This document shows positions 1-64,000 of a DNA stretch of 64,000 bases, one piece after another (the first letter of the stretch is position 1; the number at the start of each line of letters is the position of its first letter). The DNA lies in the NCBI RefSeq assembly GCF_009498455.1, contig NZ_CP045644.1, positions 5,707,001 through 5,771,000 of the forward strand, read 5' to 3'. The notes below the pieces were generated by a model. It saw only the letters and a list, made by a program, of their open reading frames with translations. It did not search any database and was not told where the DNA came from. Source of the DNA: Variovorax paradoxus. Lineage in GTDB: Bacteria > Pseudomonadota > Gammaproteobacteria > Burkholderiales > Burkholderiaceae_C. Made by a program: the position numbers and the translations under genes.

Positions 1-694
1 CGCAGCCTTCGGGGCTGATCACGGAGTAGATCGAGTACTGCAACATCACGAGCTGGTCGCCGACCGAAATGGCCAGCGCGCCGCCCGAACCGCCTTCACC
101 GATGATGGTGACGATGATGGGTACCTCGAGCTGCGCCATCTCGAAGATGTTGCGGCCGATGGCTTCCGACTGACCGCGCTCTTCCGCGTCGATGCCGGGG
201 TAGGCACCGGGCGTGTCCACGAAGGTGAACACCGGCAGCTTGAATTTTTCGGCCGTCTTCATGAGGCGCAGCGCCTTGCGGTAGCCCTCGGGCTTGCTCA
301 TGCCGAAGTTGCGCGCGGTGCGCTCCTTCGTGTCGCGGCCCTTCTGGTGACCCAGCACCATGCAGGGCACGCCGTTGAAGCGCGCCAAGCCACCGACGAT
401 CGACAGGTCGTCCGAGAAATGACGGTCACCATGCAGCTCGACGAAGTCAGTGAAGATTTCGTTGACGTAGTCGAGCGTGTACGGGCGTTCCGGATGCCGC
501 GCGATCTTGGTGATCTGCCAGGGCGTCAGGTCGCTGTAGATGTCCTTGGTGAGCTGCTGGCTTTTCTTGCCAAGCTGATCGATTTCTTCCGAGATGTCGA
601 CCGCCGATTCGGTCTGTACATAGCGCAGTTCTTCGATTTTTGTTTCGAGTTCAGCAATGGGCTGCTCGAAGTCGAGGAAGGTTCGTTTCGCCAA
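1..694 (-). CDS. accA: Acetyl-CoA carboxylase carboxyltransferase subunit alpha (partial, C-terminus outside window)
   Basis: This is the alpha subunit of the carboxyltransferase half of acetyl-CoA carboxylase, which with AccD moves CO2 from carboxybiotin to acetyl-CoA to give malonyl-CoA for fatty acid synthesis in the cytosol. About 231 of the usual ~320 residues are in the window. The protein begins [20 protein letters not shown], has the HGDRHF segment, the [10 protein letters not shown] loop and the [10 protein letters not shown] oxyanion-type loop near the window edge. The start is a TTG at 694: an AGGAGA Shine-Dalgarno (700-705) lies 5 bases upstream and the family N-terminus begins exactly there. 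It is the last gene of a leftward cysS-glycosylase-accA run, 18 bp after the glycosylase stop. Confidence 0.95.
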
Positions 695-712
695 CGTCTT
701 CTCCTGTTTTGT

Positions 713-1380
713 TCAATATGCGACCGGCACGGGGTCCAGCGATCGCCAAATATACCAAGTCGCCACGCTGCAATACGGCGCCCAGGCCACGGCGACGTCA
801 CGGGCATCGCTGCGGCTGACCGGGTCGCCCGAAAAATAATTCACGCTGATGCCATTGAGCAGGCCCTGGTCGTCGACCGGCAGCACGTTCGGGCGCATCA
901 GGTGGAAGATGAGGAACATCTCGGCAGTCCAGCGGCTGATGCCGCGGATGGCCACGAGTTCTTCGATGATGAGCTCGTCCGACATGTCTTGCCAGCGGTC
1001 GACATGCACGGTGCCCGAATCGAAATTCAGGGCCAGGTCGACCAGGTACTCGATCTTGCGCGCCGACAGCCCGGCGCCGCGCATGTCGTCGACCTTGAGC
1101 TTGAGCACGTTGGCCGGCGTCAGCTTGCGCGGCAGCGTGGCGAACTTGTCCCAGGTCGTCTGCGCGGCCTTCACCGAGATCTGCTGGCCCACGATGCTGC
1201 GCGCCAGCGTGGTGAAGGCGTCGCCGCGCGACTCGAGGCAGGCCTCGCCGAACTTCGGAATGAGCCGCTTCATCACGCGGTCTTTCTTGGCCAGGTGCTT
1301 GCAGGCTTCCTCCCAATAGTCCGGCGTGTAGATGCGCACGCTGGTCTGCTGGGTTGCGGGTACGGGGTTGGTCGTTCCGT

Positions 1381-1384
<4 letters not shown>
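713..1384 (-). CDS. DNA-3-methyladenine glycosylase (AlkA/HhH-GPD family)
   Basis: A 223-residue base-excision repair glycosylase that should remove alkylated purines from DNA. The HhH-GPD core is visible: a [18 protein letters not shown] helix, a helix-hairpin-helix around [13 protein letters not shown], and the LPVDDQG segment near residues 169-174, whose aspartate (D171 or D172) lines up with the catalytic Asp of AlkA. It lacks the N-terminal domain of E. coli AlkA, so it is the short bacterial type. The GTG start at 1384 overlaps the cysS stop (GTGA), which implies translational coupling. The reading frame stays open further upstream, but that part is antisense-like sequence inside cysS and is not used. 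Function by family; exact substrate range unknown. Confidence 0.88.
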
Positions 1385-2757
<1,373 letters not shown>

Positions 2758-2864
2758 GGGACTCGGAAAGCGTTGATTCGCGCACGTGCGGTACGGGCGA
2801 GCAACGGTGTATTTCAGGGGTGACGGGGGGCGTGGCTACGAGGGGTTCGACGTGGCCCCTCGGC

Positions 2865-2870
2865 TACAAT
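2865..2870 (+). promoter_or_regulatory. Possible -10 box upstream of the TPR gene
   Basis: TACAAT, a common Burkholderiales -10 hexamer, 80 bp before the TPR start. No good -35 lies 16-18 bp upstream, so this is only a candidate; transcription would start near 2877. Confidence 0.35.
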
Positions 2871-2949
2871 GCGACGCAGTATAAACGGCTGCCGCCGCGC
2901 AGCACCCGGGTGTTCTCCAGGCCCGCTCCCCCCATCCTGCCGAGACTTC

Positions 2950-3540
2950 ATGAAGCACGCCGTGTTCTCCAAACTCCCCCTCGCCTTTGCACTGCTGTTC
3001 GGTCTGTGGGGCTTTGCCGCGCACGCCAACGACTACGACGACGTCAACCTGTTGCTGCGCCAGGGCAAGGCCGCCGAGGCGCTCGCCAAGGCCGACACCT
3101 ACATCGCCGGCAAGCCGCGCGACCCGCAGATGCGTTTCCTGCGGGGCGTGATCCTCACCGAGCAGAACAAGGCCGCCGAGGCGATCACCGCGTTCACGCA
3201 GCTCACGCAAGACTTCCCGGAACTGCCCGAGCCCTACAACAACCTCGCGGCGCTGTACGCCTCGCAGAGCAAGTTCGACCAGGCCCGCGCCGCGCTCGAA
3301 ACCGCGCTCAAGCTCAGCCCCAACTACGCCACCGCGCACGAAAACCTCGGCGACGTGTACGCACGCCTGGCAGCCCAGGAATACCAGCGCGCCCAGCAGT
3401 TCGCCACCACCAACGCAAGCGTGGCGCCCAAGCTCTCGCTGATCCGCCAGATCTTCACGCCCAAGGCCGCGGCCGACGCGGCCGTGCTGCCGGCGGCGCC
3501 GCCCGAGGTGCGCAAGCCTGTGGGCCGTACGACGAAGTAA
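2950..3540 (+). CDS. Exported tetratricopeptide-repeat protein
   Basis: A 196-residue protein with a cleavable signal peptide (MKHAVFSKLPLAFALLFGLWGFAAHA, cut before NDYDD) followed by about three TPR units between residues 28 and 135. Recognisable helices include LLLRQGKAAEALAKADTYI, NNLAALYASQSKFDQARAAL and ENLGDVYARLAAQEYQRA. TPRs usually scaffold protein-protein contacts, so it probably works in the periplasm as an assembly or peptidoglycan-associated factor; the partner cannot be told from sequence. The ATG at 2950 is chosen because the signal peptide starts there; an in-frame ATG at 2869 would add a non-signal-like leader. It is followed on the same strand by two cyclophilins. Confidence 0.85.
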   Translation: MKHAVFSKLPLAFALLFGLWGFAAHANDYDDVNLLLRQGKAAEALAKADTYIAGKPRDPQMRFLRGVILTEQNKAAEAITAFTQLTQDFPELPEPYNNLAALYASQSKFDQARAALETALKLSPNYATAHENLGDVYARLAAQEYQRAQQFATTNASVAPKLSLIRQIFTPKAAADAAVLPAAPPEVRKPVGRTTK

Positions 3541-3637
3541 CCACCTCTTGCAATCCGGTGGTGCGCACACAGTTGCCTCCCAACCTGCGCCATCGCAGGC
3601 CCACTGCCCTCCCCTCCACCCGCACACGGAGCCTCAT

Positions 3638-4234
3638 TTGACGACCTCTGCACTTTCCCGTTTCAGCCGCCGCGGCGCCCTTGCCCTGGCTGCCGCCCTG
3701 GCCTTCGGTGCCGCCGCCGGCGCGCACGCCCAGCAGGCCGCGCCGCGCGTCAAGCTCGCTACCTCGGCGGGTGACATCGTGGTCGAGCTCGATGCGGCCA
3801 AGGCCCCCAAGACGGTCGAAAACTTTTTGCAGTACGTCAAGGACAAGCACTACGACGGCACGGTGTTCCACCGCGTCATCGACGGCTTCATGATCCAGGG
3901 CGGCGGCTTCACGGCCGACCTGCAGCAAAAGCCCACGCGCCCGCCGATCCCGCTCGAGGCCAACAACGGCCTGAAGAACGACAAGTACACGATCGCGATG
4001 GCCCGCACCGGCAACCCGAATTCGGCCACCTCGCAGTTCTTCATCAACGTGAAGAACAACGACTCGCTGAACGCACCCAACCCCGACGGCTACGGCTACA
4101 CCGTGTTCGGCAAGGTCGTCGCCGGGACCGACGTGGTCGACAAGATCCGCGCCGTGCAGACCGGCAACAAGGGCGGCATGCAGAACGTGCCCGTCGAAAC
4201 CCTCACCATCAAGTCCGCCACGCTGGCGAAGTAA
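3638..4234 (+). CDS. Periplasmic cyclophilin-type peptidyl-prolyl cis-trans isomerase
   Basis: A 198-residue cyclophilin that should catalyse Xaa-Pro isomerisation of exported proteins. A TTG start at 3638 is preferred: GGAG lies 6 bases upstream and the next residues form a signal peptide with a twin-arginine-like [22 protein letters not shown] run. An in-frame upstream ATG would bury the signal. The mature part shows the family fold: [15 protein letters not shown], the [15 protein letters not shown] active-site loop with its Arg, and [10 protein letters not shown]. It is paralogous to the next gene, 23 bp downstream, which lacks the signal, so the pair looks like a tandem duplication split between periplasm and cytoplasm. 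Confidence 0.92.
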
Positions 4235-4257
4235 ATTTCCGTAGAAGGAGCTATCCC

Positions 4258-4770
4258 ATGAGCAATCCCCAAGTCGAACTGCACATCAAGAACTACGGCG
4301 TCATCACGCTCGAACTCGACGCCGAAAAGGCACCGAAGTCGGCCGCCAACTTCATCGAGTACGTGAAGAAGGGCCACTACGACAACACGGTGTTCCACCG
4401 CGTGATCCCCGGCTTCATGGTGCAAGGCGGCGGTTTCGAGCCCGGCATGAGGCAAAAGCCCACCGGCGCCGAGATCGAGAACGAAGCCAACAACGGCCTC
4501 AAGAACGCCAACTACACCGTGGCCATGGCCCGCACGAGCGCACCGCACTCGGCCACCGCCCAGTTCTTCATCAACGTGGCCGACAACGGCTTCCTGAACC
4601 ACACCGCCCCTTCGGCCCAGGGCTGGGGTTACGCGGTGTTCGGCAAGGTCACGGGCGGCACCGATGTCGTCGACAAGATCAAGGCCGTCAAGACGGGCCG
4701 CAAGGGCTTCCATGACGACGTGCCGCTCGAAGACGTCGTGATCGAAAAGGCCGTTGTCACCGCCGAATGA
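4258..4770 (+). CDS. ppiB: Cytoplasmic cyclophilin-type peptidyl-prolyl isomerase B
   Basis: A 170-residue cyclophilin without a signal peptide, matching PpiB, which catalyses prolyl isomerisation in the cytosol. The [19 protein letters not shown] loop holds the catalytic Arg, and [13 protein letters not shown] and [15 protein letters not shown] are the standard later motifs. A clear AGAAGGAG Shine-Dalgarno precedes the ATG at 4258. Located between its exported paralogue and lpxH, an order (ppiB then lpxH) seen in many beta- and gammaproteobacteria; lpxH follows after only 25 bp, so the genes are likely co-transcribed. Confidence 0.96.
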
Positions 4771-4795
4771 CACGCTTCAGGCACGGCGGCGCGGC

Positions 4796-5572
4796 ATGAC
4801 CCCGATGGCGAACCCGGCTTTCTCCGAGCTGGTGGCGCCGCCCGCGTGGCGCACCGTCGACCTGATCTCCGACCTGCACTTGCAGGCCAGCGAACTGGCC
4901 ACCTTCGAGGCCTGGCAGGGCTACCTGCAGACCACGCCGGCCGATGCACTGGTCATCCTCGGCGACCTGTTCGAGGTGTGGGTGGGCGACGATGCCGCCG
5001 ACCAGCCGGGCTTCGAGGCGCAATGCGTCGAGTTGCTCCAGCGCGCGGCGCAACGCATGCCCGTGTTCTTCATGCACGGCAACCGCGACTTCCTCGTCGG
5101 CAAGGCCTTTGCCGCGCAGTGCGGTCTCACGCTGCTCGACGACCCCACAGTGCTGGTGCTGCACGGCGAACGATGGCTGCTGAGCCATGGCGACGCCCTC
5201 TGCCTCGACGACACCGAATACCTCCAGTTTCGCGCCCAGGTGCGCACGCCCGAATGGCAGGCCGCGTTCCTCGCGCGCCCGCTCGAAGAACGCCGCGCGC
5301 TCGCCCGCGCCATCCGCACGCAAAGCGAAGACCGCAAGCGCGACCCTTCGGCCCTCTGGGCCGACGTCGACGCCAACGCCGCGCGCGAATGGCTGCAGCG
5401 TGCGGGCGCCAGCGCGCTGATCCACGGCCACACCCACCGCCCCGCCGTGCACGACCTGGGCCACGGCCTGCGTCGCATCGTGCTCAGCGACTGGGACGTC
5501 GCCGCCCATCCGCCGCGTGCGCAATTGCTTTGCCTCTCGGCCGCCGGCGCGCAGCGCGTCGACCTGCGCTAG
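4796..5572 (+). CDS. lpxH: UDP-2,3-diacylglucosamine pyrophosphatase
   Basis: A 258-residue metallophosphoesterase of lipid A synthesis that splits UDP-2,3-diacylglucosamine into lipid X and UMP at the inner membrane. The five metal-binding motifs are visible: DLISDLHLQ (D26, H28), VILGDLFEVWVGDD, MHGNRDFLVG, LSHGDALCLDD and LIHGHTHRPAVH. Two starts are possible, ATG 4796 and ATG 4805; neither has a strong Shine-Dalgarno. The first is used because it sits closer to ppiB and adds only three residues. The frame extends back into ppiB, which is not credible as coding. Size is slightly above the usual 240 because of the N-terminal 15 residues. Confidence 0.94.
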   Translation: MTPMANPAFSELVAPPAWRTVDLISDLHLQASELATFEAWQGYLQTTPADALVILGDLFEVWVGDDAADQPGFEAQCVELLQRAAQRMPVFFMHGNRDFLVGKAFAAQCGLTLLDDPTVLVLHGERWLLSHGDALCLDDTEYLQFRAQVRTPEWQAAFLARPLEERRALARAIRTQSEDRKRDPSALWADVDANAAREWLQRAGASALIHGHTHRPAVHDLGHGLRRIVLSDWDVAAHPPRAQLLCLSAAGAQRVDLR

Positions 5573-5587
5573 GCGCACCGCCCGCCG

Positions 5588-6379
5588 ATGTTCAAGTGGC
5601 TGCGCCGGCTGCGCACCCTGCCCCCGATTCCCGACGCCGCCTGGCGCGCCACGCTCGCGCGCTACGCTTTCCTCGGCGAACTGCCGCCCGCAGACCAACT
5701 GCAGCTGCGCACGCTGGCGGCCGAGTTCCTGCGCGACAAGGAATTCCACGGCACGCAAGGCTTCGTCATCACCGACGAGGTCGCACTGGCCATCGCGGCG
5801 CAGGCCGTGCTGCCGGTGCTGCACTTGAAGGACGGGCTCGACTGGTACGACGATTTCGTCGGCATCGTGGTGCATCCGTCCGAAGTGGTGGCGCCGCGCA
5901 AGGTCGTCGATGACGCCCTCGTCGTGCACGAGTACGAAGAGGTCGTCGCCGGCGAGGCGATGGACCAGGGCCCCGTGATGCTCAGCTGGCAGGACGTGCT
6001 CGCGAGCAGCGTCACCAGTGAGGGTGGCTACAACGTCGTGATCCACGAGTTCGCCCACAAGATCGACATGCGCAACGGCATCGCCGATGGCTGTCCGCCG
6101 CTGCCGGCCGGCTTCATGGGCCGGCGCAGTGCGCGCGAGGCCCGCGCAGCCTGGCTGGCGGTGCTGCAGCCGGCTTACGACGACTTTCGCGAGAAGACCA
6201 TCCTCGCCGAGCGCTTCGGCGTCGAGCCGCCCTGGCTCGACGACTACGGCGCAACCTCGATCAGCGAATTCTTCGCGGTGGCCTGCGAGGCCTACTTCGT
6301 GAACCGGCCGAACTTCGCACGCGACTTTCCGCAGGTCCTCGCGTTGTTCGACGCATTTTTCCTTCCCGCGAAGTCCTGA
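5588..6379 (+). CDS. mtfA: MtfA-type zinc peptidase (M90 family)
   Basis: A 263-residue soluble zinc peptidase of the MtfA/YeeI family; E. coli MtfA binds and neutralises the glucose repressor Mlc. The zinc site is HEFAHK (H153, E154, H157) with the third ligand Glu near 227 in SISEFFAVACEAYF, and the catalytic-domain DDYGAT and WLDDYG segments are conserved. Length agrees with the family (about 265). Mlc itself need not exist here, so the physiological target is uncertain. It is the last plus-strand gene of the block beginning at 2950, 15 bp after lpxH, and ends ahead of a strong bidirectional terminator. Confidence 0.9.
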   Translation: MFKWLRRLRTLPPIPDAAWRATLARYAFLGELPPADQLQLRTLAAEFLRDKEFHGTQGFVITDEVALAIAAQAVLPVLHLKDGLDWYDDFVGIVVHPSEVVAPRKVVDDALVVHEYEEVVAGEAMDQGPVMLSWQDVLASSVTSEGGYNVVIHEFAHKIDMRNGIADGCPPLPAGFMGRRSAREARAAWLAVLQPAYDDFREKTILAERFGVEPPWLDDYGATSISEFFAVACEAYFVNRPNFARDFPQVLALFDAFFLPAKS

Positions 6380-6400
6380 ACTGACGCGGTTCGGACAAAG

Positions 6401-6429
6401 AAAAAGGCGCCTCGATGAGGCGCCTTTTT
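6401..6429. terminator. Bidirectional intrinsic terminator between mtfA and the DUF349 gene
   Basis: A perfect stem AAGGCGCCTC / GAGGCGCCTT with a 3-base GAT loop, flanked by an A-run on the left and a T-run on the right, so it ends transcription in both directions. It lies between two convergent genes. Confidence 0.9.
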
Positions 6430-6463
6430 CATGGATGCGGCTGCATCGCCGCATTGCTCTGTC

Positions 6464-9340
6464 TTACTTGCGCAGCAGCGCTTTCAGCGCGTTCTGCAGA
6501 CGGCGCGCGGTGGCGGCGTCGTGCGCAGCAGCGAGCACCTTGCCGGCGTCCTGGCCCCAGGTCTGGGCCGGCGTCGGGTCGCCGCGCTTCGTCAGCAGCT
6601 TGAGCTGCAGCGCGCGGCGTGCGTCGAGTTGCTCGGCGGGCGTCGGCACTTCGGCTGCCATTTCGAGGCGCAGCAGCGCTTCGGCGGCATCGCTCGTGGC
6701 AGCGGTCGGTGCGGCACCCACGGCCTGCGACCACTGGCTGCGCACGGCCGGCGTCACTGCACGACCCAGTTCCTGCGCGCTCGGCAGACGGGCGGCGTCG
6801 CGCTGCTCCCAGGCGCCGAGCACCTGCGTGAGCGCCTCGCCATGGGCCTGCGCGGCCAGCTTGCGCAGCGCAAAGTCGGCGCGCTCGAGCGCTTCGCGCT
6901 GCGCACGGAAGGCGGCATCGCCCAGGCGCGGGCCGCGGTCTTCGCGCGGCGGACGGTCGCCGAAACGGCCACCGCCACCGGGCGCGCCGCGATCGCCACC
7001 GCGGGCATCGGGGCGCGGGCCGCCACGGTCGTTCGGGCGGCCAGGGCCGCCGGCACCGGGACGGCCAGCGTCGCGTCGATCGCCGAAACGGCCCGTGCCG
7101 CGAGCGGCTGGTGCGGCTTCGCCCTTCTTGCTGCTGGGCCGATCGTCGCCACGCATGGCCACCACAGGCTTGGGTGCGGGCTTCGGCGGCGCGGCCGGTG
7201 CGGGCGCCGGGCTGTCGACGCTGGCGGCCTCGCCAGCTTCGTGTGCGGTGCTGTCGCTGCGGGCCGAGGCATCGGCACCGTCTGCGGGTGCGACCAGATC
7301 GGGCGCATCGGCCGCTGCCGCCGCGGGTGCGGACGGCGTGGCTTCGGCATCGCTCGAACCCGGCGTCTGCTCGGCGCTTTCACCGAACTCGGCGGCGGCC
7401 TGGCCGGGGGCTTCGACACCGGTCGCGCCGACCGCGGGGCCGTCGCTCGTGGTGGCAGGCGCCGGTGCGGGCGCAGGTGCCCGCGCAGGCGCTTCACCGC
7501 GCAGCGCGGCTTCGAGGCCGGCGATGGCGGCACGGATCTTCTGTGCGTCGCCACCGGCATTGGCCGCATCGAGCGCCTTGGACGCGTCGAGCACATAGCG
7601 ATCGTGCTCGCTCATGGCCGACGACGCCTTCTCGCGCTCGGCGGTCTTGCGGTTGAAGGCTTCGTCGATGGGCGCGCGGAAGGCGTCCCACAGCTTCTGT
7701 TCGTGACGGCGGTCGAGCGGCACGCTCTGCGCCTCGGCCTGCCAGCGCTGCTGCAGCGCCTTCACGGCGTCGATGCGCAGCATCGGCTGGGCGCCCAGTT
7801 CGGTGGCTTCAGCGATCATGGCCTGGCGGCGCTCGACGCTCGCCTTCTGTGCCGTTTCGAACGGGGCACGGGCGGCGCCGAAGGCTTCGTTCCACAGCGG
7901 TTGCAGCTCGGCGAACACCTTCTCGCCCACGTGGCCGGCATCGCGCCAGCGGTCGGCGAACTGGTGCAACGCGCGGTTGTGCGCCTTCAGGTCGGTGGCG
8001 CCGGCATGCTCGGCAGCCCAGGCCTTGACCTCTTCGATCAGCGCGACACGCAGGCCGCGGTGCTCGGCGGCATCGGCGCGCACCTTCTCGAGCCACGCCT
8101 CGACGACCTTGTGGGCTTCGTTGCAGGCTTCGTCGAAACGCTTCCACAGCGCGTGGTTCGGCACGCCGCCCTGGTCGGCCTGCTTCCACTGGTCGCGCAG
8201 GGCGCGCAGGGTTTCCTGCATCTTGCGGCCACCGAGGGCCTGGCCTTCGGGGCGCTTGAGCAGGCCTTCGGCCTTGGCGACGAGGTCTTCGCGGACCTTG
8301 TCGGCGCTCCAGCGCTGCCAGCCTTCGAGTTCGCCGGCGGCGACCAGTGCAGCGTGCACACGGGCTTCGAGCGGCGCGTCGACCAGCTTGCCGTGCTCCT
8401 TGAGCACGGCGCGCAGTGCCGCGGCGGCGCCGGCACTGGCCTTGCCGTGGCCTTCGGCGGTTTCCTGTTCGAGCTTGGCGAGGGCGGCCTGCACGGCGTC
8501 TTGCGCCGCAGCGCGCACGGCCGGGTCAACCTTGGGTGCGGCGGGGCGTGCGGGTGCGGCGGCCTTGGGCGCCACCACTTCGCCGCGTGCGGCGCGCAGT
8601 TCGTCGGCCCAGACAGGCACGGGCGGCAGCGGTGCGGCGGCATCGGCCGCGGCGGCAATCGCCTGCGCCAGCGCGCCGTGGAACGAGTCGGACACCACGA
8701 GCAGCTGCGACTTGGAGGCGTCGAGCTGTGGTGCGAACTTGGCGTCGAGGCTGTTCCAGTTGGCATCGGCCACGATGTCGGCAGCCTGCTGCTGCCAGTG
8801 GGTCACGTCGGCGCGCAGCGATTCCTCGGCGGCCTGGGCGTCTTTCCAGCCCTTGGTGGACAGCACTTCAAAGCGCTGCGCCAGCAAGACGGCGGCTTCG
8901 CGGTGGACCTGCGCGCGGTGCTGCAGGTCTTCGATACCCTTGACGCGCTCGGCCAGCTGGGCCTTGAGGCCAGCCAGCGGTTCGCGCGACAGCGGCGCGC
9001 CGGCCTTGGCGGCGTCACGCTGCCAAGCCAGTGCGTCGGCGATGTTGAGCTTGGACTGGGCCAGCAGCGTCTCGGCCTTTTGCGCCCATTCGGCGGCAAT
9101 GGCCTCCTGGCCCTTGGCGCGTTTGATTTCGTCGAGTTTTTCGCGCAGCAGGCGCGCCGCGCCCTTGTCGCGGCCGCTCAATTCCTTGAAGACCTCTTGC
9201 ATCTGCTCGGACGTGGGGTTGCCCGCGAGCCAATCGCGGATGCGCGCGGAACGCTCGCCCGAGGTTGGCGCGGTGAAGGCGCCACCGGTGAGGGTGTCGA
9301 GGGCCTGGAGGTCGTGTGGCTTGGAAGAAGTAGAGGTCAC
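6464..9340 (-). CDS. Large DUF349-repeat protein with an Arg/Gly/Asp-rich tract
   Basis: A 958-residue, mostly helical protein with several DUF349 units (for example LRDQWKQADQGGVPNHALW, FADRWRDAGHVGEKVFAEL, LQQRWQAEAQSVPLDRRHE), a family of coiled-coil repeats of unknown biochemical role. Residues from about 610 to 720 are a Pro/Ala-rich linker, and about 745-805 is a strikingly Arg/Gly/Asp-rich, RGG-like stretch (DRGGPRPDARGGDRG and similar), followed by a short folded tail. It has no signal peptide, so a cytosolic scaffold or nucleic-acid-binding role is plausible. Start: GTG 9340 is preferred, giving VTSTSSKPHDLQ; a further in-frame GTG at 9397 would place a hairpin inside the coding region. 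Function not known. Confidence 0.85.
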   Translation of the reverse strand: MTSTSSKPHDLQALDTLTGGAFTAPTSGERSARIRDWLAGNPTSEQMQEVFKELSGRDKGAARLLREKLDEIKRAKGQEAIAAEWAQKAETLLAQSKLNIADALAWQRDAAKAGAPLSREPLAGLKAQLAERVKGIEDLQHRAQVHREAAVLLAQRFEVLSTKGWKDAQAAEESLRADVTHWQQQAADIVADANWNSLDAKFAPQLDASKSQLLVVSDSFHGALAQAIAAAADAAAPLPPVPVWADELRAARGEVVAPKAAAPARPAAPKVDPAVRAAAQDAVQAALAKLEQETAEGHGKASAGAAAALRAVLKEHGKLVDAPLEARVHAALVAAGELEGWQRWSADKVREDLVAKAEGLLKRPEGQALGGRKMQETLRALRDQWKQADQGGVPNHALWKRFDEACNEAHKVVEAWLEKVRADAAEHRGLRVALIEEVKAWAAEHAGATDLKAHNRALHQFADRWRDAGHVGEKVFAELQPLWNEAFGAARAPFETAQKASVERRQAMIAEATELGAQPMLRIDAVKALQQRWQAEAQSVPLDRRHEQKLWDAFRAPIDEAFNRKTAEREKASSAMSEHDRYVLDASKALDAANAGGDAQKIRAAIAGLEAALRGEAPARAPAPAPAPATTSDGPAVGATGVEAPGQAAAEFGESAEQTPGSSDAEATPSAPAAAAADAPDLVAPADGADASARSDSTAHEAGEAASVDSPAPAPAAPPKPAPKPVVAMRGDDRPSSKKGEAAPAARGTGRFGDRRDAGRPGAGGPGRPNDRGGPRPDARGGDRGAPGGGGRFGDRPPREDRGPRLGDAAFRAQREALERADFALRKLAAQAHGEALTQVLGAWEQRDAARLPSAQELGRAVTPAVRSQWSQAVGAAPTAATSDAAEALLRLEMAAEVPTPAEQLDARRALQLKLLTKRGDPTPAQTWGQDAGKVLAAAHDAATARRLQNALKALLRK

Positions 9341-9375
9341 TGCGCGAAATCGTTGTCTTGGTAGAGAAAGCGAAG

Positions 9376-9395
9376 GCGCCGGCAAAGGCCGGCGC
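9376..9395 (-). terminator. GC hairpin between the DUF748 and DUF349 genes
   Basis: Perfect 8-bp stem GCGCCGGC / GCCGGCGC with a 4-base loop. On the minus strand it is followed by a C/T-rich stretch rather than a true T-run, so it is a weak terminator or mRNA-stability hairpin behind the upstream gene. Confidence 0.5.
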
Positions 9396-9501
9396 ACATC
9401 GACATTTTCACCCAGTTGGCGAACGGCCCGCCGAATTCCGTATCGGAACCGCGGCGCGCACCGTTCGACGGGCTGGAAAGGGCCCGCTGGATATATGGCA
9501 A

Positions 9502-9527
9502 GGCGAGGCGAAAAGCCAAGCCCCGCC
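9502..9527 (-). terminator. Imperfect hairpin after the DUF748 stop
   Basis: GGCGAGGC / GCCCCGCC arms with one mismatch, starting 3 bp past the stop of the DUF748 gene. No clear T-run follows on the minus strand. It may end or stabilise that transcript together with the hairpin at 9376-9395. Confidence 0.35.
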
Positions 9528-9529
9528 GG

Positions 9530-12500
9530 CTATTTCATGGTCAGGCTCAGCTCGGCGCCGGGCTTCCAGTCGTTGCCGCTGGCGGTGGTGCGCACGGCCC
9601 CCAAGAACAGGCGCTCGCTCGGCAGCTTCTGCGCCAGCAGGTAGTCGCGCACCACGGCGCCGCGCTCGACCGCGAGCTGGCGCATCGACTCTTCGTCGAC
9701 CGGCACGCTGGCCAGCAGCAGGTTTTCCATTTCCTTCACCGGCAGGTCCTTGGCCAGGCCGACCATGTTGCGCGGCTTGGTGATGTCGGAGCGCTTGTAC
9801 ACGGCCGTGAGCAGCGCGGGGTATTCGGCGTCGGTCACCGGCGGCACCTCGGTGCCGGTCTGGCCGCCGCGCACCGCGACCCGGCGCTTCTCGGCCTGGG
9901 TCAGCTGGCGCAGGCGCTGGCGCTGGTAGGCGTCGCGTTCCTTTTCGAGGCTGGAGGTGCCCACTACGGTCATCTGCAGCGTCGGCCGCTCGGTCAGGGC
10001 CTTCACGACCTTGTCCAGGCTTTCCTTGGCGCCGGCACTGAGCGTCGAACTGCCGGGCTCGAAGGTGATCGCGCTCGAATCGCCGCTGCCGCCACCGCCT
10101 AGCCCGCCGGTCAGCAGGCTGAACGGCGCGGTCACGGCCTTGACGATCAGGTTGACCACGGCCTTCCAGATCAGCGGGCCGATGCTGAACTGCGGATCGT
10201 TGAGCGAGCCGCTGAGTGGCAGGTCGACGTCGATCACACCGTTGCGGTCGGCCAGCAGCGTCACGGCCAGGCGCACGGGCAGGCTGTTGGGCGCGCCGGC
10301 CACCTCGTCGCCGAACTTCAGCTGGTTGAGCACCAGCTTGTTGGTGGCAGTGAGCTGACCGTCGGGCGCGATCTTGTAATTGACGTCCATGCTCATCTTG
10401 CCGCGCTCGATGCCGTGGCCCGCGTAGCGCACCGAGTACGGCGACAGCGGGGCCAGGTCGAGGTCGCGCATCTTGGCGGTGATGTCGAGTTCGAGCGGCT
10501 TGGCCAGCGGGTTGAGCTTGCCGGTGATTTCCAGCGCCGCAGTCTGCTGCGCCTTGCCACGCAGTTCGAGGTCGGCCAGCGCCGGGCGGCCGCCCTGCCC
10601 GTTCGGCGGGTTCGACGAGAACGAACTGAGCTTGCCGGTCAGCTCGCTGAGGTCGGCCGAATAGTTGGGCTTGACGAACAAGTCGGTGAAGTCGATCTTG
10701 CCGTTGACCAGGCTCATCGGACCGAAGTTGATGACCGGCGCCGGGCCGCTGTCGGCTGCGGGCGCTGCAGCCACGGCCGGCGCGGAGGCGACAGGCGCAG
10801 GCTCGGGGGCGCCACCGACCATGGCTTCGGCCGACACCGGCGCACCGCCCGAGGCCCGCTGCGGCGCCGAAGTCGGTGCGCGGGTCGTGGTGGTGGTGCC
10901 GCCCGGGCCCTTCTTCGTGCTGGCTTCGGTGGCGGCAGCGGCCTTCGAGGCCTCTTCGCCCTTCTTGGTCAGGCTCAGCAGGTTGAGGCGGCCCGTGGGA
11001 TCGACGATCACGCGGGCGAAGAAGTCGGTCAGCGTGGTCTCGCGCACGTCGACGGTCGGGGCGGCATTGGGCGCCAGGCTGACCTGCAGGCCGCGCAGGC
11101 TCAGGGTCTTCCAGCTCAACAACTGGCTGTTGCCACGGTCGAAGCCCGGCGATTGGGTCAGCGAGACGCTGTTGGCGCGGAAATCGTCCAGCGCGGTATC
11201 GCCGGCCAGCTTGACGTTCATGCCGGCCGGCGTGGTCGCGTAGCGCACCGTGCCGCGGTAGCTCGCGAAGGCGCGCCGGATGTCCACGTTGAGCGCGTCG
11301 GCGTAGTAGGCCTTGAAGGCATGCGCCGGGAACGACGCCACCTCGAGCCGGCCCTCGGCCGCGAGCGGCTTGAGCACGACGGTGCCCTTGTAGTCGAAGC
11401 GCCCCGGGTCCGCACGGCGGCCCGCGCCGATGCGGCCCGACACCTGCAGCGGCGAGACGGTGTGGGTGTCGGGTGCGATCTTCTGGGCGTGGAGCTTGAA
11501 GGCCGTGACCTCGATCGCCACCGGCGCCGAGCCGGCCTTGTCCGCATAGGACAGGCTGCCGTTGTCCACGGCCAGCGTGCCCAGCGTCAGCGCCCAGGGC
11601 TTGGTGTTGGCATTGGCGCGCGCCGCACCGGCGTCGGCCGGCTTGGGCGCCGCCGCCTTGGCGTTGCCGGCGGGGGTCTTGAGCCAGCGCTCGAACATCC
11701 AGCGCTTCTCGTTGTCGCGCTCGATGCTCACCTTGGGGTTGGTCGCGGTGAACGACGCGATGTTCAAGGTGTGCTTCGTCATGTCGACCTCGGCATCGAC
11801 CAGCTCGAAGCGGCCGACGCTGGCCAGCGCGGTCTTGGCCTGGGTCAGCGCCAGACCGTCGGCGGCCAGGCGGCGCGCCTTGAACTTCAGGTCGGGCTGG
11901 GCCCAGGACACGTCGATCTGGCCGCTGAGCTTGCCGTCGAGCGTGGGTTCCAGGCTCTGCGCCAAGTACGGCGCGGCCAGCGACAGCGGCAGCGCGTCGA
12001 CCTCGGTCTGCACGTCGGCGACCTTGTCGGTCGCCGTGCCCTTGAACTTCAGCGTGGCGCCGGAAACGGCGGTGCTGCCGTCGAACTGCGCGGGCTTTTC
12101 CATGGGCCAGGTGACGGCCGTGAGGTTGATGCCGAGGTCGGTGAGGTCGATGGATGCGCCGGGCTTGACGGTCTCGTCGCGCCAGCCGATGCGTCCGCCG
12201 TCGAGCGCGATCTTGTCGACCTGCACCTTGAGCTTGGGCTTCTCGGCCACCGGCTTTCCGTTCGGCGCGCTGGCGGCGGGTGCGGGCAGTGGCGCCACCT
12301 TTTCGGCCGCGCCGGTCGCAGGGTTCGTGGCCATCAGGTTGAGCTGGCCGGACGCGTCACGTGCCACCACCAGCTGCGGCTTGACCAGCGCGACCTCGCT
12401 CAGGTGGAACACCGACTCCAGCGGGCGCACGTCGGCCAGCGCCAGCTTGAGCGAGTCGAAGGCCAGCAGGTCGCGTCCGCGGGCGTCGCCCAGCTTGGCG

Positions 12501-13339
12501 CCGTGGGCTTCGACGGTGCCGGTGATCTTCAGGCCGACGGTGCCCGTCTGCTGGAAATCGATCTTCAAATCAGCATCGAGACTGCCGGCCTGCAGCTTCA
12601 CCGGCAGGCCGCCGGGGATGTAGCCCAGGTACGGCACGAGGTCGAGCCCCTTGAACTGCACGTGGGCGTCGGTCTTGCGGCTTTGCGCGAACGGCGTCGT
12701 GAAGGCGGCCGAGTCGAACTGGCTGCCGTTGAGCGCGAAGGCCAGCTTGGGCTCGGTCTTGATCTCGCGCTGGGACGCGAGGTTGCTCAGGAACGGCACA
12801 TTCAGCGTGAAGCCGCGCAGTTCGTGCCGGCGCTTGACGGTCTGGTCGTCGAAATCGACCGCACCGTCCTTGATCGAGATGTTGTAGATCGCGAAGCGCG
12901 CGGGCTCGGCGTTCGGGTCGGGCGGCGGACCCGAGGCCAGCTTGGCCAGGATGTCGTCGATGTCGTACTTGCCGTCGGCCTGGTGCGTGAGCAGCACCGC
13001 GGGCGCCTCGACCGTCACCGCGTCGATCACCGGCGCCAGGCGGAACAGCGATTGCAGTTCGGCATCGGCATAGATGCGCTTGATGGCCACCTGCGGCAGC
13101 TTGCCGTCGGCGGTGGCAATGCGCAGGTCATTCAGTGCGAGCTCGAGCGTCCAGGGCTTGAAGTCGATCTTGCCGACGGTGACCTGCCGGCCCAGTTTTT
13201 CGCTCGCAATCTTCTGGAGCTGGCTCTTGGCAATCGGCGGCACCGCCAGCCAGGCAATGACCCACAAGGCCAACAACACCAGCAACGCGACAACCCCACG
13301 CCGCACCCATTTGTTCTGTTTGATCGAAGCAGCATCCAT
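9530..13339 (-). CDS. AsmA-like inner-membrane protein (DUF748)
   Basis: A 1,269-residue protein with one N-terminal membrane segment (about residues 14-33, VALLVLLALWVIAWLAVPP) and a huge periplasmic part made of AsmA-like beta-repeats. AsmA/TamB/YhdP-type proteins bridge the envelope and help move phospholipids to the outer membrane; DUF748 members are presumed to do the same. A Pro/Ala/Thr-rich spacer is seen around residues 795-870. Near 1090 is ITFEPGSSTLSAGAKESL, which resembles the start of an OmpA-like peptidoglycan-binding unit. ATG 13339 is chosen since it directly precedes the membrane anchor; upstream in-frame codons lack sense. Monocistronic or followed by the DUF349 gene 190 bp on. 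Confidence 0.9.
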   Translation of the reverse strand: MDAASIKQNKWVRRGVVALLVLLALWVIAWLAVPPIAKSQLQKIASEKLGRQVTVGKIDFKPWTLELALNDLRIATADGKLPQVAIKRIYADAELQSLFRLAPVIDAVTVEAPAVLLTHQADGKYDIDDILAKLASGPPPDPNAEPARFAIYNISIKDGAVDFDDQTVKRRHELRGFTLNVPFLSNLASQREIKTEPKLAFALNGSQFDSAAFTTPFAQSRKTDAHVQFKGLDLVPYLGYIPGGLPVKLQAGSLDADLKIDFQQTGTVGLKITGTVEAHGAKLGDARGRDLLAFDSLKLALADVRPLESVFHLSEVALVKPQLVVARDASGQLNLMATNPATGAAEKVAPLPAPAASAPNGKPVAEKPKLKVQVDKIALDGGRIGWRDETVKPGASIDLTDLGINLTAVTWPMEKPAQFDGSTAVSGATLKFKGTATDKVADVQTEVDALPLSLAAPYLAQSLEPTLDGKLSGQIDVSWAQPDLKFKARRLAADGLALTQAKTALASVGRFELVDAEVDMTKHTLNIASFTATNPKVSIERDNEKRWMFERWLKTPAGNAKAAAPKPADAGAARANANTKPWALTLGTLAVDNGSLSYADKAGSAPVAIEVTAFKLHAQKIAPDTHTVSPLQVSGRIGAGRRADPGRFDYKGTVVLKPLAAEGRLEVASFPAHAFKAYYADALNVDIRRAFASYRGTVRYATTPAGMNVKLAGDTALDDFRANSVSLTQSPGFDRGNSQLLSWKTLSLRGLQVSLAPNAAPTVDVRETTLTDFFARVIVDPTGRLNLLSLTKKGEEASKAAAATEASTKKGPGGTTTTTRAPTSAPQRASGGAPVSAEAMVGGAPEPAPVASAPAVAAAPAADSGPAPVINFGPMSLVNGKIDFTDLFVKPNYSADLSELTGKLSSFSSNPPNGQGGRPALADLELRGKAQQTAALEITGKLNPLAKPLELDITAKMRDLDLAPLSPYSVRYAGHGIERGKMSMDVNYKIAPDGQLTATNKLVLNQLKFGDEVAGAPNSLPVRLAVTLLADRNGVIDVDLPLSGSLNDPQFSIGPLIWKAVVNLIVKAVTAPFSLLTGGLGGGGSGDSSAITFEPGSSTLSAGAKESLDKVVKALTERPTLQMTVVGTSSLEKERDAYQRQRLRQLTQAEKRRVAVRGGQTGTEVPPVTDAEYPALLTAVYKRSDITKPRNMVGLAKDLPVKEMENLLLASVPVDEESMRQLAVERGAVVRDYLLAQKLPSERLFLGAVRTTASGNDWKPGAELSLTMK

Positions 13340-13476
13340 TCGCAGAAGTGTGCCGCAAACAGATGCCAACAAAGTCTGCTGAAACGTGAATGCGTTCCCA
13401 TTTGGCGAAGCATTGCGATGCCCGCGCGGCCCTCGACAGGAGCGGTAGGCCGAAAGTGTGAACGCCACAAACAAGA

Positions 13477-13515
13477 AAGCCCGGTGAGTCGACGAATTGT
13501 CTTGTCACCGGGCTT
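13477..13515 (-). terminator. Leftward terminator-like hairpin upstream of the DUF748 gene
   Basis: Perfect 11-bp arms AAGCCCGGTGA (13477-13487) and TCACCGGGCTT (13505-13515) with a 17-base loop. On the minus strand the stem is followed by TTTCTTGTTTG, fitting an intrinsic terminator of a transcript coming from higher coordinates, although no gene is known there. Confidence 0.6.
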
Positions 13516-13655
13516 GATGGCGGGCCCAAAACCCATGCCATCGATTCGCACGACCGGAAGTAATGGTTCCCACCGTGCTGGCAGCAAGAGATTGCCGCCG
13601 TGGAGTCCTCCATCGTTCGAGTCCTTGACTTGCACCTCGGACTGCCTGACTTCGG

Positions 13656-13677
13656 AAAAACGCCTGAAACCTCAGGC
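13656..13677 (-). terminator. Second leftward intrinsic terminator in the gap
   Basis: On the minus strand GCCTGA-GGTT-TCAGGC is followed directly by GTTTTT. The stem is short but perfect and the T-run is correct. It would stop leftward transcription starting in the 13680-13850 interval or antisense transcripts from the transglycosylase leader. Confidence 0.65.
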
Positions 13678-13816
13678 CCGTTCAGATTAGGCGTCCCTCC
13701 CTTTCTTTGCAAATGTCTTTTTCCAAGGGATTTCCCGTAGGCGCGCCCCCTGGCGCACCCCTAGGACGAGGGGATTCTTCAAGCACTTATTAACATATGA
13801 AATCAAATCCTTATGC

Positions 13817-13844
13817 TTGACCGTGTATTTAGCCACGCTAGAAT
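13817..13844 (+). promoter_or_regulatory. Sigma-70 promoter of the lytic transglycosylase gene
   Basis: TTGACC (13817-13822), a 16-bp spacer and TAGAAT (13839-13844): one of the best -35/-10 pairs in the window. Transcription would begin near 13851 and leave a ~197-nt leader before the ATG at 14048, starting with a CCCTCGCTGC/GCAGCAGGG hairpin. Confidence 0.7.
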
Positions 13845-14047
13845 CCGCCTGCCCTCGCTGCCGGACGCAGCAGGGCCTCCCTGAATCCGCTGCCGAATTC
13901 CACCGGCGTGATCAGGCCGCCGCGCTCCCACCCCCACCCCTCCATGCGCGGAGCCTGATTCGTACATACCAATCCAAGCGCCGCTGCCTTCATCCATCGC
14001 CCTTCCGGCGCTGCATGCCAGGTGCCGCACAGAAAGGAAAAAAAGCG

Positions 14048-14908
14048 ATGAGCAAGGCGTTTGATGCCACAGCCCGCGGGCTACGGACCTTCGTGTCCGA
14101 TGTGGCAGACGGCTTTTTTGAAATCACCCACAACGGGTTTGCACTGGTCGGTCTGGCCATCGTGTTCGCGGCCCTCGCCCTCGTGGCGCGTCCCGACCTG
14201 CGCAAGACCGGCGAGGAACAACTGATGGGCTGGCTGGAGTCGCGCAAGCCCGCGCCCGAAGCCACCGACCTCGAGCCGACCGCCATCGAGCGCACCACGG
14301 CCGCGAGCCCCGACGATCTGCCCAAGCAGCAGGCGGCGGTGGCCTACTGGCTCAGCAAGAAGTACCGCGTCGCGGCCGAGCCGCTGAGCGTGCTGGTCTC
14401 CGAGGCTTACCAGATCGGCAAGCGCACCAAGCTCGACCCGACGCTGATCCTGGCCATCATGGCCATCGAGTCCAGCTTCAATCCGTTCGCCCAGAGCCAC
14501 GTCGGCGCCCAGGGCCTGATGCAGGTCATGACCCGCGTGCACGGCGACAAGTACGAAAGCGCGGGCGGCACGCTCACCGCCTTCGACCCCGTGACCAACA
14601 TGCGCGTCGGCGTGAAGGTGCTGCAGGAATGCATCGCCCGTGCCGGCTCGCTCGAAGGCGGCCTGCGCTACTACGTGGGCGCTGCCAACCTGGACGACGA
14701 CGGCGGCTATGCCGCGAAGGTGCTGGCCGAGCACGAGCGCCTGCGCCAGGTCGCCGCCGGCCGTGCGCCGTCGACGATCGCCGTGCCGCCGCCGACCACG
14801 GCGCGCGCGCAGCCGATTCCCGTCGTGGCCCCCGCCAAGCCGGCAGGCGAAGAGCCTGCCACCGGCAGCGAGCCGGCCAAGGTCGCCCTGCTCTCCGCTG
14901 TTTCCTGA
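14048..14908 (+). CDS. Membrane-anchored lytic transglycosylase (SLT domain)
   Basis: A 286-residue enzyme that should cleave the MurNAc-GlcNAc bond of peptidoglycan with 1,6-anhydro ring formation. One transmembrane helix is predicted near residues 33-53 (GFALVGLAIVFAALALVARP), placing the catalytic SLT domain (about 105-240) in the periplasm. The catalytic Glu is E141 in IMAIESSFNPFAQSHVGAQG, followed by the GLMQVMTRVH motif. The C-terminus is Ala/Pro-rich and probably disordered. An AGAAAGGA Shine-Dalgarno precedes ATG 14048; a longer in-frame opening upstream covers the leader and is ignored. Monocistronic, ending in a GC hairpin. Confidence 0.92.
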   Translation: MSKAFDATARGLRTFVSDVADGFFEITHNGFALVGLAIVFAALALVARPDLRKTGEEQLMGWLESRKPAPEATDLEPTAIERTTAASPDDLPKQQAAVAYWLSKKYRVAAEPLSVLVSEAYQIGKRTKLDPTLILAIMAIESSFNPFAQSHVGAQGLMQVMTRVHGDKYESAGGTLTAFDPVTNMRVGVKVLQECIARAGSLEGGLRYYVGAANLDDDGGYAAKVLAEHERLRQVAAGRAPSTIAVPPPTTARAQPIPVVAPAKPAGEEPATGSEPAKVALLSAVS

Positions 14909-14924
14909 GGCCTTGCCAACCCTA

Positions 14925-14948
14925 CAGGCCCGGAAGCCTCCGGGCCTG
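14925..14948 (+). terminator. Hairpin after the lytic transglycosylase gene
   Basis: Perfect 10-bp stem CAGGCCCGGA / TCCGGGCCTG with an AGCC loop, 16 bp after the stop. There is no T-run, so termination efficiency is uncertain. A TACACT box (14952-14957) directly after it may be the -10 of the glyA transcript. Confidence 0.55.
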
Positions 14949-14962
14949 CGCTACACTCGGCC

Positions 14963-15100
14963 TGTACGCGACTGGCGATAGGCGCAGCACCCTGAAAAAG
15001 GTGCCACGCGCTGACGTGGAATACCACTGGGAAGCGTGCCGCCTGACCACAACAGGCGTTCAGCCGTTCGCCTGGGCAGCCCTTGTTTGGTTGAACAAGG
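14963..15100 (+). promoter_or_regulatory. ZTP (pfl) riboswitch controlling glyA
   Basis: The leader of glyA shows the conserved halves of the ZTP-sensing pfl RNA: a CGCGACTGGCGA segment (14967-14978) on the 5' side, a variable hairpin with GTGG/CCAC-type arms, GGGAAGCGTGCCG in the middle, and the diagnostic CCGTTCGCCTGGGCA segment ending at 15078. The RNA binds ZTP/ZMP, alarmones of low 10-formyl-tetrahydrofolate, and turns on one-carbon genes, which fits glyA. Two bases later a CCTTGTT/AACAAGG hairpin (15081-15100) is the likely expression platform; it lacks a T-run, so control may act on termination weakly or on translation, as the glyA Shine-Dalgarno is 11 bases further on. Confidence 0.88.
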
Positions 15101-15122
15101 ACCTCGTCTTCAAAGGACTGCC

Positions 15123-16367
15123 ATGTACCACCGCAACATCCTGGTCGAACAGACCGATCCCGAAATCTGGGCCGCGATTCAAGCCGAAAACGCGCGCCAG
15201 GAACACCACATCGAGCTGATCGCCAGCGAGAACTACGCCTCGCCGGCCGTCATGCAGGCCCAGGGCTCGCAGCTCACCAACAAGTACGCCGAAGGCTACC
15301 CGGGCAAGCGCTACTACGGCGGCTGCGAGCACGTCGACGTGGCCGAGCAACTGGCCATCGACCGCGTCAAGCAGATCTTCGGCGCCGACGCCGCGAACGT
15401 GCAGCCGCATTGCGGCGCCTCGGCCAACGAAGCCGTGATGCTCGCCTTCCTGAAGCCCGGCGACACGATCATGGGCATGAGCCTGGCCGAAGGCGGCCAC
15501 CTGACCCACGGCATGCCTCTCAATATGAGCGGCAAGTGGTTCAACGTGGTGAGCTACGGCCTGGACGCCAACGAAGCCATCGACTACGACGCCATGGAAC
15601 GCAAGGCGCATGAGCACATGCCCAAGCTGATCATTGCGGGCGCCTCGGCCTACTCGCTGCGCATCGACTTCGAGCGCTTCGCCAAGGTGGCCAAGGACGT
15701 CGGCGCGATCTTCATGGTCGACATCGCCCACTACGCCGGCCTCGTGGCTGCGGGCGTGTACCCCAACCCGGTGCCGCACGCCGACATCGTGACCTCGACC
15801 ACGCACAAGAGCCTGCGCGGCCCGCGCGGCGGCATCATCCTGATGAAGTCGCAGCACGAAAAAGCCATCAACAGCGCCATCTTCCCGGGCCTGCAAGGCG
15901 GCCCGCTGATGCACGTGATCGCCGCCAAGGCCGTCGCGTTCAAGGAAGCCATGACGCCCGAGTTCAAGGCCTACCAGCAACAGGTGGTCAAGAACGCCCA
16001 GATCGTGGCCGACACCCTCACCGAGCGCGGCCTGCGCATCGTGAGCGGACGCACCGAGAGCCACGTCATGCTGGTCGACCTGCGCGCCAAGGGCATCACC
16101 GGCAAGGAAGCCGAAGCCGTGCTGGGCGCCGCCCACATGACGATCAACAAGAACGCGATCCCCAACGATCCGGAAAAGCCGATGGTCACCAGCGGCGTGC
16201 GCATCGGCACCCCCGCCATGACCACGCGCGGCTTCAAGGACGAAGAGGCCCGCCTCACGGCGAACCTGGTGGCCGACGTGCTCGAGAATCCGCGCGACGC
16301 GGCGAACATCGACGCGGTGCGCGCCAAGGTCCATGCCTTGACGAGCCGCTTCCCTGTCTACCGTTGA
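15123..16367 (+). CDS. glyA: Serine hydroxymethyltransferase
   Basis: A 414-residue PLP enzyme that interconverts serine and glycine while charging tetrahydrofolate with a one-carbon unit; a cytosolic hub of folate, purine and methionine metabolism. The Schiff-base lysine is K229 in [14 protein letters not shown], the same number as in E. coli GlyA, and the N-terminal [15 protein letters not shown] and [13 protein letters not shown] motifs are intact. ATG 15123 follows AAAGGA and matches the family start; the frame is open upstream through the riboswitch, which is not coding. Controlled by the ZTP riboswitch; nrdR follows after 36 bp. Confidence 0.98.
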
Positions 16368-16403
16368 TTTCGTAAGCAACAGAAGAAGAGAAGCACTGGC
16401 CGC

Positions 16404-16847
16404 ATGAAATGCCCTTTTTGCGGTCATCTCGAAACGCAGGTCGTCGAGACCCGCGTTTCGGAAGACGCCGACTTCGTCCGCAGGCGCCGCCAGTGCAGCG
16501 CCTGCGACAAGCGCTTCACCACGTATGAGCGCCCGGACGTCAATTTCCCCGTCGTGGTCAAGAAGGACGGCAGCCGCGCCGACTTCGACTCGACCAAGGT
16601 CCGCGCCTCGATGATGCTGGCGCTGCGCAAGCGCCCCGTGAGCATCGAGCAGATCGACAACGCCCTGCTGCGCATCGAGCAGAAGCTGCTGGCCAGCGGC
16701 CTGCGCGAAATCGATTCGACCAAGGTCGGCGAACTCGTGATGCGCGAACTCAAGAAACTCGACAAGGTCGCCTACGTGCGCTTTGCCTCGGTGTACCGCA
16801 GCTTCGAGGACGTGGACGAGTTCCGGCAGTTGCTGCGCGATATCTGA
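16404..16847 (+). CDS. nrdR: Transcriptional repressor of ribonucleotide reductase genes
   Basis: A 147-residue regulator that senses ATP/dATP and represses nrd operons through NrdR boxes. The N-terminal zinc ribbon has CPFC (residues 3-6) and CSACDKRF (31-38), and the ATP-cone domain follows from about 46 ([19 protein letters not shown]) with the typical C-terminal [17 protein letters not shown]. The linkage glyA-nrdR-ribD is common in proteobacteria. No NrdR box was seen in this window, so its targets are elsewhere. It is 48 bp ahead of ribD. Confidence 0.97.
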
Positions 16848-16895
16848 GCGGGGCGCCGCCTCGCGCCGCCCTCGCCTTTTTTCCCGCTTCGCTCC

Positions 16896-18014
16896 ATGCC
16901 CTCCTCCGAACACATCGCGACCGCACTGCGGCTCGCCGCTTCCGCGATCCGCCTGACCGACCCGAACCCGCGCGTCGGCTGTGTGCTATGCGACGCCGAC
17001 GGCCGCGTGATCGGCCAGGGCCATACCCAACAGGCCGGCGGCCCGCACGCCGAGGTGATGGCGCTGCGCGACGCGCAGGCCCAGGGCCATTCGACCGCGG
17101 GCGCCACCGCCTACGTCACGCTCGAACCCTGCTCGCACCACGGCCGCACCGGCCCCTGCTGCGACGCACTCATCGCCGCCGGCGTGCGCCGCGTCGTGGC
17201 CTCGCTGGCCGATCCGAATCCGCTCGTGGCGGGACAGGGCTTTGCGCGCCTGCGTGCGGCAGGCATTGAAGTCGAAGTCGGACCAGGCGCTGGCGAATCC
17301 CGCGAGCTCAACATCGGCTTCTTCAGCCGCATGATCCGCCAGCAGCCCTGGGTTCGAATGAAGATCGCCGCGTCGCTCGACGGCCGCACCGGCCTGCAGA
17401 ACGGCGTGAGCCAATGGATCACCGGCGAGGCCGCGCGCACCGACGGCCATGCCTGGCGGGCCCGCACCGGCGCGGTGCTGACCGGCGTCGGCACGCTGCT
17501 CGAAGACAACCCGCGCCTGGACGTGCGTTTGGTCGACACACCGCGCCAACCCCACCTCATCGTGGTCGACAGCCACCTCCAGACCTCGCCCGACGCTCAC
17601 ATTTTCATAGCTGGCCGCGCCGTCTGGATCTACGCTGCCAGCCGGCACAACGAAGAAAAGGCGGCCGCGCTCGAAGCCCGCGGCGCCACCATCACCTGCC
17701 TGCCCAACCTGCACGGCAAGGTCGACCTGCCCGCGATGCTCAAGGACCTCGCGGCGCGCGGCGTCAACGAGCTGCACGTCGAATCGGGCCACAAGCTCAA
17801 CGGCTCGCTGCTGCGCGAGGGCTGCGTGGACGAGCTGCTGGTGTACCTCGCACCCAAGCTGATCGGCAGCGGGCTCGACATCGCCAGCCACCTGCATGCC
17901 GAGGGCCCGCTCACGTCGCTCGCGGGCGCGCTGCCGCTCGAATTCAAGTCGGTGGACATGCTCGGGCCCGACCTGCGCATCGTCGCGCGCGTCGCTGGCC
18001 GCGACCGCTTCTGA
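16896..18014 (+). CDS. ribD: Bifunctional riboflavin biosynthesis deaminase/reductase
   Basis: A 372-residue fusion catalysing the second and third steps of riboflavin synthesis: deamination of the pyrimidine ring and NADPH-dependent reduction of the ribose side chain. The deaminase half shows the zinc site HAE (H51, E53) and two cysteines C79 and C88 in EPCSHHGRTGPCC. The reductase half begins near 145 with WVRMKIAASLDGRTGLQNG and contains the ARTDGHAWRARTGAVLTGVGT and ELHVESGHKLNGSLL motifs. It starts the riboflavin gene group; ribE follows 89 bp later after a small GC hairpin. No FMN riboswitch is visible before it. Confidence 0.97.
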   Translation: MPSSEHIATALRLAASAIRLTDPNPRVGCVLCDADGRVIGQGHTQQAGGPHAEVMALRDAQAQGHSTAGATAYVTLEPCSHHGRTGPCCDALIAAGVRRVVASLADPNPLVAGQGFARLRAAGIEVEVGPGAGESRELNIGFFSRMIRQQPWVRMKIAASLDGRTGLQNGVSQWITGEAARTDGHAWRARTGAVLTGVGTLLEDNPRLDVRLVDTPRQPHLIVVDSHLQTSPDAHIFIAGRAVWIYAASRHNEEKAAALEARGATITCLPNLHGKVDLPAMLKDLAARGVNELHVESGHKLNGSLLREGCVDELLVYLAPKLIGSGLDIASHLHAEGPLTSLAGALPLEFKSVDMLGPDLRIVARVAGRDRF

Positions 18015-18057
18015 GCCACCGCCGCGGCGGCGCGGCACATTCGCTGCCGCAACAAAC

Positions 18058-18072
18058 CGGCCCTTCGGGCCG
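18058..18072 (+). other. Small GC hairpin between ribD and ribE
   Basis: CGGCCC-TTC-GGGCCG, a 6-bp stem with a 3-base loop and no T-run. It may stabilise or modulate the rib mRNA; its position does not resemble an FMN riboswitch. Confidence 0.4.
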
Positions 18073-18103
18073 AAGACCCCTCGATGTCTGCGAAAATGTG
18101 CGA

Positions 18104-18769
18104 ATGTTCACCGGAATCATCACCGGCGTGGGGCGCATCGCCGCCATCCACGACCTCGGCACCTCCTCCTCCTACGGCAAGCGACTCAGCATCGAGGTGC
18201 CCGACGGCTACCTCGACGACGTCGGGCTCGGCGACAGCATCGCGCTCAACGGCGCCTGCATGACGGTCACCACGCTCGCACCTGAACGCGGGCAATTCAC
18301 CATCGACATTTCCGCGGAGTCCCTCGACAAGACGGCCGGCCTGACCGACGAAGGCAGCCGCATCAACCTCGAGAAGGCCCTGCGCGCGAGCGACCGCCTT
18401 GGCGGCCACATCGTCTCGGGCCACGTGGACGGCATCGGCACCGTCAGCTTCTTCGCGCCGGTCGGCGAAAGCTGGGAGCTGCGCGTGGTCGCACCGCCCG
18501 CGCTCGCACGCTTCCTGGCCTACAAGGGATCGATCACTATCAACGGCGTGAGCCTCACCGTCAACAGCGTGAGCGACATTGCCGATGGCGCCGAAGTCAG
18601 TATCAACCTGATCCCGCACACCGTGGACAACACCTCCCTCGGCGGCCTGTCGGCCGGCTCGAAGGTCAACCTCGAAATCGACACCGTGGCGCGCTACGTG
18701 GAGCGCATGCTCCAGGCCGGCGTCCTGGTGCCCCAGACTTCCACGTATTCCAAGGACACCGCCGAATGA
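18104..18769 (+). CDS. ribE: Riboflavin synthase, alpha subunit
   Basis: A 221-residue enzyme that dismutates two 6,7-dimethyl-8-ribityllumazine molecules into riboflavin. The two tandem lumazine-binding repeats are clear: [12 protein letters not shown] at the start of the first, and [17 protein letters not shown] at the start of the second near residue 102, each with the SLDKTAGL / NTSLGGL type ends and NGACMTV / NGVSLTVN loops. The start at 18104 is fixed by the invariant MFTGI N-terminus, even though no clear Shine-Dalgarno is present. The stop overlaps the start of the next gene by 4 bp. Confidence 0.97.
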
Positions 18770-19920
18770 ACGCCTCCGTCACGCCGATCGGCGCCTCCCG
18801 CGCCGACCGTGCGCCCGCACCGATCTCCCCGGTCGAAGACATCGTGGCCGAGCTGGCCGCCGGCCGCATGGTCATCCTCGTGGACGAGGAAGACCGCGAG
18901 AACGAAGGCGACATCGTCATCGCGGCCGACCACATCACCGCCGAATCCATCAACTTCATGGCACGCCACGCGCGCGGCCTGATCTGCCTCACGCTCTCGC
19001 GCGAGATGTGCGAGCGGCTGCAGCTGCCGCCGATGGTCCAGCGCAACGGCGCCAAGCATTCGACCGCGTTCACCGTCTCCATCGAAGCGGCCGAAGGCGT
19101 GACCACCGGCATTTCGGCCGCCGACCGCGCCCGCACCGTGCAGGCCGCCGTGGCACGCAACGCCGTGGCCGCCGACCTGGTGCAGCCCGGCCACATCTTT
19201 CCGCTGCAGGCGGTGGACGGCGGCGTGCTCATGCGCGCCGGTCACACCGAAGCCGGCTGCGACCTCGCCGCCATGGCCGGCTGCTCGCCCGCCTCGGTGA
19301 TCTGCGAGGTGATGAACGAAGACGGCACGATGGCCCGCCTGCCCGACCTGCAGATCTTCGCGGCCGAGCACGGCCTGAAGATCGGCACCATCGCCGCGCT
19401 CATCGAGCACCGCAGCCGCGTCGAATCGCTGGTCGAAAAAGTCGGCTGCCGCGAAATCCAGACCAACTGGGGCACCTTCACGGCCCACGCCTTCATCGAC
19501 AAGCCCAGCCGCGGCGTGCACCTGGCACTGGTGCGCGGCCAGTGGGCGCCCGAAGACACGGTGTCGGTGCGCGTGCACGAGCCGCTGTCGGTGCTCGACG
19601 CGCTCGAAGTCAACCGCCCGATGCACTCCTGGAGCCTGGACGCCAGCCTTTCGCACATCGCGAACGAAGGCAAGGGCGTGGCCGTGCTGCTGAACTGCGG
19701 CGAAAGCGCGGCCGAGCTGCTGTCGCAGTTCGACGGCACCGCGCGCCCTGCGCAGGCGCCCGAGCGCGGCCGCATGGATCTGCGCAACTACGGCATCGGC
19801 GCGCAGATCCTGCGCGAATGCGGTGTGCACAAGATGAACCTGCTCGGCGCGCCGCGTCGCATGCCGAGCATGGCCGCCGGCTTCGGCCTCGAAATCGCCG
19901 GTTACCTCACGAAAGACTGA
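18766..19920 (+). CDS. ribBA: 3,4-dihydroxy-2-butanone 4-phosphate synthase with a degenerate GTP cyclohydrolase II domain (RibBX type)
   Basis: A 384-residue two-domain protein. The first ~215 residues are a full RibB, which makes DHBP from ribulose 5-phosphate: [12 protein letters not shown] acidic loop, [22 protein letters not shown] and GHIFPLQA. The second half aligns in position with GTP cyclohydrolase II (RibA) but lacks its three zinc cysteines: where RibA has GECLTGD and LRCDCG, this reads [17 protein letters not shown], and the later EGRGIGL motif is missing too. Such RibB fusions with an inactive RibA-like domain are known as RibBX. A separate functional RibA should exist elsewhere in the genome. 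Overlaps ribE by 4 bp; ribH follows 6 bp later. Confidence 0.94.
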
Positions 19921-19926
19921 ACGACC

Positions 19927-20388
19927 ATGCAAGGTTCAAACAAGGGCGCGACCACGCTCAACGGCAAAGGCCTGCGCATCGGCATCGTGCAGGCCCGCTT
20001 CAACGCCGACATCACCGACGCACTGGCCACGGCCTGCCTGTCGGAGCTCGAAGCGCTCGGCGTGGCTGCTTCCGACATCCATCATGTGCAGGTGCCCGGC
20101 GCGCTCGAAGTGCCCGTGGCGCTGCAGGCACTCGCCGAGCGCGGCGGCTACCACGCGCTCGTGGCGCTGGGCTGCATCATCCGCGGCGAGACCTACCACT
20201 TCGAACTGGTGGCCAACGAATCGGGCGCGAGCGTGAGCCGCGTCGCGCTCGACTACCGCCTGCCCATCGCCAACGCGATCCTCACGACCGAAAACCTCGA
20301 ACAGGCCGTCGCCCGCCAGACCGACAAGGGCCGCGACGCAGCCCAGGTGGCGGTCGAGATGGCACAACTGCTGGCCACCCTTTCATGA
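19927..20388 (+). CDS. ribH: 6,7-dimethyl-8-ribityllumazine synthase
   Basis: A 153-residue subunit of lumazine synthase, which joins DHBP with the RibD product in the penultimate riboflavin step and assembles into pentamers or icosahedral shells. Conserved parts are [16 protein letters not shown], the [16 protein letters not shown] substrate loop, [20 protein letters not shown] with the catalytic His, and the [11 protein letters not shown] region. Downstream nusB overlaps by 4 bp (ATGA), the common ribH-nusB pairing. Confidence 0.97.
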
Positions 20389-20915
20389 CCGAAGACACCT
20401 CCAAGTCCGCCAAATCCCGCCAGTCGCGCACCGGCCTCACGAGCACGGGCGTTCGCAAGGCCGCGGCCAAGTCGAACCGCAGCCGCGCACGCGAGTTTGC
20501 GTTGCAGGCGCTCTACCAGCACCTGGTGGGCCGCAACGACCCGACCGACATCGACCATTTCACGCGCGACCTCGCGGGCTTCCACAAGGCCGACGCCGCG
20601 CACTACGACGCGCTGCTGCACGGCTCGATCAACGGCGCCGAGCAGCTCGACGCGCTGATCCTGCCGCTGCTGGACCGCAAGTTCACGGAAATCTCGCCCA
20701 TCGAGCACGCCGTGATGTGGATCGGCGTGTACGAGTTCCAGAACTGCCCCGACGTGCCCTGGCGCGTGGTGCTCAACGAGTGCATCGAACTCGCCAAGGA
20801 ATTCGGCGGCACCGACGGCCACAAGTACGTGAACGCCGTGCTCAACGGCCTGGCGCCGCAGCTGCGTCCCCTCGAAGTCGAAGCCGACCGGGCGTCGGGC
20901 AAGGCGCGCCCATGA
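20385..20915 (+). CDS. nusB: Transcription antitermination factor NusB
   Basis: A 176-residue all-helical RNA-binding protein that, with NusE, binds boxA RNA and prevents early termination in rRNA operons. The basic N-terminal arm ([17 protein letters not shown]) and the C-terminal [26 protein letters not shown] signature are clear. It carries about 25 extra residues in front of the usual start ([18 protein letters not shown] and on), Ser/Lys-rich and likely disordered, which is common in Burkholderiales. The start overlaps the ribH stop and the stop overlaps the next start, so translation is coupled on both sides. Confidence 0.96.
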
Positions 20916-22099
20916 GGATCTCGACGCGCGCGCAGCGCATCGAACCGTTTTACGTGATGGAGGTGGCGAAGGCCGCCGGCGTGCTGGCCCGCGAAGTGGC
21001 CCACACCGACCGTCCGATGATCTTCCTGAACATCGGCGAGCCTGACTTCACCGCCCCGCCCCTCGTGCAGGAAGCTGCCGCCCGCGCCGTGCGCGCCGGC
21101 GCCACGCAGTACACGCAGGCCACCGGCCTGGACCACCTGCGCGAACGCATCAGCGGCTGGTACAAGCAGCGCTTCAACGTCGACGTGCCGGCCCGCCGCA
21201 TCGTCGTCACGGCCGGCGCTTCGGCTGCGTTGCAGTTGGCCTGCCTCGCGCTGATCGAATCGGGCGACGAGATCCTGCTGCCCGACCCGAGCTACCCCTG
21301 CAACCGCCACTTCGTGAGCGCGGCAGACGGCAAGGCCGTGCTGGTGCCGACCACGGCCGAAGAGCGCTTTCAGCTCACCGCCGCCAAGGTCGAGGCCGCC
21401 TGGACCGTCAAGACGCGCGGCGTGCTGCTGGCCTCGCCGTCGAACCCTACCGGCACCTCGATCGCGCCCGACGAACTGCGCCGCATCCACGAGGTGGTGT
21501 CGCAGCGCGGCGGCATCACGCTGATCGACGAGATCTACCTGGGCCTGTCGCACGACGACGCCTTCGGGCAGACGGCACTGGCCATCGACGACAACGTCAT
21601 CAGCATCAACAGCTTCAGCAAGTACTTCAACATGACCGGCTGGCGCCTTGGCTGGCTGGTGGTGCCCGACGTGCTGGTGCCGGTGGTCGAGCGCCTCGCG
21701 CAAAACCTCTTCATCTGCGCGAGCACGGTGTCGCAGTACGCCGCACTGGCCTGCTTCGAGGACCAGAGCATCACCGAGTACGAACGCCGCCGCGCCGAGT
21801 TCAAGGCGCGCCGCGACTGGTTCATTCCGCAGCTCAATGCGCTCGGACTGAATGTGCCTGTGGTGCCCGACGGCGCGTTCTACGCCTGGGCGGACTGCAC
21901 GAGCGTGGCCGAAAAACTCGGCATCTCGGGCAGCTGGGATTTCGCCTTCGAGACCATGAAGCGCGCCCACCTCGCCGTGACGCCCGGCCGCGACTTCGGC
22001 ACGGCCGAAACCGCGAAGTTCGTGCGCTTCTCGACCGCCAGCTCGATGGCGCACCTGCAGGAATCGGTCGAACGCCTGCGGGCCATGATCGCGCAATGA
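20912..22099 (+). CDS. Pyridoxal-phosphate aminotransferase (class I/II, AspC/AlaA-like)
   Basis: A 395-residue fold-type I aminotransferase. The Schiff-base lysine is K237 in [46 protein letters not shown] and the C-terminal FVRFSTASS substrate-carboxylate arginine region are also typical. By family it transfers amino groups between an amino acid (Asp, Ala or aromatic) and 2-oxoglutarate or pyruvate; the exact donor cannot be read from sequence. It begins inside the nusB stop (ATGA) and ends inside the start of ybgC, joining the rib-nusB block to the tol genes in one apparently continuous transcription unit. Confidence 0.9.
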
Positions 22100-22554
22100 G
22101 TTTCGAGTTTCCGATCCGCGTCTACTGGGAAGACACCGATGCCGGCGGCATCGTGTTCTACGCCAACTACCTGAAGTTCATGGAGCGCGGTCGCACCGAG
22201 TGGCTGCGCTCCCTGGGCGTCGAGCAGCGCAAGCTCAAGGAAGCCACCGGCGGCCAGTTCGTGGTGAGCGAAACGCAGCTCAAATACCATCGGCCCTCGC
22301 GGCTGGACGACGAACTGCTGGTTACAGCCGAGCTCCGACAATTGGGCACCGCGTCGTTGATAATCGGTCAGCGCGTGCTATCAAAAACAGAGCAAGAACG
22401 CACCGGGGCCGCGGCACCGGTCTTGCTGTGCGAAGGCACGATCCGCATCGGCTGGGTGGACGCCTCCACCTTGCGCCCTGCGCGCATTCCGGCCCAAGTT
22501 TCGGGAACCCTCGAGCACTCCAGCGGCTCCATGACTCAACCTTTCAAGCCATGA
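22096..22554 (+). CDS. ybgC: Tol-Pal system-associated acyl-CoA thioesterase
   Basis: A 152-residue hot-dog fold thioesterase. The catalytic loop is WEDTDAGGIVFYANYLKFMERGRTEWLRSLG, with the active Asp in YWEDTDAGG. E. coli YbgC hydrolyses short acyl-CoA and interacts with phospholipid synthesis enzymes, and is almost always first in the tol operon, as here. The C-terminal 20 residues (after GWVDAST) are longer than in E. coli. The stop overlaps the tolQ start by 4 bp. Confidence 0.94.
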   Translation: MSFEFPIRVYWEDTDAGGIVFYANYLKFMERGRTEWLRSLGVEQRKLKEATGGQFVVSETQLKYHRPSRLDDELLVTAELRQLGTASLIIGQRVLSKTEQERTGAAAPVLLCEGTIRIGWVDASTLRPARIPAQVSGTLEHSSGSMTQPFKP

Positions 22555-23273
22555 ACCAAGATCTCTCCATCATCAATCTCCTGCTCCACGCCAGCTTCGT
22601 GGTGCAACTGGTCGTGCTACTCCTGGTGATCGTGTCGGTCGCCAGCTGGGCCGCCATCATCCGCAAGTACTTTTCCCTCAAGCGCATCCGTGTGCTCAAT
22701 GAAGACTTCGAGCGCGAGTTCTGGTCGGGCACCAGCCTGAACGAGCTGTTCGCCTCGGCGGCACAGAACGCCAAATTCGCCGGCCCCATGGAGCGCATCT
22801 TTGCCTCCGGCATGCGCGAGTACCAGAAGCTGCGCGAGCGCCACGTGACCGACGCACCCACGCTGCTGGACGGCGCCCGCCGCGCGATGCGCGCGAGCTT
22901 CCAGCGCGAGTTGGATGCAGCCGAGCAGAACCTGTCGTTCCTGGCCACCGTCGGTTCGGTGTCGCCGTACGTGGGCCTGTTCGGCACGGTTTGGGGGATC
23001 ATGCATGCCTTCACCGGCCTGGCCGCCCTCACGCAGGTGACGCTGGCCACCGTGGCGCCCGGCATTGCCGAAGCGCTGGTGGCCACCGCCATCGGCCTGT
23101 TCGCCGCCATTCCCGCGGTGGTCGGCTACAACCGCTTCGCGCGCGAGATCGACAAGATCGCCATCGCCCTGGAGACCTACATCGAAGAGTTCTCCAACAT
23201 CCTGCAGCGCAACCTCTCGGCCAACCCCGGCGCCGTGACGCCCGCCGCCTCGGTCACCGCCGCGAACCGCTAA
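22551..23273 (+). CDS. tolQ: Tol-Pal proton channel subunit TolQ
   Basis: A 240-residue inner-membrane protein of the MotA/TolQ/ExbB family. With TolR it forms the proton-driven motor that energises TolA and outer-membrane constriction in division. Three membrane helices are visible: about 14-37 (ASFVVQLVVLLLVIVSVASW), about 130-155 (SVSPYVGLFGTVWGIMHAF) and about 165-190 (GIAEALVATAIGLFAAIPAV), with the conserved Thr/Ser-rich pore region. The ATG is set by the overlap with ybgC and by the family N-terminus. tolR follows after 34 bp. Confidence 0.96.
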   Translation: MNQDLSIINLLLHASFVVQLVVLLLVIVSVASWAAIIRKYFSLKRIRVLNEDFEREFWSGTSLNELFASAAQNAKFAGPMERIFASGMREYQKLRERHVTDAPTLLDGARRAMRASFQRELDAAEQNLSFLATVGSVSPYVGLFGTVWGIMHAFTGLAALTQVTLATVAPGIAEALVATAIGLFAAIPAVVGYNRFAREIDKIAIALETYIEEFSNILQRNLSANPGAVTPAASVTAANR

Positions 23274-23307
23274 GCAGCGGCGCGCACAAGACAAAGGACG
23301 CGACGAC

Positions 23308-23745
<438 letters not shown>

Positions 23746-23748
23746 GGC

Positions 23749-24672
23749 ATGTCGCTCGCCCTGGATCGCCCCGAGTTCGCGCCGCCACCGCAGCGCGGCA
23801 CGCCCCGCGCGGTGGTGCTCGCGCTCATTGCCCACGCGCTGCTGATCGCCGCCCTCACCTGGGGTGTGCGCTGGCGCAGCGAAGCCGACGACGGCGCGGT
23901 CGATGCCGAGCTGTGGTCCACCACGGTGATGCAGGCCGCCCCGCGCCTGTCGGTGCCGGAGCCGCCGGCCCCGTGCCCGCACCACCGCCGCCCGCACCCG
24001 CGCCGCCCCACCGCCTCCCCGGCCGTCAAGCCGCCCGAGCCGGCGCCGGCGCCTGCGCCCGACATCGCGCTGGAGCGCGAGAAGAAGCTCAAGGAACAGA
24101 AAGCGCAGAAGGAGCGCGAACTCGAACAGCAGCGCCAGCAGCAACAAAAGAAGAAAGAGCTCGAGGCCAAGGAACGCGCCGAAGACGAAGCCGAGCGCAA
24201 GAAAGAGCAGCAGAAGAAACTGGCCGAGCAGAAGAAGCAGCAGGAAGCCGAGGCCAAGCAGGCCGAAGCGAAGAAGGCTGAAGCGGCCGCCAAGCAGGCG
24301 GCTGCCGACCGCGCCGCGACGCTCAAGCGCATGCAGGGCATGGCCGGTGCCAGCGGCAGCGACGATGCCAAGGGCAACGCGCTGCGCTCGTCCGGCCCGT
24401 CGAGCGGCTATGCCGGCCGCATCGCGGCCGCCGTGCGCCCGAACATCACCTTCCCCGATGCAGACAGCGTGAACGGCAACCCGGAAGCCGAGTTCGAAGT
24501 GAGGCTCGCACCCGACGGCACCATCGTCGGCGTCAAGCTCGCCAAGTCCAGCGGCCTGCCGGCCTGGGACGAAGCCGCCGAGCGCGGTCTTCGCAAGACC
24601 GACAAGCTGCCGCGCGACACGGACGGCCGCATCTTCCCGTCGCTCATCGTCACGCTCAAGCCCAAGCGCTGA
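23749..24672 (+). CDS. tolA: TolA, periplasm-spanning Tol-Pal protein
   Basis: A 307-residue TolA with an N-terminal membrane helix (about 21-41, AVVLALIAHALLIAALTWGV), a Pro-rich linker, a long Lys/Glu/Ala/Gln helix (about 105-195, repeats such as KEQKAQKERELEQQRQQQQ) and a TonB-like C-terminal domain (NITFPDADSVNGNPEAEFEV). It connects the TolQR motor to TolB/Pal. Odd point: residues ~75-88 read PCPHHRRPHPRRPT, while the +1 frame of the same bases reads VPAPPPPAPAPP, the normal Pro/Ala linker. Two compensating single-base indels, real or sequencing error, would explain this. tolB and pal do not follow. Confidence 0.93.
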   Translation: MSLALDRPEFAPPPQRGTPRAVVLALIAHALLIAALTWGVRWRSEADDGAVDAELWSTTVMQAAPRLSVPEPPAPCPHHRRPHPRRPTASPAVKPPEPAPAPAPDIALEREKKLKEQKAQKERELEQQRQQQQKKKELEAKERAEDEAERKKEQQKKLAEQKKQQEAEAKQAEAKKAEAAAKQAAADRAATLKRMQGMAGASGSDDAKGNALRSSGPSSGYAGRIAAAVRPNITFPDADSVNGNPEAEFEVRLAPDGTIVGVKLAKSSGLPAWDEAAERGLRKTDKLPRDTDGRIFPSLIVTLKPKR

Positions 24673-24688
24673 TCCAAGCGCTGGGGCC

Positions 24689-24715
24689 GCAATCACCCAC
24701 ATCGTGGGTGATTGC
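24689..24715. terminator. Perfect palindrome between tolA and the M48 gene
   Basis: 12-bp arms GCAATCACCCAC / GTGGGTGATTGC around an ATC loop, 16 bp after tolA. No T-run follows, so it could be a tol-operon terminator of low U content or an operator for the next gene, whose start is 61 bp away. Confidence 0.5.
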
Positions 24716-24775
24716 AAGCGACGTCACCCGCTCGTTTAGGATCGTCGGCAACTCATTGTTGCTGGCGCTCCTGAC

Positions 24776-26023
24776 ATGGTCGACTCTTTCCCTGCCGTTC
24801 GCCTCCAAGACCTGACGCCGCTGCCCTACCAGCAGGCACTGGCCGCCCACCTTCAGGCGAACGAACCCGAGGCCTGGCGCTGGGCCGCCTCCGCCGAAGC
24901 GCGCGAAGAACACACGGCCGCCATGCGTGCCGAATTGCTGCGCAGTGCCTACCGGCTCAACGCGGACGCGCACCCCGATCTGCATGCCGACGCCACCCTG
25001 GCCGCGCAGCGGCTGGGCGTCACCGCGCGCATCACGCTCTACCAGGCCCCATCCGGCGACGGCGCGGCGATGAATGCGGCCATCTACGTCGTGCCGGGCG
25101 AAGCGCACATCGTGCTCTCGGGCCCGCTGCTCGAACGGCTGCAGGGCCCGGAGCGCCAGGCCGTGCTCGGCCACGAACTCGCGCACTACCTGCTGTGGGA
25201 ACGCGACGGCGGCAAGCACCACGTCGTCGACCGCCTGCTGCACGCCACGGCGGCCGACCCGCGCGCCGACGCGAGCCACCTGCAGGCCGCGCGGCGCCAT
25301 GCGCTGTACACCGAGGCGTTCGCCGACCGCGGCGGCTGCGTGGCCTGCGGCGCGCTCGAACCCGCCGTGAGCGCGCTCATCAAGATCGAGACCGGCCTCA
25401 CGCAGGTCAACGTGGCGAGCTACCTCGCGCAGGCCGAGGAGATCTGCGCCGACCCCAACAACAAGGCGCTGCAGACGCGCGGCGTGAGCCACCCCGAGGT
25501 GTTCGTGCGCGCCCGCGCGCTGCGCCTGTGGACCGGCCGCGAGCACGACGCCGACGAATGGCTGGCCGCCGCGCTCGAAGGCCCGCTCGACCTGGGCACG
25601 CTCGACATGCTCGGCCAGCAGCGCGTGAGCGCCCTCACGCGCGCCACCCTCGCGCAGCTGCTGCAACGGCCCGTGCTGCAGTCGGAATCGCTGCTCGCGC
25701 ATGCGCGGCGCTTCTTCCCCGACTTCGCGCCGCCCACGTCGGCGATGCCGCCGCCCGAGCCCGCGCCCGCCGGCCTGCACGGCTACCTGGCCAGCGTGCT
25801 GGTCGACTTCGTCGCCGCCGATCCCGAGATGGACGACGTCACCCTCGCCGCCACGCTCGGCCTGGCCGATGCGCTGGACTGCGCCCAACCCTTCGAACAG
25901 CGCGTGCTGAAAGACCTGGGTCTTTCCAAGCGCAACTTCACCCGCGTCAAACGCGACGCCGCCGCCCTGCTCGACAAGGCCGCCACCACCCCGTCGTCTT
26001 CTTCGCAGGCCGCCGCCGCATGA
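24776..26023 (+). CDS. M48-like zinc metallopeptidase, partner of the giant helicase
   Basis: A 415-residue soluble protein with a zinc-peptidase signature: HELAH at 133-137 and a likely third ligand E180 in YTEAFADRGG, the spacing seen in M48-type enzymes. It has no signal peptide or membrane helix, unlike HtpX or BepA. After the catalytic part the C-terminal half (about 240-400) is helical with Ala/Leu/Arg and ends in KATTPSSSSQAAAA. The peptidase substrate is unknown. The stop overlaps the start of the following helicase gene (ATGA), so the two proteins are probably made together and act in one system. The upstream DNA palindrome and a 100-bp gap set it apart from the tol genes. Confidence 0.75.
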   Translation: MVDSFPAVRLQDLTPLPYQQALAAHLQANEPEAWRWAASAEAREEHTAAMRAELLRSAYRLNADAHPDLHADATLAAQRLGVTARITLYQAPSGDGAAMNAAIYVVPGEAHIVLSGPLLERLQGPERQAVLGHELAHYLLWERDGGKHHVVDRLLHATAADPRADASHLQAARRHALYTEAFADRGGCVACGALEPAVSALIKIETGLTQVNVASYLAQAEEICADPNNKALQTRGVSHPEVFVRARALRLWTGREHDADEWLAAALEGPLDLGTLDMLGQQRVSALTRATLAQLLQRPVLQSESLLAHARRFFPDFAPPTSAMPPPEPAPAGLHGYLASVLVDFVAADPEMDDVTLAATLGLADALDCAQPFEQRVLKDLGLSKRNFTRVKRDAAALLDKAATTPSSSSQAAAA

Positions 26024-29000
26024 CCCTCGCCCCCGCCCCGCTCCTGCAACTGCTCGCCACCGCCGAGGCCCACGGCGGCCTGCAGACCGACGACGTGCTC
26101 AAGCTCGTGCTGCCGCTGCTGTGCGAGGTCTCGGCCCTGCACGAACTCGGCAACGTCGCCGCGCTCGGCAGCGCCTTCGCCTACCGCGTGACCGACGCGC
26201 CCGCCGAACCCGCGCTGGCGCTGGCCCAGCCCGACGGCACCGCGCCGCGCCGCCACCCCGAGGCCATCGCGCCGCTCGAACAACCCGCCGCCTCCGTGCT
26301 GCGCGTGGTCGGCGAAACGCGACTGACCGTCGACGCCGAGGCCGACGTCGCGCTCGAAAACCTCGCGGTCATGGCCGATGCCGGGCCCGACACGGTGCCC
26401 ACGCGCCCCGTCTACCTGCCCGGCTACACCGCGTGGGAGCTGCGCCTGGGCCACCACGATGCGCTCGGCGACATCCTGTGCCTGGGCCAGGTGCTGGCCA
26501 GCCTGTCGTGCGGGCTCGACTTCACCGACAGCGACGACCTCACCCGCTTCGCCACGCACCGCGGCAACCTGTTCGAGCTGAACCGCCGGCTGCACCCCGT
26601 GGTGGCCGCCGTGATCTTCGAGATGACCGCGCTCGACCGCCACGAGCGCGCGCGCGACCTGCCCTCGGTCATCCGCCGCCTCGAGACCTACCGCGACCAG
26701 CCCGTCGACCTCGGCCTGGACCGCATCGCACCCGCAAGAGACGGCGCGGGCCAGCGCCGCCAGGCGATCCAGCTGCACCTGCGCGACCGGCTGTTCGACC
26801 TGTCGCGGCGCAACCGCCTGCTGTACTTCAAGCCGACGCAGGCGCATGTGAACCTCACCATCGCCAGCGTGCCGCTGGTGGTCGACCTGAACAGCATCCG
26901 CACCGACCAACTGTGCGTGTGGGATGGCCGCTTTGCCATTGACATCGCCAGCTGCGACCCCGTGCCGCTGGCGCGCTGGCTGCGTTTCGAAGACCAGCCC
27001 TACCTGCCCGGCGCGCTCGACCGCATCCTGCAGGAGGCACGGCGCGACCGGGCCGAGTACGGCTTCTCGCAGCTGTCGCTGGTGGTGGCCTTCCTGCGCT
27101 GGCACAACCTCAAGGAGGGCGAGGCCGAACGGGCCGAGCGCATCGCCTCGCCGCTGCTGATGCTGCCGGTGGAGCTCACGCGCAAGAAAGGCGTGCGCGA
27201 CCAGTACCTGCTCGAAGCCTCGGCCAGCGAGGCGCAGGTGAACCCCACGCTGCGCCACCACCTGCGCCAGCTCTACGGCATCGCGTTGCCCGAGACGGTG
27301 GACCTGCGCGAAACCTCGCTCGAACAGTTCCACGCGCAGCTGTCGGCGCAGATTGCGCAGAGCGAGCCCGGCGTGCAGCTGCGGCTCGTGAAGCAGCCCG
27401 AGATCGCCGTGATGCACCAGCGCGCGCGCCAGCGGCTCGAACAGTTCAAGCGCCGCACCCGCGTGCGCTCGCCCTCGGCGGTGCCGGTGGCCTCGCAAGA
27501 CTTCAGCTACGCGCAGGACGACTTCCGCCCGCGCGGGCTGCAGCTGTTCCATGCGCGCGTGCGCCCCGTGCCGCTGCCGGTGCGCGAGGCCGTCGGCGGC
27601 GCGCCGCAGCCGCGCGCGCCGCAGATGGCCGCTACCGTTGCCGACGACACCGAGCGCAAGACCTTCGCGCTGCGCGACAGCAGCGGCAACCCCTACCAGT
27701 GGGACGTCGACCTCACGGCCGTGACGCTGGGCAACTTCAACCATCGCAAGATGTCGCTGGTGCGCGACTACTCGGGGCTGGCCGAATCCGACCTGGCCAG
27801 CGAAGCCTTCGACCGCGTGTTCTCGCTGCAGCCGCGCCGCGTCGACGCCGAGACACCGCCCGCCCTGCCGCTGGCCGACCAGTGGCCCGTGGTGCAGGCC
27901 GACGCCACGCAGACCGCCGCGGTGGCGCTGGCGCGCACGGGCACCAGCTACATCATCCAGGGCCCGCCCGGCACGGGGAAGTCGCAGACCATCACCAACC
28001 TGATCGCCGACTACGTGGGCCGCGGCCAGCGCGTGCTGTTCGTCTGCGAGAAGCGCGCCGCCATCGACGTCGTGTTCCACCGCCTGCGCCAGCAGGGGCT
28101 GGACGAGCTGTGCTGCATGATTCACGACTCGCAGGGCGACAAGAAGGCCTTCGTGCAGAACCTGCGCAAGACCTACGAGCTGTGGCTCGAAGCGCCCGGC
28201 ACGCTGGCGCAGGAAAGCACCGAGCGCACGCAGGTGCTCGACGCCATGGACCTCGACCTGCGCGCGCTCGAACGCTTCGATGCCGCCATGCACGACGTGC
28301 CCGAGCACATCGCGGTGACGTTGCGCGAATTGCTGTCGCGGCTGGTCGCGCTCAAGGCCAGCGACCCGTCGCTCACGCCGCTGCAGGCCGAGGCGCTGCC
28401 CGCCTTCGCCGCATGGCGCCGGCATGCGGAGCTGGTGTCGCGCCTGCACCTGGCCGTGACCGAAAGCCTGGGCGCGCCGAGCTTCGCGCAGCATGTGTTC
28501 GCGCAGCTCGCCCCGTCGCTGCTCGCGCAGGAGAAACCGCTCGCGCGGCTGGTCGAACGCAGCGAACGCGCCATCGACCTGAGCGCGCCTTGCCGCGATG
28601 CGCTGGTCGACGCCTGGCCACCGCTGGCCGAGGCCGGCGTGCTGTGGCGCGACGCGCTGGCCGTGGTGGCCGATGCGCGCAGCGTCGCCTCGCTGGCCGC
28701 GCGCGGCCAGCTCGCGCTGCTCGACGCCGCGCACCCGAGCAGCCTCGCGCTCGGCGCCGCCCTGAACGACAAGCGCACGCTGCAACAGGCGCTCGACGCG
28801 CAGCTGCAACGCACCGCCCACTGGCGCGACAAGCTCTCGCCCGGCGACACCGAAGCCGCGCTCGCGCAGGCCCGCACGCAGCAAGGTTCGCTGCTGCGCT
28901 GGCTGCAGCCCTCGTGGTGGCGCCTGTCGGGCGAACTCAAGCGCCGCTACGACTTCGCCGCGCATGCCGTGCGTCCGCAGCCCAGCCAGATCCTCGAAGA

Positions 29001-31236
29001 CCTGCGCGCCGAACAGGCCGCGCGCACCGCGCTCGACCAACAGGCGGCGCGCATCGAAGCCGACTACGGCTGCACCGATGCCGATGCCTTCGCGCAGCAG
29101 TTGCAGGCCATGCGCGGCATCGACGCCGGCGCCGGCCTGCGCGCGGCGTTCCACGCCCACCTGCGCACCGACGCGGCCCGCCGCAGCGTCGAACAGCTGG
29201 TCGCCGCCGCACCGCGCGTCGACACGCTCGACGCCCTCTGGCACGACCTGCTGCACGACGCCGGCGCGCAGCCACTGGACGCGCTCGACGCGCTGGCACG
29301 CACGCTGCGCGACCAGGCCGATGCGCTGCCGTCGGTGCTGCAGCCGTTGCAGGAACTGGCCGATGCCGACCCGGCCGTGGCCGCCGCGCTGCGCACGCTG
29401 CCGCTGCCGCCCGAGGCGATCGAGTACGCCGTCGCGCGCGAAGGGCTGGAGCGCGTCTACCGCACCGAGCGCTGGCTGCCGCGCTTCGACGGCGCCACGC
29501 TCGCGCGCCATGCACAGCGCCTGGGCGAAGGCGAACGCAAGCTGCTCGAACGCAACGCACGCACGCTCGCCGCCGCGGTGCGCCAGCGCTTCCGCGACCA
29601 TGTGCAGAAGAGCGCCCTGCCCGCCAGCCAGCTCGACGCCGACGGCAAGGTCTTCAAGAAGAGCTACAACGCGGGCCGCCGCGAGCTCGAGCACGAGTTC
29701 GGCAAGACCATGCGCTACAAGGCGATCCGCGAACTCGCCAGCGGTGACACCGGCCGCGTGGTGCGCGACATGAAACCGATCTGGCTCATGAGCCCGCTGT
29801 CGGTGTCCGACACGCTGCCGCTCGCGGCCGACCTGTTCGACGTGGTGATCTTCGACGAGGCCAGCCAGATTCCAGTGGAAGAAGCCGTGCCCGCGCTGTA
29901 CCGCGCGCCGCAGATCATCGTGGTGGGCGACGAGATGCAGTTGCCGCCGACCAGCTTCTTCTCGTCAGCCCGCGACGCCGAGGAAGACACCGTCACCGTG
30001 GAAGGCGACGATGCAGAGAACGGCGAAGAAGCCGAACGCATCGCCGTCGTGCTCGATGCCGACAGCCTCTTGAACCAGGGTGCGCGCAACCTGCCGGCCA
30101 CGCTGCTGGCCTGGCACTACCGCAGCCGCTACGAGTCGCTCATCGGTTTTTCGAACGCGGCCTTCTACGCGGGCAACCTGTACACCATTCCCGATCGCAG
30201 CCTGCCCGCGCCCGAGCGCGGCGAGATCGTGGTGCAGTCGCGCAGCCCGACCGACGAGTCCGTGAAGGCGCAGGTCGACGCCCTGCTCTCGCGCGCCATC
30301 AGCTTCCACCGCGTGGCCGACGCCGTGTACGAGAACCGCATCAACGACGGCGAGGCGCGCCACATCGCGCAGCTGGTGCGCGAGTTGCTGAAGCGCGAGA
30401 CCGGGCGCAGCCTGGGCATCGTTGCGTTCTCCGAAGCGCAGCAGGGCGAGATCGAGGAAGAGCTGAACGCGCTCGGCGCGGTCGATGCCGACTTTGCGGC
30501 ACGGCTCGAGGCCGAGTACGTGCGCGAGGAAGACGACCAGTTCTGCGGCCTCTTCATCAAGAACCTGGAGAACGTGCAGGGCGACGAGCGCGACATCATC
30601 ATCCTCAGCATCTGCTACGGCCCCAACCCCGAGGGCCGCATGCTGATGAACTTCGGCCCCATCAACCAGCGCGGCGGCGAGAAGCGGCTGAACGTGATCT
30701 TCAGCCGCGCCAAGCACCACATGGCGGTGGTCTCGACCATCCGCCACGAGGCGATCACCAACGACCACAACGAGGGCGCGGCCGCGCTGAAGAACTTCCT
30801 GCGCTATGCCGAGTGCCTGTCACGCGGCGACGAGGACACGGCGCGGCGCGTGCTCGAAGGCATGAACCCGCTCGCGCGCGGCCACGTGGCGCGGCAGGCG
30901 CGCACGGACGACGTCACGGCGCAGATCGCGCAGGCGCTGCGCGCACGCGGCCATGCGGTGGACGAACAGGTGGGGCAGTCGCGTTTTCGCTGCGACCTCG
31001 CGGTGCGCGCATCGGGCCAGGGGCACTATGCGCTGGGCATTCTGGTGGACGGTGCGGCGCAGGACGGCCACCGCCACAACGTGCTGGAGCGCTATGTGTC
31101 GCGCCCCCGCATCCTCGATGCTTTCGGCTGGCAGGTGATGCAGGTGCTGGCCAAGGACTGGCTGCACGCCCCCGAGGCCGTGCTCGACCAGGTCGAGCAG
31201 GCCATCGCAAAGGCCGGGGTCAGCGCAGGACGCTGA
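26020..31236 (+). CDS. Giant DUF4011/SF1 helicase with C-terminal nuclease-like domain
   Basis: A 1,738-residue protein. The DUF4011 signature RDRLFDLSRRNRLLYFK lies near 255-272. The DNA2/NAM7-type superfamily 1 helicase has Walker A GPPGTGKSQT at 648, Walker B VVIFDEASQIP near 1276-1286, GDEMQLPPTSFF near 1303, QGDERDIIILS near 1520 and GGEKRLNVIFSRAK near 1551-1564. About 600 mostly helical residues separate motifs I and II. The last ~90 residues resemble the restriction-endonuclease-like MTES_1575 fold: D1659 (FRCDLAV) is kept, but the usual LGIECDG reads LGILVDG, so the catalytic Glu seems lost. Helicases of this architecture occur in several anti-phage systems; whether this one defends the cell is an inference. 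Its tail overlaps the convergent OB-fold gene by 17 bp. Confidence 0.88.
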   Translation: MTLAPAPLLQLLATAEAHGGLQTDDVLKLVLPLLCEVSALHELGNVAALGSAFAYRVTDAPAEPALALAQPDGTAPRRHPEAIAPLEQPAASVLRVVGETRLTVDAEADVALENLAVMADAGPDTVPTRPVYLPGYTAWELRLGHHDALGDILCLGQVLASLSCGLDFTDSDDLTRFATHRGNLFELNRRLHPVVAAVIFEMTALDRHERARDLPSVIRRLETYRDQPVDLGLDRIAPARDGAGQRRQAIQLHLRDRLFDLSRRNRLLYFKPTQAHVNLTIASVPLVVDLNSIRTDQLCVWDGRFAIDIASCDPVPLARWLRFEDQPYLPGALDRILQEARRDRAEYGFSQLSLVVAFLRWHNLKEGEAERAERIASPLLMLPVELTRKKGVRDQYLLEASASEAQVNPTLRHHLRQLYGIALPETVDLRETSLEQFHAQLSAQIAQSEPGVQLRLVKQPEIAVMHQRARQRLEQFKRRTRVRSPSAVPVASQDFSYAQDDFRPRGLQLFHARVRPVPLPVREAVGGAPQPRAPQMAATVADDTERKTFALRDSSGNPYQWDVDLTAVTLGNFNHRKMSLVRDYSGLAESDLASEAFDRVFSLQPRRVDAETPPALPLADQWPVVQADATQTAAVALARTGTSYIIQGPPGTGKSQTITNLIADYVGRGQRVLFVCEKRAAIDVVFHRLRQQGLDELCCMIHDSQGDKKAFVQNLRKTYELWLEAPGTLAQESTERTQVLDAMDLDLRALERFDAAMHDVPEHIAVTLRELLSRLVALKASDPSLTPLQAEALPAFAAWRRHAELVSRLHLAVTESLGAPSFAQHVFAQLAPSLLAQEKPLARLVERSERAIDLSAPCRDALVDAWPPLAEAGVLWRDALAVVADARSVASLAARGQLALLDAAHPSSLALGAALNDKRTLQQALDAQLQRTAHWRDKLSPGDTEAALAQARTQQGSLLRWLQPSWWRLSGELKRRYDFAAHAVRPQPSQILEDLRAEQAARTALDQQAARIEADYGCTDADAFAQQLQAMRGIDAGAGLRAAFHAHLRTDAARRSVEQLVAAAPRVDTLDALWHDLLHDAGAQPLDALDALARTLRDQADALPSVLQPLQELADADPAVAAALRTLPLPPEAIEYAVAREGLERVYRTERWLPRFDGATLARHAQRLGEGERKLLERNARTLAAAVRQRFRDHVQKSALPASQLDADGKVFKKSYNAGRRELEHEFGKTMRYKAIRELASGDTGRVVRDMKPIWLMSPLSVSDTLPLAADLFDVVIFDEASQIPVEEAVPALYRAPQIIVVGDEMQLPPTSFFSSARDAEEDTVTVEGDDAENGEEAERIAVVLDADSLLNQGARNLPATLLAWHYRSRYESLIGFSNAAFYAGNLYTIPDRSLPAPERGEIVVQSRSPTDESVKAQVDALLSRAISFHRVADAVYENRINDGEARHIAQLVRELLKRETGRSLGIVAFSEAQQGEIEEELNALGAVDADFAARLEAEYVREEDDQFCGLFIKNLENVQGDERDIIILSICYGPNPEGRMLMNFGPINQRGGEKRLNVIFSRAKHHMAVVSTIRHEAITNDHNEGAAALKNFLRYAECLSRGDEDTARRVLEGMNPLARGHVARQARTDDVTAQIAQALRARGHAVDEQVGQSRFRCDLAVRASGQGHYALGILVDGAAQDGHRHNVLERYVSRPRILDAFGWQVMQVLAKDWLHAPEAVLDQVEQAIAKAGVSAGR

Positions 31237-31591
31237 TGACGCGCTTCACGTCGAGTTCGGTCTTGCCGGTGAGCCGGTCCTTGTCGAACTCGCCGCTGAG
31301 CTCGACGCGCACCTTGTCGTCGATCTTCACGCCCGGAGGGAAGTACTTGGCGTCGATCTCGACCTTGATGCGGCCCGTGTCGTCGGCAAAGGTGTAGTGC
31401 TCGCCGCCGTCGTGCGAGACGATGAAGCCGCGCACCGTGGCGTGCTGGTCGTCTTGGCCGGTTTCGAGCAACTGCTTGACCGTCAGGTTCGGCACCGACG
31501 TCGGGCCGGCGTACTGGGCCCAGGCCGCGGCGATGGGCAGCGCCACGCCGAACGTCAACGCGGTGGTCTTGAGGATCTTCTTGAAATGCAT
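31220..31591 (-). CDS. Exported OB-fold (BOF/YgiW-type) protein
   Basis: A 123-residue protein with a signal peptide (MHFKKILKTTALTFGVALPIAAAWA, cut before QYAGP) and a single bacterial OB-fold domain with the family pattern LETGQDDQHATVRGFIV, YTFADDTGRIKVEID and LSGEFDKD. Members such as YgiW are periplasmic and linked to stress tolerance; the ligand is unknown. ATG 31591 is chosen because the signal peptide begins there. It is oriented like dnaE and lies 95 bp downstream of it, separated by a hairpin, so it may be partly co-transcribed. Confidence 0.88.
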   Translation of the reverse strand: MHFKKILKTTALTFGVALPIAAAWAQYAGPTSVPNLTVKQLLETGQDDQHATVRGFIVSHDGGEHYTFADDTGRIKVEIDAKYFPPGVKIDDKVRVELSGEFDKDRLTGKTELDVKRVISVLR

Positions 31592-31640
31592 GCGGTCGTT
31601 TCTCCTGTGAGTGGCCCAAGGCCAGGTTGCAACAACAGAT

Positions 31641-31683
31641 GGACCGCGCACAGGCCTGGGGGTTCCCCAGGCTCGCGCGGTCC
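31641..31683 (-). terminator. Compound hairpin after dnaE
   Basis: Outer 9-bp stem GGACCGCGC / GCGCGGTCC (31641-31649, 31675-31683) enclosing an inner CCTGGGG / CCCCAGG stem. It starts 3 bp beyond the dnaE stop. The minus-strand sequence after it is only moderately T-rich (ATCTGTTGTTGC), so it is a likely but not ideal terminator. Confidence 0.65.
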
Positions 31684-31685
31684 GA

Positions 31686-34600
31686 TCAATCGTAGATGAC
31701 CTGTGCCTTGCCCGCTTCGGCCTGCGCGGTCCAGCTCGCAAGCGCCGCATCGGTCGGGAAGAACTTGGCGCGCTCGCCCAGTTGCAACTCGACCTGCGCC
31801 CCGCCCCGCGCCATCGACAGGCGCACGGGCAGGCCGTGCACCAGATCGCCGACCTCGGTCTGCTCGGTGCGCGCCGGAAAGTCTTTCAGGAGGCGCGCGA
31901 TCTCGGGCACCTTGCCGTTGACTGCCACGCGCAGGAACTTGCCGAAGCGGCAGCGCGCCGAGGCCAAGTCCCACACCTGCTGCACCTGGAATCGCGCCTC
32001 GAAGCCACCGCGCGCGGGCTGCAGCTTGCCGCTCACGATGACGAGCTCGTCGTCCTTCAGCGTGTTGCGGTTGGCGTTGATGAGCGCTTCGTCGGCCGTG
32101 GCGTCGATCGACTCCGACTTGTCGTCGAGCTTGAAGATCGCCAGCCGGCCGCGCTGGCCGTTGATCACGCGGAAGTCGCTCACGATGCCGGCAATGACCT
32201 GCGGGTCGCGGCTGTCGAGCAGGTCGCCGATCTCGCGCTTGCAGAAGCGCCGCACCTCGTGCGCCACCTCGTCGAACAGGTGGCCCGAGAGGTAGAAGCC
32301 GACGGCCGTCTTCTCGAAGGTCAGGCGCTCTTTCACGCCCCAGGGCGTGGCGTCGACCAAGTCGGGCTCCTGCGTGGCCGAGCCGTGTTCGCAGTCGCCG
32401 AAGATGTCGACCTGCGACGCATTGGCCGCCGTGGCGTTGGCGAACTCGAAGGCGCGGTCGACCGAGGCAATGAGCGATGCGCGGTTCTGCTGAATCGCGT
32501 CGAACGCGCCGGCCTTGATGAGTGCTTCGACCGTGCGCTTGTTGATGCGCTGGCGGTCGATGCGCACGCAGAAGTCGTACAGGCTCTTGAACGGCCCGCC
32601 CTCTTCGCGCGCACGCACCACGGCCTCGACCGCGAGCTGGCCCGTGCCCTTCACGGCGCCCAGGCCGTAGCGGATGATCTTGTTGGTGACCGGCTCGAAA
32701 CGGTAGTTGCCGCGGTTCACGTCCGGCGGCTCGAAGGTGATGTTGAAGTTCTTCTGGGCGTCTTCGAACAAGAGCTTGAGCTTGTCCGTGTCGTCCATTT
32801 CCACGGTCATATTCGCGCAGAAGAACTCGGCCGTGTAGTGGACCTTGAGCCAGCCCGTGTGGTACGCCAGCAGCGAGTAGGCGGCGGCGTGCGACTTGTT
32901 GAAGCCGTAGCCCGCGAACTTCTCCATCAAGTCGAAGATTTCGTCGGCCTTGTCCTGCACGATGCCGTGCGTGGCCAGCGCGCCCGCGCGGAACTTCTCG
33001 CGGTGCTCGGCCATTTCCTCGAGCTTCTTCTTGCCCATCGCGCGGCGCAGCAAGTCGGCGCCGCCGAGCGAGTAGCCGCCCAGGATCTGCGCGGTCTGCA
33101 TCACCTGCTCCTGGTAGACCATGATCCCGTAGGTCTCGGAGAGCATCTCGGCCACGGCCGGGTGCGGGTACTCCACGTCTTCGCGGCCGTGCTTGCGCGC
33201 CACGAAACTGGGAATCAGGTCCATCGGGCCCGGGCGGTACAGCGCGTTCAGCGCGATCAGGTCTTCCAGGCGCGTGGGCCGCGCGTCCTTCAGCATGCCC
33301 TGCATGCCGCGCGATTCGAACTGGAACACCGCCTCGGTCTTGCCGTCGGAGAACAGGCGGTAGGTCGGCCCGTCGTTCAGCGGGATGTTCTCGAACGCGA
33401 AGTTCTCCTGGCCCTTGTGGCGCTTCATGATGAACTCGCGCGCAATCTCCAGGATGGTGAGCGTCGCAAGACCCAAAAAGTCGAACTTCACGAGGCCGAT
33501 GGCTTCGACGTCGTCCTTGTCGTACTGGCTCACGGCCGATTCGCTGCCGGGCTGCTGGTACAGCGGGCAGAAGTCGGTGAGCTTGCCCGGTGCAATGAGC
33601 ACGCCGCCGGCGTGCATGCCGATGTTGCGGGTCATGCCTTCGAGCTTCTGCGCGAGCTCGACCAGCATGCGGACTTCTTCTTCCTTCTCGATGCGCTCCG
33701 CGAGCTGCGGCTCCATCTCGATGGCGTAGTTGTTCTTGTCGCCTTCGATCTTGGTCGCGGGCGGATATTGCAGCGTGACCGACATGCCCGGCTTGTTCGG
33801 AATCAGCTTGCTGATGCCGTCGCAGAACATGTAGCTCATGTCGAGCACGCGGCCCACGTCGCGGATGGCCGCGCGCGCGGCCATGGTGCCGAAGGTGGCG
33901 ATCTGGCTCACGGCGTTGCGGCCGTACTTGTCCTTCACGTAGTCGATCACGCGGTCCCGGTTGCCCTGGCAGAAGTCGATGTCGAAGTCGGGCATCGAGA
34001 CGCGTTCGGGGTTCAGGAAACGTTCGAACAGCAGCTTGTATTCGAGCGGATCGAGGTCGGTGATCTTCAGCGCGTAGGCCACAAGCGAGCCCGCACCCGA
34101 GCCCCGGCCCGGGCCCACGGGGCAGCCGTTTTCCTTGGCCCACTTGATGAAGTCGCCCACGATCAGGAAGTAGCCGGGGAAGCCCATGTTCAGGATCGTG
34201 TTGATCTCGAACTCGAGGCGTTCCACGTAACGCGGCCGTTCGGCCTCGCGCTTGGCTTCGTCGGGGTACAGGTGCTTCAGCCGCACCTCGAGGCCCTCGA
34301 ACGATTCCTGGCGGAAGAACTCGTCGATCGGCATGCGCACGCCTTCGGCGATGAAGGGCGTCGGAAAGTCGGGCAGCTGCGGCTTGCCGAGCACCAGCGT
34401 GAGGTTGCAGCGCTTGGCGATCTCGACCGTGTTGGCCAGCGCGCTCGGCACGTCAGCGAACAGCGCCTGCATCTCGGCGCTCGACTTGAAGTACTGCTCT
34501 TCGGTGAACTTGCGCACGCGGCGCGGGTTGCCCAGAATTTCGCCTTCGGAAATGCACACGCGCGCCTCGTGCGCTTCGTAGTCCTGGCGTTCGGCGAACT

Positions 34601-35204
34601 GCACTGGGTGCGTGGCGACCACCGGCAGCTTCAGGCGGGCCGCGAGCTTCACCGCGGCAATCACGTGCGGCTCGTCTTCGGGGCGGCCGGCGCGTTGCAG
34701 CTCGATGTAGAAGCGGTGCGGGAACATGCCCGCGAGCTGCAGCGCCAGCTCGGCGGCGCGCTCTTCCTGGCCTTGCAGCAGCGGCTGGCCCAGCGGCCCG
34801 GCCTGTGCACCCGACAGCGCGATCAGGCCGCCCTGCAGCTCCTGCAGCCATTCGAGCTTGCAGGCCGCCTGCGACTGGCCGCGGCTCACGTTCTGCGTCC
34901 AGGCGCGGGCCAGCAGCTCCGACAGGTTGAGGTAGCCCTCGGTGCTCTGCACCAGCAGGATGAGGCGGGTCAACGCGCCGGGCTCCTTGCCCAGCCCGTC
35001 GATGAAGATTTCAGCGCCGATGACGGGCTTGACGCCCTTGCCCCGGCCCTGCTTGTAGAACTTGACCGCCCCGAACAGGTTGTTCAGGTCGGTGATGGCC
35101 AATGCGGGCTGCTTGTCGGCAGCGGCGGCCTTGATGACTTCGTCGATTCGATTCGTGCCATCGACGACGGAAAACTCGGTGTGCAGACGCAGGTGAACAA
35201 ACAT
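31686..35204 (-). CDS. dnaE: DNA polymerase III alpha subunit
   Basis: The 1,172-residue catalytic subunit of the replicative polymerase. The N-terminal PHP domain begins FVHLRLHTEFSVVDG, and the catalytic aspartates lie in MPDFDIDF (D406 and D408 by count); GRGSGAGSLVAYALKITDLDPL is the conserved palm segment. A helix-hairpin-helix, OB-fold (near 950-1060) and C-terminal tau-binding region complete the type I DnaE layout at normal length. The ATG is only 6 bp downstream of a TACAAT hexamer, with no room for a Shine-Dalgarno, so translation may be leaderless. Divergent from trhO. Confidence 0.98.
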   Translation of the reverse strand: MFVHLRLHTEFSVVDGTNRIDEVIKAAAADKQPALAITDLNNLFGAVKFYKQGRGKGVKPVIGAEIFIDGLGKEPGALTRLILLVQSTEGYLNLSELLARAWTQNVSRGQSQAACKLEWLQELQGGLIALSGAQAGPLGQPLLQGQEERAAELALQLAGMFPHRFYIELQRAGRPEDEPHVIAAVKLAARLKLPVVATHPVQFAERQDYEAHEARVCISEGEILGNPRRVRKFTEEQYFKSSAEMQALFADVPSALANTVEIAKRCNLTLVLGKPQLPDFPTPFIAEGVRMPIDEFFRQESFEGLEVRLKHLYPDEAKREAERPRYVERLEFEINTILNMGFPGYFLIVGDFIKWAKENGCPVGPGRGSGAGSLVAYALKITDLDPLEYKLLFERFLNPERVSMPDFDIDFCQGNRDRVIDYVKDKYGRNAVSQIATFGTMAARAAIRDVGRVLDMSYMFCDGISKLIPNKPGMSVTLQYPPATKIEGDKNNYAIEMEPQLAERIEKEEEVRMLVELAQKLEGMTRNIGMHAGGVLIAPGKLTDFCPLYQQPGSESAVSQYDKDDVEAIGLVKFDFLGLATLTILEIAREFIMKRHKGQENFAFENIPLNDGPTYRLFSDGKTEAVFQFESRGMQGMLKDARPTRLEDLIALNALYRPGPMDLIPSFVARKHGREDVEYPHPAVAEMLSETYGIMVYQEQVMQTAQILGGYSLGGADLLRRAMGKKKLEEMAEHREKFRAGALATHGIVQDKADEIFDLMEKFAGYGFNKSHAAAYSLLAYHTGWLKVHYTAEFFCANMTVEMDDTDKLKLLFEDAQKNFNITFEPPDVNRGNYRFEPVTNKIIRYGLGAVKGTGQLAVEAVVRAREEGGPFKSLYDFCVRIDRQRINKRTVEALIKAGAFDAIQQNRASLIASVDRAFEFANATAANASQVDIFGDCEHGSATQEPDLVDATPWGVKERLTFEKTAVGFYLSGHLFDEVAHEVRRFCKREIGDLLDSRDPQVIAGIVSDFRVINGQRGRLAIFKLDDKSESIDATADEALINANRNTLKDDELVIVSGKLQPARGGFEARFQVQQVWDLASARCRFGKFLRVAVNGKVPEIARLLKDFPARTEQTEVGDLVHGLPVRLSMARGGAQVELQLGERAKFFPTDAALASWTAQAEAGKAQVIYD

Positions 35205-35265
35205 CCGTCGATTGTAGGAAGCGCCACCCCACGATGTGGTGCGGTGATCCCTACAATCCCGCCCC
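35205..35265. promoter_or_regulatory. Divergent dnaE / trhO promoter region
   Basis: Only 61 bp separate the two start codons. Each gene has a TACAAT -10 box very close to its start: 35216-35211 on the minus strand (6 bp before the dnaE ATG) and 35252-35257 on the plus strand (8 bp before the trhO GTG). Transcription from either box would begin at or next to the start codon, giving leaderless mRNAs. No good -35 elements are seen. Confidence 0.5.
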
Positions 35266-36051
35266 GTGCAAGAGATTTTGAATATCGCCGCCTACAAGTT
35301 CGTGGGCATCAACGACAGCCCCGTGCTGCGTGAGACCCTGCGCGACCGCGCGCAGGCCCTGGGCCTCATGGGCACCATCCTGCTGGCGCCCGAAGGTATC
35401 AACCTGTTTCTGGCAGGCACGGCGCAGGCCATCCACGCCTTCCTGGCCGACCTGCGTGCCGATGCGCGCTTTGCCGACCTCGAAACCAAGGAAAGCTGGT
35501 CGGCCACGCAGCCCTTCCGGCGCATGCTGGTGAAGCTCAAGCGCGAGATCATCCGCATGGACCACCCCGCGATCCAGCCCGCCGCCGGCCGTGCGCCCGG
35601 CGTGGACGCGCCCACGCTCAAGCGCTGGCTCGACCAGGGCCACGACGACGAAGGCCGCGAGATCGTGATGCTCGACACGCGCAACGACTTCGAGGTCGAC
35701 GAAGGCACCTTCGACGGCGCGATCGACTGGCGCATCACCAAGTTCACCGAATTCCCGCCCGCACTGAAGGCGCACCGCGCCGACTTCGAAGGCAAGACCG
35801 TGGTGAGCTTCTGCACCGGAGGCATCCGCTGCGAGAAGGCCGCCATCCTCATGCGCGAGGAAGGCGTGGAACACGTGCTGCAGCTCGAAGGCGGCATCCT
35901 CAAGTACTTCGAGGACGTCGGCGGCGCGCACTACCACGGCGACTGCTTCGTGTTCGACGGACGCCGGGCCCTGGCACCCGACCTCAGTGCGCGCGCCTCC
36001 GACGCCAGCGCCCGGGCCTCGGAAGACCCGGACATCGGCATCAAGCAATAA
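35266..36051 (+). CDS. trhO: tRNA uridine(34) hydroxylase (rhodanese family)
   Basis: A 261-residue YceA/TrhO-type protein. TrhO uses O2 to hydroxylate U34 in a set of tRNAs, the first step toward 5-methoxy- or 5-carboxymethoxyuridine. The N-terminal acylphosphatase-like domain ([24 protein letters not shown]) is followed by a rhodanese domain with active-site Cys183 in [13 protein letters not shown]. The C-terminal CXXC-type cysteines of some relatives are absent: it ends in a short Ala/Ser-rich tail. GTG start at 35266 is set by the family N-terminus; there is no Shine-Dalgarno, fitting leaderless expression. Confidence 0.93.
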
Positions 36052-36066
36052 ACAAGGCGCGCAGGC

Positions 36067-36990
36067 TCAGACCGGCGTAGTGCCGACGTCGGGTTCGCGC
36101 ACGCCGAAGGGCTTGCCCGGCAGGGGAATGAACTCGGTCTCGCCAGGCACCTGGCCCATGCGCTGCGCGGCCCAGTCGCCGCCGGCCTCGAGAATGCGTT
36201 CGCGCCGGCTCGAAACGAAATTCCAGGTGATGTAGCGCGGGCCATCGAGCGGCTCGCCGCCGATCACCATGAGGCGCACTGCCGTGTCGGCCGTGAACAC
36301 CGCGCCCTGCCCGTCGGGCAGCACCGCCATCGTGTGGGCGGGCGCCGGCTCGCCGTTCACCTGCGCATCGGCATCGACCATGTAAACCGCCAGTTCGGGC
36401 GCCAGCGCGGGCAGCTCGAAACGGCCGCCGGCCGGCAGCGCGATGTCCAGGTAGACCGTCTGCGCCAGCGTCTTCACCGGCGAGCGCACGCCGAAGGCCT
36501 CGCCCACCAGCACGCGCACCGGCACGCCCTGCACCGTGAGCTCGGGAATCGCCTCTGCCGGCGTGTGCTCGAAGCTGGGCTCGACCTCTTCATGGGCCTG
36601 CGGCAGCGCGGCCCACAGCTGCAGGCCGTGGTTCACGTAGGTGTCGGCCAGCAGGCGCTCGGGCTTGCGCTCGGAGTGCACGATGCCGCGCCCCGCGGTC
36701 ATCCAGTTGATGGCGCCCGGCAGGATTTCCTGCACGCTGCCGAGGCTGTCGCGGTGCATCATCGCGCCGTCGAACAGGTAGGTGACCGTCGACAGGCCAA
36801 TGTGCGGATGCGGTCGCACGTCGTGCGCGTTGCCGGGCTGCTCGGTGGCCGGACCGAAGTGGTCGAAGAACACGAAGGGCCCGACCGAGCGGCGCTGCGC
36901 CGCCGGCAGCACGCGGCGCACGTTGAAGCCACCGCCCAGGTCCTTGTCGTGGGGTCGCAGCAATTGGATTTCGGGGATGGTGTCGGTCAT
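36067..36990 (-). CDS. Pirin family bicupin protein
   Basis: A 307-residue bicupin. The metal-binding pattern is in the N-terminal cupin, with HPHIGLSTVTYLFDGAMMHRD and RGIVHSERKPERL giving the three His and one Glu ligands. Bacterial pirins include quercetin dioxygenases and regulators of redox metabolism; the activity here is not fixed. Stop is 15 bp from the convergent trhO stop. It is the last gene of a leftward group with a WrbA-like flavodoxin, a DoxX protein and another pirin, under a probable LysR regulator, which suggests a response to quinones, phenolics or electrophiles. Confidence 0.9.
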   Translation of the reverse strand: MTDTIPEIQLLRPHDKDLGGGFNVRRVLPAAQRRSVGPFVFFDHFGPATEQPGNAHDVRPHPHIGLSTVTYLFDGAMMHRDSLGSVQEILPGAINWMTAGRGIVHSERKPERLLADTYVNHGLQLWAALPQAHEEVEPSFEHTPAEAIPELTVQGVPVRVLVGEAFGVRSPVKTLAQTVYLDIALPAGGRFELPALAPELAVYMVDADAQVNGEPAPAHTMAVLPDGQGAVFTADTAVRLMVIGGEPLDGPRYITWNFVSSRRERILEAGGDWAAQRMGQVPGETEFIPLPGKPFGVREPDVGTTPV

Positions 36991-37024
36991 CGTGAGGTCC
37001 TTATGGGCGAAGTTCGGTGGGGCG

Positions 37025-37576
37025 TTATGCGCGCGATCTTGCCACCGTGCCGATGCGCTCGCCGAAGGCGCGTGCGGTCTCGAGGTCGCCCTTCGGCATC
37101 TCGGCGGGGCTCGCGTCCGAAGGCGATTGCGTGAGCAGGCCGCCGTAGCCGCCGACGTAGTTCATCGCGTCGCGCGTGGCCGCCTTGTTGTTGGTCGGCA
37201 GGATGCCCATGCTGACCCAGATGCCGCTGTGCTGCATGGCCAGCGTCCACAGGTAGGTCATGGTCGTGACCTTGTCGCCGTTCATCGTGGCGCTGTTGGT
37301 GAAGCCGGCGAAGAGCTTGTCTTTCCAGCCTTGCGTGTACCAGACCTTCGACGACGCATCGGCGAATTTCTTGAACTGCCAGCTCACGCCGCCCATGTAG
37401 GTCGGCGAGCCGAAGATGATCGCGTCGGCCGCGGCCAGCGTTTCCCAGCCATCGGCCGGCAGGTTGCCGTCGGCGTCGATGGCGAGCAGTTGCGCGCCCG
37501 CGCCGTCGGCCACGGCCTGGGCCACGCGCTGGGTGTGGCCGTAGCCGGAATGGAAGACAACGACGATGTTTGCCAT
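37025..37576 (-). CDS. WrbA-like flavodoxin / NAD(P)H:quinone oxidoreductase
   Basis: A 183-residue FMN-binding flavodoxin-fold protein. The FMN phosphate loop is VVFHSGYGHTQRVA (residues about 5-18), the isoalloxazine loop is FGSPTYMGGVSWQFK, and GILPTNN and GGYGG are further cofactor contacts. WrbA-type enzymes reduce quinones by two electrons and so avoid semiquinone radicals. ATG 37576 fits the fold start; an upstream extension carries no sense. It lies between DoxX and the first pirin gene with 34-77 bp gaps. Confidence 0.9.
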   Translation of the reverse strand: MANIVVVFHSGYGHTQRVAQAVADGAGAQLLAIDADGNLPADGWETLAAADAIIFGSPTYMGGVSWQFKKFADASSKVWYTQGWKDKLFAGFTNSATMNGDKVTTMTYLWTLAMQHSGIWVSMGILPTNNKAATRDAMNYVGGYGGLLTQSPSDASPAEMPKGDLETARAFGERIGTVARSRA

Positions 37577-37653
37577 GAAACGAGTTTCCTCAAAGAAGCG
37601 ATGGAGTCGGAAGGCCGCGCCCACGCGGTGTGCGCGGCCTGAGGGGAACGAGC

Positions 37654-38079
37654 TTACTTTTTATCGATGCTGAAGCGGCCGGCACCGAAGGCGGCGAAAG
37701 CGAGCAAGCCGCCGGCGATCGCGATGTTCTTGAAGAACATCAGCTGGTTCACGAAGGCCTTGTCGGCGGGCATGGCCCAGTAGTTGTGGAACATCACGGC
37801 CGCGACCACGGTGAAGATCGCCAGCACGATCGCCGACACCCGCGTCTTGAAGCCGGCCAGCAGCAGCAGGCCGAGCCCCAGTTCCACGACGATCGCGATG
37901 ACCGCCGCCACCTGCGGCAGCGGTGCGCCCACCGAGGAGATGTACCCCACGGTGCCGGCAAAGCCCATGAGCTTGCCGAAGCCGGCGGGGATGAACAGCG
38001 CTGCAAGCAGCACGCGGCCGATGAGTGCCAGCGTGTCCTGGGCGGCGTTGGGGGTGGTGGTTGTGGTGGTAATGGCCAT
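37654..38079 (-). CDS. DoxX family membrane protein
   Basis: A 141-residue integral membrane protein with four predicted helices (about 18-38 ALIGRVLLAALFIPAGFGKL, 50-72 VAAVIAIVVELGLGLLLLAG, 77-97 SAIVLAIFTVVAAVMF, 113-132 FFKNIAIAGGLLAFAAFGAG) and the family GFGKLMGF and HNYWAM motifs. DoxX proteins support redox and oxidative-stress functions at the membrane, often next to pirins and quinone reductases as seen here. ATG 38079 is preceded by GGAG; the run of six Thr after MAI is unusual. Confidence 0.9.
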   Translation of the reverse strand: MAITTTTTTPNAAQDTLALIGRVLLAALFIPAGFGKLMGFAGTVGYISSVGAPLPQVAAVIAIVVELGLGLLLLAGFKTRVSAIVLAIFTVVAAVMFHNYWAMPADKAFVNQLMFFKNIAIAGGLLAFAAFGAGRFSIDKK

Positions 38080-38135
38080 GGTGAAAACTCCTCGGTGGTT
38101 ATGGAATGAACAGGGAAACAAAAAAAAACGCCGTC

Positions 38136-38837
<702 letters not shown>

Positions 38838-38964
38838 GTCGAACTCCTTGTTGCCCCACCCGGTTCGGGCACCGGGGCTTTCGTCGTGGGCCGCGCCGGA
38901 TGCGCAGCGGATGAGAAGAATTTTGGGCTTCCATCCCCCTCTGAAAGACGCCCGGTTTTGATGG

Positions 38965-38989
38965 CATCATTCAAATTATTTGAATGATG
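38965..38989. promoter_or_regulatory. Long AT-rich palindrome between pirin cluster and lysR gene
   Basis: Perfect 12-bp arms CATCATTCAAAT / ATTTGAATGATG around one central T. It includes a T-N11-A core expected for LysR-type regulators and lies 11 bp before the LysR start, so it probably serves autorepression and control of the pirin operon. Confidence 0.75.
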
Positions 38990-39000
38990 GAGCCCACCCC

Positions 39001-39954
39001 ATGTCCAGCGCCCGAGACGTACTGACCCCCGACGCGCTGGCCATGCTGCAGACGGTGGTGGCCGCCGGCAGCTTTGCCGCCGCCGCGCGCGCACTCGGCG
39101 TCGTGCCCAGCGCGCTGAGCTACCGCGTGCGCCAGATCGAAGACGCGCTCGATGTGCTGCTGTTCGATCGCAGCGCGCGCCAGGCCCGCCTCACCGAGGC
39201 CGGCGCCGAACTGCTGCGCGAGGCCGCGCGCCTGCTCGGCGAGATCGACGCCGTCGCCAACCGCGTGAAGCGCGTGGCCACCGGCTGGGAGCCGATGCTG
39301 ACCATCGCGGTCGACAGCGTGATCGCACGCGACCCGTTGCTCGACCTGTGCACCGCCTTCTTCGCACTCGACCCGCCCACGCGCCTGAAGCTGCGCGACG
39401 AAACGCTGCTCGGCACCATCGAGGCGCTGACCAGCGGCGAGGCCGACCTGGCGATCGGCGCGGTGCTCGATGCCGCGAGCCTGGCCTTCACCGCCACCGG
39501 CATCCGCAGTCGCCTCATCGGCGAGCTGTGCTTCGTGTTCGCCGTGGCGCCGCACCACCCGCTCGCGCGCCTGCCGCAGCCGATCAGCGACGCGGTGCTG
39601 CGCCAGCACCGCGCGGTGGCCGCGGCCGACTCGGTGCGCAGCGGGCCGAGCATGACAGTGAACCTCGTCGGCGGACAAGACGTGCTCACCGTGCCCAGCA
39701 TGCAGGCCAAGATCGCCGCGCAACTGCACGGCCTGGGCGGCGGCTTCTTGCCCGAGCCGATGGCGCGGCCCTACATCGAGGCCGGCCACCTCGTCGAGTT
39801 GAAGACCGAGCGCCAGCCGCCGTTGGGCTCCATGCATTGCGCGTGGCGCGTGCGCAGTGCGGGCAAGCCGGGGCGCGCGCTCGAATGGTGGCTCGCGCAG
39901 TTCGAGCACGAGGGCACGCGCAAGGCGTTGCTCGAACGGCACCGGGGCCGTTGA
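39001..39954 (+). CDS. LysR family transcriptional regulator of the pirin cluster
   Basis: A 317-residue LysR-type regulator. The winged helix-turn-helix fills residues 10-70 (LQTVVAAGSFAAAARALGVVPSALSYRVRQIEDALDVLLFDR), followed by the dimerisation helix and a co-inducer domain of two Rossmann-like halves. Divergent orientation from the pirin-DoxX-WrbA-pirin operon and the palindrome in between point to local regulation; the inducer may be a quinone or similar electrophile by analogy with relatives. ATG 39001 is used; an ATG 21 bp upstream in the same frame would run through the palindrome. Confidence 0.92.
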   Translation: MSSARDVLTPDALAMLQTVVAAGSFAAAARALGVVPSALSYRVRQIEDALDVLLFDRSARQARLTEAGAELLREAARLLGEIDAVANRVKRVATGWEPMLTIAVDSVIARDPLLDLCTAFFALDPPTRLKLRDETLLGTIEALTSGEADLAIGAVLDAASLAFTATGIRSRLIGELCFVFAVAPHHPLARLPQPISDAVLRQHRAVAAADSVRSGPSMTVNLVGGQDVLTVPSMQAKIAAQLHGLGGGFLPEPMARPYIEAGHLVELKTERQPPLGSMHCAWRVRSAGKPGRALEWWLAQFEHEGTRKALLERHRGR

Positions 39955-40070
39955 ACGCCACGCGACGCGGGCTGCATAAGGGTCGCCCCCAGCCCGGCGG
40001 CGCGCACAGACCGAGGTAGAGTGTGCACGGCCTCCTCCGTCATCACCCTGTCAAAAGAAAAGAGTCCGCC

Positions 40071-41153
40071 ATGCCCAAAGCCAAAGCCCGCGCCACCGCC
40101 GACCGCCACCGAACTCCCGCCGCCGCCCGCCACTACGCCGTCATCGGCGCCGGCATTGCCGGCGTGGCCTGCGCCCGCACGCTGATGCAGGCCGGGCACC
40201 GTGTGACGGTGTTCGAACGCGAGGCCACGCCGGGCGGGCGGATGGCGAGCATCGACACTGCCTTCGGCCGCTTCGACAGCGGCGCCCAATACTTCACCGT
40301 GCGCGACCCGCGCTTTGCGCAGGTGCTGGCCACCACGCCCGCGCTGTGCCGCCCCTGGAGCGCCAACCTCGTGCGCGTGCTCGACGCCCACGGCCGCGTG
40401 GCCGAAGCGGCGCTGCCCTCGCTGGAGCCGCACTGGGTCGCCCAGCCCGGCATGGACGCGCTCGTGGCCCACTGGGCCGCGCCGCTCGGCGAGCACCTCG
40501 TCACCGGCACCCAGGTCACCCGCATCGAGCCCGACGCGCTCGACGCCACCCGTTGGCAGTTGCGCACCGCCGGCGCCGACGATTCGCAGCACGTGTACTC
40601 CGGCTTCGACGCCGTGCTGCTGGCCGTGCCGCCCGCACGCACCCGCGAACTGCTGGGCGACGGCGAACGCTCGGCCACGCTGAGCCGCAAGATCGACCGC
40701 GTGCGCATCGCGCCCTGCTGGGCACTGATGATCGCGTTCCCCCAGGCCAACCAGGCCACCATGTCGCACCTCGGCCCGCAATGGAACGTGGCGCGCAGCA
40801 CCCACCACCGCGTGGCGTGGCTGGCGCGCGAATCGTCCAAGCCCGGCCGCGAGCGTGTCGAGCGCTGGACCCTGCAGGCCAGCGCCACCTGGTCGGAAGA
40901 ACACCTGCGCGACACGCCCGCCCGCATCGAGGCCAAGCTGCTGCGCGCCTTCTCGGAAATCACCGGCATCCACGCCACGCCCAGCCATGCGCAGGCCCGC
41001 TGCTGGCCCGAAGCGCAGACGCAGGTGCCGGTCGGCCAGACCCACTTGTGGGACGCCAAGGCGCGCATCGGCATCGCGGGCGACTGGTGCATCGGCCATC
41101 GCGTGGAAGACGGTTTCGTTTCGGGCCTTTCACTGGCCCTCGCCGTTCTCTAA
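40071..41153 (+). CDS. FAD-dependent oxidoreductase (renalase-like)
   Basis: A 360-residue flavoprotein. A short Lys/Arg/Ala leader is followed by the FAD dinucleotide motif GAGIAGVACARTL (from about residue 26) and EREATPGGRMAS. The FDSGAQYFTVRD segment and C-terminal GIAGDWCIGHRVEDGFVSG are typical of renalase-like amine oxidases, which oxidise alpha-NAD(P)H isomers or amines. Substrate here unknown. It is followed 6 bp later by gluQ, so the three genes to trmB may be one transcript; whether the oxidoreductase has any link to tRNA modification is open. Confidence 0.85.
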   Translation: MPKAKARATADRHRTPAAARHYAVIGAGIAGVACARTLMQAGHRVTVFEREATPGGRMASIDTAFGRFDSGAQYFTVRDPRFAQVLATTPALCRPWSANLVRVLDAHGRVAEAALPSLEPHWVAQPGMDALVAHWAAPLGEHLVTGTQVTRIEPDALDATRWQLRTAGADDSQHVYSGFDAVLLAVPPARTRELLGDGERSATLSRKIDRVRIAPCWALMIAFPQANQATMSHLGPQWNVARSTHHRVAWLARESSKPGRERVERWTLQASATWSEEHLRDTPARIEAKLLRAFSEITGIHATPSHAQARCWPEAQTQVPVGQTHLWDAKARIGIAGDWCIGHRVEDGFVSGLSLALAVL

Positions 41154-41159
41154 GAAAGG

Positions 41160-42065
41160 ATGCGCGCCACCGGCCGCTTCGCGCCCTCGCCCACCGGCCC
41201 GCTGCATGCCGGCTCGCTGGTGGCCGCGCTCGCGAGCTGGCTCGATGTGCGCGCGCGCGGCGACCAGGCGCGCTGGCTGATCCGCATCGAGGACGCCGAC
41301 ACCGAGCGCTGCCTGCCCGGCATGGGCGAGCACATCCTGCGGCAGCTCGCCGACTGCGCGCTGCTCCCCGACGAGCCGCCCGAGTGGCAGACGAAGCGCA
41401 CCGCCCACTACGAGGCGGCGCTGGCCGCGCTGCAGGCGCGCGGCCTCGCCTACCCCTGCGGCTGCTCGCGCAAGGACATCGACCTCGCCTTGGCCCGTCT
41501 CGGCCATGCGCACGAACGCCATGGTGAGCGCGTCTACCCCGGCACCTGCCGCGACGGCCTGCACGGCAAGCCCGCGCGCGCCTGGCGCTTTGCCGCACAC
41601 CGCATGCCGACCGGCGACCTGCACTGGACCGATCGCCGCCTGGGCCCGCAGCAGCAGGATGTGCAGCGCGAGGTCGGCGACTTCGTGCTGCGCCGCGCCG
41701 ACGGCCCCTGGGCGTACCAGCTCGCCGTGGTGGTCGACGACGCCGAGCAGCGCGTGACCGACGTGGTGCGCGGAGAAGACCTGGCCGACAACACGGCGCG
41801 CCAGATCCTGCTGCAGCAGGCGCTCGGCCTGCCCACGCCAAGCTACCTGCACACACCGCTGGTGCGCGGCGCCGACGGCGACAAGCTCTCCAAGCAGAAC
41901 GGCGCCACGGCCATCGACACCGCCACGCAGCAAGCCGCGCTGGCCGCGCTCGACACCGCCGCCCGCGCCCTCGGCCTGCGCCCCACGGCAGCCGACGACT
42001 GCACCGCCGCACTGGCCGGCTGGGTGCCCGAATGGCGCGATCTCTACAATTCGCGGCCCTCATGA
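41160..42065 (+). CDS. gluQ: Glutamyl-Q tRNA(Asp) synthetase
   Basis: A 301-residue truncated paralogue of glutamyl-tRNA synthetase that attaches glutamate to queuosine in the wobble position of tRNA-Asp. The class I motif is [20 protein letters not shown] (HIGH variant HAGS) and the KMSKS counterpart is DKLSKQNGA. The zinc cluster is [10 protein letters not shown] with the distant YPGTC. It lacks the anticodon-binding domain of GltX, as expected. ATG 41160 is preceded by AAAGG. The stop overlaps the start of trmB by 4 bp. Confidence 0.95.
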
Positions 42066-42820
42066 ACATTCCCGACACCGTGTCCAACGACCTCCCGCCC
42101 GTGCCTCCCGAAGACGACGCCGCCGACGGCAAGCCGCATCCGCTGCACCGCCGCCTCAAGAGCTTCGTGAAGCGCGCCGGCCGCACCACCGACGGCCAGG
42201 CCCGTGCCTTCGCCGAGCTGGGCCCGCTGTTCCTCATTCCCTACACGCCCGAGCCGCTCGACCTGACGGCGGCCTTCGGCGGCCGCGCCGGCCCGACGGT
42301 GCTGGAGATCGGCTTCGGCATGGGCGAGGCCACGGCGCACATCGCCACCGTGCTGCCCGAGACCAATTTCCTGTGCTGCGAAGTGCACGAGCCCGGCGTG
42401 GGCGCGCTGCTCAAGCGCATCGGCGAGCAGTCGATCTCGAACATCCGCATCTGCGCGCACGACGCGGTCGACGTGCTCGACCACATGCTGCTGCCCTCCA
42501 CGCTGGCCGGCGTGCATGTGTTCTTTCCCGATCCGTGGCACAAGAAGCGCCACAACAAGCGCCGCCTGATCCAGCCCGAGTTCGTGACCAAGCTGGCGCA
42601 GCACCTGCGCCCCGGCGGCTACATCCACTGCGCCACCGACTGGCAGCCCTACGCCGAGCAGATGCTCGAAGTGCTGGCCGCCGAGCCGCTGCTGCGCAAC
42701 ACCGCGCCGGACACCGGCTACGCGGACAAGCCGGCCTACCGCCCGCTCACCAAGTTCGAGAACCGTGGTCTCAAGCTGGGCCACGGCGTGTGGGACCTGG
42801 TGTTCGAAAAGCGCGCCTGA
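42062..42820 (+). CDS. trmB: tRNA (guanine-N7-)-methyltransferase
   Basis: A 252-residue SAM-dependent enzyme that methylates G46 in the variable loop of many tRNAs. Motifs: [16 protein letters not shown] (SAM site near residues 80-95), [29 protein letters not shown] and the C-terminal [17 protein letters not shown]. It has about 30 extra, acidic/proline-rich N-terminal residues. A TACAAT at 42045-42050, inside the end of gluQ and 11 bp before this ATG, could give a separate near-leaderless transcript in addition to the gluQ read-through. Confidence 0.95.
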
Positions 42821-42846
42821 GCGCGCATTAGATTAGCTCGCTCAGC

Positions 42847-43407
42847 TCACTCGAGCTGGAAGCGGAACGGCAGCCGCATCGCGCCGCGCACCGCACGCCC
42901 GTCCGCCGTGCGCGCCGGGTCGAAGCGCCACTCCTTGATCGCATCGGTCGCCGCCCGCGACAGCAGCGGGTGCGGCGAGCGTTCGACGCGGATGTCTTCG
43001 GGCTTGCCGTCGACGCTGACGAAGAAGGTGGTGACCACCACGCCCTCGATGCCCTCTTCCGCCAGTGCGGACGGGTACTTCGGATAGCGGCGCTGGCGGA
43101 TCACCGGGTCTTTCACGACCGCGTTCGCCGCAACGCGCGGATCGGCGCGCGGGGCCGCCATGAGGGTCGGCCCCGACGGCAATGCCATCGGCGGCCCCGC
43201 CAGTGGCAGCGGTGGCGGCTCGATCATCGATGGCGGCGGCAAAGGCGGCGGGTCGATCATCGGTTGCGGCGGCAGCGGCGCAGCCACGGGCACGACGACC
43301 TCCGGCGCGGGCAGCGCTTTTTCCACCACCTCCGATGGGGGCGACACAACGCAACCGGCGAGCACCACGCACACCCCTCCCAAAACCCAGGACATGTTCA
43401 AGTTCAT
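42847..43407 (-). CDS. TonB C-terminal domain lipoprotein
   Basis: A 186-residue protein with a lipoprotein signal (LAGC, modified Cys at 19) instead of the membrane helix of true TonB. A Pro-rich linker (about 30-85, PPPLPPPSMIEPPPLPLAG) leads to a TonB-type C-terminal domain with YPKYPSALAEEGIEGVVVT and AIKEWRFDPARTADG. Without a membrane anchor able to meet ExbB/ExbD it is unlikely to transduce energy, so a structural role in the envelope is more plausible. It is divergent from the binding-protein gene at 43492. Confidence 0.85.
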   Translation of the reverse strand: MNLNMSWVLGGVCVVLAGCVVSPPSEVVEKALPAPEVVVPVAAPLPPQPMIDPPPLPPPSMIEPPPLPLAGPPMALPSGPTLMAAPRADPRVAANAVVKDPVIRQRRYPKYPSALAEEGIEGVVVTTFFVSVDGKPEDIRVERSPHPLLSRAATDAIKEWRFDPARTADGRAVRGAMRLPFRFQLE

Positions 43408-43491
43408 AAGGGCAATTCTGGAGCACCCCCGCCTTCCGTCCTGGCCTCGAAATTGCTACACTTTTTTACTATTGTTAGCAAAAGGTAGCCA

Positions 43492-44664
43492 ATGAACGCG
43501 TCTCGCAGGACATGGCTGGGCAAAGCCTCCGCAACGCTGCTTCTGGGAAGCGGCCTCGGCATCACCCGTCCCTTGCTGGCACAGACGACGCCGCGCCCCG
43601 CAGCCGGCGCAGCCCGCGTCGTCCTGCTCGGCCAGTCGGTGCCGCTCACCGGCAGCGCCAACGAGATCGGCAACGCCTTCGCGGCTGGCAGCCGCCTTGC
43701 CGTGAGCGACTTCAACACGCGCAACGCCGCCACGGGCTTGCAGCTGAAACTGCTGCAGCTCGACGACGGCTACGACGCCGCACGCGCCACCACCAACGCA
43801 CGCACGCTGCTCGGCGCGAACAAGGCCGACATGCTGTTCGGCTTTGTCGGCACCGCCAGCAGCGAGGCCGGCGCCAAGGTCGCCACGCAGCAGGGCAGCC
43901 TGCTCTTTGCGCCCTTCGCCGCGTCCGACGCGCTGCGCGGCCCCGAGCATCCGAACGTGTTCCATGTGCGCCCCGGCATGATCGACGAGGCCCTCAAGAT
44001 CGTGCGCCAGTGCGCCACCGTGGGGCAAAAGCGCATCGCGCTGGTGGGCGACGACGACGCCATGGGCCGCGCCGGCCTGGCCGCCGCGGAGCAGGCCATT
44101 GCCGAACTCAAGCTGCCGCCGCTGGTCGCGAGCGCACTGGTGCCGGCGGGCGCCGACAAGCTCGACGCCGCACTGAAGACCGTGCAGCAGCAGACGCCCC
44201 AGGCCATCGTGCTGGTGTCGCTCTCGGGCACCACGGCCGGCGCCATCCGCAAGCTGCGCAAGAGCGGCTACACGGGCAGCTTCATGGCTTTCTCGATCGT
44301 CGGCATCGACCCGCTCTACGCCGAGCTGGGCAAGGACATCGGCGGCATCGTGATCTCGCAGGTCGTGCCCTCGCCGCGGCCCTCGGCCATTCCGATCGTC
44401 AAGGAGTACCTCGCGGCGGTCGACAACTCCGACCAGACCGCGTCGTACGAAGGCCTCGAGGGCTTCATCGCCGCCAAGGCCGCAGGCGAAGCGGTACGCC
44501 GCGCAGGCCGCGGCTTCAACACCGCGACGCTTCAGCGCACGATGACGGCGATGACCGACTACGACGTGGGCGGCTTCCGCATCAACCTGCGTCCGGGCCT
44601 GCGCGACAACGTGCGCAGCATCGACCTCATCAGCATTTCGGCCGACGGGCGCGTGCTGCGTTAA
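43492..44664 (+). CDS. ABC transporter substrate-binding protein (branched-chain amino acid/amide type)
   Basis: A 390-residue type I periplasmic binding protein. The N-terminal signal (MNASRRTWLGKASATLLLGSG) has a twin-arginine-like RRTWLGKAS. The mature part follows the LivK/HAAT pattern: VLLGQSVPLTGSANEIG, MLFGFVGTASSEAGAK and RIALVGDDDAMGRAG. Ligand could be an amino acid, amide or aromatic acid. No permease or ATPase lies nearby, so it either works with a remote transporter or acts as a sensor. The stop codon region overlaps the convergent XRE-cupin gene by 4 bp (TTAA). Confidence 0.88.
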   Translation: MNASRRTWLGKASATLLLGSGLGITRPLLAQTTPRPAAGAARVVLLGQSVPLTGSANEIGNAFAAGSRLAVSDFNTRNAATGLQLKLLQLDDGYDAARATTNARTLLGANKADMLFGFVGTASSEAGAKVATQQGSLLFAPFAASDALRGPEHPNVFHVRPGMIDEALKIVRQCATVGQKRIALVGDDDAMGRAGLAAAEQAIAELKLPPLVASALVPAGADKLDAALKTVQQQTPQAIVLVSLSGTTAGAIRKLRKSGYTGSFMAFSIVGIDPLYAELGKDIGGIVISQVVPSPRPSAIPIVKEYLAAVDNSDQTASYEGLEGFIAAKAAGEAVRRAGRGFNTATLQRTMTAMTDYDVGGFRINLRPGLRDNVRSIDLISISADGRVLR

Positions 44665-45353
44665 GCCAGGTTCTGCTGGTAGCCCATCGGCGAATAGATC
44701 ACGACCAACGCCGTGGCCGGCCCCGACAGCGCATGCCCGCGGTGCGGAATGCGCGCGTCGAAGTGCAGCGTGTCGCCGGGTTCGAGGATGAACTTGTCCA
44801 CCCCCACCTGCCACTCCACGCGGCCCGTGAGCACGTGCATCATTTCCTCGCCTTCGTGCTCGAAAAACACGAACTTGTCGACCTTGTCGGGGAAGGTGAA
44901 CAGAAAGGGCTGCAGCGCGCGATCGGTGGTGGCATCGGTGAGCGCGAAGTAGTCGTAGCCGAAGGCGCTGCCGCCCATGACGGTCGGGCGCTTGTCGGCA
45001 TGCCGCACCAGGCTCACGCCGCGCCAGCTCTGCTGCGCATGCGCGGTGTCGGTCAGCAGGCTCGCGGCCTCGATGCCCAGCACGCTCGCGATGCGCGCCA
45101 GCGAACCGATCGGCGGCACCTTCTTGCCGCTTTCGATGCGCGAGAGGTAGGCCTTGCCGAAGCCGGCCTGCTCGGCCAGCGCCGCGAGCGTCAGGCCCGC
45201 CTCGAGGCGACGTTGCTTGAGGCGCACGCCCAGATCGACATGCGCCGGAACCTCGGCGGGAATCGCGGGTGCCGCCGGGGCCATCGGCGCAGCGGAAGCG
45301 GCGGGTGCCGTCGCGCGCTGGGGCGATCGGGCGGTTTTCTTTGAAGCAACCAT
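44661..45353 (-). CDS. XRE-family regulator with C-terminal cupin
   Basis: A 230-residue regulator: an Ala/Pro-rich N-terminal arm, an HTH of the XRE type at about 42-96 (LKQRRLEAGLTLAALAEQAG and YLSRIESGKKVPP) and a cupin sensor domain at about 150-222 (FEHEGEEMMHVLTGRVEW, LHFDARIPHRGHAL). Proteins of this design (PuuR/HipB-cupin class) usually sense small metabolites and repress transport or catabolic genes. A short AACCGGTT palindrome at 45370-45377, 16 bp before the start, could be its own operator. Possible targets are the neighbouring cupin, DJ-1 and transporter genes. Confidence 0.9.
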   Translation of the reverse strand: MVASKKTARSPQRATAPAASAAPMAPAAPAIPAEVPAHVDLGVRLKQRRLEAGLTLAALAEQAGFGKAYLSRIESGKKVPPIGSLARIASVLGIEAASLLTDTAHAQQSWRGVSLVRHADKRPTVMGGSAFGYDYFALTDATTDRALQPFLFTFPDKVDKFVFFEHEGEEMMHVLTGRVEWQVGVDKFILEPGDTLHFDARIPHRGHALSGPATALVVIYSPMGYQQNLA

Positions 45354-45429
45354 GCGCCGAATTTAACGGAACCGGTTTACCGCTCGGCACACCCAGTTGC
45401 CCAGGCGGCCATCGCCGCGCCGACGCGGC

Positions 45430-45834
45430 TCAGTTCTTCTCGGCCTCGAAGCCCGCGGCGTTGAAGAACACGTTGGGCTTGCGGTAGATCGCGAGGATGG
45501 TGCAGCCCTCGTCCGAACGCGTCTCGTGCAGCGAGCCCGGCTGGCGCCAGACGAACTGGCCGGCGCGGCAGATGCCGTCGTGGTCGGAAAACGAGCCCTC
45601 GAGCACCCAGCTCTGCTCGATCTCGGGATGCTTGTGGAATGGCAGCACCGCGCCGGGCTCCCACTTGAGCAGCACCGTCATCTCGCCGGACTCGTCGTTG
45701 CGGTAGAGCACCTTCATCTGGATCTTGGGGAACTGCGAGGGCCGCCATTCGAGCGTGGCGGGATCGACGTAGACGGAACCACCGATGGTGGGTTGCAACT
45801 TGCCGGAGAGGCGCTCCTTGAAGACAGCGGACAT
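45430..45834 (-). CDS. Small cupin protein (ChrR-like cupin)
   Basis: A 134-residue single-domain cupin. The metal-site pattern is in GAVLPFHKHPEIEQSWVLEGSF (two His and a Glu) and WRQPGSLHET (third His). Relatives include ChrR-type anti-sigma cupins and acetylacetone or dihydroxyacetophenone dioxygenases, so it may be an enzyme or a sensor. ATG 45834 is used since it begins the domain; more upstream codons are in the operator region. An imperfect copy of the local 17-bp palindrome lies 76 bp upstream. It is 76 bp ahead of the XRE-cupin gene. Confidence 0.8.
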   Translation of the reverse strand: MSAVFKERLSGKLQPTIGGSVYVDPATLEWRPSQFPKIQMKVLYRNDESGEMTVLLKWEPGAVLPFHKHPEIEQSWVLEGSFSDHDGICRAGQFVWRQPGSLHETRSDEGCTILAIYRKPNVFFNAAGFEAEKN

Positions 45835-45909
45835 GGTGTGGGACTCCTGTGGATGATGGTTGGGGGACGGGGACATCGCCTCAGCGGGTAGATTCGATTC
45901 TAGATCGAA

Positions 45910-45926
45910 GTTTCCCATTGGACAAC
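45910..45926. promoter_or_regulatory. Operator-like palindrome copy 1 (before cupin gene)
   Basis: GTTTCCCATTGGACAAC, 15 of 17 bases equal to the palindrome GTTTCCCATTGGGAAAC defined by the copy at 48379. It lies between the DJ-1 stop and the cupin start. Confidence 0.55.
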
Positions 45927-45942
45927 TTTTGAGAATTGAAGA

Positions 45943-46557
45943 TCAGGCAGCGGAAAAACGCAGCCGGTTGGCTTCGCGCGCGGCGCCGTATTCCATGATC
46001 CGGGCGACCTCGGCGGCGGGCGCCTTGCCGAAGCGCTTCGCGATCAGGTACAGCGTGGCGTCGATGCACAGCGTGACGCCACCGCCGGTGACCACGCGCC
46101 CGTTGTCGACCACGAGCGCGGGCTCGGCCCGGACCGTGGGATAGCGTTGCCGCAGCTCGTCCAGCGGCGAGGTTTCGGGCGGCACCACCTCGAACTTGGT
46201 GGTCGCGTGCAGGCCGTCGAGCACGCCGGCCTCGGCAAGGATCATTGCGCCGGTGCACACCGAGCAGACCAGCGCCGTGGGTGCCACGCGGCGCACGAAC
46301 GCGAGCACACGCGCATCGCCCGCGGCGGCGCGCCAGCCGGGCCCGCCGGGCACCAGCAACACGTCGACCTCGTGCACCTCGTCGAAGCATGTGCTTGGCA
46401 GCACTTGCAGGCCGTTGGCGAGCGTGACCGGCGCGCGATCGAAGGACACGGTCTCGTAGCTGAGCTCGGGGATCACGCGCCGGGCCATCGAGACCACGCC
46501 GATGGCGGCGAGGTCCACGGGCTCGATGCCCTCGTAGAGCAGGAAGGTCATGCGCAT
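45943..46557 (-). CDS. DJ-1/PfpI family protein (isonitrile hydratase-like)
   Basis: A ~204-residue class I glutamine-amidotransferase-like protein. The nucleophile elbow is ALVCSVCTGAMILAEAG (Cys in SVCTG) with the upstream acidic partner in LLYEGIEPVDLAA and the VLLVPGGPGW loop. The closest recognisable group is isonitrile hydratase and related DJ-1 enzymes; some members are AraC-linked regulators, but no HTH is present here. Three close starts exist (46563 TTG, 46557 ATG, 46551 ATG); 46557 has GGAGA at the best distance. It is third in a leftward transporter-ferredoxin-DJ-1 run. Confidence 0.86.
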   Translation of the reverse strand: MRMTFLLYEGIEPVDLAAIGVVSMARRVIPELSYETVSFDRAPVTLANGLQVLPSTCFDEVHEVDVLLVPGGPGWRAAAGDARVLAFVRRVAPTALVCSVCTGAMILAEAGVLDGLHATTKFEVVPPETSPLDELRQRYPTVRAEPALVVDNGRVVTGGGVTLCIDATLYLIAKRFGKAPAAEVARIMEYGAAREANRLRFSAA

Positions 46558-46594
46558 TCGCAAATCTCCGTTCTGAATGAAAGAGGCAATGAAG

Positions 46595-46915
46595 TCATGG
46601 CTGAAGGATCAGGCGCTCGCGCTTGGCGGTGTCGAAGGCATACGCGTCGGCATCGGCCAAGGGTTGGGTATCGACCGCCACGGGCCACTGCACTGCGAGA
46701 CGCGCATTGAGTTCGAGCCAGTCGCGCTGCGCCAGGTCGGCCGCGGGACGGATGGCCTGCACCGGGCACACCATCTCGCACAGGCCGCAGTTGGCACAGG
46801 CGCGCGGATCGATGACCACGAAGTTCGGTCCTTCGTGGAACGCGTTCTGCGGGCACACCGCCACGCACTCGCCGTAGCGGCATGCGATGCAGGCTTCGGT
46901 GACGACGAAGGTCAT
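46595..46915 (-). CDS. fdxA: 7Fe (3Fe-4S/4Fe-4S) ferredoxin, FdxA type
   Basis: A 106-residue ferredoxin with the FdxA cysteine pattern: CIACRYGECVAVCP (residues 9-22), where the wide spacing suits a 3Fe-4S cluster, and CANCGLCEMVCP (about 40-51) for a 4Fe-4S cluster. The C-terminal tail WLELNARLAVQWPV and ADADAYAF corresponds to the DUF3470-type extension of FdxA. It is an electron carrier; its partner is not obvious. It starts 9 bp after the MHS transporter stop, which suggests joint expression with that gene and the DJ-1 gene. Confidence 0.9.
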   Translation of the reverse strand: MTFVVTEACIACRYGECVAVCPQNAFHEGPNFVVIDPRACANCGLCEMVCPVQAIRPAADLAQRDWLELNARLAVQWPVAVDTQPLADADAYAFDTAKRERLILQP

Positions 46916-46924
46916 GCGCCGCGC

Positions 46925-48253
46925 TCAGAAATTGCGCACCGATTCGTCGCGCGTCTCGTGCGCGAAGAAGGCCGCCACCAGGGTGACGCAGGCCAGGCCG
47001 ATCAGCATGATCGAAACGCCCGCGGTGCCGCCGAGCTTGCTCACCAGCAAAGTGGCGAGGATCGGCGCCAACCCTCCGCCGAGGGCGGCCGACACCTGGA
47101 ACCCGAAGGAGGCTCCCGTGTAGCGCACGCGCGCACCGAAAAGTTCGGGAAAGTAGGTGGCCTGCGGGCCGAACATCAGGCCGTGGCCGAAGCTCAGCGC
47201 CACTGCGGTCGCGGCGATGATGATCCACGGATCGCGCGTGTCCACGAGCCAGAACAACGGGAACGCGAAGACGATGGTGAAGAGCGTGCCCGCGAAGTAG
47301 AACGGGCGGCGTCCGATGATGTCCGACAGCCACCCGAACAGCGGAATCGTCACCACCTCGATCGCCGCCGCGACCATGATCGCGTTGAGCAGCATCTCCT
47401 TGGGCAGGCCCAGGTTCTTGGTCGCGTAGACCACCATGAACACCGTGAGCATGTAGACCCACGAGACCTCGCAGATCTTCAGGCCCACGGCGATCAGGAA
47501 GTTCTTCGGATCGCGGAACACGGCCTCGGCGAAGGGGTTGCGCGCGATCTCCTTCTTGGCCTTCATCTCGAGGAACACCGGCGACTCGGACACCCGCGTG
47601 CGGATGAAAGCGCCCAGCGCGACCAGCACCACGCTCAAGAGGAAAGGAACGCGCCAGCCCCAGGACATGAAGTCCTCCTCGGGCAAGGTCGACACCATCG
47701 AATAGACGCCGGCCGACAGGATCAGTCCGATCGGAAAGCCGACCTGCACCAGGCTGCCGCACAGGCCGCGCCGGTGCTTCGGCGCGTGCTCGAGCACCAT
47801 CAGCGCCGCCCCGCCCCACTCGCCGCCCAAGCCGATGCCCTGCACGATGCGCAGCACGATCAGCAGCACCGGCGCCCAGATGCCGATCTGCTGGTAGGTC
47901 GGCAACAAGCCGATGGCGAAGGTGCCGAGGCCCATGATCGCGAGCGTCATCAGCAGCATCGACTTGCGGCCGAGCCGGTCGCCGAAGTAGCCGAACACCG
48001 CGCCGCCGAAGGGCCGCGCGAAGAAGCCCACGGCTGCGCTGCCCAGCGCCGCCAGCGTGCCCATCAGCGGGTCGTCGGCGGGAAAGAAAATCTTGTTGAA
48101 GACCAACGCGGCGGCAGTGCCGTAGATCAGGAAGTCGTACCACTCGATGATGGTTCCGACCGAGCTGGCGAACACGACACGGCTGACTTCGGAGGTGTCG
48201 GTCTCGGCCGACCGGCCCTCCTGCGCCAGGGCAGGGTTTGCGGGGTGATTCAT
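46925..48253 (-). CDS. MFS transporter of the metabolite:H+ symporter (MHS) family
   Basis: A 442-residue twelve-helix transporter. Diagnostic parts are SSVGTIIEWYDFLIYGTAAAL (helix 1), ARPFGGAVFGYFGDRLGRK (loop 2-3), GLGGEWGGAALMVLEHAPKHRRG and FGWLSDIIGRRP in the second half. MHS members import citrate, 2-oxoglutarate, proline/betaine, shikimate or tricarballylate with protons. The ligand cannot be read, but a carboxylate is plausible because tcuA and tcuB lie 6 kb away. Two copies of the GTTTCCC palindrome lie upstream (48379-48395 and 48475-48491). Confidence 0.93.
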   Translation of the reverse strand: MNHPANPALAQEGRSAETDTSEVSRVVFASSVGTIIEWYDFLIYGTAAALVFNKIFFPADDPLMGTLAALGSAAVGFFARPFGGAVFGYFGDRLGRKSMLLMTLAIMGLGTFAIGLLPTYQQIGIWAPVLLIVLRIVQGIGLGGEWGGAALMVLEHAPKHRRGLCGSLVQVGFPIGLILSAGVYSMVSTLPEEDFMSWGWRVPFLLSVVLVALGAFIRTRVSESPVFLEMKAKKEIARNPFAEAVFRDPKNFLIAVGLKICEVSWVYMLTVFMVVYATKNLGLPKEMLLNAIMVAAAIEVVTIPLFGWLSDIIGRRPFYFAGTLFTIVFAFPLFWLVDTRDPWIIIAATAVALSFGHGLMFGPQATYFPELFGARVRYTGASFGFQVSAALGGGLAPILATLLVSKLGGTAGVSIMLIGLACVTLVAAFFAHETRDESVRNF

Positions 48254-48378
48254 GGTGGTGGCTCTCCGATGCGAGGTTGTTGGCTCTGCTGACGGGGACC
48301 GCCCGCCTCAAGGGCGGTGGCGGCGTGGGCTGCCCGTTTTCATGCACGGGCGATGGAAGCTGCTCGAAGGTTAGTTTT

Positions 48379-48395
48379 GTTTCCCAATGGGAAAC
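48379..48395. promoter_or_regulatory. Operator-like palindrome copy 2 (before MHS transporter)
   Basis: GTTTCCCAATGGGAAAC: perfect 7-bp arms with a 3-bp centre, 126 bp upstream of the transporter start and the best copy of the motif. Confidence 0.7.
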
Positions 48396-48474
48396 ATATC
48401 GCTTTCCCTGAGAAAGAAAAACTCACCCATATCTGGGAACCTCTCGCTTGGAGTTGCCCCATTCTGGTGAATTT

Positions 48475-48491
48475 GTTTCCCATCGGGATAC
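48475..48491. promoter_or_regulatory. Operator-like palindrome copy 3 (before MHS transporter)
   Basis: GTTTCCCATCGGGATAC, two mismatches to GTTTCCCATTGGGAAAC. Its centre is 96 bp from copy 2, about nine helical turns, compatible with cooperative binding or looping. Confidence 0.6.
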
Positions 48492-48705
48492 TTTTCGCAA
48501 GGACCATGCCATCCCAGGCACGCACCTCGCTCGCGGCCCGCATCGATGCCGCGTTGCTTGCCGCACAGACGTTGCCCGCGGCGCCTTTTGCGTGAGGCCC
48601 ATCACCAGGCCTTCATCGGCGCTCAGCTGCTGGCAGAAGCTCTCGGGGTGTTTCTCGGGCTTGTGCCAGTGCGCGGCGCCGCCCCGGAAACCATGGACAA
48701 GACCC

Positions 48706-49428
48706 TCACCCCGTGCGTACCAGCCCCTGCAGCGCCTCAAGCGACAGCAGCACGATGCGCCCATAGCCCAGCGACACCACGCCTTCGGTGGCCAGCGCGT
48801 TGAGTTCTTTCGACAGCGTCTGGCGCGTCACGCCGAGCATCATGGCCAGCGCCTCCTGCGAGAGCATGAGTTCGTGCCGCAGGTGCACCGACTGCGTGGC
48901 GTCGCCGCGCGCCAGCACCAACAGCCGGTGCGCCACGCGCGCCCGCAGGCTGCGCAAGGTGGCGTCTTCCGCCAGGCCGTAGAGCATGCGCACGCGCGCG
49001 GCCAGCATCGCGGCGATGGCGTTCGAAAACGCCACGTCGCGCATCTGCCGCGCGAAAGCTTCCGGCGGCACCACCAGCAGGTCGAGCGCTTCGAGCGCGG
49101 TGGCGTCGTGCGTGCGCGGCGAGCCGTCGATGAGCGTGATCTCGCCGAACCAGTTGCCCGGCTCCAGCACCGCCAGGATGGCCTCGCGCCCGTCCTGGCG
49201 CAGCGACGAAATCTTGATCGTGCCCGCCACCAGCCCGTAGAAACCGCCGCCCGCCGCATGGATCGGGTCGCCCTGGCGGAACACCATCGTGCCGCGCCGC
49301 ACGTGCAGCAGCTCGGCCGCGCCCACCAGCGCGTCGCGCTGTAAGCGCGGCATGCTGGTGAACCACGGGTTGCCGTCGAGCGCGGTGCGGTGCGCGGCCG
49401 AAAGGCGCGGCTTGGTCGAGGTGGCCAT
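48706..49428 (-). CDS. Crp/Fnr family transcriptional regulator
   Basis: A 240-residue regulator with a cyclic-nucleotide-binding-type beta barrel (about 30-140, including VFRQGDPIHAAGGGFYGLVAG and VLEPGNWFGEITLIDGSPRTHDA) and a C-terminal winged HTH (LMLSQEALAMMLGVTRQTLSKELNAL). There is no N-terminal Cys cluster, so it is not an Fe-S oxygen sensor like Fnr; ligand unknown. It diverges from the HD/aldolase genes, whose promoter has a TGTCA-N6-TGACA site at the activating position, making it the likely activator. Confidence 0.9.
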   Translation of the reverse strand: MATSTKPRLSAAHRTALDGNPWFTSMPRLQRDALVGAAELLHVRRGTMVFRQGDPIHAAGGGFYGLVAGTIKISSLRQDGREAILAVLEPGNWFGEITLIDGSPRTHDATALEALDLLVVPPEAFARQMRDVAFSNAIAAMLAARVRMLYGLAEDATLRSLRARVAHRLLVLARGDATQSVHLRHELMLSQEALAMMLGVTRQTLSKELNALATEGVVSLGYGRIVLLSLEALQGLVRTG

Positions 49429-49483
49429 GAGGGAAAAAGGGAGAGGAAAGACACCCGGAGGCGGGTTTACCAGAAGCCTGCAT

Positions 49484-49526
49484 TGTCAAATTCTTGACAG
49501 TTGAAGGTCAAGCGCAGGTCTACAGT
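49484..49526 (+). promoter_or_regulatory. Crp-type site and class II promoter of the HD/aldolase genes
   Basis: TGTCAA-ATTC-TTGACA (49484-49499), equivalent to TGTCA-N6-TGACA with Crp-like spacing, followed by a -10 box TACAGT (49521-49526). If transcription begins at 49533, the site is centred at -41.5, the standard class II activator position. It sits between the divergent Crp-family gene and the HD gene. Confidence 0.65.
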
Positions 49527-49560
49527 GACCGCCATTCCCCCAAGAACGGAGACCCACACG

Positions 49561-50151
49561 ATGAATGCACGGGCAAGTTTCAAGAGCATGCAAGAGAGCA
49601 CGCGCGAAGACTGGCAACTGATCGGCGGCGAGTTCATGCAGTTCACGGGCGGCCTGCCCGCGCGCGTGATCAAGCACCTGCAGATCCTCGAAGGCGACTA
49701 CGGCGGCTTTCCGGTCGACCGCTACACGCACTCGCTGCAGACCGCCACGCGCGCGCTGCGCGACGGCCGCGACGAGGAGTACGTGGTGTGCGCGCTGCTG
49801 CACGACATCGGCGACACGCTCGGCAGCTTCAACCACCCCGACATTGCCGCCGCCATCCTCAAGCCCTTCGTGAGCGAAGCCAACCACTGGATGGTGCAGC
49901 ACCACGGCATCTTCCAGGGCCACTACTTCTTCCACCACATCGGGCTGGACCGCGACATGCGCGACAACTTCAAGGACCACCCGCACTACGAGCGCACGGC
50001 CGAGTTCTGCGCGCTCTACGACAACCCGGCCTTCGACCCCAAGGCCGAGACCCTGCCCATCAGCGAATTCGAACCCATGCTGCGCCGCCTGATGGCGCAG
50101 CCCAAGCAGAGCATCTACAAGACCGTGCTCACCGAGCAGGCCACGGCCTGA
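49561..50151 (+). CDS. HD-domain protein, probable diiron oxygenase (PhnZ/MIOX-like)
   Basis: A 196-residue HD-fold protein. The metal-binding residues are in YTHSLQTATRAL (His), CALLHDIGDTLG (the HD pair), and NHWMVQHHGIFQGHYFFHH (further His). This size and pattern match the group of HD proteins that includes the phosphonate oxygenase PhnZ, which uses a mixed-valent diiron site rather than phosphohydrolase chemistry. The substrate is unknown. It is 23 bp ahead of a class II aldolase gene, so oxidation followed by C-C cleavage is a reasonable reading. Start ATG 49561; expression probably activated by the divergent Crp-family protein. Confidence 0.82.
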   Translation: MNARASFKSMQESTREDWQLIGGEFMQFTGGLPARVIKHLQILEGDYGGFPVDRYTHSLQTATRALRDGRDEEYVVCALLHDIGDTLGSFNHPDIAAAILKPFVSEANHWMVQHHGIFQGHYFFHHIGLDRDMRDNFKDHPHYERTAEFCALYDNPAFDPKAETLPISEFEPMLRRLMAQPKQSIYKTVLTEQATA

Positions 50152-50174
50152 GCCCAGACAAAGGACACATCCCC

Positions 50175-50942
50175 ATGAACGCAACCTCCGCCTCCGAAAT
50201 CCAGAAGCTCGTCTCCGCCGAAGAGTGGCAGCTGCGCGTCGACCTCGCCGCCTGCTACCGCCTGGTGGCGCTGTACGGCTGGAGCGACCTGGTGTTCACG
50301 CACATCAGCGCGCGCGTGCCCGGCCCCGAGCATCACTTCCTGATCAACCCCTACGGTTTGATGTTCGACGAGATCACGGCGTCGAGCCTCGTGAAGGTCG
50401 ACCAGCAGTGCAACAAGATCATCGATTCGCCCTACCCCGTGAACCCGGCGGGCTTCGTGATTCACAGCGCCGTGCATGCCGCGCGCGAAGACATCCAGTG
50501 CGTGCTGCACACCCACACCAAGGCCGGCATTGCCGTGAGCGCGCAGAAGAACGGCGTGCTGCCCATCAGCCAGCAGTCGACCTTCGTGCTGGCCTCGCTC
50601 GCGTACCACGACTACGAAGGCGTGGCCTTCCGCGACGACGAGAAGCCGCGCCTGCAGGCGGACATGGGTCATGCCAACTTCCTCATGCTGCGCAACCACG
50701 GCCTGCTGACCTGCGGCAAGACCATTGCCGACGCCTTCCTTTCGATGTACACCTTCGAGAACACCTGCCAGATCCAGATCGCCGCGCAGGCCGGCGGGGG
50801 CGAACTCACGCACGTGAACCCGAAGATCATCGAGGGCGTGGGCCAGGCGATGAAGGTGCAGAGCGGCGGCCTCGGCGGCATGTTCGTCTGGCCTTCGCTG
50901 ATCCGCAAACTCGACCGCATCGACGACAGCTACAAACAATAA
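50175..50942 (+). CDS. Class II aldolase/adducin family protein
   Basis: A 255-residue zinc aldolase-like protein. The zinc ligands are in VLHTHTKAGIAV (two His) and RNHGLLTCGKT (third His); NPYGLMFDEITASSLVKVD is the phosphate- or carboxylate-binding loop region of the family. Related enzymes cleave sugar phosphates, or decarboxylate or epimerise; the adducin-like group without a clear substrate is frequent in Burkholderiales. It is coupled to the HD-domain gene and ends before a strong terminator, so the two form one operon. Confidence 0.88.
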   Translation: MNATSASEIQKLVSAEEWQLRVDLAACYRLVALYGWSDLVFTHISARVPGPEHHFLINPYGLMFDEITASSLVKVDQQCNKIIDSPYPVNPAGFVIHSAVHAAREDIQCVLHTHTKAGIAVSAQKNGVLPISQQSTFVLASLAYHDYEGVAFRDDEKPRLQADMGHANFLMLRNHGLLTCGKTIADAFLSMYTFENTCQIQIAAQAGGGELTHVNPKIIEGVGQAMKVQSGGLGGMFVWPSLIRKLDRIDDSYKQ

Positions 50943-50966
50943 GACCGCGCGTCGACCCGGTTTCCC

Positions 50967-51009
50967 GGCTGCCAGCGCCCACGCGACGGGTGCCGGCAGC
51001 CATTTTTTT
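50967..51009 (+). terminator. Intrinsic terminator after the aldolase gene
   Basis: GGCTGCC (50967-50973) / GGCAGCC (50995-51001) stem with a GC-rich loop, followed by ATTTTTTT. It separates the HD-aldolase operon from the symporter gene. Confidence 0.88.
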
Positions 51010-51048
51010 AAGTTCGTTCACGAAGAACGACAGAGGAGACAACACCCC

Positions 51049-51927
51049 ATGGACACCACGCTCATCGTGACCCGGTTCCTGTTCGGCGCGCTCGCGCTCG
51101 TGATGTTCGGGCTGGGGCTGTCGCTCTCGCTCGACGATTTCCGGCGCCTGTTCAAGCACCCGAAGGCCGTGACCCTCGCGCTCGTGCTGCAGGTCATCGG
51201 GCTGCCGCTCGCCTGCTACGCGATCGTCGTGGGCTTCGGGCTGTCGCCCGTGTTCGCCATCGGGCTCATGCTGCTGGCGGCCTCGCCGGGCGGCATCTCG
51301 GCCAACCTGTTCTCGCACCTGTTCGGCGGCAACGTGGCGATGAACATCTCGCTCACGGCCGTGAACACGCTGCTGTCGATCGTCACGCTGCCGCTCATCG
51401 CCAACTGGGCCATCAACCACTTCGCGCCGAGCGGCCAGGTGGTGCCGCTGCAGACGCGCAAGCTGGTCGAGGTGATCGCCATCGTGCTGGTGCCGGTGGC
51501 CATCGGCATGGTCGTCGCATCGCGCAAGCCCGGCTTTGCGGCACGCATGGAAAAGCCGACCAAGATCTTCAGTGCAGTGGTGCTCGCGGTGGTCACCGTG
51601 CTCGCCATCGCCAACGAGTGGAAGACCATCACCTCCACCTTCGCCGAGATCGGCCTGCCCGTGCTGCTGTTCAACCTCGTGAGCCTGCTGGCCGGCTATT
51701 ACCTGAGCCGCGCGGCCGGCCTCGACAAGCCGCTGGCCACCGCCATCAGCTACGAGATCGGCATCCACAACTCCACGCTCGCCATCTTCATCGCGGTGAG
51801 CGTGCTCGGGAGCTTTCCGCTCGCGCTGCCGGCCGCGATCTACTCGGTGGTGATGTACATCACGGCCCCGCTGTTCGGATGGTTGCTGCTGCGGCGCGGC
51901 CAACCCACCCCTGTGCCTGCGCCATGA
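51049..51927 (+). CDS. BASS-type (bile acid:sodium symporter family) transporter
   Basis: A 292-residue membrane protein with about nine or ten helices, for example FLFGALALVMFGLGLSLSL, GIHNSTLAIFIAVSVLGS and YSVVMYITAPLFGWLLL. The conserved crossing regions ASPGGISANLFSHLFGGN and ISYEIGIHNSTLA, which hold sodium-site residues, are intact. Bacterial members transport organic acids such as pyruvate, pantoate or glycolate rather than bile acids. A GGAG precedes ATG 51049. The LysR gene begins 7 bp after its stop, so both are probably one transcript ahead of the tcu genes. Confidence 0.9.
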   Translation: MDTTLIVTRFLFGALALVMFGLGLSLSLDDFRRLFKHPKAVTLALVLQVIGLPLACYAIVVGFGLSPVFAIGLMLLAASPGGISANLFSHLFGGNVAMNISLTAVNTLLSIVTLPLIANWAINHFAPSGQVVPLQTRKLVEVIAIVLVPVAIGMVVASRKPGFAARMEKPTKIFSAVVLAVVTVLAIANEWKTITSTFAEIGLPVLLFNLVSLLAGYYLSRAAGLDKPLATAISYEIGIHNSTLAIFIAVSVLGSFPLALPAAIYSVVMYITAPLFGWLLLRRGQPTPVPAP

Positions 51928-51934
51928 TGCGCGC

Positions 51935-52861
51935 ATGGAACTGAGACAACTGCGCTACTTCGTCAAGGTCTGCGAGCTGCGCAGCATGGGCCGCGCGGCC
52001 GTGGAGTTGGGGGTGGTCACCTCGGCGTTGAGCCAGCAGATCAGCCGGCTCGAAAGTGAGCTCTCGACGCGCCTCCTGCAGCGCAGCTCGACCGGCGTTA
52101 CGCCCACCGACGCGGGCCTGGCCTTCCTGCACCAGGCACAGCTCACCTTGCGCCATGCCGACGATGCGGTGCGCGCTGCGCAGCAGGCGCGCCTCTCGGG
52201 CCATGTGAGCGTGGGCCTGGCGCCCACCACCGCCACCGTGCTGGGCGTGCCGCTCATGCAGGCCATGCAGGCGCGCTACCCCGAGGTGCGGCTGCACATG
52301 GTCGAAGCGCTGTCGGGCCACCTCACGACCATGCTGCATGCGCGCCAGCTCGACCTGGCCGTGCTGTTCCAGACCGACACGCCGCGGCGCTGGAGCGTCG
52401 CGCCGCTGCTGGCCGAAAAGCTCTTCGTCATCGCCTCGCCCACGCTCACCCCGCGCCCCACCGGCGCGAAGGTGCGGCTGTCGCAACTGGCCGAGGTGCC
52501 GCTGATCCTGCCCAGCGGCAGCCACGGCCTGCGCGCCACGCTGATGGCCGCCTTTGCGCGGGCGCGCGTGGCACCGCGCATCGTGGCCGAGGTCGACGGC
52601 CTGGCGCTGCTGATGGACGCGGTGCGCGCCGGCCACGGCGCCACCATCCAGCCCGGCGCCGCCACCGCGCGGCACGACCGCGACGACCTCGAACTCACGC
52701 AGATTTCCGACGCCCACGTCGGCCGCCGCAACCTGCTCGTGAGCCTGTCGGACGATGAGCTCTCGCCCGCCGCCCTGGCCGCGCGCGTGGTGGTCACCGA
52801 AACGGCCCGCACGCTGGTCAGCGAAGGCCGATGGGCTGGTGCAAGTCTTCTCGAAAGCTGA
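51935..52861 (+). CDS. LysR family regulator of the tcu locus
   Basis: A 308-residue LysR-type regulator with the HTH at 1-60 (MELRQLRYFVKVCELRSMGR and SALSQQISRLESELSTRLL) and a type 2 periplasmic-binding-like effector domain. In Salmonella the LysR protein TcuR controls tcuABC for tricarballylate use; this gene is the likely counterpart, directly upstream of tcuA on the same strand. Effector is inferred to be a tricarboxylate. A 77-bp gap separates it from tcuA and includes GCTCCCTAAAGTCTCC, in which no clear operator was seen. Confidence 0.88.
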   Translation: MELRQLRYFVKVCELRSMGRAAVELGVVTSALSQQISRLESELSTRLLQRSSTGVTPTDAGLAFLHQAQLTLRHADDAVRAAQQARLSGHVSVGLAPTTATVLGVPLMQAMQARYPEVRLHMVEALSGHLTTMLHARQLDLAVLFQTDTPRRWSVAPLLAEKLFVIASPTLTPRPTGAKVRLSQLAEVPLILPSGSHGLRATLMAAFARARVAPRIVAEVDGLALLMDAVRAGHGATIQPGAATARHDRDDLELTQISDAHVGRRNLLVSLSDDELSPAALAARVVVTETARTLVSEGRWAGASLLES

Positions 52862-52938
52862 ACACCTGTTGCCTCAATCGGCCTTTCGCGTGAAGGCCGC
52901 GCTCCCTAAAGTCTCCTGCATTCCAAGGAGACCCACGA

Positions 52939-54366
52939 GTGATAGACGTACTGGTTGTCGGTGGCGGCAATGCCGCGCTGTGCGCCACCCTGATGGCGCG
53001 CGAGGCCGGCGCTTCGGTGCTGCTGCTGGAGGCCTCGCCCAAAGCATGGCGCGGCGGCAATTCGCAGCACACCCGCAACCTGCGCTGCATGCACGACGCG
53101 CCGCAGGACGTGCTGGTCGAGGCCTACCCTGAAGAGGAGTACTGGCAAGACCTGCTGAAGGTGACCGGCGGCCTCACCGACGAGCACCTGGCGCGCCTCG
53201 TGATCCGCGCCTCGTCGAACTGCCGCGACTGGATGCGCCGCCACGGCGTGCATTTCCAGCCGCCGCTGTCGGGTGCGCTGCATGTGGCGCGCACCAACGC
53301 CTTCTTCATGGGCGGCGGCAAGGCACTCGTGAACGCCTATTTCCGCAGTGCCGAGAAGCTGGGCGTGCAGATCCGCTACGACACGCCCGTGGCCTCGGTC
53401 GAACTCGACGGTGACCGCTTCGTGGCCGTGCGCACCGAAGCCGGCGAACGCATCGAAGCAAAGAGTTGTGTGCTCGCCTCGGGCGGTTTTGAATCGAACC
53501 GCGAATGGCTGCGCGAAGCCTGGGGCCAGAACGAGCGCGGCGAGTGGCCGGCCGACAACTTCCTCATCCGCGGCACGCGCTTCAACCAGGGCGTGCTGCT
53601 GAAATACATGATCGCCGCGGGTGCCGACAGCATCGGCGACCCGTCGCAGGGCCACATGGTCGCCATCGATGCGCGCGCACCGCTGTACGACGGCGGCATC
53701 TGCACGCGCATCGACTGCGTGTCGCTCGGCGTGGTGGTCAACCGCGACGCGCAGCGCTTCTACGACGAGGGCGAAGATTTCTGGCCCAAGCGCTATGCAA
53801 TCTGGGGCCGCCTCGTGGCGCAGCAGCCGGGGCAGATCGCGTGGTCCATCATCGACCAGCAGGCGGTCGGCCGCTTCATGCCACCCGTGTTTACCGGCAC
53901 GCAGGCGACCACGCTCGGCGAACTCGCGCAGAAGATCGGCCTGGACGAAGCGACCTTCGTGCGCACCGTGCAGGACTACAACGCCGCCTGCCGCGTCGGC
54001 CGTTTCGATCACACGGCGCTGGACGATTGCCACACCGAAGGCCTCGCGCCCGCCAAGACGCACTGGGCGCGTCCGATCGACACCGCGCCCTTCTACGCCT
54101 ACCCGCTGCGCCCCGGCATCACCTTCACGTACCTCGGCCTGAAGGTCGACGAAACCGCTGCGGTGCGCTTCGGCGGACGCCCGAGCCCCAACCTCTTCGT
54201 GGCCGGCGAAATGATGGCCGGCAACGTGCTGGGCAAGGGCTACACGGCCGGCGTGGGCATGAGCATCGGCACGGCCTTCGGGCGCATCGCCGGGACACAG
54301 GCTGCACGCGCGGCGCAGAACCATTCGAAGCACCTTCCGGAGACCGCCCTTGCAGCAGCTCACTGA
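52939..54366 (+). CDS. tcuA: FAD-dependent tricarballylate dehydrogenase
   Basis: A 475-residue flavoprotein of the fumarate reductase/succinate dehydrogenase flavoprotein type. TcuA oxidises tricarballylate to cis-aconitate. The FAD motif is [19 protein letters not shown] at the N-terminus, with [11 protein letters not shown] and the C-terminal [19 protein letters not shown] region. The GTG start at 52939 has AAGGAG 8 bases upstream and lies right at the FAD motif. The stop overlaps the next gene by 17 bp, in keeping with TcuB being needed to reoxidise the reduced flavin. Confidence 0.93.
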
Positions 54367-55588
54367 CCTTGTCGCACGCGCCCGTGCGGATGCCGACGGC
54401 ATCGGCAGCCCCCCGTCGCCATCGCAGCGCGTGATCCCGATCCAACCCGCGCTGCCATTGACCGCCTCCGAAAGCGAGGTCGCGCGCATCCTGCAGATCT
54501 GCAACGCCTGCCGCTACTGCGAGGGCTTCTGCGCCGTGTTCCCCGCCATGACGCGCCGGCTCGAATTCGGCAAGGCCGACACGCACTACCTCGCCAACCT
54601 GTGCCACAACTGCGGCGCGTGCCTGCATGCCTGCCAGTACGCGCCACCGCACGAGTTCGCGGTGAACGTGCCGCAGGCGATGGCGCAGGTGCGCCTGCAG
54701 ACCTACCACGACTACGCCTGGCCACCCGCGATGGGCGCGCTCTACAAGAAGGCCGGGCTCACCGTGGCGCTGGCCCTCGCCGGCGGGCTCGCGTTGTTCC
54801 TGGTGCTGGCCGTGGCGATGTCGGGCTCGCTGTTGCACGAGCCGCTCGCGGGCAACTTCTACGCGATCTTTCCGCACAACTTCCTCGCACTCGTGTTCGG
54901 CGTGGTGTTCCTGTTCGTGATGTTCGCGCTGGCCATGGGCACGCGCCGTTTCTGGCGCGAGGTTTCGCCTGCGAACGACCCGGGCAATGCCCCCGACCTG
55001 CCGGGCGTGCGCCGCGCAGCGAGCGCCAAAGCCGCGCACGACGCGCTGCGCCTGACCTACCTCGACGGCGGCCACGGCGAAGGCTGCAACAACGCAGACG
55101 ATCGCTTCACGCTGTGGCGCCGGCGCTTCCATCACTTCACCTTCTACGGCTTCATGCTGTGCTTCGCCTCCACCTGCGTGGCGACGCTGTACCACTACCT
55201 GTTCGACCTGCATGCGCCCTACGCGCTCACGAGCCTGCCGGTGCTGCTGGGCACCACGGGCGGCATCGGCCTCGTGATCGGCCCCGTCGGCCTGCTGTGG
55301 CTCAACCTGCGGCGCCACGCCGCGCACGGCGACGTGGCGCAGCGTCCGATGGACCGCGGCTTCATCGCGCTGCTGCTGCTCACGAGCCTCACCGGCCTGG
55401 CGCTGCTCGCGTGGCGCGACACGACCTTCATGGCGCTGCTGCTCGCGGTGCACCTGGGTGTGGTGATGGCGCTCTTTCTCACGCTGCCCTACGGCAAGTT
55501 CGCGCACGGCATCTTCCGCTGCGCGGCGCTGTTGAAGTTCGCCATCGAGAAGCGCCTGCCCAGCCGGTTGCGGCTGGGTGCCGACTGA
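54350..55588 (+). CDS. tcuB: Tricarballylate utilization membrane protein TcuB
   Basis: A 412-residue iron-sulfur and membrane protein. Cysteine groups [15 protein letters not shown] (about 50-64) and [13 protein letters not shown] (about 85-97) bind two 4Fe-4S clusters; then come about six membrane helices with heme-type His candidates ([19 protein letters not shown]). TcuB passes electrons from TcuA to the quinone pool. The TTG start at 54350, inside tcuA, has GGAGA 7 bases upstream and is the best choice. In Salmonella a TcuC MHS transporter follows; here none does, while a BASS symporter precedes the LysR gene. Confidence 0.93.
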
Positions 55589-55643
55589 TCCGCACGGCCT
55601 GAAACCACCCGGGTCGGACAAGTCCCTACGCCCAGGGCGGAAA

Positions 55644-55665
55644 CCCGCTGGCCGGGGCCGGCGGG
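55644..55665 (+). terminator. GC hairpin between tcuB and the glycosidase gene
   Basis: CCCGCTGGCC / GGCCGGCGGG arms (one G-T pair), followed by CGTTGTCTG rather than a clean T-run. Possible weak end of the tcu transcript. Confidence 0.4.
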
Positions 55666-55688
55666 CGTTGTCTGCAGAATAGGCGGCC

Positions 55689-58001
55689 ATGCACGTTCGA
55701 AAAGCCGCCGTTCTCGCCCTCGTCCTGTCCGCCCTCTCCCTTCCCGCACTGATTCCCCCCGCCACTGCGGCGTCCGTTCCCAAAGCCCTCCAGCCCTCTC
55801 ACGCGTCCCATGCGATCGATTCAGCGGAAACGCGCATCGAGTCGCTGATCGCGCGCATGACGCTGCAGGAGAAAGCCGGCCAGCTCAGCCTCTACGGCCC
55901 GGCGGACATCAACATTCCGAACAACCCGCAGGCCGGCTGGCGCAACGGGCAGCAGGAGACCGAGGACGTGCGCAACGGGCGCCTCACGGGCCTGTTCAAC
56001 AACGCCGGACTCGAAGGCAAGCGGCGGCTGCAGCAGGTGGCGGTGCGCGAGTCGCGCCTGGGCATTCCGCTGATCTTCGGTGCCGACGTGATCCACGGAT
56101 TTCGCACGATCTTCCCGATGCCGCTGGCCGAGGCTTCGAGCTGGGACCCCGCGCTGGCCGAGCGCACCGCGCGCGCGGCGGCGGTCGAGGCCACGGCCGA
56201 CGGCTTTCGCTGGACCTTCGCGCCGATGGTCGACATCGCGCGCGACGCGCGCTGGGGCCGCGGCCTCGAAGGCGTGGGCGAAGACCCGTACCTCGCGCGC
56301 CAGTTCGCGGCAGCGCGCGTGCGCGGCTTCCAGGGCAGCAACCTCGCCAACGCCGACTCGATGCTGGCCACGCCCAAACACTTCGCGGCCTACGGCGCGG
56401 CCGAGGGCGGGCTCGACTACAACACGAGCGAACTCTCGGAACGCACGCTGCGCGAGGTCTACCTGCCGCCGTTCCGCGCGGCGCTCGATGCGGGCGCGCT
56501 GTCGGTCATGAGCGCCTTCAACGAGATCGGCGGCGTGCCCTCGACCGCGAACCCCGCGCTGCTCACCGGCGTGCTGCGCGACGAATGGAAGTTCAAGGGC
56601 TTCGTGGTGTCCGACTACACGGCCGATGAAGAACTCATCGAGCATGGCCACGCTGCCAACAGCCGCGAAGCCGCCAAGCTGGCCTTCATGGCCGGCACCG
56701 ACGTGAGCATGCAAAGCGGCCTGTACATCCGCCACCTGCCCGACCTCGTGGCCTCGGGTGAAGTGCCGATGGCGCGGCTCGACGAGGCCGTGCGGCGCGT
56801 GCTGCGCGTCAAGCTCAAGCTCGGCCTCTTCGACGACCCCATGCGCGGCCTCGACGGCCCGCCGGCCGACCAGCGCGTGGAGAACCCCGACTTCATCGCA
56901 CTGGCCCGCGAGAGCGCGCGCCGCTCGATCGTGATGCTGAAGAACGAAGGCCAGCTGCTGCCGCTGGCCAAGACCGGCCCGCAAAAGATCGCGCTGATCG
57001 GCCCCTTCGCCGAAGGCACCAAGGATTTGATGGGCTCCTGGAGCCTGTTCCCGGGCCAGTCCGCGCCCGTGGGCATCGACGAAGGCCTGCACGCCGCGCT
57101 GGGCATCGAGGCATCGCGGCTGACCGTCACGCGCGGCGCGAACGTCGAATCGCCGCTGCCGGGCGGCATCGAAACCGCCGTGGCCGCCGCGCGCGAAGCC
57201 GACGTGGTCGTGCTGGCCATCGGCGAGAGCCAGAAGATGTCGGGCGAGTCGCGCTCGCGCACCGACATCGGCCTGCCGCAGGCGCAGCAGGACCTGGCCG
57301 AGGCCGTGGCCGCCACCGGCAAGCCAGTGGTCGTGCTGCTGAGCAACGGCCGTGCGATGGCGCTCAAGGGCGCGGTGCGCGATGCGCGCGCCATCCTCGT
57401 GACGTGGTTCCTCGGCGTGCAGACCGGCCACGCGATCGCCGACGTGGTGTTCGGCGACGCCAACCCTTCGGGCCGCCTGCCCGTGAGCTTTCCACAGACG
57501 GCTGGCCAGGTGCCCTACTACTACGCCCACAAGCGCACCGGCCGCCCTTCGCCCGAGAGCGCGCCGGGCACGGCCTTCAAGACCCGCTACCTGGACGCGA
57601 CGAACGAGGCGCTGTACCCCTTCGGTTTCGGCATCGGCTATGCGCCGGTGCGCTACGACCAGGTCGAGCTGAGCAGCGACCGCCTCGCCATCGGCAAGAC
57701 GCTGCGCGTGCGCGCCACCGTCACGAACACGGGCACGCGCGAGGCGGAAGAAGTGGTGCAGCTGTACCTGGCGCAACGCGCGGCGAGCGTGACGCGGCCG
57801 GTGCGGGAGCTCAAGAACTTCCGCAAGGTGCGGATCGCGCCGGGGGCGTCGGAGGTGGTCGAGTTCACTGTCGGCAATGACGACCTGCAGTTTCTGGGGC
57901 GGGACATGAAGCCTGTGGTCGAGCCGGGTGAGATCGATCTGTGGGTCGCGCCTTCGGCTGCTGATGGGATTCGCAAGCGCTTCGTGTTGACGCGGGAGTG
58001 A
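55689..58001 (+). CDS. bglX: Periplasmic beta-glucosidase, glycoside hydrolase family 3
   Basis: A 770-residue exported enzyme with a signal peptide (MHVRKAAVLALVLSALSLPALIPPATAA). The GH3 N-terminal barrel contains GADVIHGFRTIFP, SMLATPKHFAAYGAAEGGLDYN and the nucleophile D309 in FKGFVVSDYTADEEL. The C-terminal sandwich holds RRSIVMLKNEGQLLPL and GESQKMSGESRSRTDI, and a fibronectin-III-like domain ends the protein (TVTNTGTREAEEVVQLYL). It removes terminal beta-glucosyl residues from oligosaccharides. It stands alone, with no sugar transporter nearby. A repeat element follows its stop. Confidence 0.93.
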   Translation: MHVRKAAVLALVLSALSLPALIPPATAASVPKALQPSHASHAIDSAETRIESLIARMTLQEKAGQLSLYGPADINIPNNPQAGWRNGQQETEDVRNGRLTGLFNNAGLEGKRRLQQVAVRESRLGIPLIFGADVIHGFRTIFPMPLAEASSWDPALAERTARAAAVEATADGFRWTFAPMVDIARDARWGRGLEGVGEDPYLARQFAAARVRGFQGSNLANADSMLATPKHFAAYGAAEGGLDYNTSELSERTLREVYLPPFRAALDAGALSVMSAFNEIGGVPSTANPALLTGVLRDEWKFKGFVVSDYTADEELIEHGHAANSREAAKLAFMAGTDVSMQSGLYIRHLPDLVASGEVPMARLDEAVRRVLRVKLKLGLFDDPMRGLDGPPADQRVENPDFIALARESARRSIVMLKNEGQLLPLAKTGPQKIALIGPFAEGTKDLMGSWSLFPGQSAPVGIDEGLHAALGIEASRLTVTRGANVESPLPGGIETAVAAAREADVVVLAIGESQKMSGESRSRTDIGLPQAQQDLAEAVAATGKPVVVLLSNGRAMALKGAVRDARAILVTWFLGVQTGHAIADVVFGDANPSGRLPVSFPQTAGQVPYYYAHKRTGRPSPESAPGTAFKTRYLDATNEALYPFGFGIGYAPVRYDQVELSSDRLAIGKTLRVRATVTNTGTREAEEVVQLYLAQRAASVTRPVRELKNFRKVRIAPGASEVVEFTVGNDDLQFLGRDMKPVVEPGEIDLWVAPSAADGIRKRFVLTRE

Positions 58002-58029
58002 ATTCTTCAGGGCGTGTGCCCAGGCCACC

Positions 58030-58226
58030 GGGTACTTCCCTCCGCGAATGTCCCCCGCTCCTCCTTGATTTCGCTGCGGGAAGCACCCAGTTTCCTGCGC
58101 ACAAGGCACGCTGTGGGTGCTCGCCGATCAACAACTGCACTGATGACGATCACGTCGATGGGGTGCCTTGCGCAGCGAAATCAAGGAGGAGCCGAAGGGG
58201 GGGGACATTCGCGGAGCAAGGTACCC
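58030..58226. repeat. 197-bp inverted-repeat element between convergent genes
   Basis: Left arm 58030-58078 and right arm 58171-58226 are near-complementary. Blocks in order: GGGTAC/GTACCC at the tips, TCCGCGAATGTCCCCC / GGGGGACATTCGCGGA, and CTCCTTGATTTCGCTGCG / CGCAGCGAAATCAAGGAG, with a short GCTC-for-GAGCCGAAG difference. The ~90-bp middle has smaller CACCC/GGGTG repeats. It has no ORF. It may serve as a two-way transcription end between bglX and the adhesin gene, or be a small mobile palindromic unit. Confidence 0.85.
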
Positions 58227-58255
58227 CGTCGGCGGGATCGTCGCCCTGAACAAGA

Positions 58256-59674
58256 TCAGTCGAACACCCCCGTGAATGCCACCCGGCTCACCACCCCAGA
58301 GCTGCTCGCGCCGACACCCATCGTCACGCTGTAGCGCCCATCTTGCGAGGTGCGACGGATCGATCCGCCCATCGCGCTTTCGCTGCGGAAGTTGCCCAAG
58401 CCCACGGCATAGCTGATCTTGCCGGGAACGACAGGTGCAGCCTCCATCGCAGCGACGCCCGCGATGCCCGCATAGGCGCGCCGCGCGTTCTCGTCCATCT
58501 GGTTCTGCAGGCGCGCAGCCGTGAGGTCGGTGTAGGCCTTGCCCAGCGGCAGGCCCTGCGCGGCGACGCTGTCGGTGTAGGCGTTGGCCGTGCTCACGCC
58601 CTGCTGCACCATGCCTTGCACCTGGCCCACGTTGGTCGCATCGTCGGGCGCGCTGCCAGGCGCCACGCCGGTGAGCTGGCGGTTGCCGAGCGCCACTTCG
58701 CCGGCCGACGACTGCAGCCCGCTCATGCCCACCGCCACGTAGTTCGACTGCGCGCCGCGCGTGGTCGTGCTGCCTGCGCCGAGCGCCACGCTGTTGGCGT
58801 GCGAGGCCGAGGCGTTGCTGCCGAGAGCGATGGCGTTGTCGGCGCTCGCGCGTGCGGCACTGCCCAGCGAGATCGCCTGGTTCGCGTTGACGTACACGCC
58901 GGCATCGGCACCAATGGCGATGTTGCCCGTGCCCATGACGTTCTGGCCCGCGCCACTGCCCTGCGCGATGTTGTGGCTGCCCACCACGCCCTGGCCCGCG
59001 GCCGTGCCCAGCGCCAGGTTCTGGTTGCCCTGCACACCGCCGCCCGCGGACTGCCCCATCGCCACGTTGTTGCTGCCCGCCACCTGCGCGCCGGCCATCT
59101 GGCCCGAGGCCTGGTTGCCCGAGCCGGTGACGCCGCTGCCCGCACCCTGCCCCGTGGCGAGGTTGTAGCTTCCGTTCACGTTGCGGCCCGCGTCGCCGCC
59201 GTAGGCCTGGTTGGCGTTGCCGGTCACGTTGCGCCCGGCGTTGCTGCCGTAAGCCTCATTGCCGGTGCCCTTCACGTCGGTGCCGGCCCAGAAGCCGACG
59301 GCGTTGTTGTAGTCGCCGGTCACGTTCTGGCCTGCGCTGCGGCCCATCGACTGGTTCCAGCCGCCGACCACGTTGGTGCCCGCGTAGTAGCCGATGGCCT
59401 GGTTCGCGTTCTTGCCCGACACGCCGGTGCCGGCGCCCTCGCCGATGGCGAGGTTCCAGTTGGTGCTGACGTTGTTGCCCGCGCCCTTGCCGATGGCCAA
59501 GTCGTTGCTGCCCGTGACACCCGTGGTGCCGGCCTTGTCGCCGATGCCTAGGTTGCCCTTGGCCGGGTCCCAGGTGATCGGCTGGGCCGAGGCGAGGCCC
59601 ATGCCCGCAGCGGAGCCGAGGGCCACGGCCAGCCCGAGCAGTGTCTTGCTGTGCGTTCTGTTCTTGCGCTTCAT
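58256..59674 (-). CDS. Compact YadA-like trimeric autotransporter adhesin
   Basis: A 472-residue surface protein with a signal peptide (LLGLAVALGSAAGMGLASA). From about 40 to 280 come some fifteen YadA-head repeats of 16 residues following the pattern N-x-A-x-G-x-x-A-G-x-x-V-x-G (for instance GNQASGQMAGAQVAGSNN). Then come ALGSNASASHANSVALGAG hep/hin-type repeats, a neck (VALGNRQLTGVAPGSAPDDATNVGQV), a very short coiled coil (LQNQMDENARRAYAGIAG) and the C-terminal YadA beta-barrel anchor (YAVGLGNFRSESAMGGSI to FTGVFD). The stalk is unusually short. It starts 5 bp after the phospholipase stop. Confidence 0.9.
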   Translation of the reverse strand: MKRKNRTHSKTLLGLAVALGSAAGMGLASAQPITWDPAKGNLGIGDKAGTTGVTGSNDLAIGKGAGNNVSTNWNLAIGEGAGTGVSGKNANQAIGYYAGTNVVGGWNQSMGRSAGQNVTGDYNNAVGFWAGTDVKGTGNEAYGSNAGRNVTGNANQAYGGDAGRNVNGSYNLATGQGAGSGVTGSGNQASGQMAGAQVAGSNNVAMGQSAGGGVQGNQNLALGTAAGQGVVGSHNIAQGSGAGQNVMGTGNIAIGADAGVYVNANQAISLGSAARASADNAIALGSNASASHANSVALGAGSTTTRGAQSNYVAVGMSGLQSSAGEVALGNRQLTGVAPGSAPDDATNVGQVQGMVQQGVSTANAYTDSVAAQGLPLGKAYTDLTAARLQNQMDENARRAYAGIAGVAAMEAAPVVPGKISYAVGLGNFRSESAMGGSIRRTSQDGRYSVTMGVGASSSGVVSRVAFTGVFD

Positions 59675-59679
59675 GTCGA

Positions 59680-61935
59680 TCAGCCCTTCAGGTGCAGGGC
59701 CATGGCCGGATCGCTCACGCCGGGCTTGCCGGTTTCGACACGGCCCGCGAAGCGGCGCTCGGTGTGCTCGGCGGCGACGGTGAAGTCGTACCAGTAGCCG
59801 CTCTTGTCCAGGCTCCAGTGCAGCATGCCGGTCGCGCCCGGTGCGACCTCGAGCGTCCAGGGGCCGTCGGCGCGGTAGGCGTTGGCCGTCACGGTGACCT
59901 TGCCGGCCGCCTTGCCCGTGTTGTGCACCTTCAGGTAGACCTGCCCGTCGACCGGCTCGTAGCAGACCTGCACCTCGGGCTTGAAGGCGGCGGTGTCCAG
60001 GGCCAGCGCGTCACCCTGGAAGCTGCGCACATAGCCGTTGGTGCTGTAGACCCACAGGTCGTACTTGCCGCTGTCGCTTGCGCCGGTGTTCCAGTAGTCG
60101 GCGAGCTGCTTGCCGGCCTCGACGGTGTAGCGGCGCGGAATGCGGTCCAGGTGCAGCTTGTCGTACACGTGGAACACGGCGCCCTGCGTGCCGGAGTTCG
60201 CGAACACCAGCTGCACGAGGCCGCGCGGCTCGACGCGTGCGCTGGTGTGCAGCTCGTAAGGCAGCGCGCGCGAGAAGCGCGTGCCGGTCTCCTGGTACAG
60301 CGGCTGCGGCGTGGCCGGTGCCTTGGTGATGACGCCCGTGTTGGCCAGGCGGCGCTGCTCGGTATTGATCGCGGGGAAGTTGCTGGTGTCTGGCAGCGTG
60401 GGAACGATGGGGTCGTTCGGGTGCACGAAGTCGAAGCAGGTGGTGAGGTCGCCGCACACGGCGCGGTGCCACGGGCTGATCGCGTCCACCGTGATGTCGA
60501 AACGCTGCTCGAGGAAGCGGCCGACCGAGGTGTGGTCGAACACCTGCGAGTTGACCCAGCCGCCCTTGCTCCACGGCGACACCACGTACATCGGCACGCG
60601 CGAGCTCAGGCCCCAGGGGCGGATCTTGCCGGTGGTGGTGTTGTCGGCGGCGGCCAGGTAGCTGCCCACCGAGGCGTCGAAGTACTCGCCGTCCAGCGGC
60701 ACGGTCGACTTGCCCATGAGCGTGCCGTTGGCGTCGTACGAGGGCACGGCCGGCATGGCCAGGTGGTCGAAGAAGCCGTCGTTCTCATCGAAGGTCACGA
60801 ACAGCGCGGTCTTGCTCCACACCGCAGGGTTCGAGGTGAGCGCGTCCAGCACGTCGGCGATGAAGTCGGCCGCGCCGGCCGTGCCTTCGCTGCTGCCGGG
60901 GTGCTCGGCCAGCGCCTGCGTGGGCAGCACCCACGAGACCTCCGGCAGGGAGCCGTTCATCACGTCCTGCTTGAGCTGGGCCAGGAAGTTGGTGGCGCCG
61001 TCGGCCGCGTTGGGGCCGCCCGTGAGGCCGTGTTCATAGATCGGGGAGCCCGGCTGCGCGGTGCGGAAGCTCTCGAAGGCCAGGCCGCCGTGCATGGCGC
61101 CCGTCCAGTTGTTGTTCATGTTCTGGTAGATGTGCCAGCTGACGCCCTTCTTCTGCAGCACGTCGGGCAGCGTGTCCCACTTGAAGGCGCTGTTGACGTA
61201 CTTGTAGTTGTAGTCGCCCGTGATCGGGTCTTTCTGGCCGGAGCCGTCGGCCTCCTGCGGGCGGCCCGCCACCCAGTTGGATGGCTTGGGCCAGCAGCGC
61301 GAGTTGATGGGTTCGGAGTCGGTGTCGGTGCTGTTGATGCCCTTCTTGCGCAGTTCGGGATTGAAGTTGGAGCCAGAGAAAAACACGATGCGGTTGGGGT
61401 CGGTGCCGGTGAGGATGGAGCAGTGGTAGCTGTCGCACACCGTGAAGGCATCGGCCAGCGCGAACTGGAACGGAATGTCTTCGCGCAGGTAGTAGCCCAT
61501 GGTCGCCTGGTTCTTGAACTGGATCCAGCGGTCCATCTTTCCCTGGTTCCATGCGGCTTGCTGGTCGGGAAAGTTGTGCGGCGTGCCCGAGCCGATCAGC
61601 GCATTGGCAATCGTCGAGTCGCGGCGGAACGGCGGAATCTCCGCGCCGCCGGCCGGGTTCGATTGGAAGTACACCGATTTGCCGTTGGCCAGCGGAATCG
61701 GAAAGCGGTCGCCGAAACCGCGCACGCCACGCAGCGTGCCGAAGTAGTGATCGAAGCTGCGGTTCTCCTGCATCAGGATCACGATGTGCTTGATGTCCTT
61801 GATGGTGCCGGTGTCGACGGCGGCGTCGGCGGCGAGCGCCTTGCGGATCGTGGGCGGCAGCATCGTGAGGGCCGAGGCCGCGCCGACGGCGCCGGCCGAC
61901 TTGCGGAAGAAATCGCGACGGTTGGTGGGGTTCAT
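59680..61935 (-). CDS. Tat-exported phospholipase C (phosphoesterase family)
   Basis: A 751-residue enzyme of the bacterial phosphatidylcholine-hydrolysing phospholipase C family (PlcN/PlcH type). The twin-arginine signal NRRDFFRKSAGAVGAAS is at the N-terminus. The metal and nucleophile region is HIVILMQENRSFDHYFGTLR (E57, N58), with CDSYHCSILTGTDPNR and TFDENDGFFDH later; the C-terminal domains (from about 560) are of the DUF756 type. It releases diacylglycerol and a phosphorylated headgroup, so it may supply phosphate or attack membranes. It is upstream of and co-oriented with the adhesin gene. Confidence 0.92.
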   Translation of the reverse strand: MNPTNRRDFFRKSAGAVGAASALTMLPPTIRKALAADAAVDTGTIKDIKHIVILMQENRSFDHYFGTLRGVRGFGDRFPIPLANGKSVYFQSNPAGGAEIPPFRRDSTIANALIGSGTPHNFPDQQAAWNQGKMDRWIQFKNQATMGYYLREDIPFQFALADAFTVCDSYHCSILTGTDPNRIVFFSGSNFNPELRKKGINSTDTDSEPINSRCWPKPSNWVAGRPQEADGSGQKDPITGDYNYKYVNSAFKWDTLPDVLQKKGVSWHIYQNMNNNWTGAMHGGLAFESFRTAQPGSPIYEHGLTGGPNAADGATNFLAQLKQDVMNGSLPEVSWVLPTQALAEHPGSSEGTAGAADFIADVLDALTSNPAVWSKTALFVTFDENDGFFDHLAMPAVPSYDANGTLMGKSTVPLDGEYFDASVGSYLAAADNTTTGKIRPWGLSSRVPMYVVSPWSKGGWVNSQVFDHTSVGRFLEQRFDITVDAISPWHRAVCGDLTTCFDFVHPNDPIVPTLPDTSNFPAINTEQRRLANTGVITKAPATPQPLYQETGTRFSRALPYELHTSARVEPRGLVQLVFANSGTQGAVFHVYDKLHLDRIPRRYTVEAGKQLADYWNTGASDSGKYDLWVYSTNGYVRSFQGDALALDTAAFKPEVQVCYEPVDGQVYLKVHNTGKAAGKVTVTANAYRADGPWTLEVAPGATGMLHWSLDKSGYWYDFTVAAEHTERRFAGRVETGKPGVSDPAMALHLKG

Positions 61936-62001
61936 GGGGAGTCTTTCAACGCGAGGACAGAACAGAAGAAGTGGGAGGCGTGTCGATGAAGGCTGCGCGG
62001 C

Positions 62002-62193
62002 TCAGGGCGCGCACGTCAGCGCCGGCGTCGGCTGGCCGGGCTGCTCCGGTGTGGTGGTCGGGGGCGTGGTGCCGGTGGGTGGCAGCACCGGCAGACCGCC
62101 GCCACCACCGCTTCCGCCGCCGCACGCGGCGAGGCTCAGGCACAGGAGAAAGCCCGCCGCAGCGAGGCCATACCGGGAAGAACGTTGGGTCAT
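62002..62193 (-). CDS. Small proline/glycine-rich lipoprotein
   Basis: A 63-residue lipoprotein: signal ending LSLAAC (Cys at 24), then Gly-rich GGGSGGGGG and a Pro/Thr-rich tail ending CAP. No domain is recognised. ATG 62193 is used because the signal begins there; it lies 66 bp upstream of the phospholipase start. Such small lipoproteins occur frequently before secreted enzymes, but no role can be assigned. Confidence 0.7.
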   Translation of the reverse strand: MTQRSSRYGLAAAGFLLCLSLAACGGGSGGGGGLPVLPPTGTTPPTTTPEQPGQPTPALTCAP

Positions 62194-62338
62194 GAAGGTG
62201 TCCTTTTCTGGATCGAAGGGGCGTGGGAGGAAAAGCAAGGCGAAGCCGGGCCGTGCAGGCCTCGAAGGGCTTGCACCGGAACGGAAGAAACGGAATGAAC
62301 TCGGGTGCCCGAACGGGCGGATAAGTGGGTGTCAGCGC

Positions 62339-63337
62339 TCAGGCATAGCGGCTGCGCAGCCGGGCTGCGACCCTGTCGAGCACGAGCACCGTGAGGAAGA
62401 TCGCGATCAGGATCGTTCCGACGTGCGCGTAGTTGTACATGTCGTAGCGGCCCTTCAGCTCCTGGCCGATGCCGCCCGCGCCCACCAGCCCCACCACGGT
62501 GGCCATGCGCACGTTGCGGTCGAGGATGTACAGCGTGTAGGCAATGAACTGCGGCATCACCTGCGGCAGCACCGCGAAGCGCATCACCTTCAACTTGTTG
62601 GCGCCGATGGCACGCAGCGCCTCCTGCGGCTTGTCGTCGGCGGTCTCGATGTCTTCCGCGTAGAACTTGCCGAGGAAGCCCGCCGAGTGCAGTGCGAGCG
62701 CGAGCACGCCGGCGATGGGGCCGAAGCCGTAGGCGAGCACCAGGAACAGCGCGCTCACCAGCTCGGGCACCGCGCGGAACATGCCGACCGCGCTGCGCGC
62801 CAGTATGTAGACGGCGCGGTTCGGCGTGTAGTTCTTCGCACTGCACCAGGCCAGCGGCGCGCTCAGCACCATGGCCAGCAGCGTCGCCCAGATGGCGATC
62901 TCGAAGGTCTCGAGCATCTTCACCGCCACATGCCAGAGGTAGCCGAAGGGCTCGACCAGCACCTCGCGCCGGTCGATCACCTCCTCCATCTGCAGCGTCT
63001 GCGGGTTGAGCTTGGGCTGCCGCGATTCCTCCATCTCGACATGCGAGAACCACGGCAGCCGCTCGCGGTCGAAGCCCTCGATGCGCGACACCTCGGTGCG
63101 CTCCGACACCTGCGGCGGAAACAGCGAGCGCGCGATGGTGCCCAGGCCCGACAGCACCTGCGACTGGTCGCGCAGGCCCACGGCCGCGAGCACGCCCTCG
63201 CCCGTGAGCGACAGCATGCGGCCCATCTCCACGCGCTGGCCGGCGAAGAAGCCGACCACCACCACGAACAGCAGCACGGCGAGGCTGCGGGCGCCGAAGG
63301 GGCGCGGCAGGTCCCAGGCGGATGCGGGCCGGCTCAT
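62339..63337 (-). CDS. phnE: Phosphonate-type ABC transporter permease
   Basis: A 332-residue inner-membrane permease. The EAA loop that meets the ATPase is EALRAIGANKLKVMRFAVLP, and the last helices are VVGLVGAGGIGQEL and TILIAIFLTVLVLDRV. Membrane helices begin near residue 18 and cluster after 145. The ~70 residues between the first helix and the core (GTIARSLFPPQVSERTEVSR to EVIDRREVLVEPFGYLW) form an enlarged periplasmic loop, making it longer than the ~260-residue E. coli PhnE. It overlaps the start of phnC's neighbour by 4 bp: its ATG is within the phnC stop. Substrate may be phosphonate or phosphite. Confidence 0.88.
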   Translation of the reverse strand: MSRPASAWDLPRPFGARSLAVLLFVVVVGFFAGQRVEMGRMLSLTGEGVLAAVGLRDQSQVLSGLGTIARSLFPPQVSERTEVSRIEGFDRERLPWFSHVEMEESRQPKLNPQTLQMEEVIDRREVLVEPFGYLWHVAVKMLETFEIAIWATLLAMVLSAPLAWCSAKNYTPNRAVYILARSAVGMFRAVPELVSALFLVLAYGFGPIAGVLALALHSAGFLGKFYAEDIETADDKPQEALRAIGANKLKVMRFAVLPQVMPQFIAYTLYILDRNVRMATVVGLVGAGGIGQELKGRYDMYNYAHVGTILIAIFLTVLVLDRVAARLRSRYA

Positions 63338-64000
63338 GGCACCAGCTCCAGCGTGCCGGTGTGCAGCGGCAGCGGCGCTTCGGGCGCCGGCCGCACGGGT
63401 GCCGGCGTGCGGCCGTAGACCGCATCGAACACCTTCGGGTCGAAGGCTGCGGGTGCGCCGTCGAACACCACCGCGCCGTGGCGCAACGCGACGATGCGGT
63501 CGGCGAATTCACAGGCCAACTCGATCTGGTGCAGGCTGCACAGCACGGTGGTGCCGCGCTCGCGCGCCTGCGTGCGCAGCAGCGACAGCACGTCGTGGCT
63601 GGTCTGCGGATCGAGGCTGGCCACGGGCTCGTCGGCCAGCACCAGCGGCGGCTCGAGCATGAAGGCGCGCGCAATGCCCACGCGCTGCTGCTGGCCGCCC
63701 GAGAGTTCACTCACGCGGCGCAGCAGGTGCTGCTCCTGCAGGCCGACCGATTCGATCAGCGCGCAGGCCTTGGCGCGCTGCGCATCGGAGAACAAACCGA
63801 GCAGCGCGCGCCCCGTCGGCACCGCGGGCAGCGCGCCGGCCAGCACGTTGTCGGCCACGGTGGAACGCAGCACCAGGTTGAACTGCTGGTGGATCATGCC
63901 GATGCGCGGGCGGATGCGGGCCAGCGAACTCGCGGCAATCTGCACGCCCTCGACCTGCACCGAGCCCTGCGTGGGCTTGACCAGCCCGTTGGCCATGCGC
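63334..64000 (-). CDS. phnC: Phosphonate-type ABC transporter ATP-binding protein (partial)
   Basis: The C-terminal ~222 residues of an ABC ATPase; the N-terminus with the Walker A motif lies beyond the window. Visible parts are the Q-loop IGMIHQQFNLV, the signature LSGGQQQRVGIARAF, Walker B LVLADEPVASLD and the H-loop SLHQIELA, all intact. The pattern LRSTVADNVLAG and TVLCSLHQIELACEFADRI fits PhnC. Its Pro/Ala-rich tail (RTPAPVRPAPEAPLPLHTG) is longer than usual. It is upstream of and overlaps phnE. A phnD-type binding protein may lie outside the window. Confidence 0.9.
   Translation of the reverse strand, partial: RMANGLVKPTQGSVQVEGVQIAASSLARIRPRIGMIHQQFNLVLRSTVADNVLAGALPAVPTGRALLGLFSDAQRAKACALIESVGLQEQHLLRRVSELSGGQQQRVGIARAFMLEPPLVLADEPVASLDPQTSHDVLSLLRTQARERGTTVLCSLHQIELACEFADRIVALRHGAVVFDGAPAAFDPKVFDAVYGRTPAPVRPAPEAPLPLHTGTLELVP

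Follow-up and report, generated by a model that had tools for sequence, protein, structure and literature searches.

Within the window (the whole stretch analysed, 64,000 nucleotides of Variovorax paradoxus contig NZ_CP045644.1), an M48-type metallopeptidase and a very large SF1 helicase form a tight, dedicated two-gene module. Together they suggest a machine for immunity or for guarding the genome, so far little known, where DNA cutting has been swapped for protein cutting. The evidence leans slightly towards a helicase that senses aberrant DNA and whose effector has changed from a nuclease to a metallopeptidase. The helicase superfamily itself is known; for its coupling to the peptidase, no description was found in the open-access literature. 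The locus is organised as follows.

23749..24672, + strand: TonB-like gene bordering the insertion site on the left
24776..26023, + strand: M48-type metallopeptidase gene, 415 aa (P0001), from a Pfam M48 match and a conserved site
26020..26023, + strand: ATGA overlap of the peptidase and helicase genes, 4 bp, read from the sequence
26020..31236, + strand: SF1 helicase gene, 1,738 aa (P0002), from Pfam matches and conserved motifs
31686..35204, - strand: dnaE-type gene bordering the insertion site on the right

Across 79 peptidase loci from named genomes of five phyla, the helicase gene lies within 144 bp in 74 and downstream on the same strand in 78; of the 74 adjacent loci, 61 have the two genes overlapping by 1-13 bp (starts chosen by script), and at one further locus (L103) the peptidase adjoins a broken helicase gene. 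The co-occurrence of the two families, which the first-pass annotation had put forward as a check on its proposal, was thus found, and adjacency is not rare. Separate searches placed full-length peptidases and helicases in the same genomes, with eight of each among 61 genomes, three of each among the 369 genomes of a second set, one helicase being split over two frames, and three of each among the 398 of a third. Peptidase and helicase distances are correlated (Mantel r 0.921, n 40; none of 2000 permutations reached this value), as expected for any two co-inherited genes. Three planctomycete loci, with five or six other genes between peptidase and helicase, count against a single machine. A second peptidase upstream of the planctomycete helicases was considered and rejected, the gene in L057 being an iron alcohol dehydrogenase. 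No recurrent third gene was seen, the top neighbour families occurring in 8 of the 79 loci and at scattered places once flanks shared within Variovorax or Pseudomonas are set aside. The 14 Pseudomonas loci are spread over 11 flank groups, which was counted in favour of the sensor-effector model.

In a second lineage, peptidase and helicase are joined in one chain, read as one ORF in each of three genomes. The M48-TerB portion of one such fusion, used as query, returned 210 long proteins, and among the 120 listed Walker A is present in 115 and HExxH also in 115, the five proteins missing HExxH counting against the peptidase as effector. Pair and single-chain fusion perhaps arose independently, from two origins, as suggested by an AU test giving p 0.036 against a single clade uniting them, in which five rows were dropped, the pair was thinned to 16, long branches were involved and the group was named after the first tree.

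The peptidase carries the following features.

25172..25186, + strand: HELAH zinc-binding/catalytic motif, residues 133-137, with H, E and H kept in 75/75 pair sequences
25313..25327, + strand: E180 and D184 in EAFAD (of TEAFADRG), third-ligand region, kept in 75/75
25568..25975, + strand: TerB-like C-terminal region, about residues 265-400, from alignment to the distant relatives L213 and L218

The M48-like soluble peptidase with HELAH and E180 described in the first-pass annotation is present: P0001 scores 30.9 bits with Peptidase_M48 (PF01435), above the cut-off of 20.3, and shows no evident membrane helix, its highest 19-residue hydropathy mean being only 1.38. The invariance of H133, E134, H137, E180 and D184 agrees with the M48 signature of HExxH plus a distal Glu, E180 and D184 being assigned to the third-ligand region as in M48 peptidases. 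With these active-site residues intact, P0001 looks like an active enzyme. The SprT-like score falls just below its cut-off (24.8 versus 25.6 bits). Pfam finds no TerB match in P0001 itself; among six stand-alone or paired relatives scanned, L213 and L218 reach 26.6 and 33.2 bits (cut-off 24.4), and the four paired ones have none. P0001 resembles M48 peptidases of the HtpX type in its HExxH, E and D residues and its Pfam M48 match, and differs from them in lacking an evident membrane helix and in having a TerB-like C-terminus and a helicase partner; with the best HtpX model it scores 19.1 bits, where the cut-off is 341.

The helicase is built from several modules.

26020..26754, + strand: N-terminal kinase-C-lobe-like domain, residues 1-245, from weak PDB/Pkinase profile matches
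27004..27264, + strand: DUF4011, residues 329-415, Pfam match
27961..27984, + strand: Walker A GPPGTGKS, residues 648-655, invariant in 42/42 representatives
28240..29589, + strand: poorly conserved insert, about residues 741-1190, dN/dS 0.14-0.37
29851..29865, + strand: motif II FDEAS, residues 1278-1282, with D, E, A and S in 42/42 and F in 41/42
30085..30735, + strand: AAA_12, second RecA-like motor half, residues 1356-1572, Pfam match

The 4-bp gene overlap and the 1,738-residue SF1 helicase with DUF4011 were correctly read at the outset, P0002 scoring 58.8 bits with DUF4011, 60.5 with AAA_11 and 58.5 with AAA_12. The helicase motifs are constrained, with 37 of the 41 positions counted being invariant in 42 representatives and the remaining four kept in 39-41 of them. 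Such conservation of the helicase motifs and of the peptidase site excludes a chance origin of the pair's features. The insert of about 600 residues remarked on in the first-pass annotation corresponds to the distance separating Walker A (648) from motif II (1278), but it is common to the family, as shown by the alignment of the ProA and PDC-S37 models across this region. Residues 1-245 probably form a pseudokinase, although the matches are weak: Ser/Thr kinases account for 17 of 18 PDB profile matches, all with E 0.2-0.95, and Pkinase is matched in 5 of 41 helicase members (best E 0.0082), the copy in the window having no match. A WGR-type C-terminal domain is found in 46 of 71 pair helicases (38 by pattern and 8 more by eye), being absent from P0002 and from every Variovorax pair helicase among the 71, and the pair helicase of L102 carries a BRCT module.

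In Variovorax the pair is flanked by housekeeping genes, which counts against phage defence, and the association with defence genes that had been anticipated did not emerge: PADLOC recognised 14 families among the 144 nearest genes (two per side, dereplicated from 184) versus 38 among 145 genes farther out (fifth gene outwards), in sets that omit Variovorax, L079, L103 and the three planctomycetes. This control is weak because neither set reaches beyond 10 kb from the pair, families and not proteins were counted, and 25 of the 38 farther families are listed, many of them one PD-T4-6 match. A defence island is thus not supported by this comparison. Conservation throughout the family with no defence association had been named beforehand as an argument against a defence pair; the peptidase is absent from the "same family" genomes outside Variovorax (0/10) and the pair is patchy within that genus, so that only the unsupported defence association agrees with this argument. 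A mobile element was also considered and rejected: P0001 had no match on plasmid or phage records, and its profile gave 23 pattern hits in viral contigs with none confirmed, while P0002 had partial distant matches only, on 347 plasmids; a fused gene would probably have escaped these searches. Insertion at tRNA sites was likewise discarded, a tRNA being present in 5 of 40 loci scanned. LexA-like boxes upstream of the pair are as frequent as in a control stretch (4/74 loci versus 4/74), which gives no support to SOS control.

Housekeeping neighbours and a defence enrichment that was not found would also suit an accessory machine that repairs blocked forks or DNA-protein crosslinks, a counterpart of SPRTN-type repair with no immune role, in which the helicase would reach the lesion and the peptidase would digest the trapped protein. 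The SprT-like match of P0001, just under its cut-off, points this way, and WGR and BRCT modules fit lesion binding. Such a role is nevertheless unlikely, considering that the SprT-like cut-off is not reached, that the invariant E180 and D184 presumably represent an M48-type rather than a SprT-type third ligand, that the pair is patchily distributed, that LexA-like boxes are unenriched, and that the annotated kin of the helicase are defence proteins.

A clue to an exchange of effector lies in the helicase C-terminus.

30922..31206, + strand: degenerate REase_MTES_1575 (Vsr-like) domain, residues 1635-1729, Pfam match
31042..31044, + strand: L1675, at the place of the IECDG Glu in peptidase-free relatives, from alignment

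The nuclease-like tail noted at first is real (REase_MTES_1575, 63.0 bits), but the peptidase-coupled helicases have lost its Glu. The IECDG Glu is present in 42/42 peptidase-free DUF4011 helicases (six duplicates were removed first, and two of the 42 are identical in sequence) versus 0/46 peptidase-coupled rows, helicase matches lacking a locus sequence being excluded from the count; one genome, G030, carries both a pair helicase and a separate peptidase-free helicase with the Glu. Among the 120 listed of the 210 database fusions, 114 could be aligned (six did not enter), and these have the Glu in no case (one shows a gap) and lack also the first Asp in 96. Among 42 representatives of the unfused pairs, 36 retain the first Asp (D1659) and 41 retain D1677. 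Taking the lost Glu to have been catalytic, the nuclease tail of the pair helicase is probably inactive. Loss of the Glu alone is no proof of a dead nuclease in unfused pairs, because Vsr is active with no Glu at the corresponding place and the first Asp is retained. The domain remains under purifying selection, with dN/dS 0.06-0.24 in four comparisons.

This selection is compatible with a peptidase acting as a maturation or activating protease, which would cut the helicase or a separate pro-enzyme to release a nuclease. There is precedent in helicase systems where a protease activates a pro-nuclease, protease-HamA acting on HamM according to PMC12799240, and the fused gene L256 adjoins an OLD-type AAA/TOPRIM gene. 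We regard this role as improbable, given that the nuclease Glu is lost in all coupled helicases and both acids in most fusions, and that, leaving aside the flanks common to Variovorax, no third gene accompanies the pair in more than 8 of the 79 loci. Still harder to credit is a nuclease active through a rearranged site, with the peptidase merely restraining or recycling the helicase: D1659 and D1677 are largely retained and a His lies within 8 residues after the second Asp in 27 of 46 coupled rows, as Vsr uses His, but the Glu is gone in every row, the ARDRDR-type arm is rewritten in most of the 46, and most fusions have also lost the first Asp.

Because the nuclease is degenerate, the division into a helicase sensor and a peptidase effector, already proposed in the first-pass annotation, is now the favoured reading. 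From the sequence evidence we infer a physical complex, a DNA trigger, proteolysis as output and phage defence as purpose. In the model, both genes would encode one machine, whose ancestors would have been DUF4011 helicase-nucleases with the nuclease as effector, later exchanged. The helicase would be an ATP-driven sensor of aberrant DNA assembled from the motor, DUF4011, the N-terminal domain of kinase-like type and the Vsr-like domain, which would have lost cutting and been retained as a scaffold; in many relatives the WGR (once BRCT) module would recognise nicks or DNA ends. On encountering broken DNA or intermediates of phage replication, the helicase would switch on its partner, the soluble M48-TerB metallopeptidase, which as the live effector would cleave one or more host or phage proteins and thereby stop growth or the phage. 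More tentatively, and with some doubt, the pair and the fusions may represent a protease-based branch of the immunity built on DUF4011 helicases, one that perhaps evolved twice and in which the nuclease was retired and the metallopeptidase became sole effector, acting by direct proteolysis with no downstream pro-nuclease. A widespread uncharacterised gene pair thus gains a concrete, testable role. If true, the activation of a zinc metallopeptidase by a helicase would represent an output of a new kind, and the substrate of the enzyme may reveal a step at which phage growth or the host cell is vulnerable.

Comparison with known systems places the helicase among catalogued defence proteins. In PADLOC its E-values are 1.6e-208 for the phage-defence candidate PDC-S37, 8.2e-95 for Hhe and 1.7e-33 for MkoA. 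The PDC-S37 model, which has no stated cut-off, aligns with the motor (best stretch 217-1046 of 1550, helicase residues about 560-1390), and NCBIfam ProA (NF058533; E 5.7e-205) covers motor and REase region (residues 559-1732) with 683.9 bits, below its equivalog cut-off of 1500; two relatives score 714 and 691 and two fusions 522 and 544 bits, the match in fusions starting after the M48-TerB part. Hhe (NF042953), by NCBIfam name a DUF4011 domain-containing anti-phage protein, aligns with the same regions at 465.4 bits against an equivalog cut-off of 2000, and appears as "Gao Hhe" in PMC11291487. The pair reaches the curated cut-off of no NCBIfam defence family, which counts against defence; its relatedness to PDC-S37, ProA and Hhe, in turn, is suggestive of phage defence. 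These superfamily members also mean that the helicase alone is not undescribed. Neither the PDC-S37 nor the ProA model matches the peptidase, and their best stretches omit the first ~560 helicase residues. The idea of an undescribed two-gene system therefore survives for the pair, for which no name was found, but not for the helicase superfamily; neither an M48-DUF4011 pair nor a paper on anti-phage ProA was found in the open-access literature, most subscription papers lying outside the search.

Mokosh type I has a kinase-helicase architecture and is approached through the MkoA match. It differs in that Pfam finds PLD in neither protein of the pair and in that the kinase-like domain of P0002 is degenerate and has weak support. 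Hachiman HamA DUF1837 and HamB are not among the Pfam and PADLOC matches of either protein. The likeness to Hachiman and HamMAB is one of design, a helicase sensor (of DNA damage in Hachiman, according to PMC12278908) with a separable effector, in which gain of a protease accompanies loss of the nuclease motif, virtually all protease-HamA fusions lacking that motif (PMC12799240). The effector swap proposed here is best read, by analogy, as a parallel to these fusions, and helicase sensors would then have exchanged nuclease for protease effectors repeatedly as they evolved. The HamMAB protease is trypsin-like and activates a third protein, HamM, whereas the present pair combines a zinc peptidase with an SF1 DUF4011 helicase and shows no recurrent third gene, the exchange thus involving helicase and protease families other than those of Hachiman.

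The M48-type peptidase and the SF1 DUF4011 helicase form a real, widespread two-gene module that also has a fused counterpart. In the source genome (7.29 Mb, single contig), of which the window covers 5,707,001-5,771,000, the frames proposed by the first-pass annotation were recovered as described, with 415 and 1,738 codons, the peptidase HELAH (residues 133-137), E180 and D184 all present, and the 4-bp overlap corresponding to a shared ATGA. Pfam recognised M48 in the peptidase and DUF4011, AAA_11, AAA_12 and REase_MTES_1575 in the helicase.

24673-31685: interval separating the TonB-like gene from dnaE, variable within Variovorax
24776-26023, forward strand: M48-type peptidase (P0001)
26020-31236, forward strand: SF1 DUF4011 helicase (P0002)
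31220-31750, reverse strand: BOF-domain gene, convergent with the helicase, with 17 bases of its called frame lying over the helicase end

Housekeeping genes flank the pair: riboflavin and ExbB/ExbD/TonB-like genes to the left, the BOF protein and a dnaE-type polymerase to the right. The GC content of the pair is 71.5%, versus 67.4 and 68.0% on its two sides, and no tRNA was found within the 64,000-nt window. Similarity places the BOF-domain gene next to some of the loci with the pair and also to some without it.

A profile built from 27 peptidases retrieved 79 relatives in named genomes, spanning Pseudomonadota, Verrucomicrobiota, Planctomycetota, Myxococcota and Actinomycetota. The helicase lay downstream on the same strand in 78 of these loci, the contig of the 79th ending inside the peptidase, and the gap was -13 to +144 bp in 74/79. 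Three planctomycete loci have 7.5-9 kb and five or six other genes between the two, including a P450 and an iron alcohol dehydrogenase at L057. In Massilia H-1 (L103), a broken helicase gene lies directly beside an open peptidase frame. As the 79 loci had all been reached through the peptidase, either gene was also sought on its own across whole genomes. The genomes with a full-length peptidase proved to be those with a full-length helicase: 8 of 61 (the source genome, 36 others of the genus and 24 of the order), 3 of 369 in the class sample and 3 of 398 in the phylum sample. The samples have genome G000 in common, and two of them also share G032. One of the three class genomes (G085:C10, L209) has its helicase split over two frames beside an open peptidase frame. 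Further weak peptidase matches appeared in 1/61 (E 3.7e-4), 12/369 and 2/398 genomes, and weak helicase matches, mostly C-terminal only, in 5, 13 and 43 additional genomes, respectively; fusions account for three weak-match genomes, and elsewhere the two kinds fell in different genomes. Peptidase and helicase distances correlated with r 0.921 over 40 loci (0/2000 permutations as high), as expected of co-inherited genes. The first-pass annotation knew no name for such a pair, and this analysis found none either.

Both genes also occur in one open frame, as seen in three distant matches, two from the class sample and one from the phylum sample. These frames (1896, 1953 and 2074 aa, confirmed from the loci) contain M48, TerB-like, helicase and REase regions, and Pfam confirmed DUF4011 in both fusions scanned. 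When the M48-TerB part of one fusion was searched against a database, with matches restricted to 0.55-1.75 times the query length, 210 of the 8000 candidates scored reached E <= 1e-10; among the matches listed (120 of 210), Walker A and HExxH were each present in 115. In a tree of the second motor half, the pair helicases and the fusions each group in a clade of their own (support 100/100 and 100/99, respectively); constraining them to a single clade gave a marginal p-AU of 0.036. Two database fusions (P0182 and P0197) have, in addition to the M48 region with its HELGH at 448, an exonuclease domain (PF00929) that is a possible further effector. Beside the fusion of genome G619, on a 114,693-base contig whose size points to a plasmid or a second replicon, lies a gene (L256:6508-8025) for an OLD-type AAA/TOPRIM protein, a type known from defence systems.

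Peptidase coupling goes with a change in the nuclease-like tail, of which the domain was confirmed and the Glu of peptidase-free relatives was not. Peptidase-free DUF4011 helicases found by the same searches carry D...IECDG..YH...ARDRDR, with the Glu of IECDG in 42/42 places, and the peptidase profile had no match around them (1.5 to ~10 kb each side where the contig allows). That Glu occurs in 0/46 coupled rows (42 pair representatives, G085 and three fusions), being replaced by L (34), M (4), V (3), Q (3) or F (2), and the arm after it is also rewritten in most. Among the matches listed, aligned database fusions lack it in 114/114 (one a gap) and lack the first Asp in 96/114. Genome G030 (L023) has the pair plus a separate peptidase-free DUF4011-type helicase keeping the Glu. 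Peptidase H, E, H, E and D are kept in 75/75 pair sequences and the helicase motifs are intact. HExxH is absent from fusions P0174, P0194, P0200, P0235 and P0240, all five also lacking the nuclease Glu; the M48 profile still matches all but P0194. As a counter-point to nuclease loss, D1659 is kept in 36/42 and D1677 in 41/42 pair representatives, and Vsr enzymes work without that Glu. The degenerate domain has dN/dS of 0.06-0.24 in four Variovorax comparisons, versus 0.09-0.32 (peptidase) and 0.11-0.28 (helicase); being still constrained, it seems to be retained for a non-cutting role.

A WGR-type domain ends 46/71 pair helicases, 38 recognised by pattern and a further 8 by eye; of five scanned with Pfam, four were confirmed and the fifth had BRCT instead. 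Both domains are known for binding DNA breaks. The 15 Variovorax copies and eight others stop shortly past the REase domain, and the tail of L095 is a different one. Helicase residues 1-245 weakly match protein-kinase C-lobes. The peptidase C-terminus aligns with TerB of distant relatives, TerB not being scored in the window copy. Stand-alone M48 proteins of ~400 aa occur in ten class-sample genomes (L212-L221), where the surrounding sequence read contains no helicase of this family; both of those scanned carry TerB, and the proteins are possibly the wider family that the effector came from.

The pair is accessory, being present in 8/37 genomes of the genus by whole-genome search and at the TonB-dnaE site in 6/21 further genomes read (three others of that sample unread). 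It lies between these genes wherever its flanks were read in the genus, and in 21 genus genomes without it there the matched ends of the TonB-like gene and dnaE are 13-110 bp apart, which indicates gain or loss at one site. An extra gene family, absent from the window, lies between TonB and the pair in 13/15 named Variovorax loci; at L025 (8209-9936) the extra gene encodes a penicillin-binding protein. In Pseudomonas, 14 pair loci form 11 groups with different flanks, and phyla are intermixed within the pair clade of the helicase tree, which fits horizontal spread, though P0001 had no match on plasmid or phage records, nor the peptidase profile in viral contigs.

As to purpose, conservation in all Comamonadaceae with no defence association, the counter-case named in the first-pass annotation, fails as regards conservation, the peptidase occurring in 0/10 same-family genomes outside the genus. 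Enrichment of defence genes did not materialise (PADLOC families 14 among 144 nearest genes vs 38 among 145 farther, the latter a weak control), and neighbouring genes speak against a defence role. The helicase's relatives are the defence proteins PDC-S37, Hhe and MkoA in PADLOC, and ProA and Hhe in NCBIfam, neither cut-off being reached in the latter. In P. aeruginosa, a large DUF4011 gene, which may or may not be of the pair's kind, is a core flank of a defence hotspot (PMC10250203). The main rival, which we hold to be unlikely, is a role in repairing DNA-protein crosslinks. We infer instead a helicase-based sensing system with an exchanged effector, its purpose being predicted: the helicase would control the peptidase, with direct proteolysis as output, an explanation that, as a whole and from sequence, we hold slightly likelier than its negation.

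A parallel is Hachiman, whose helicase detects DNA damage and governs an effector (PMC12278908), and in which fusion of a trypsin-like protease to HamA is accompanied by disappearance of the nuclease motif in virtually all cases (PMC12799240). Helicase sensing with an effector, and protease gain accompanied by nuclease motif loss, would be common to both. They differ in that Hachiman's protease activates a third protein, HamM (PMC12799240), whereas no recurrent third gene was seen among the neighbours of the M48-DUF4011 loci, which favours direct proteolysis as the output of the pair.
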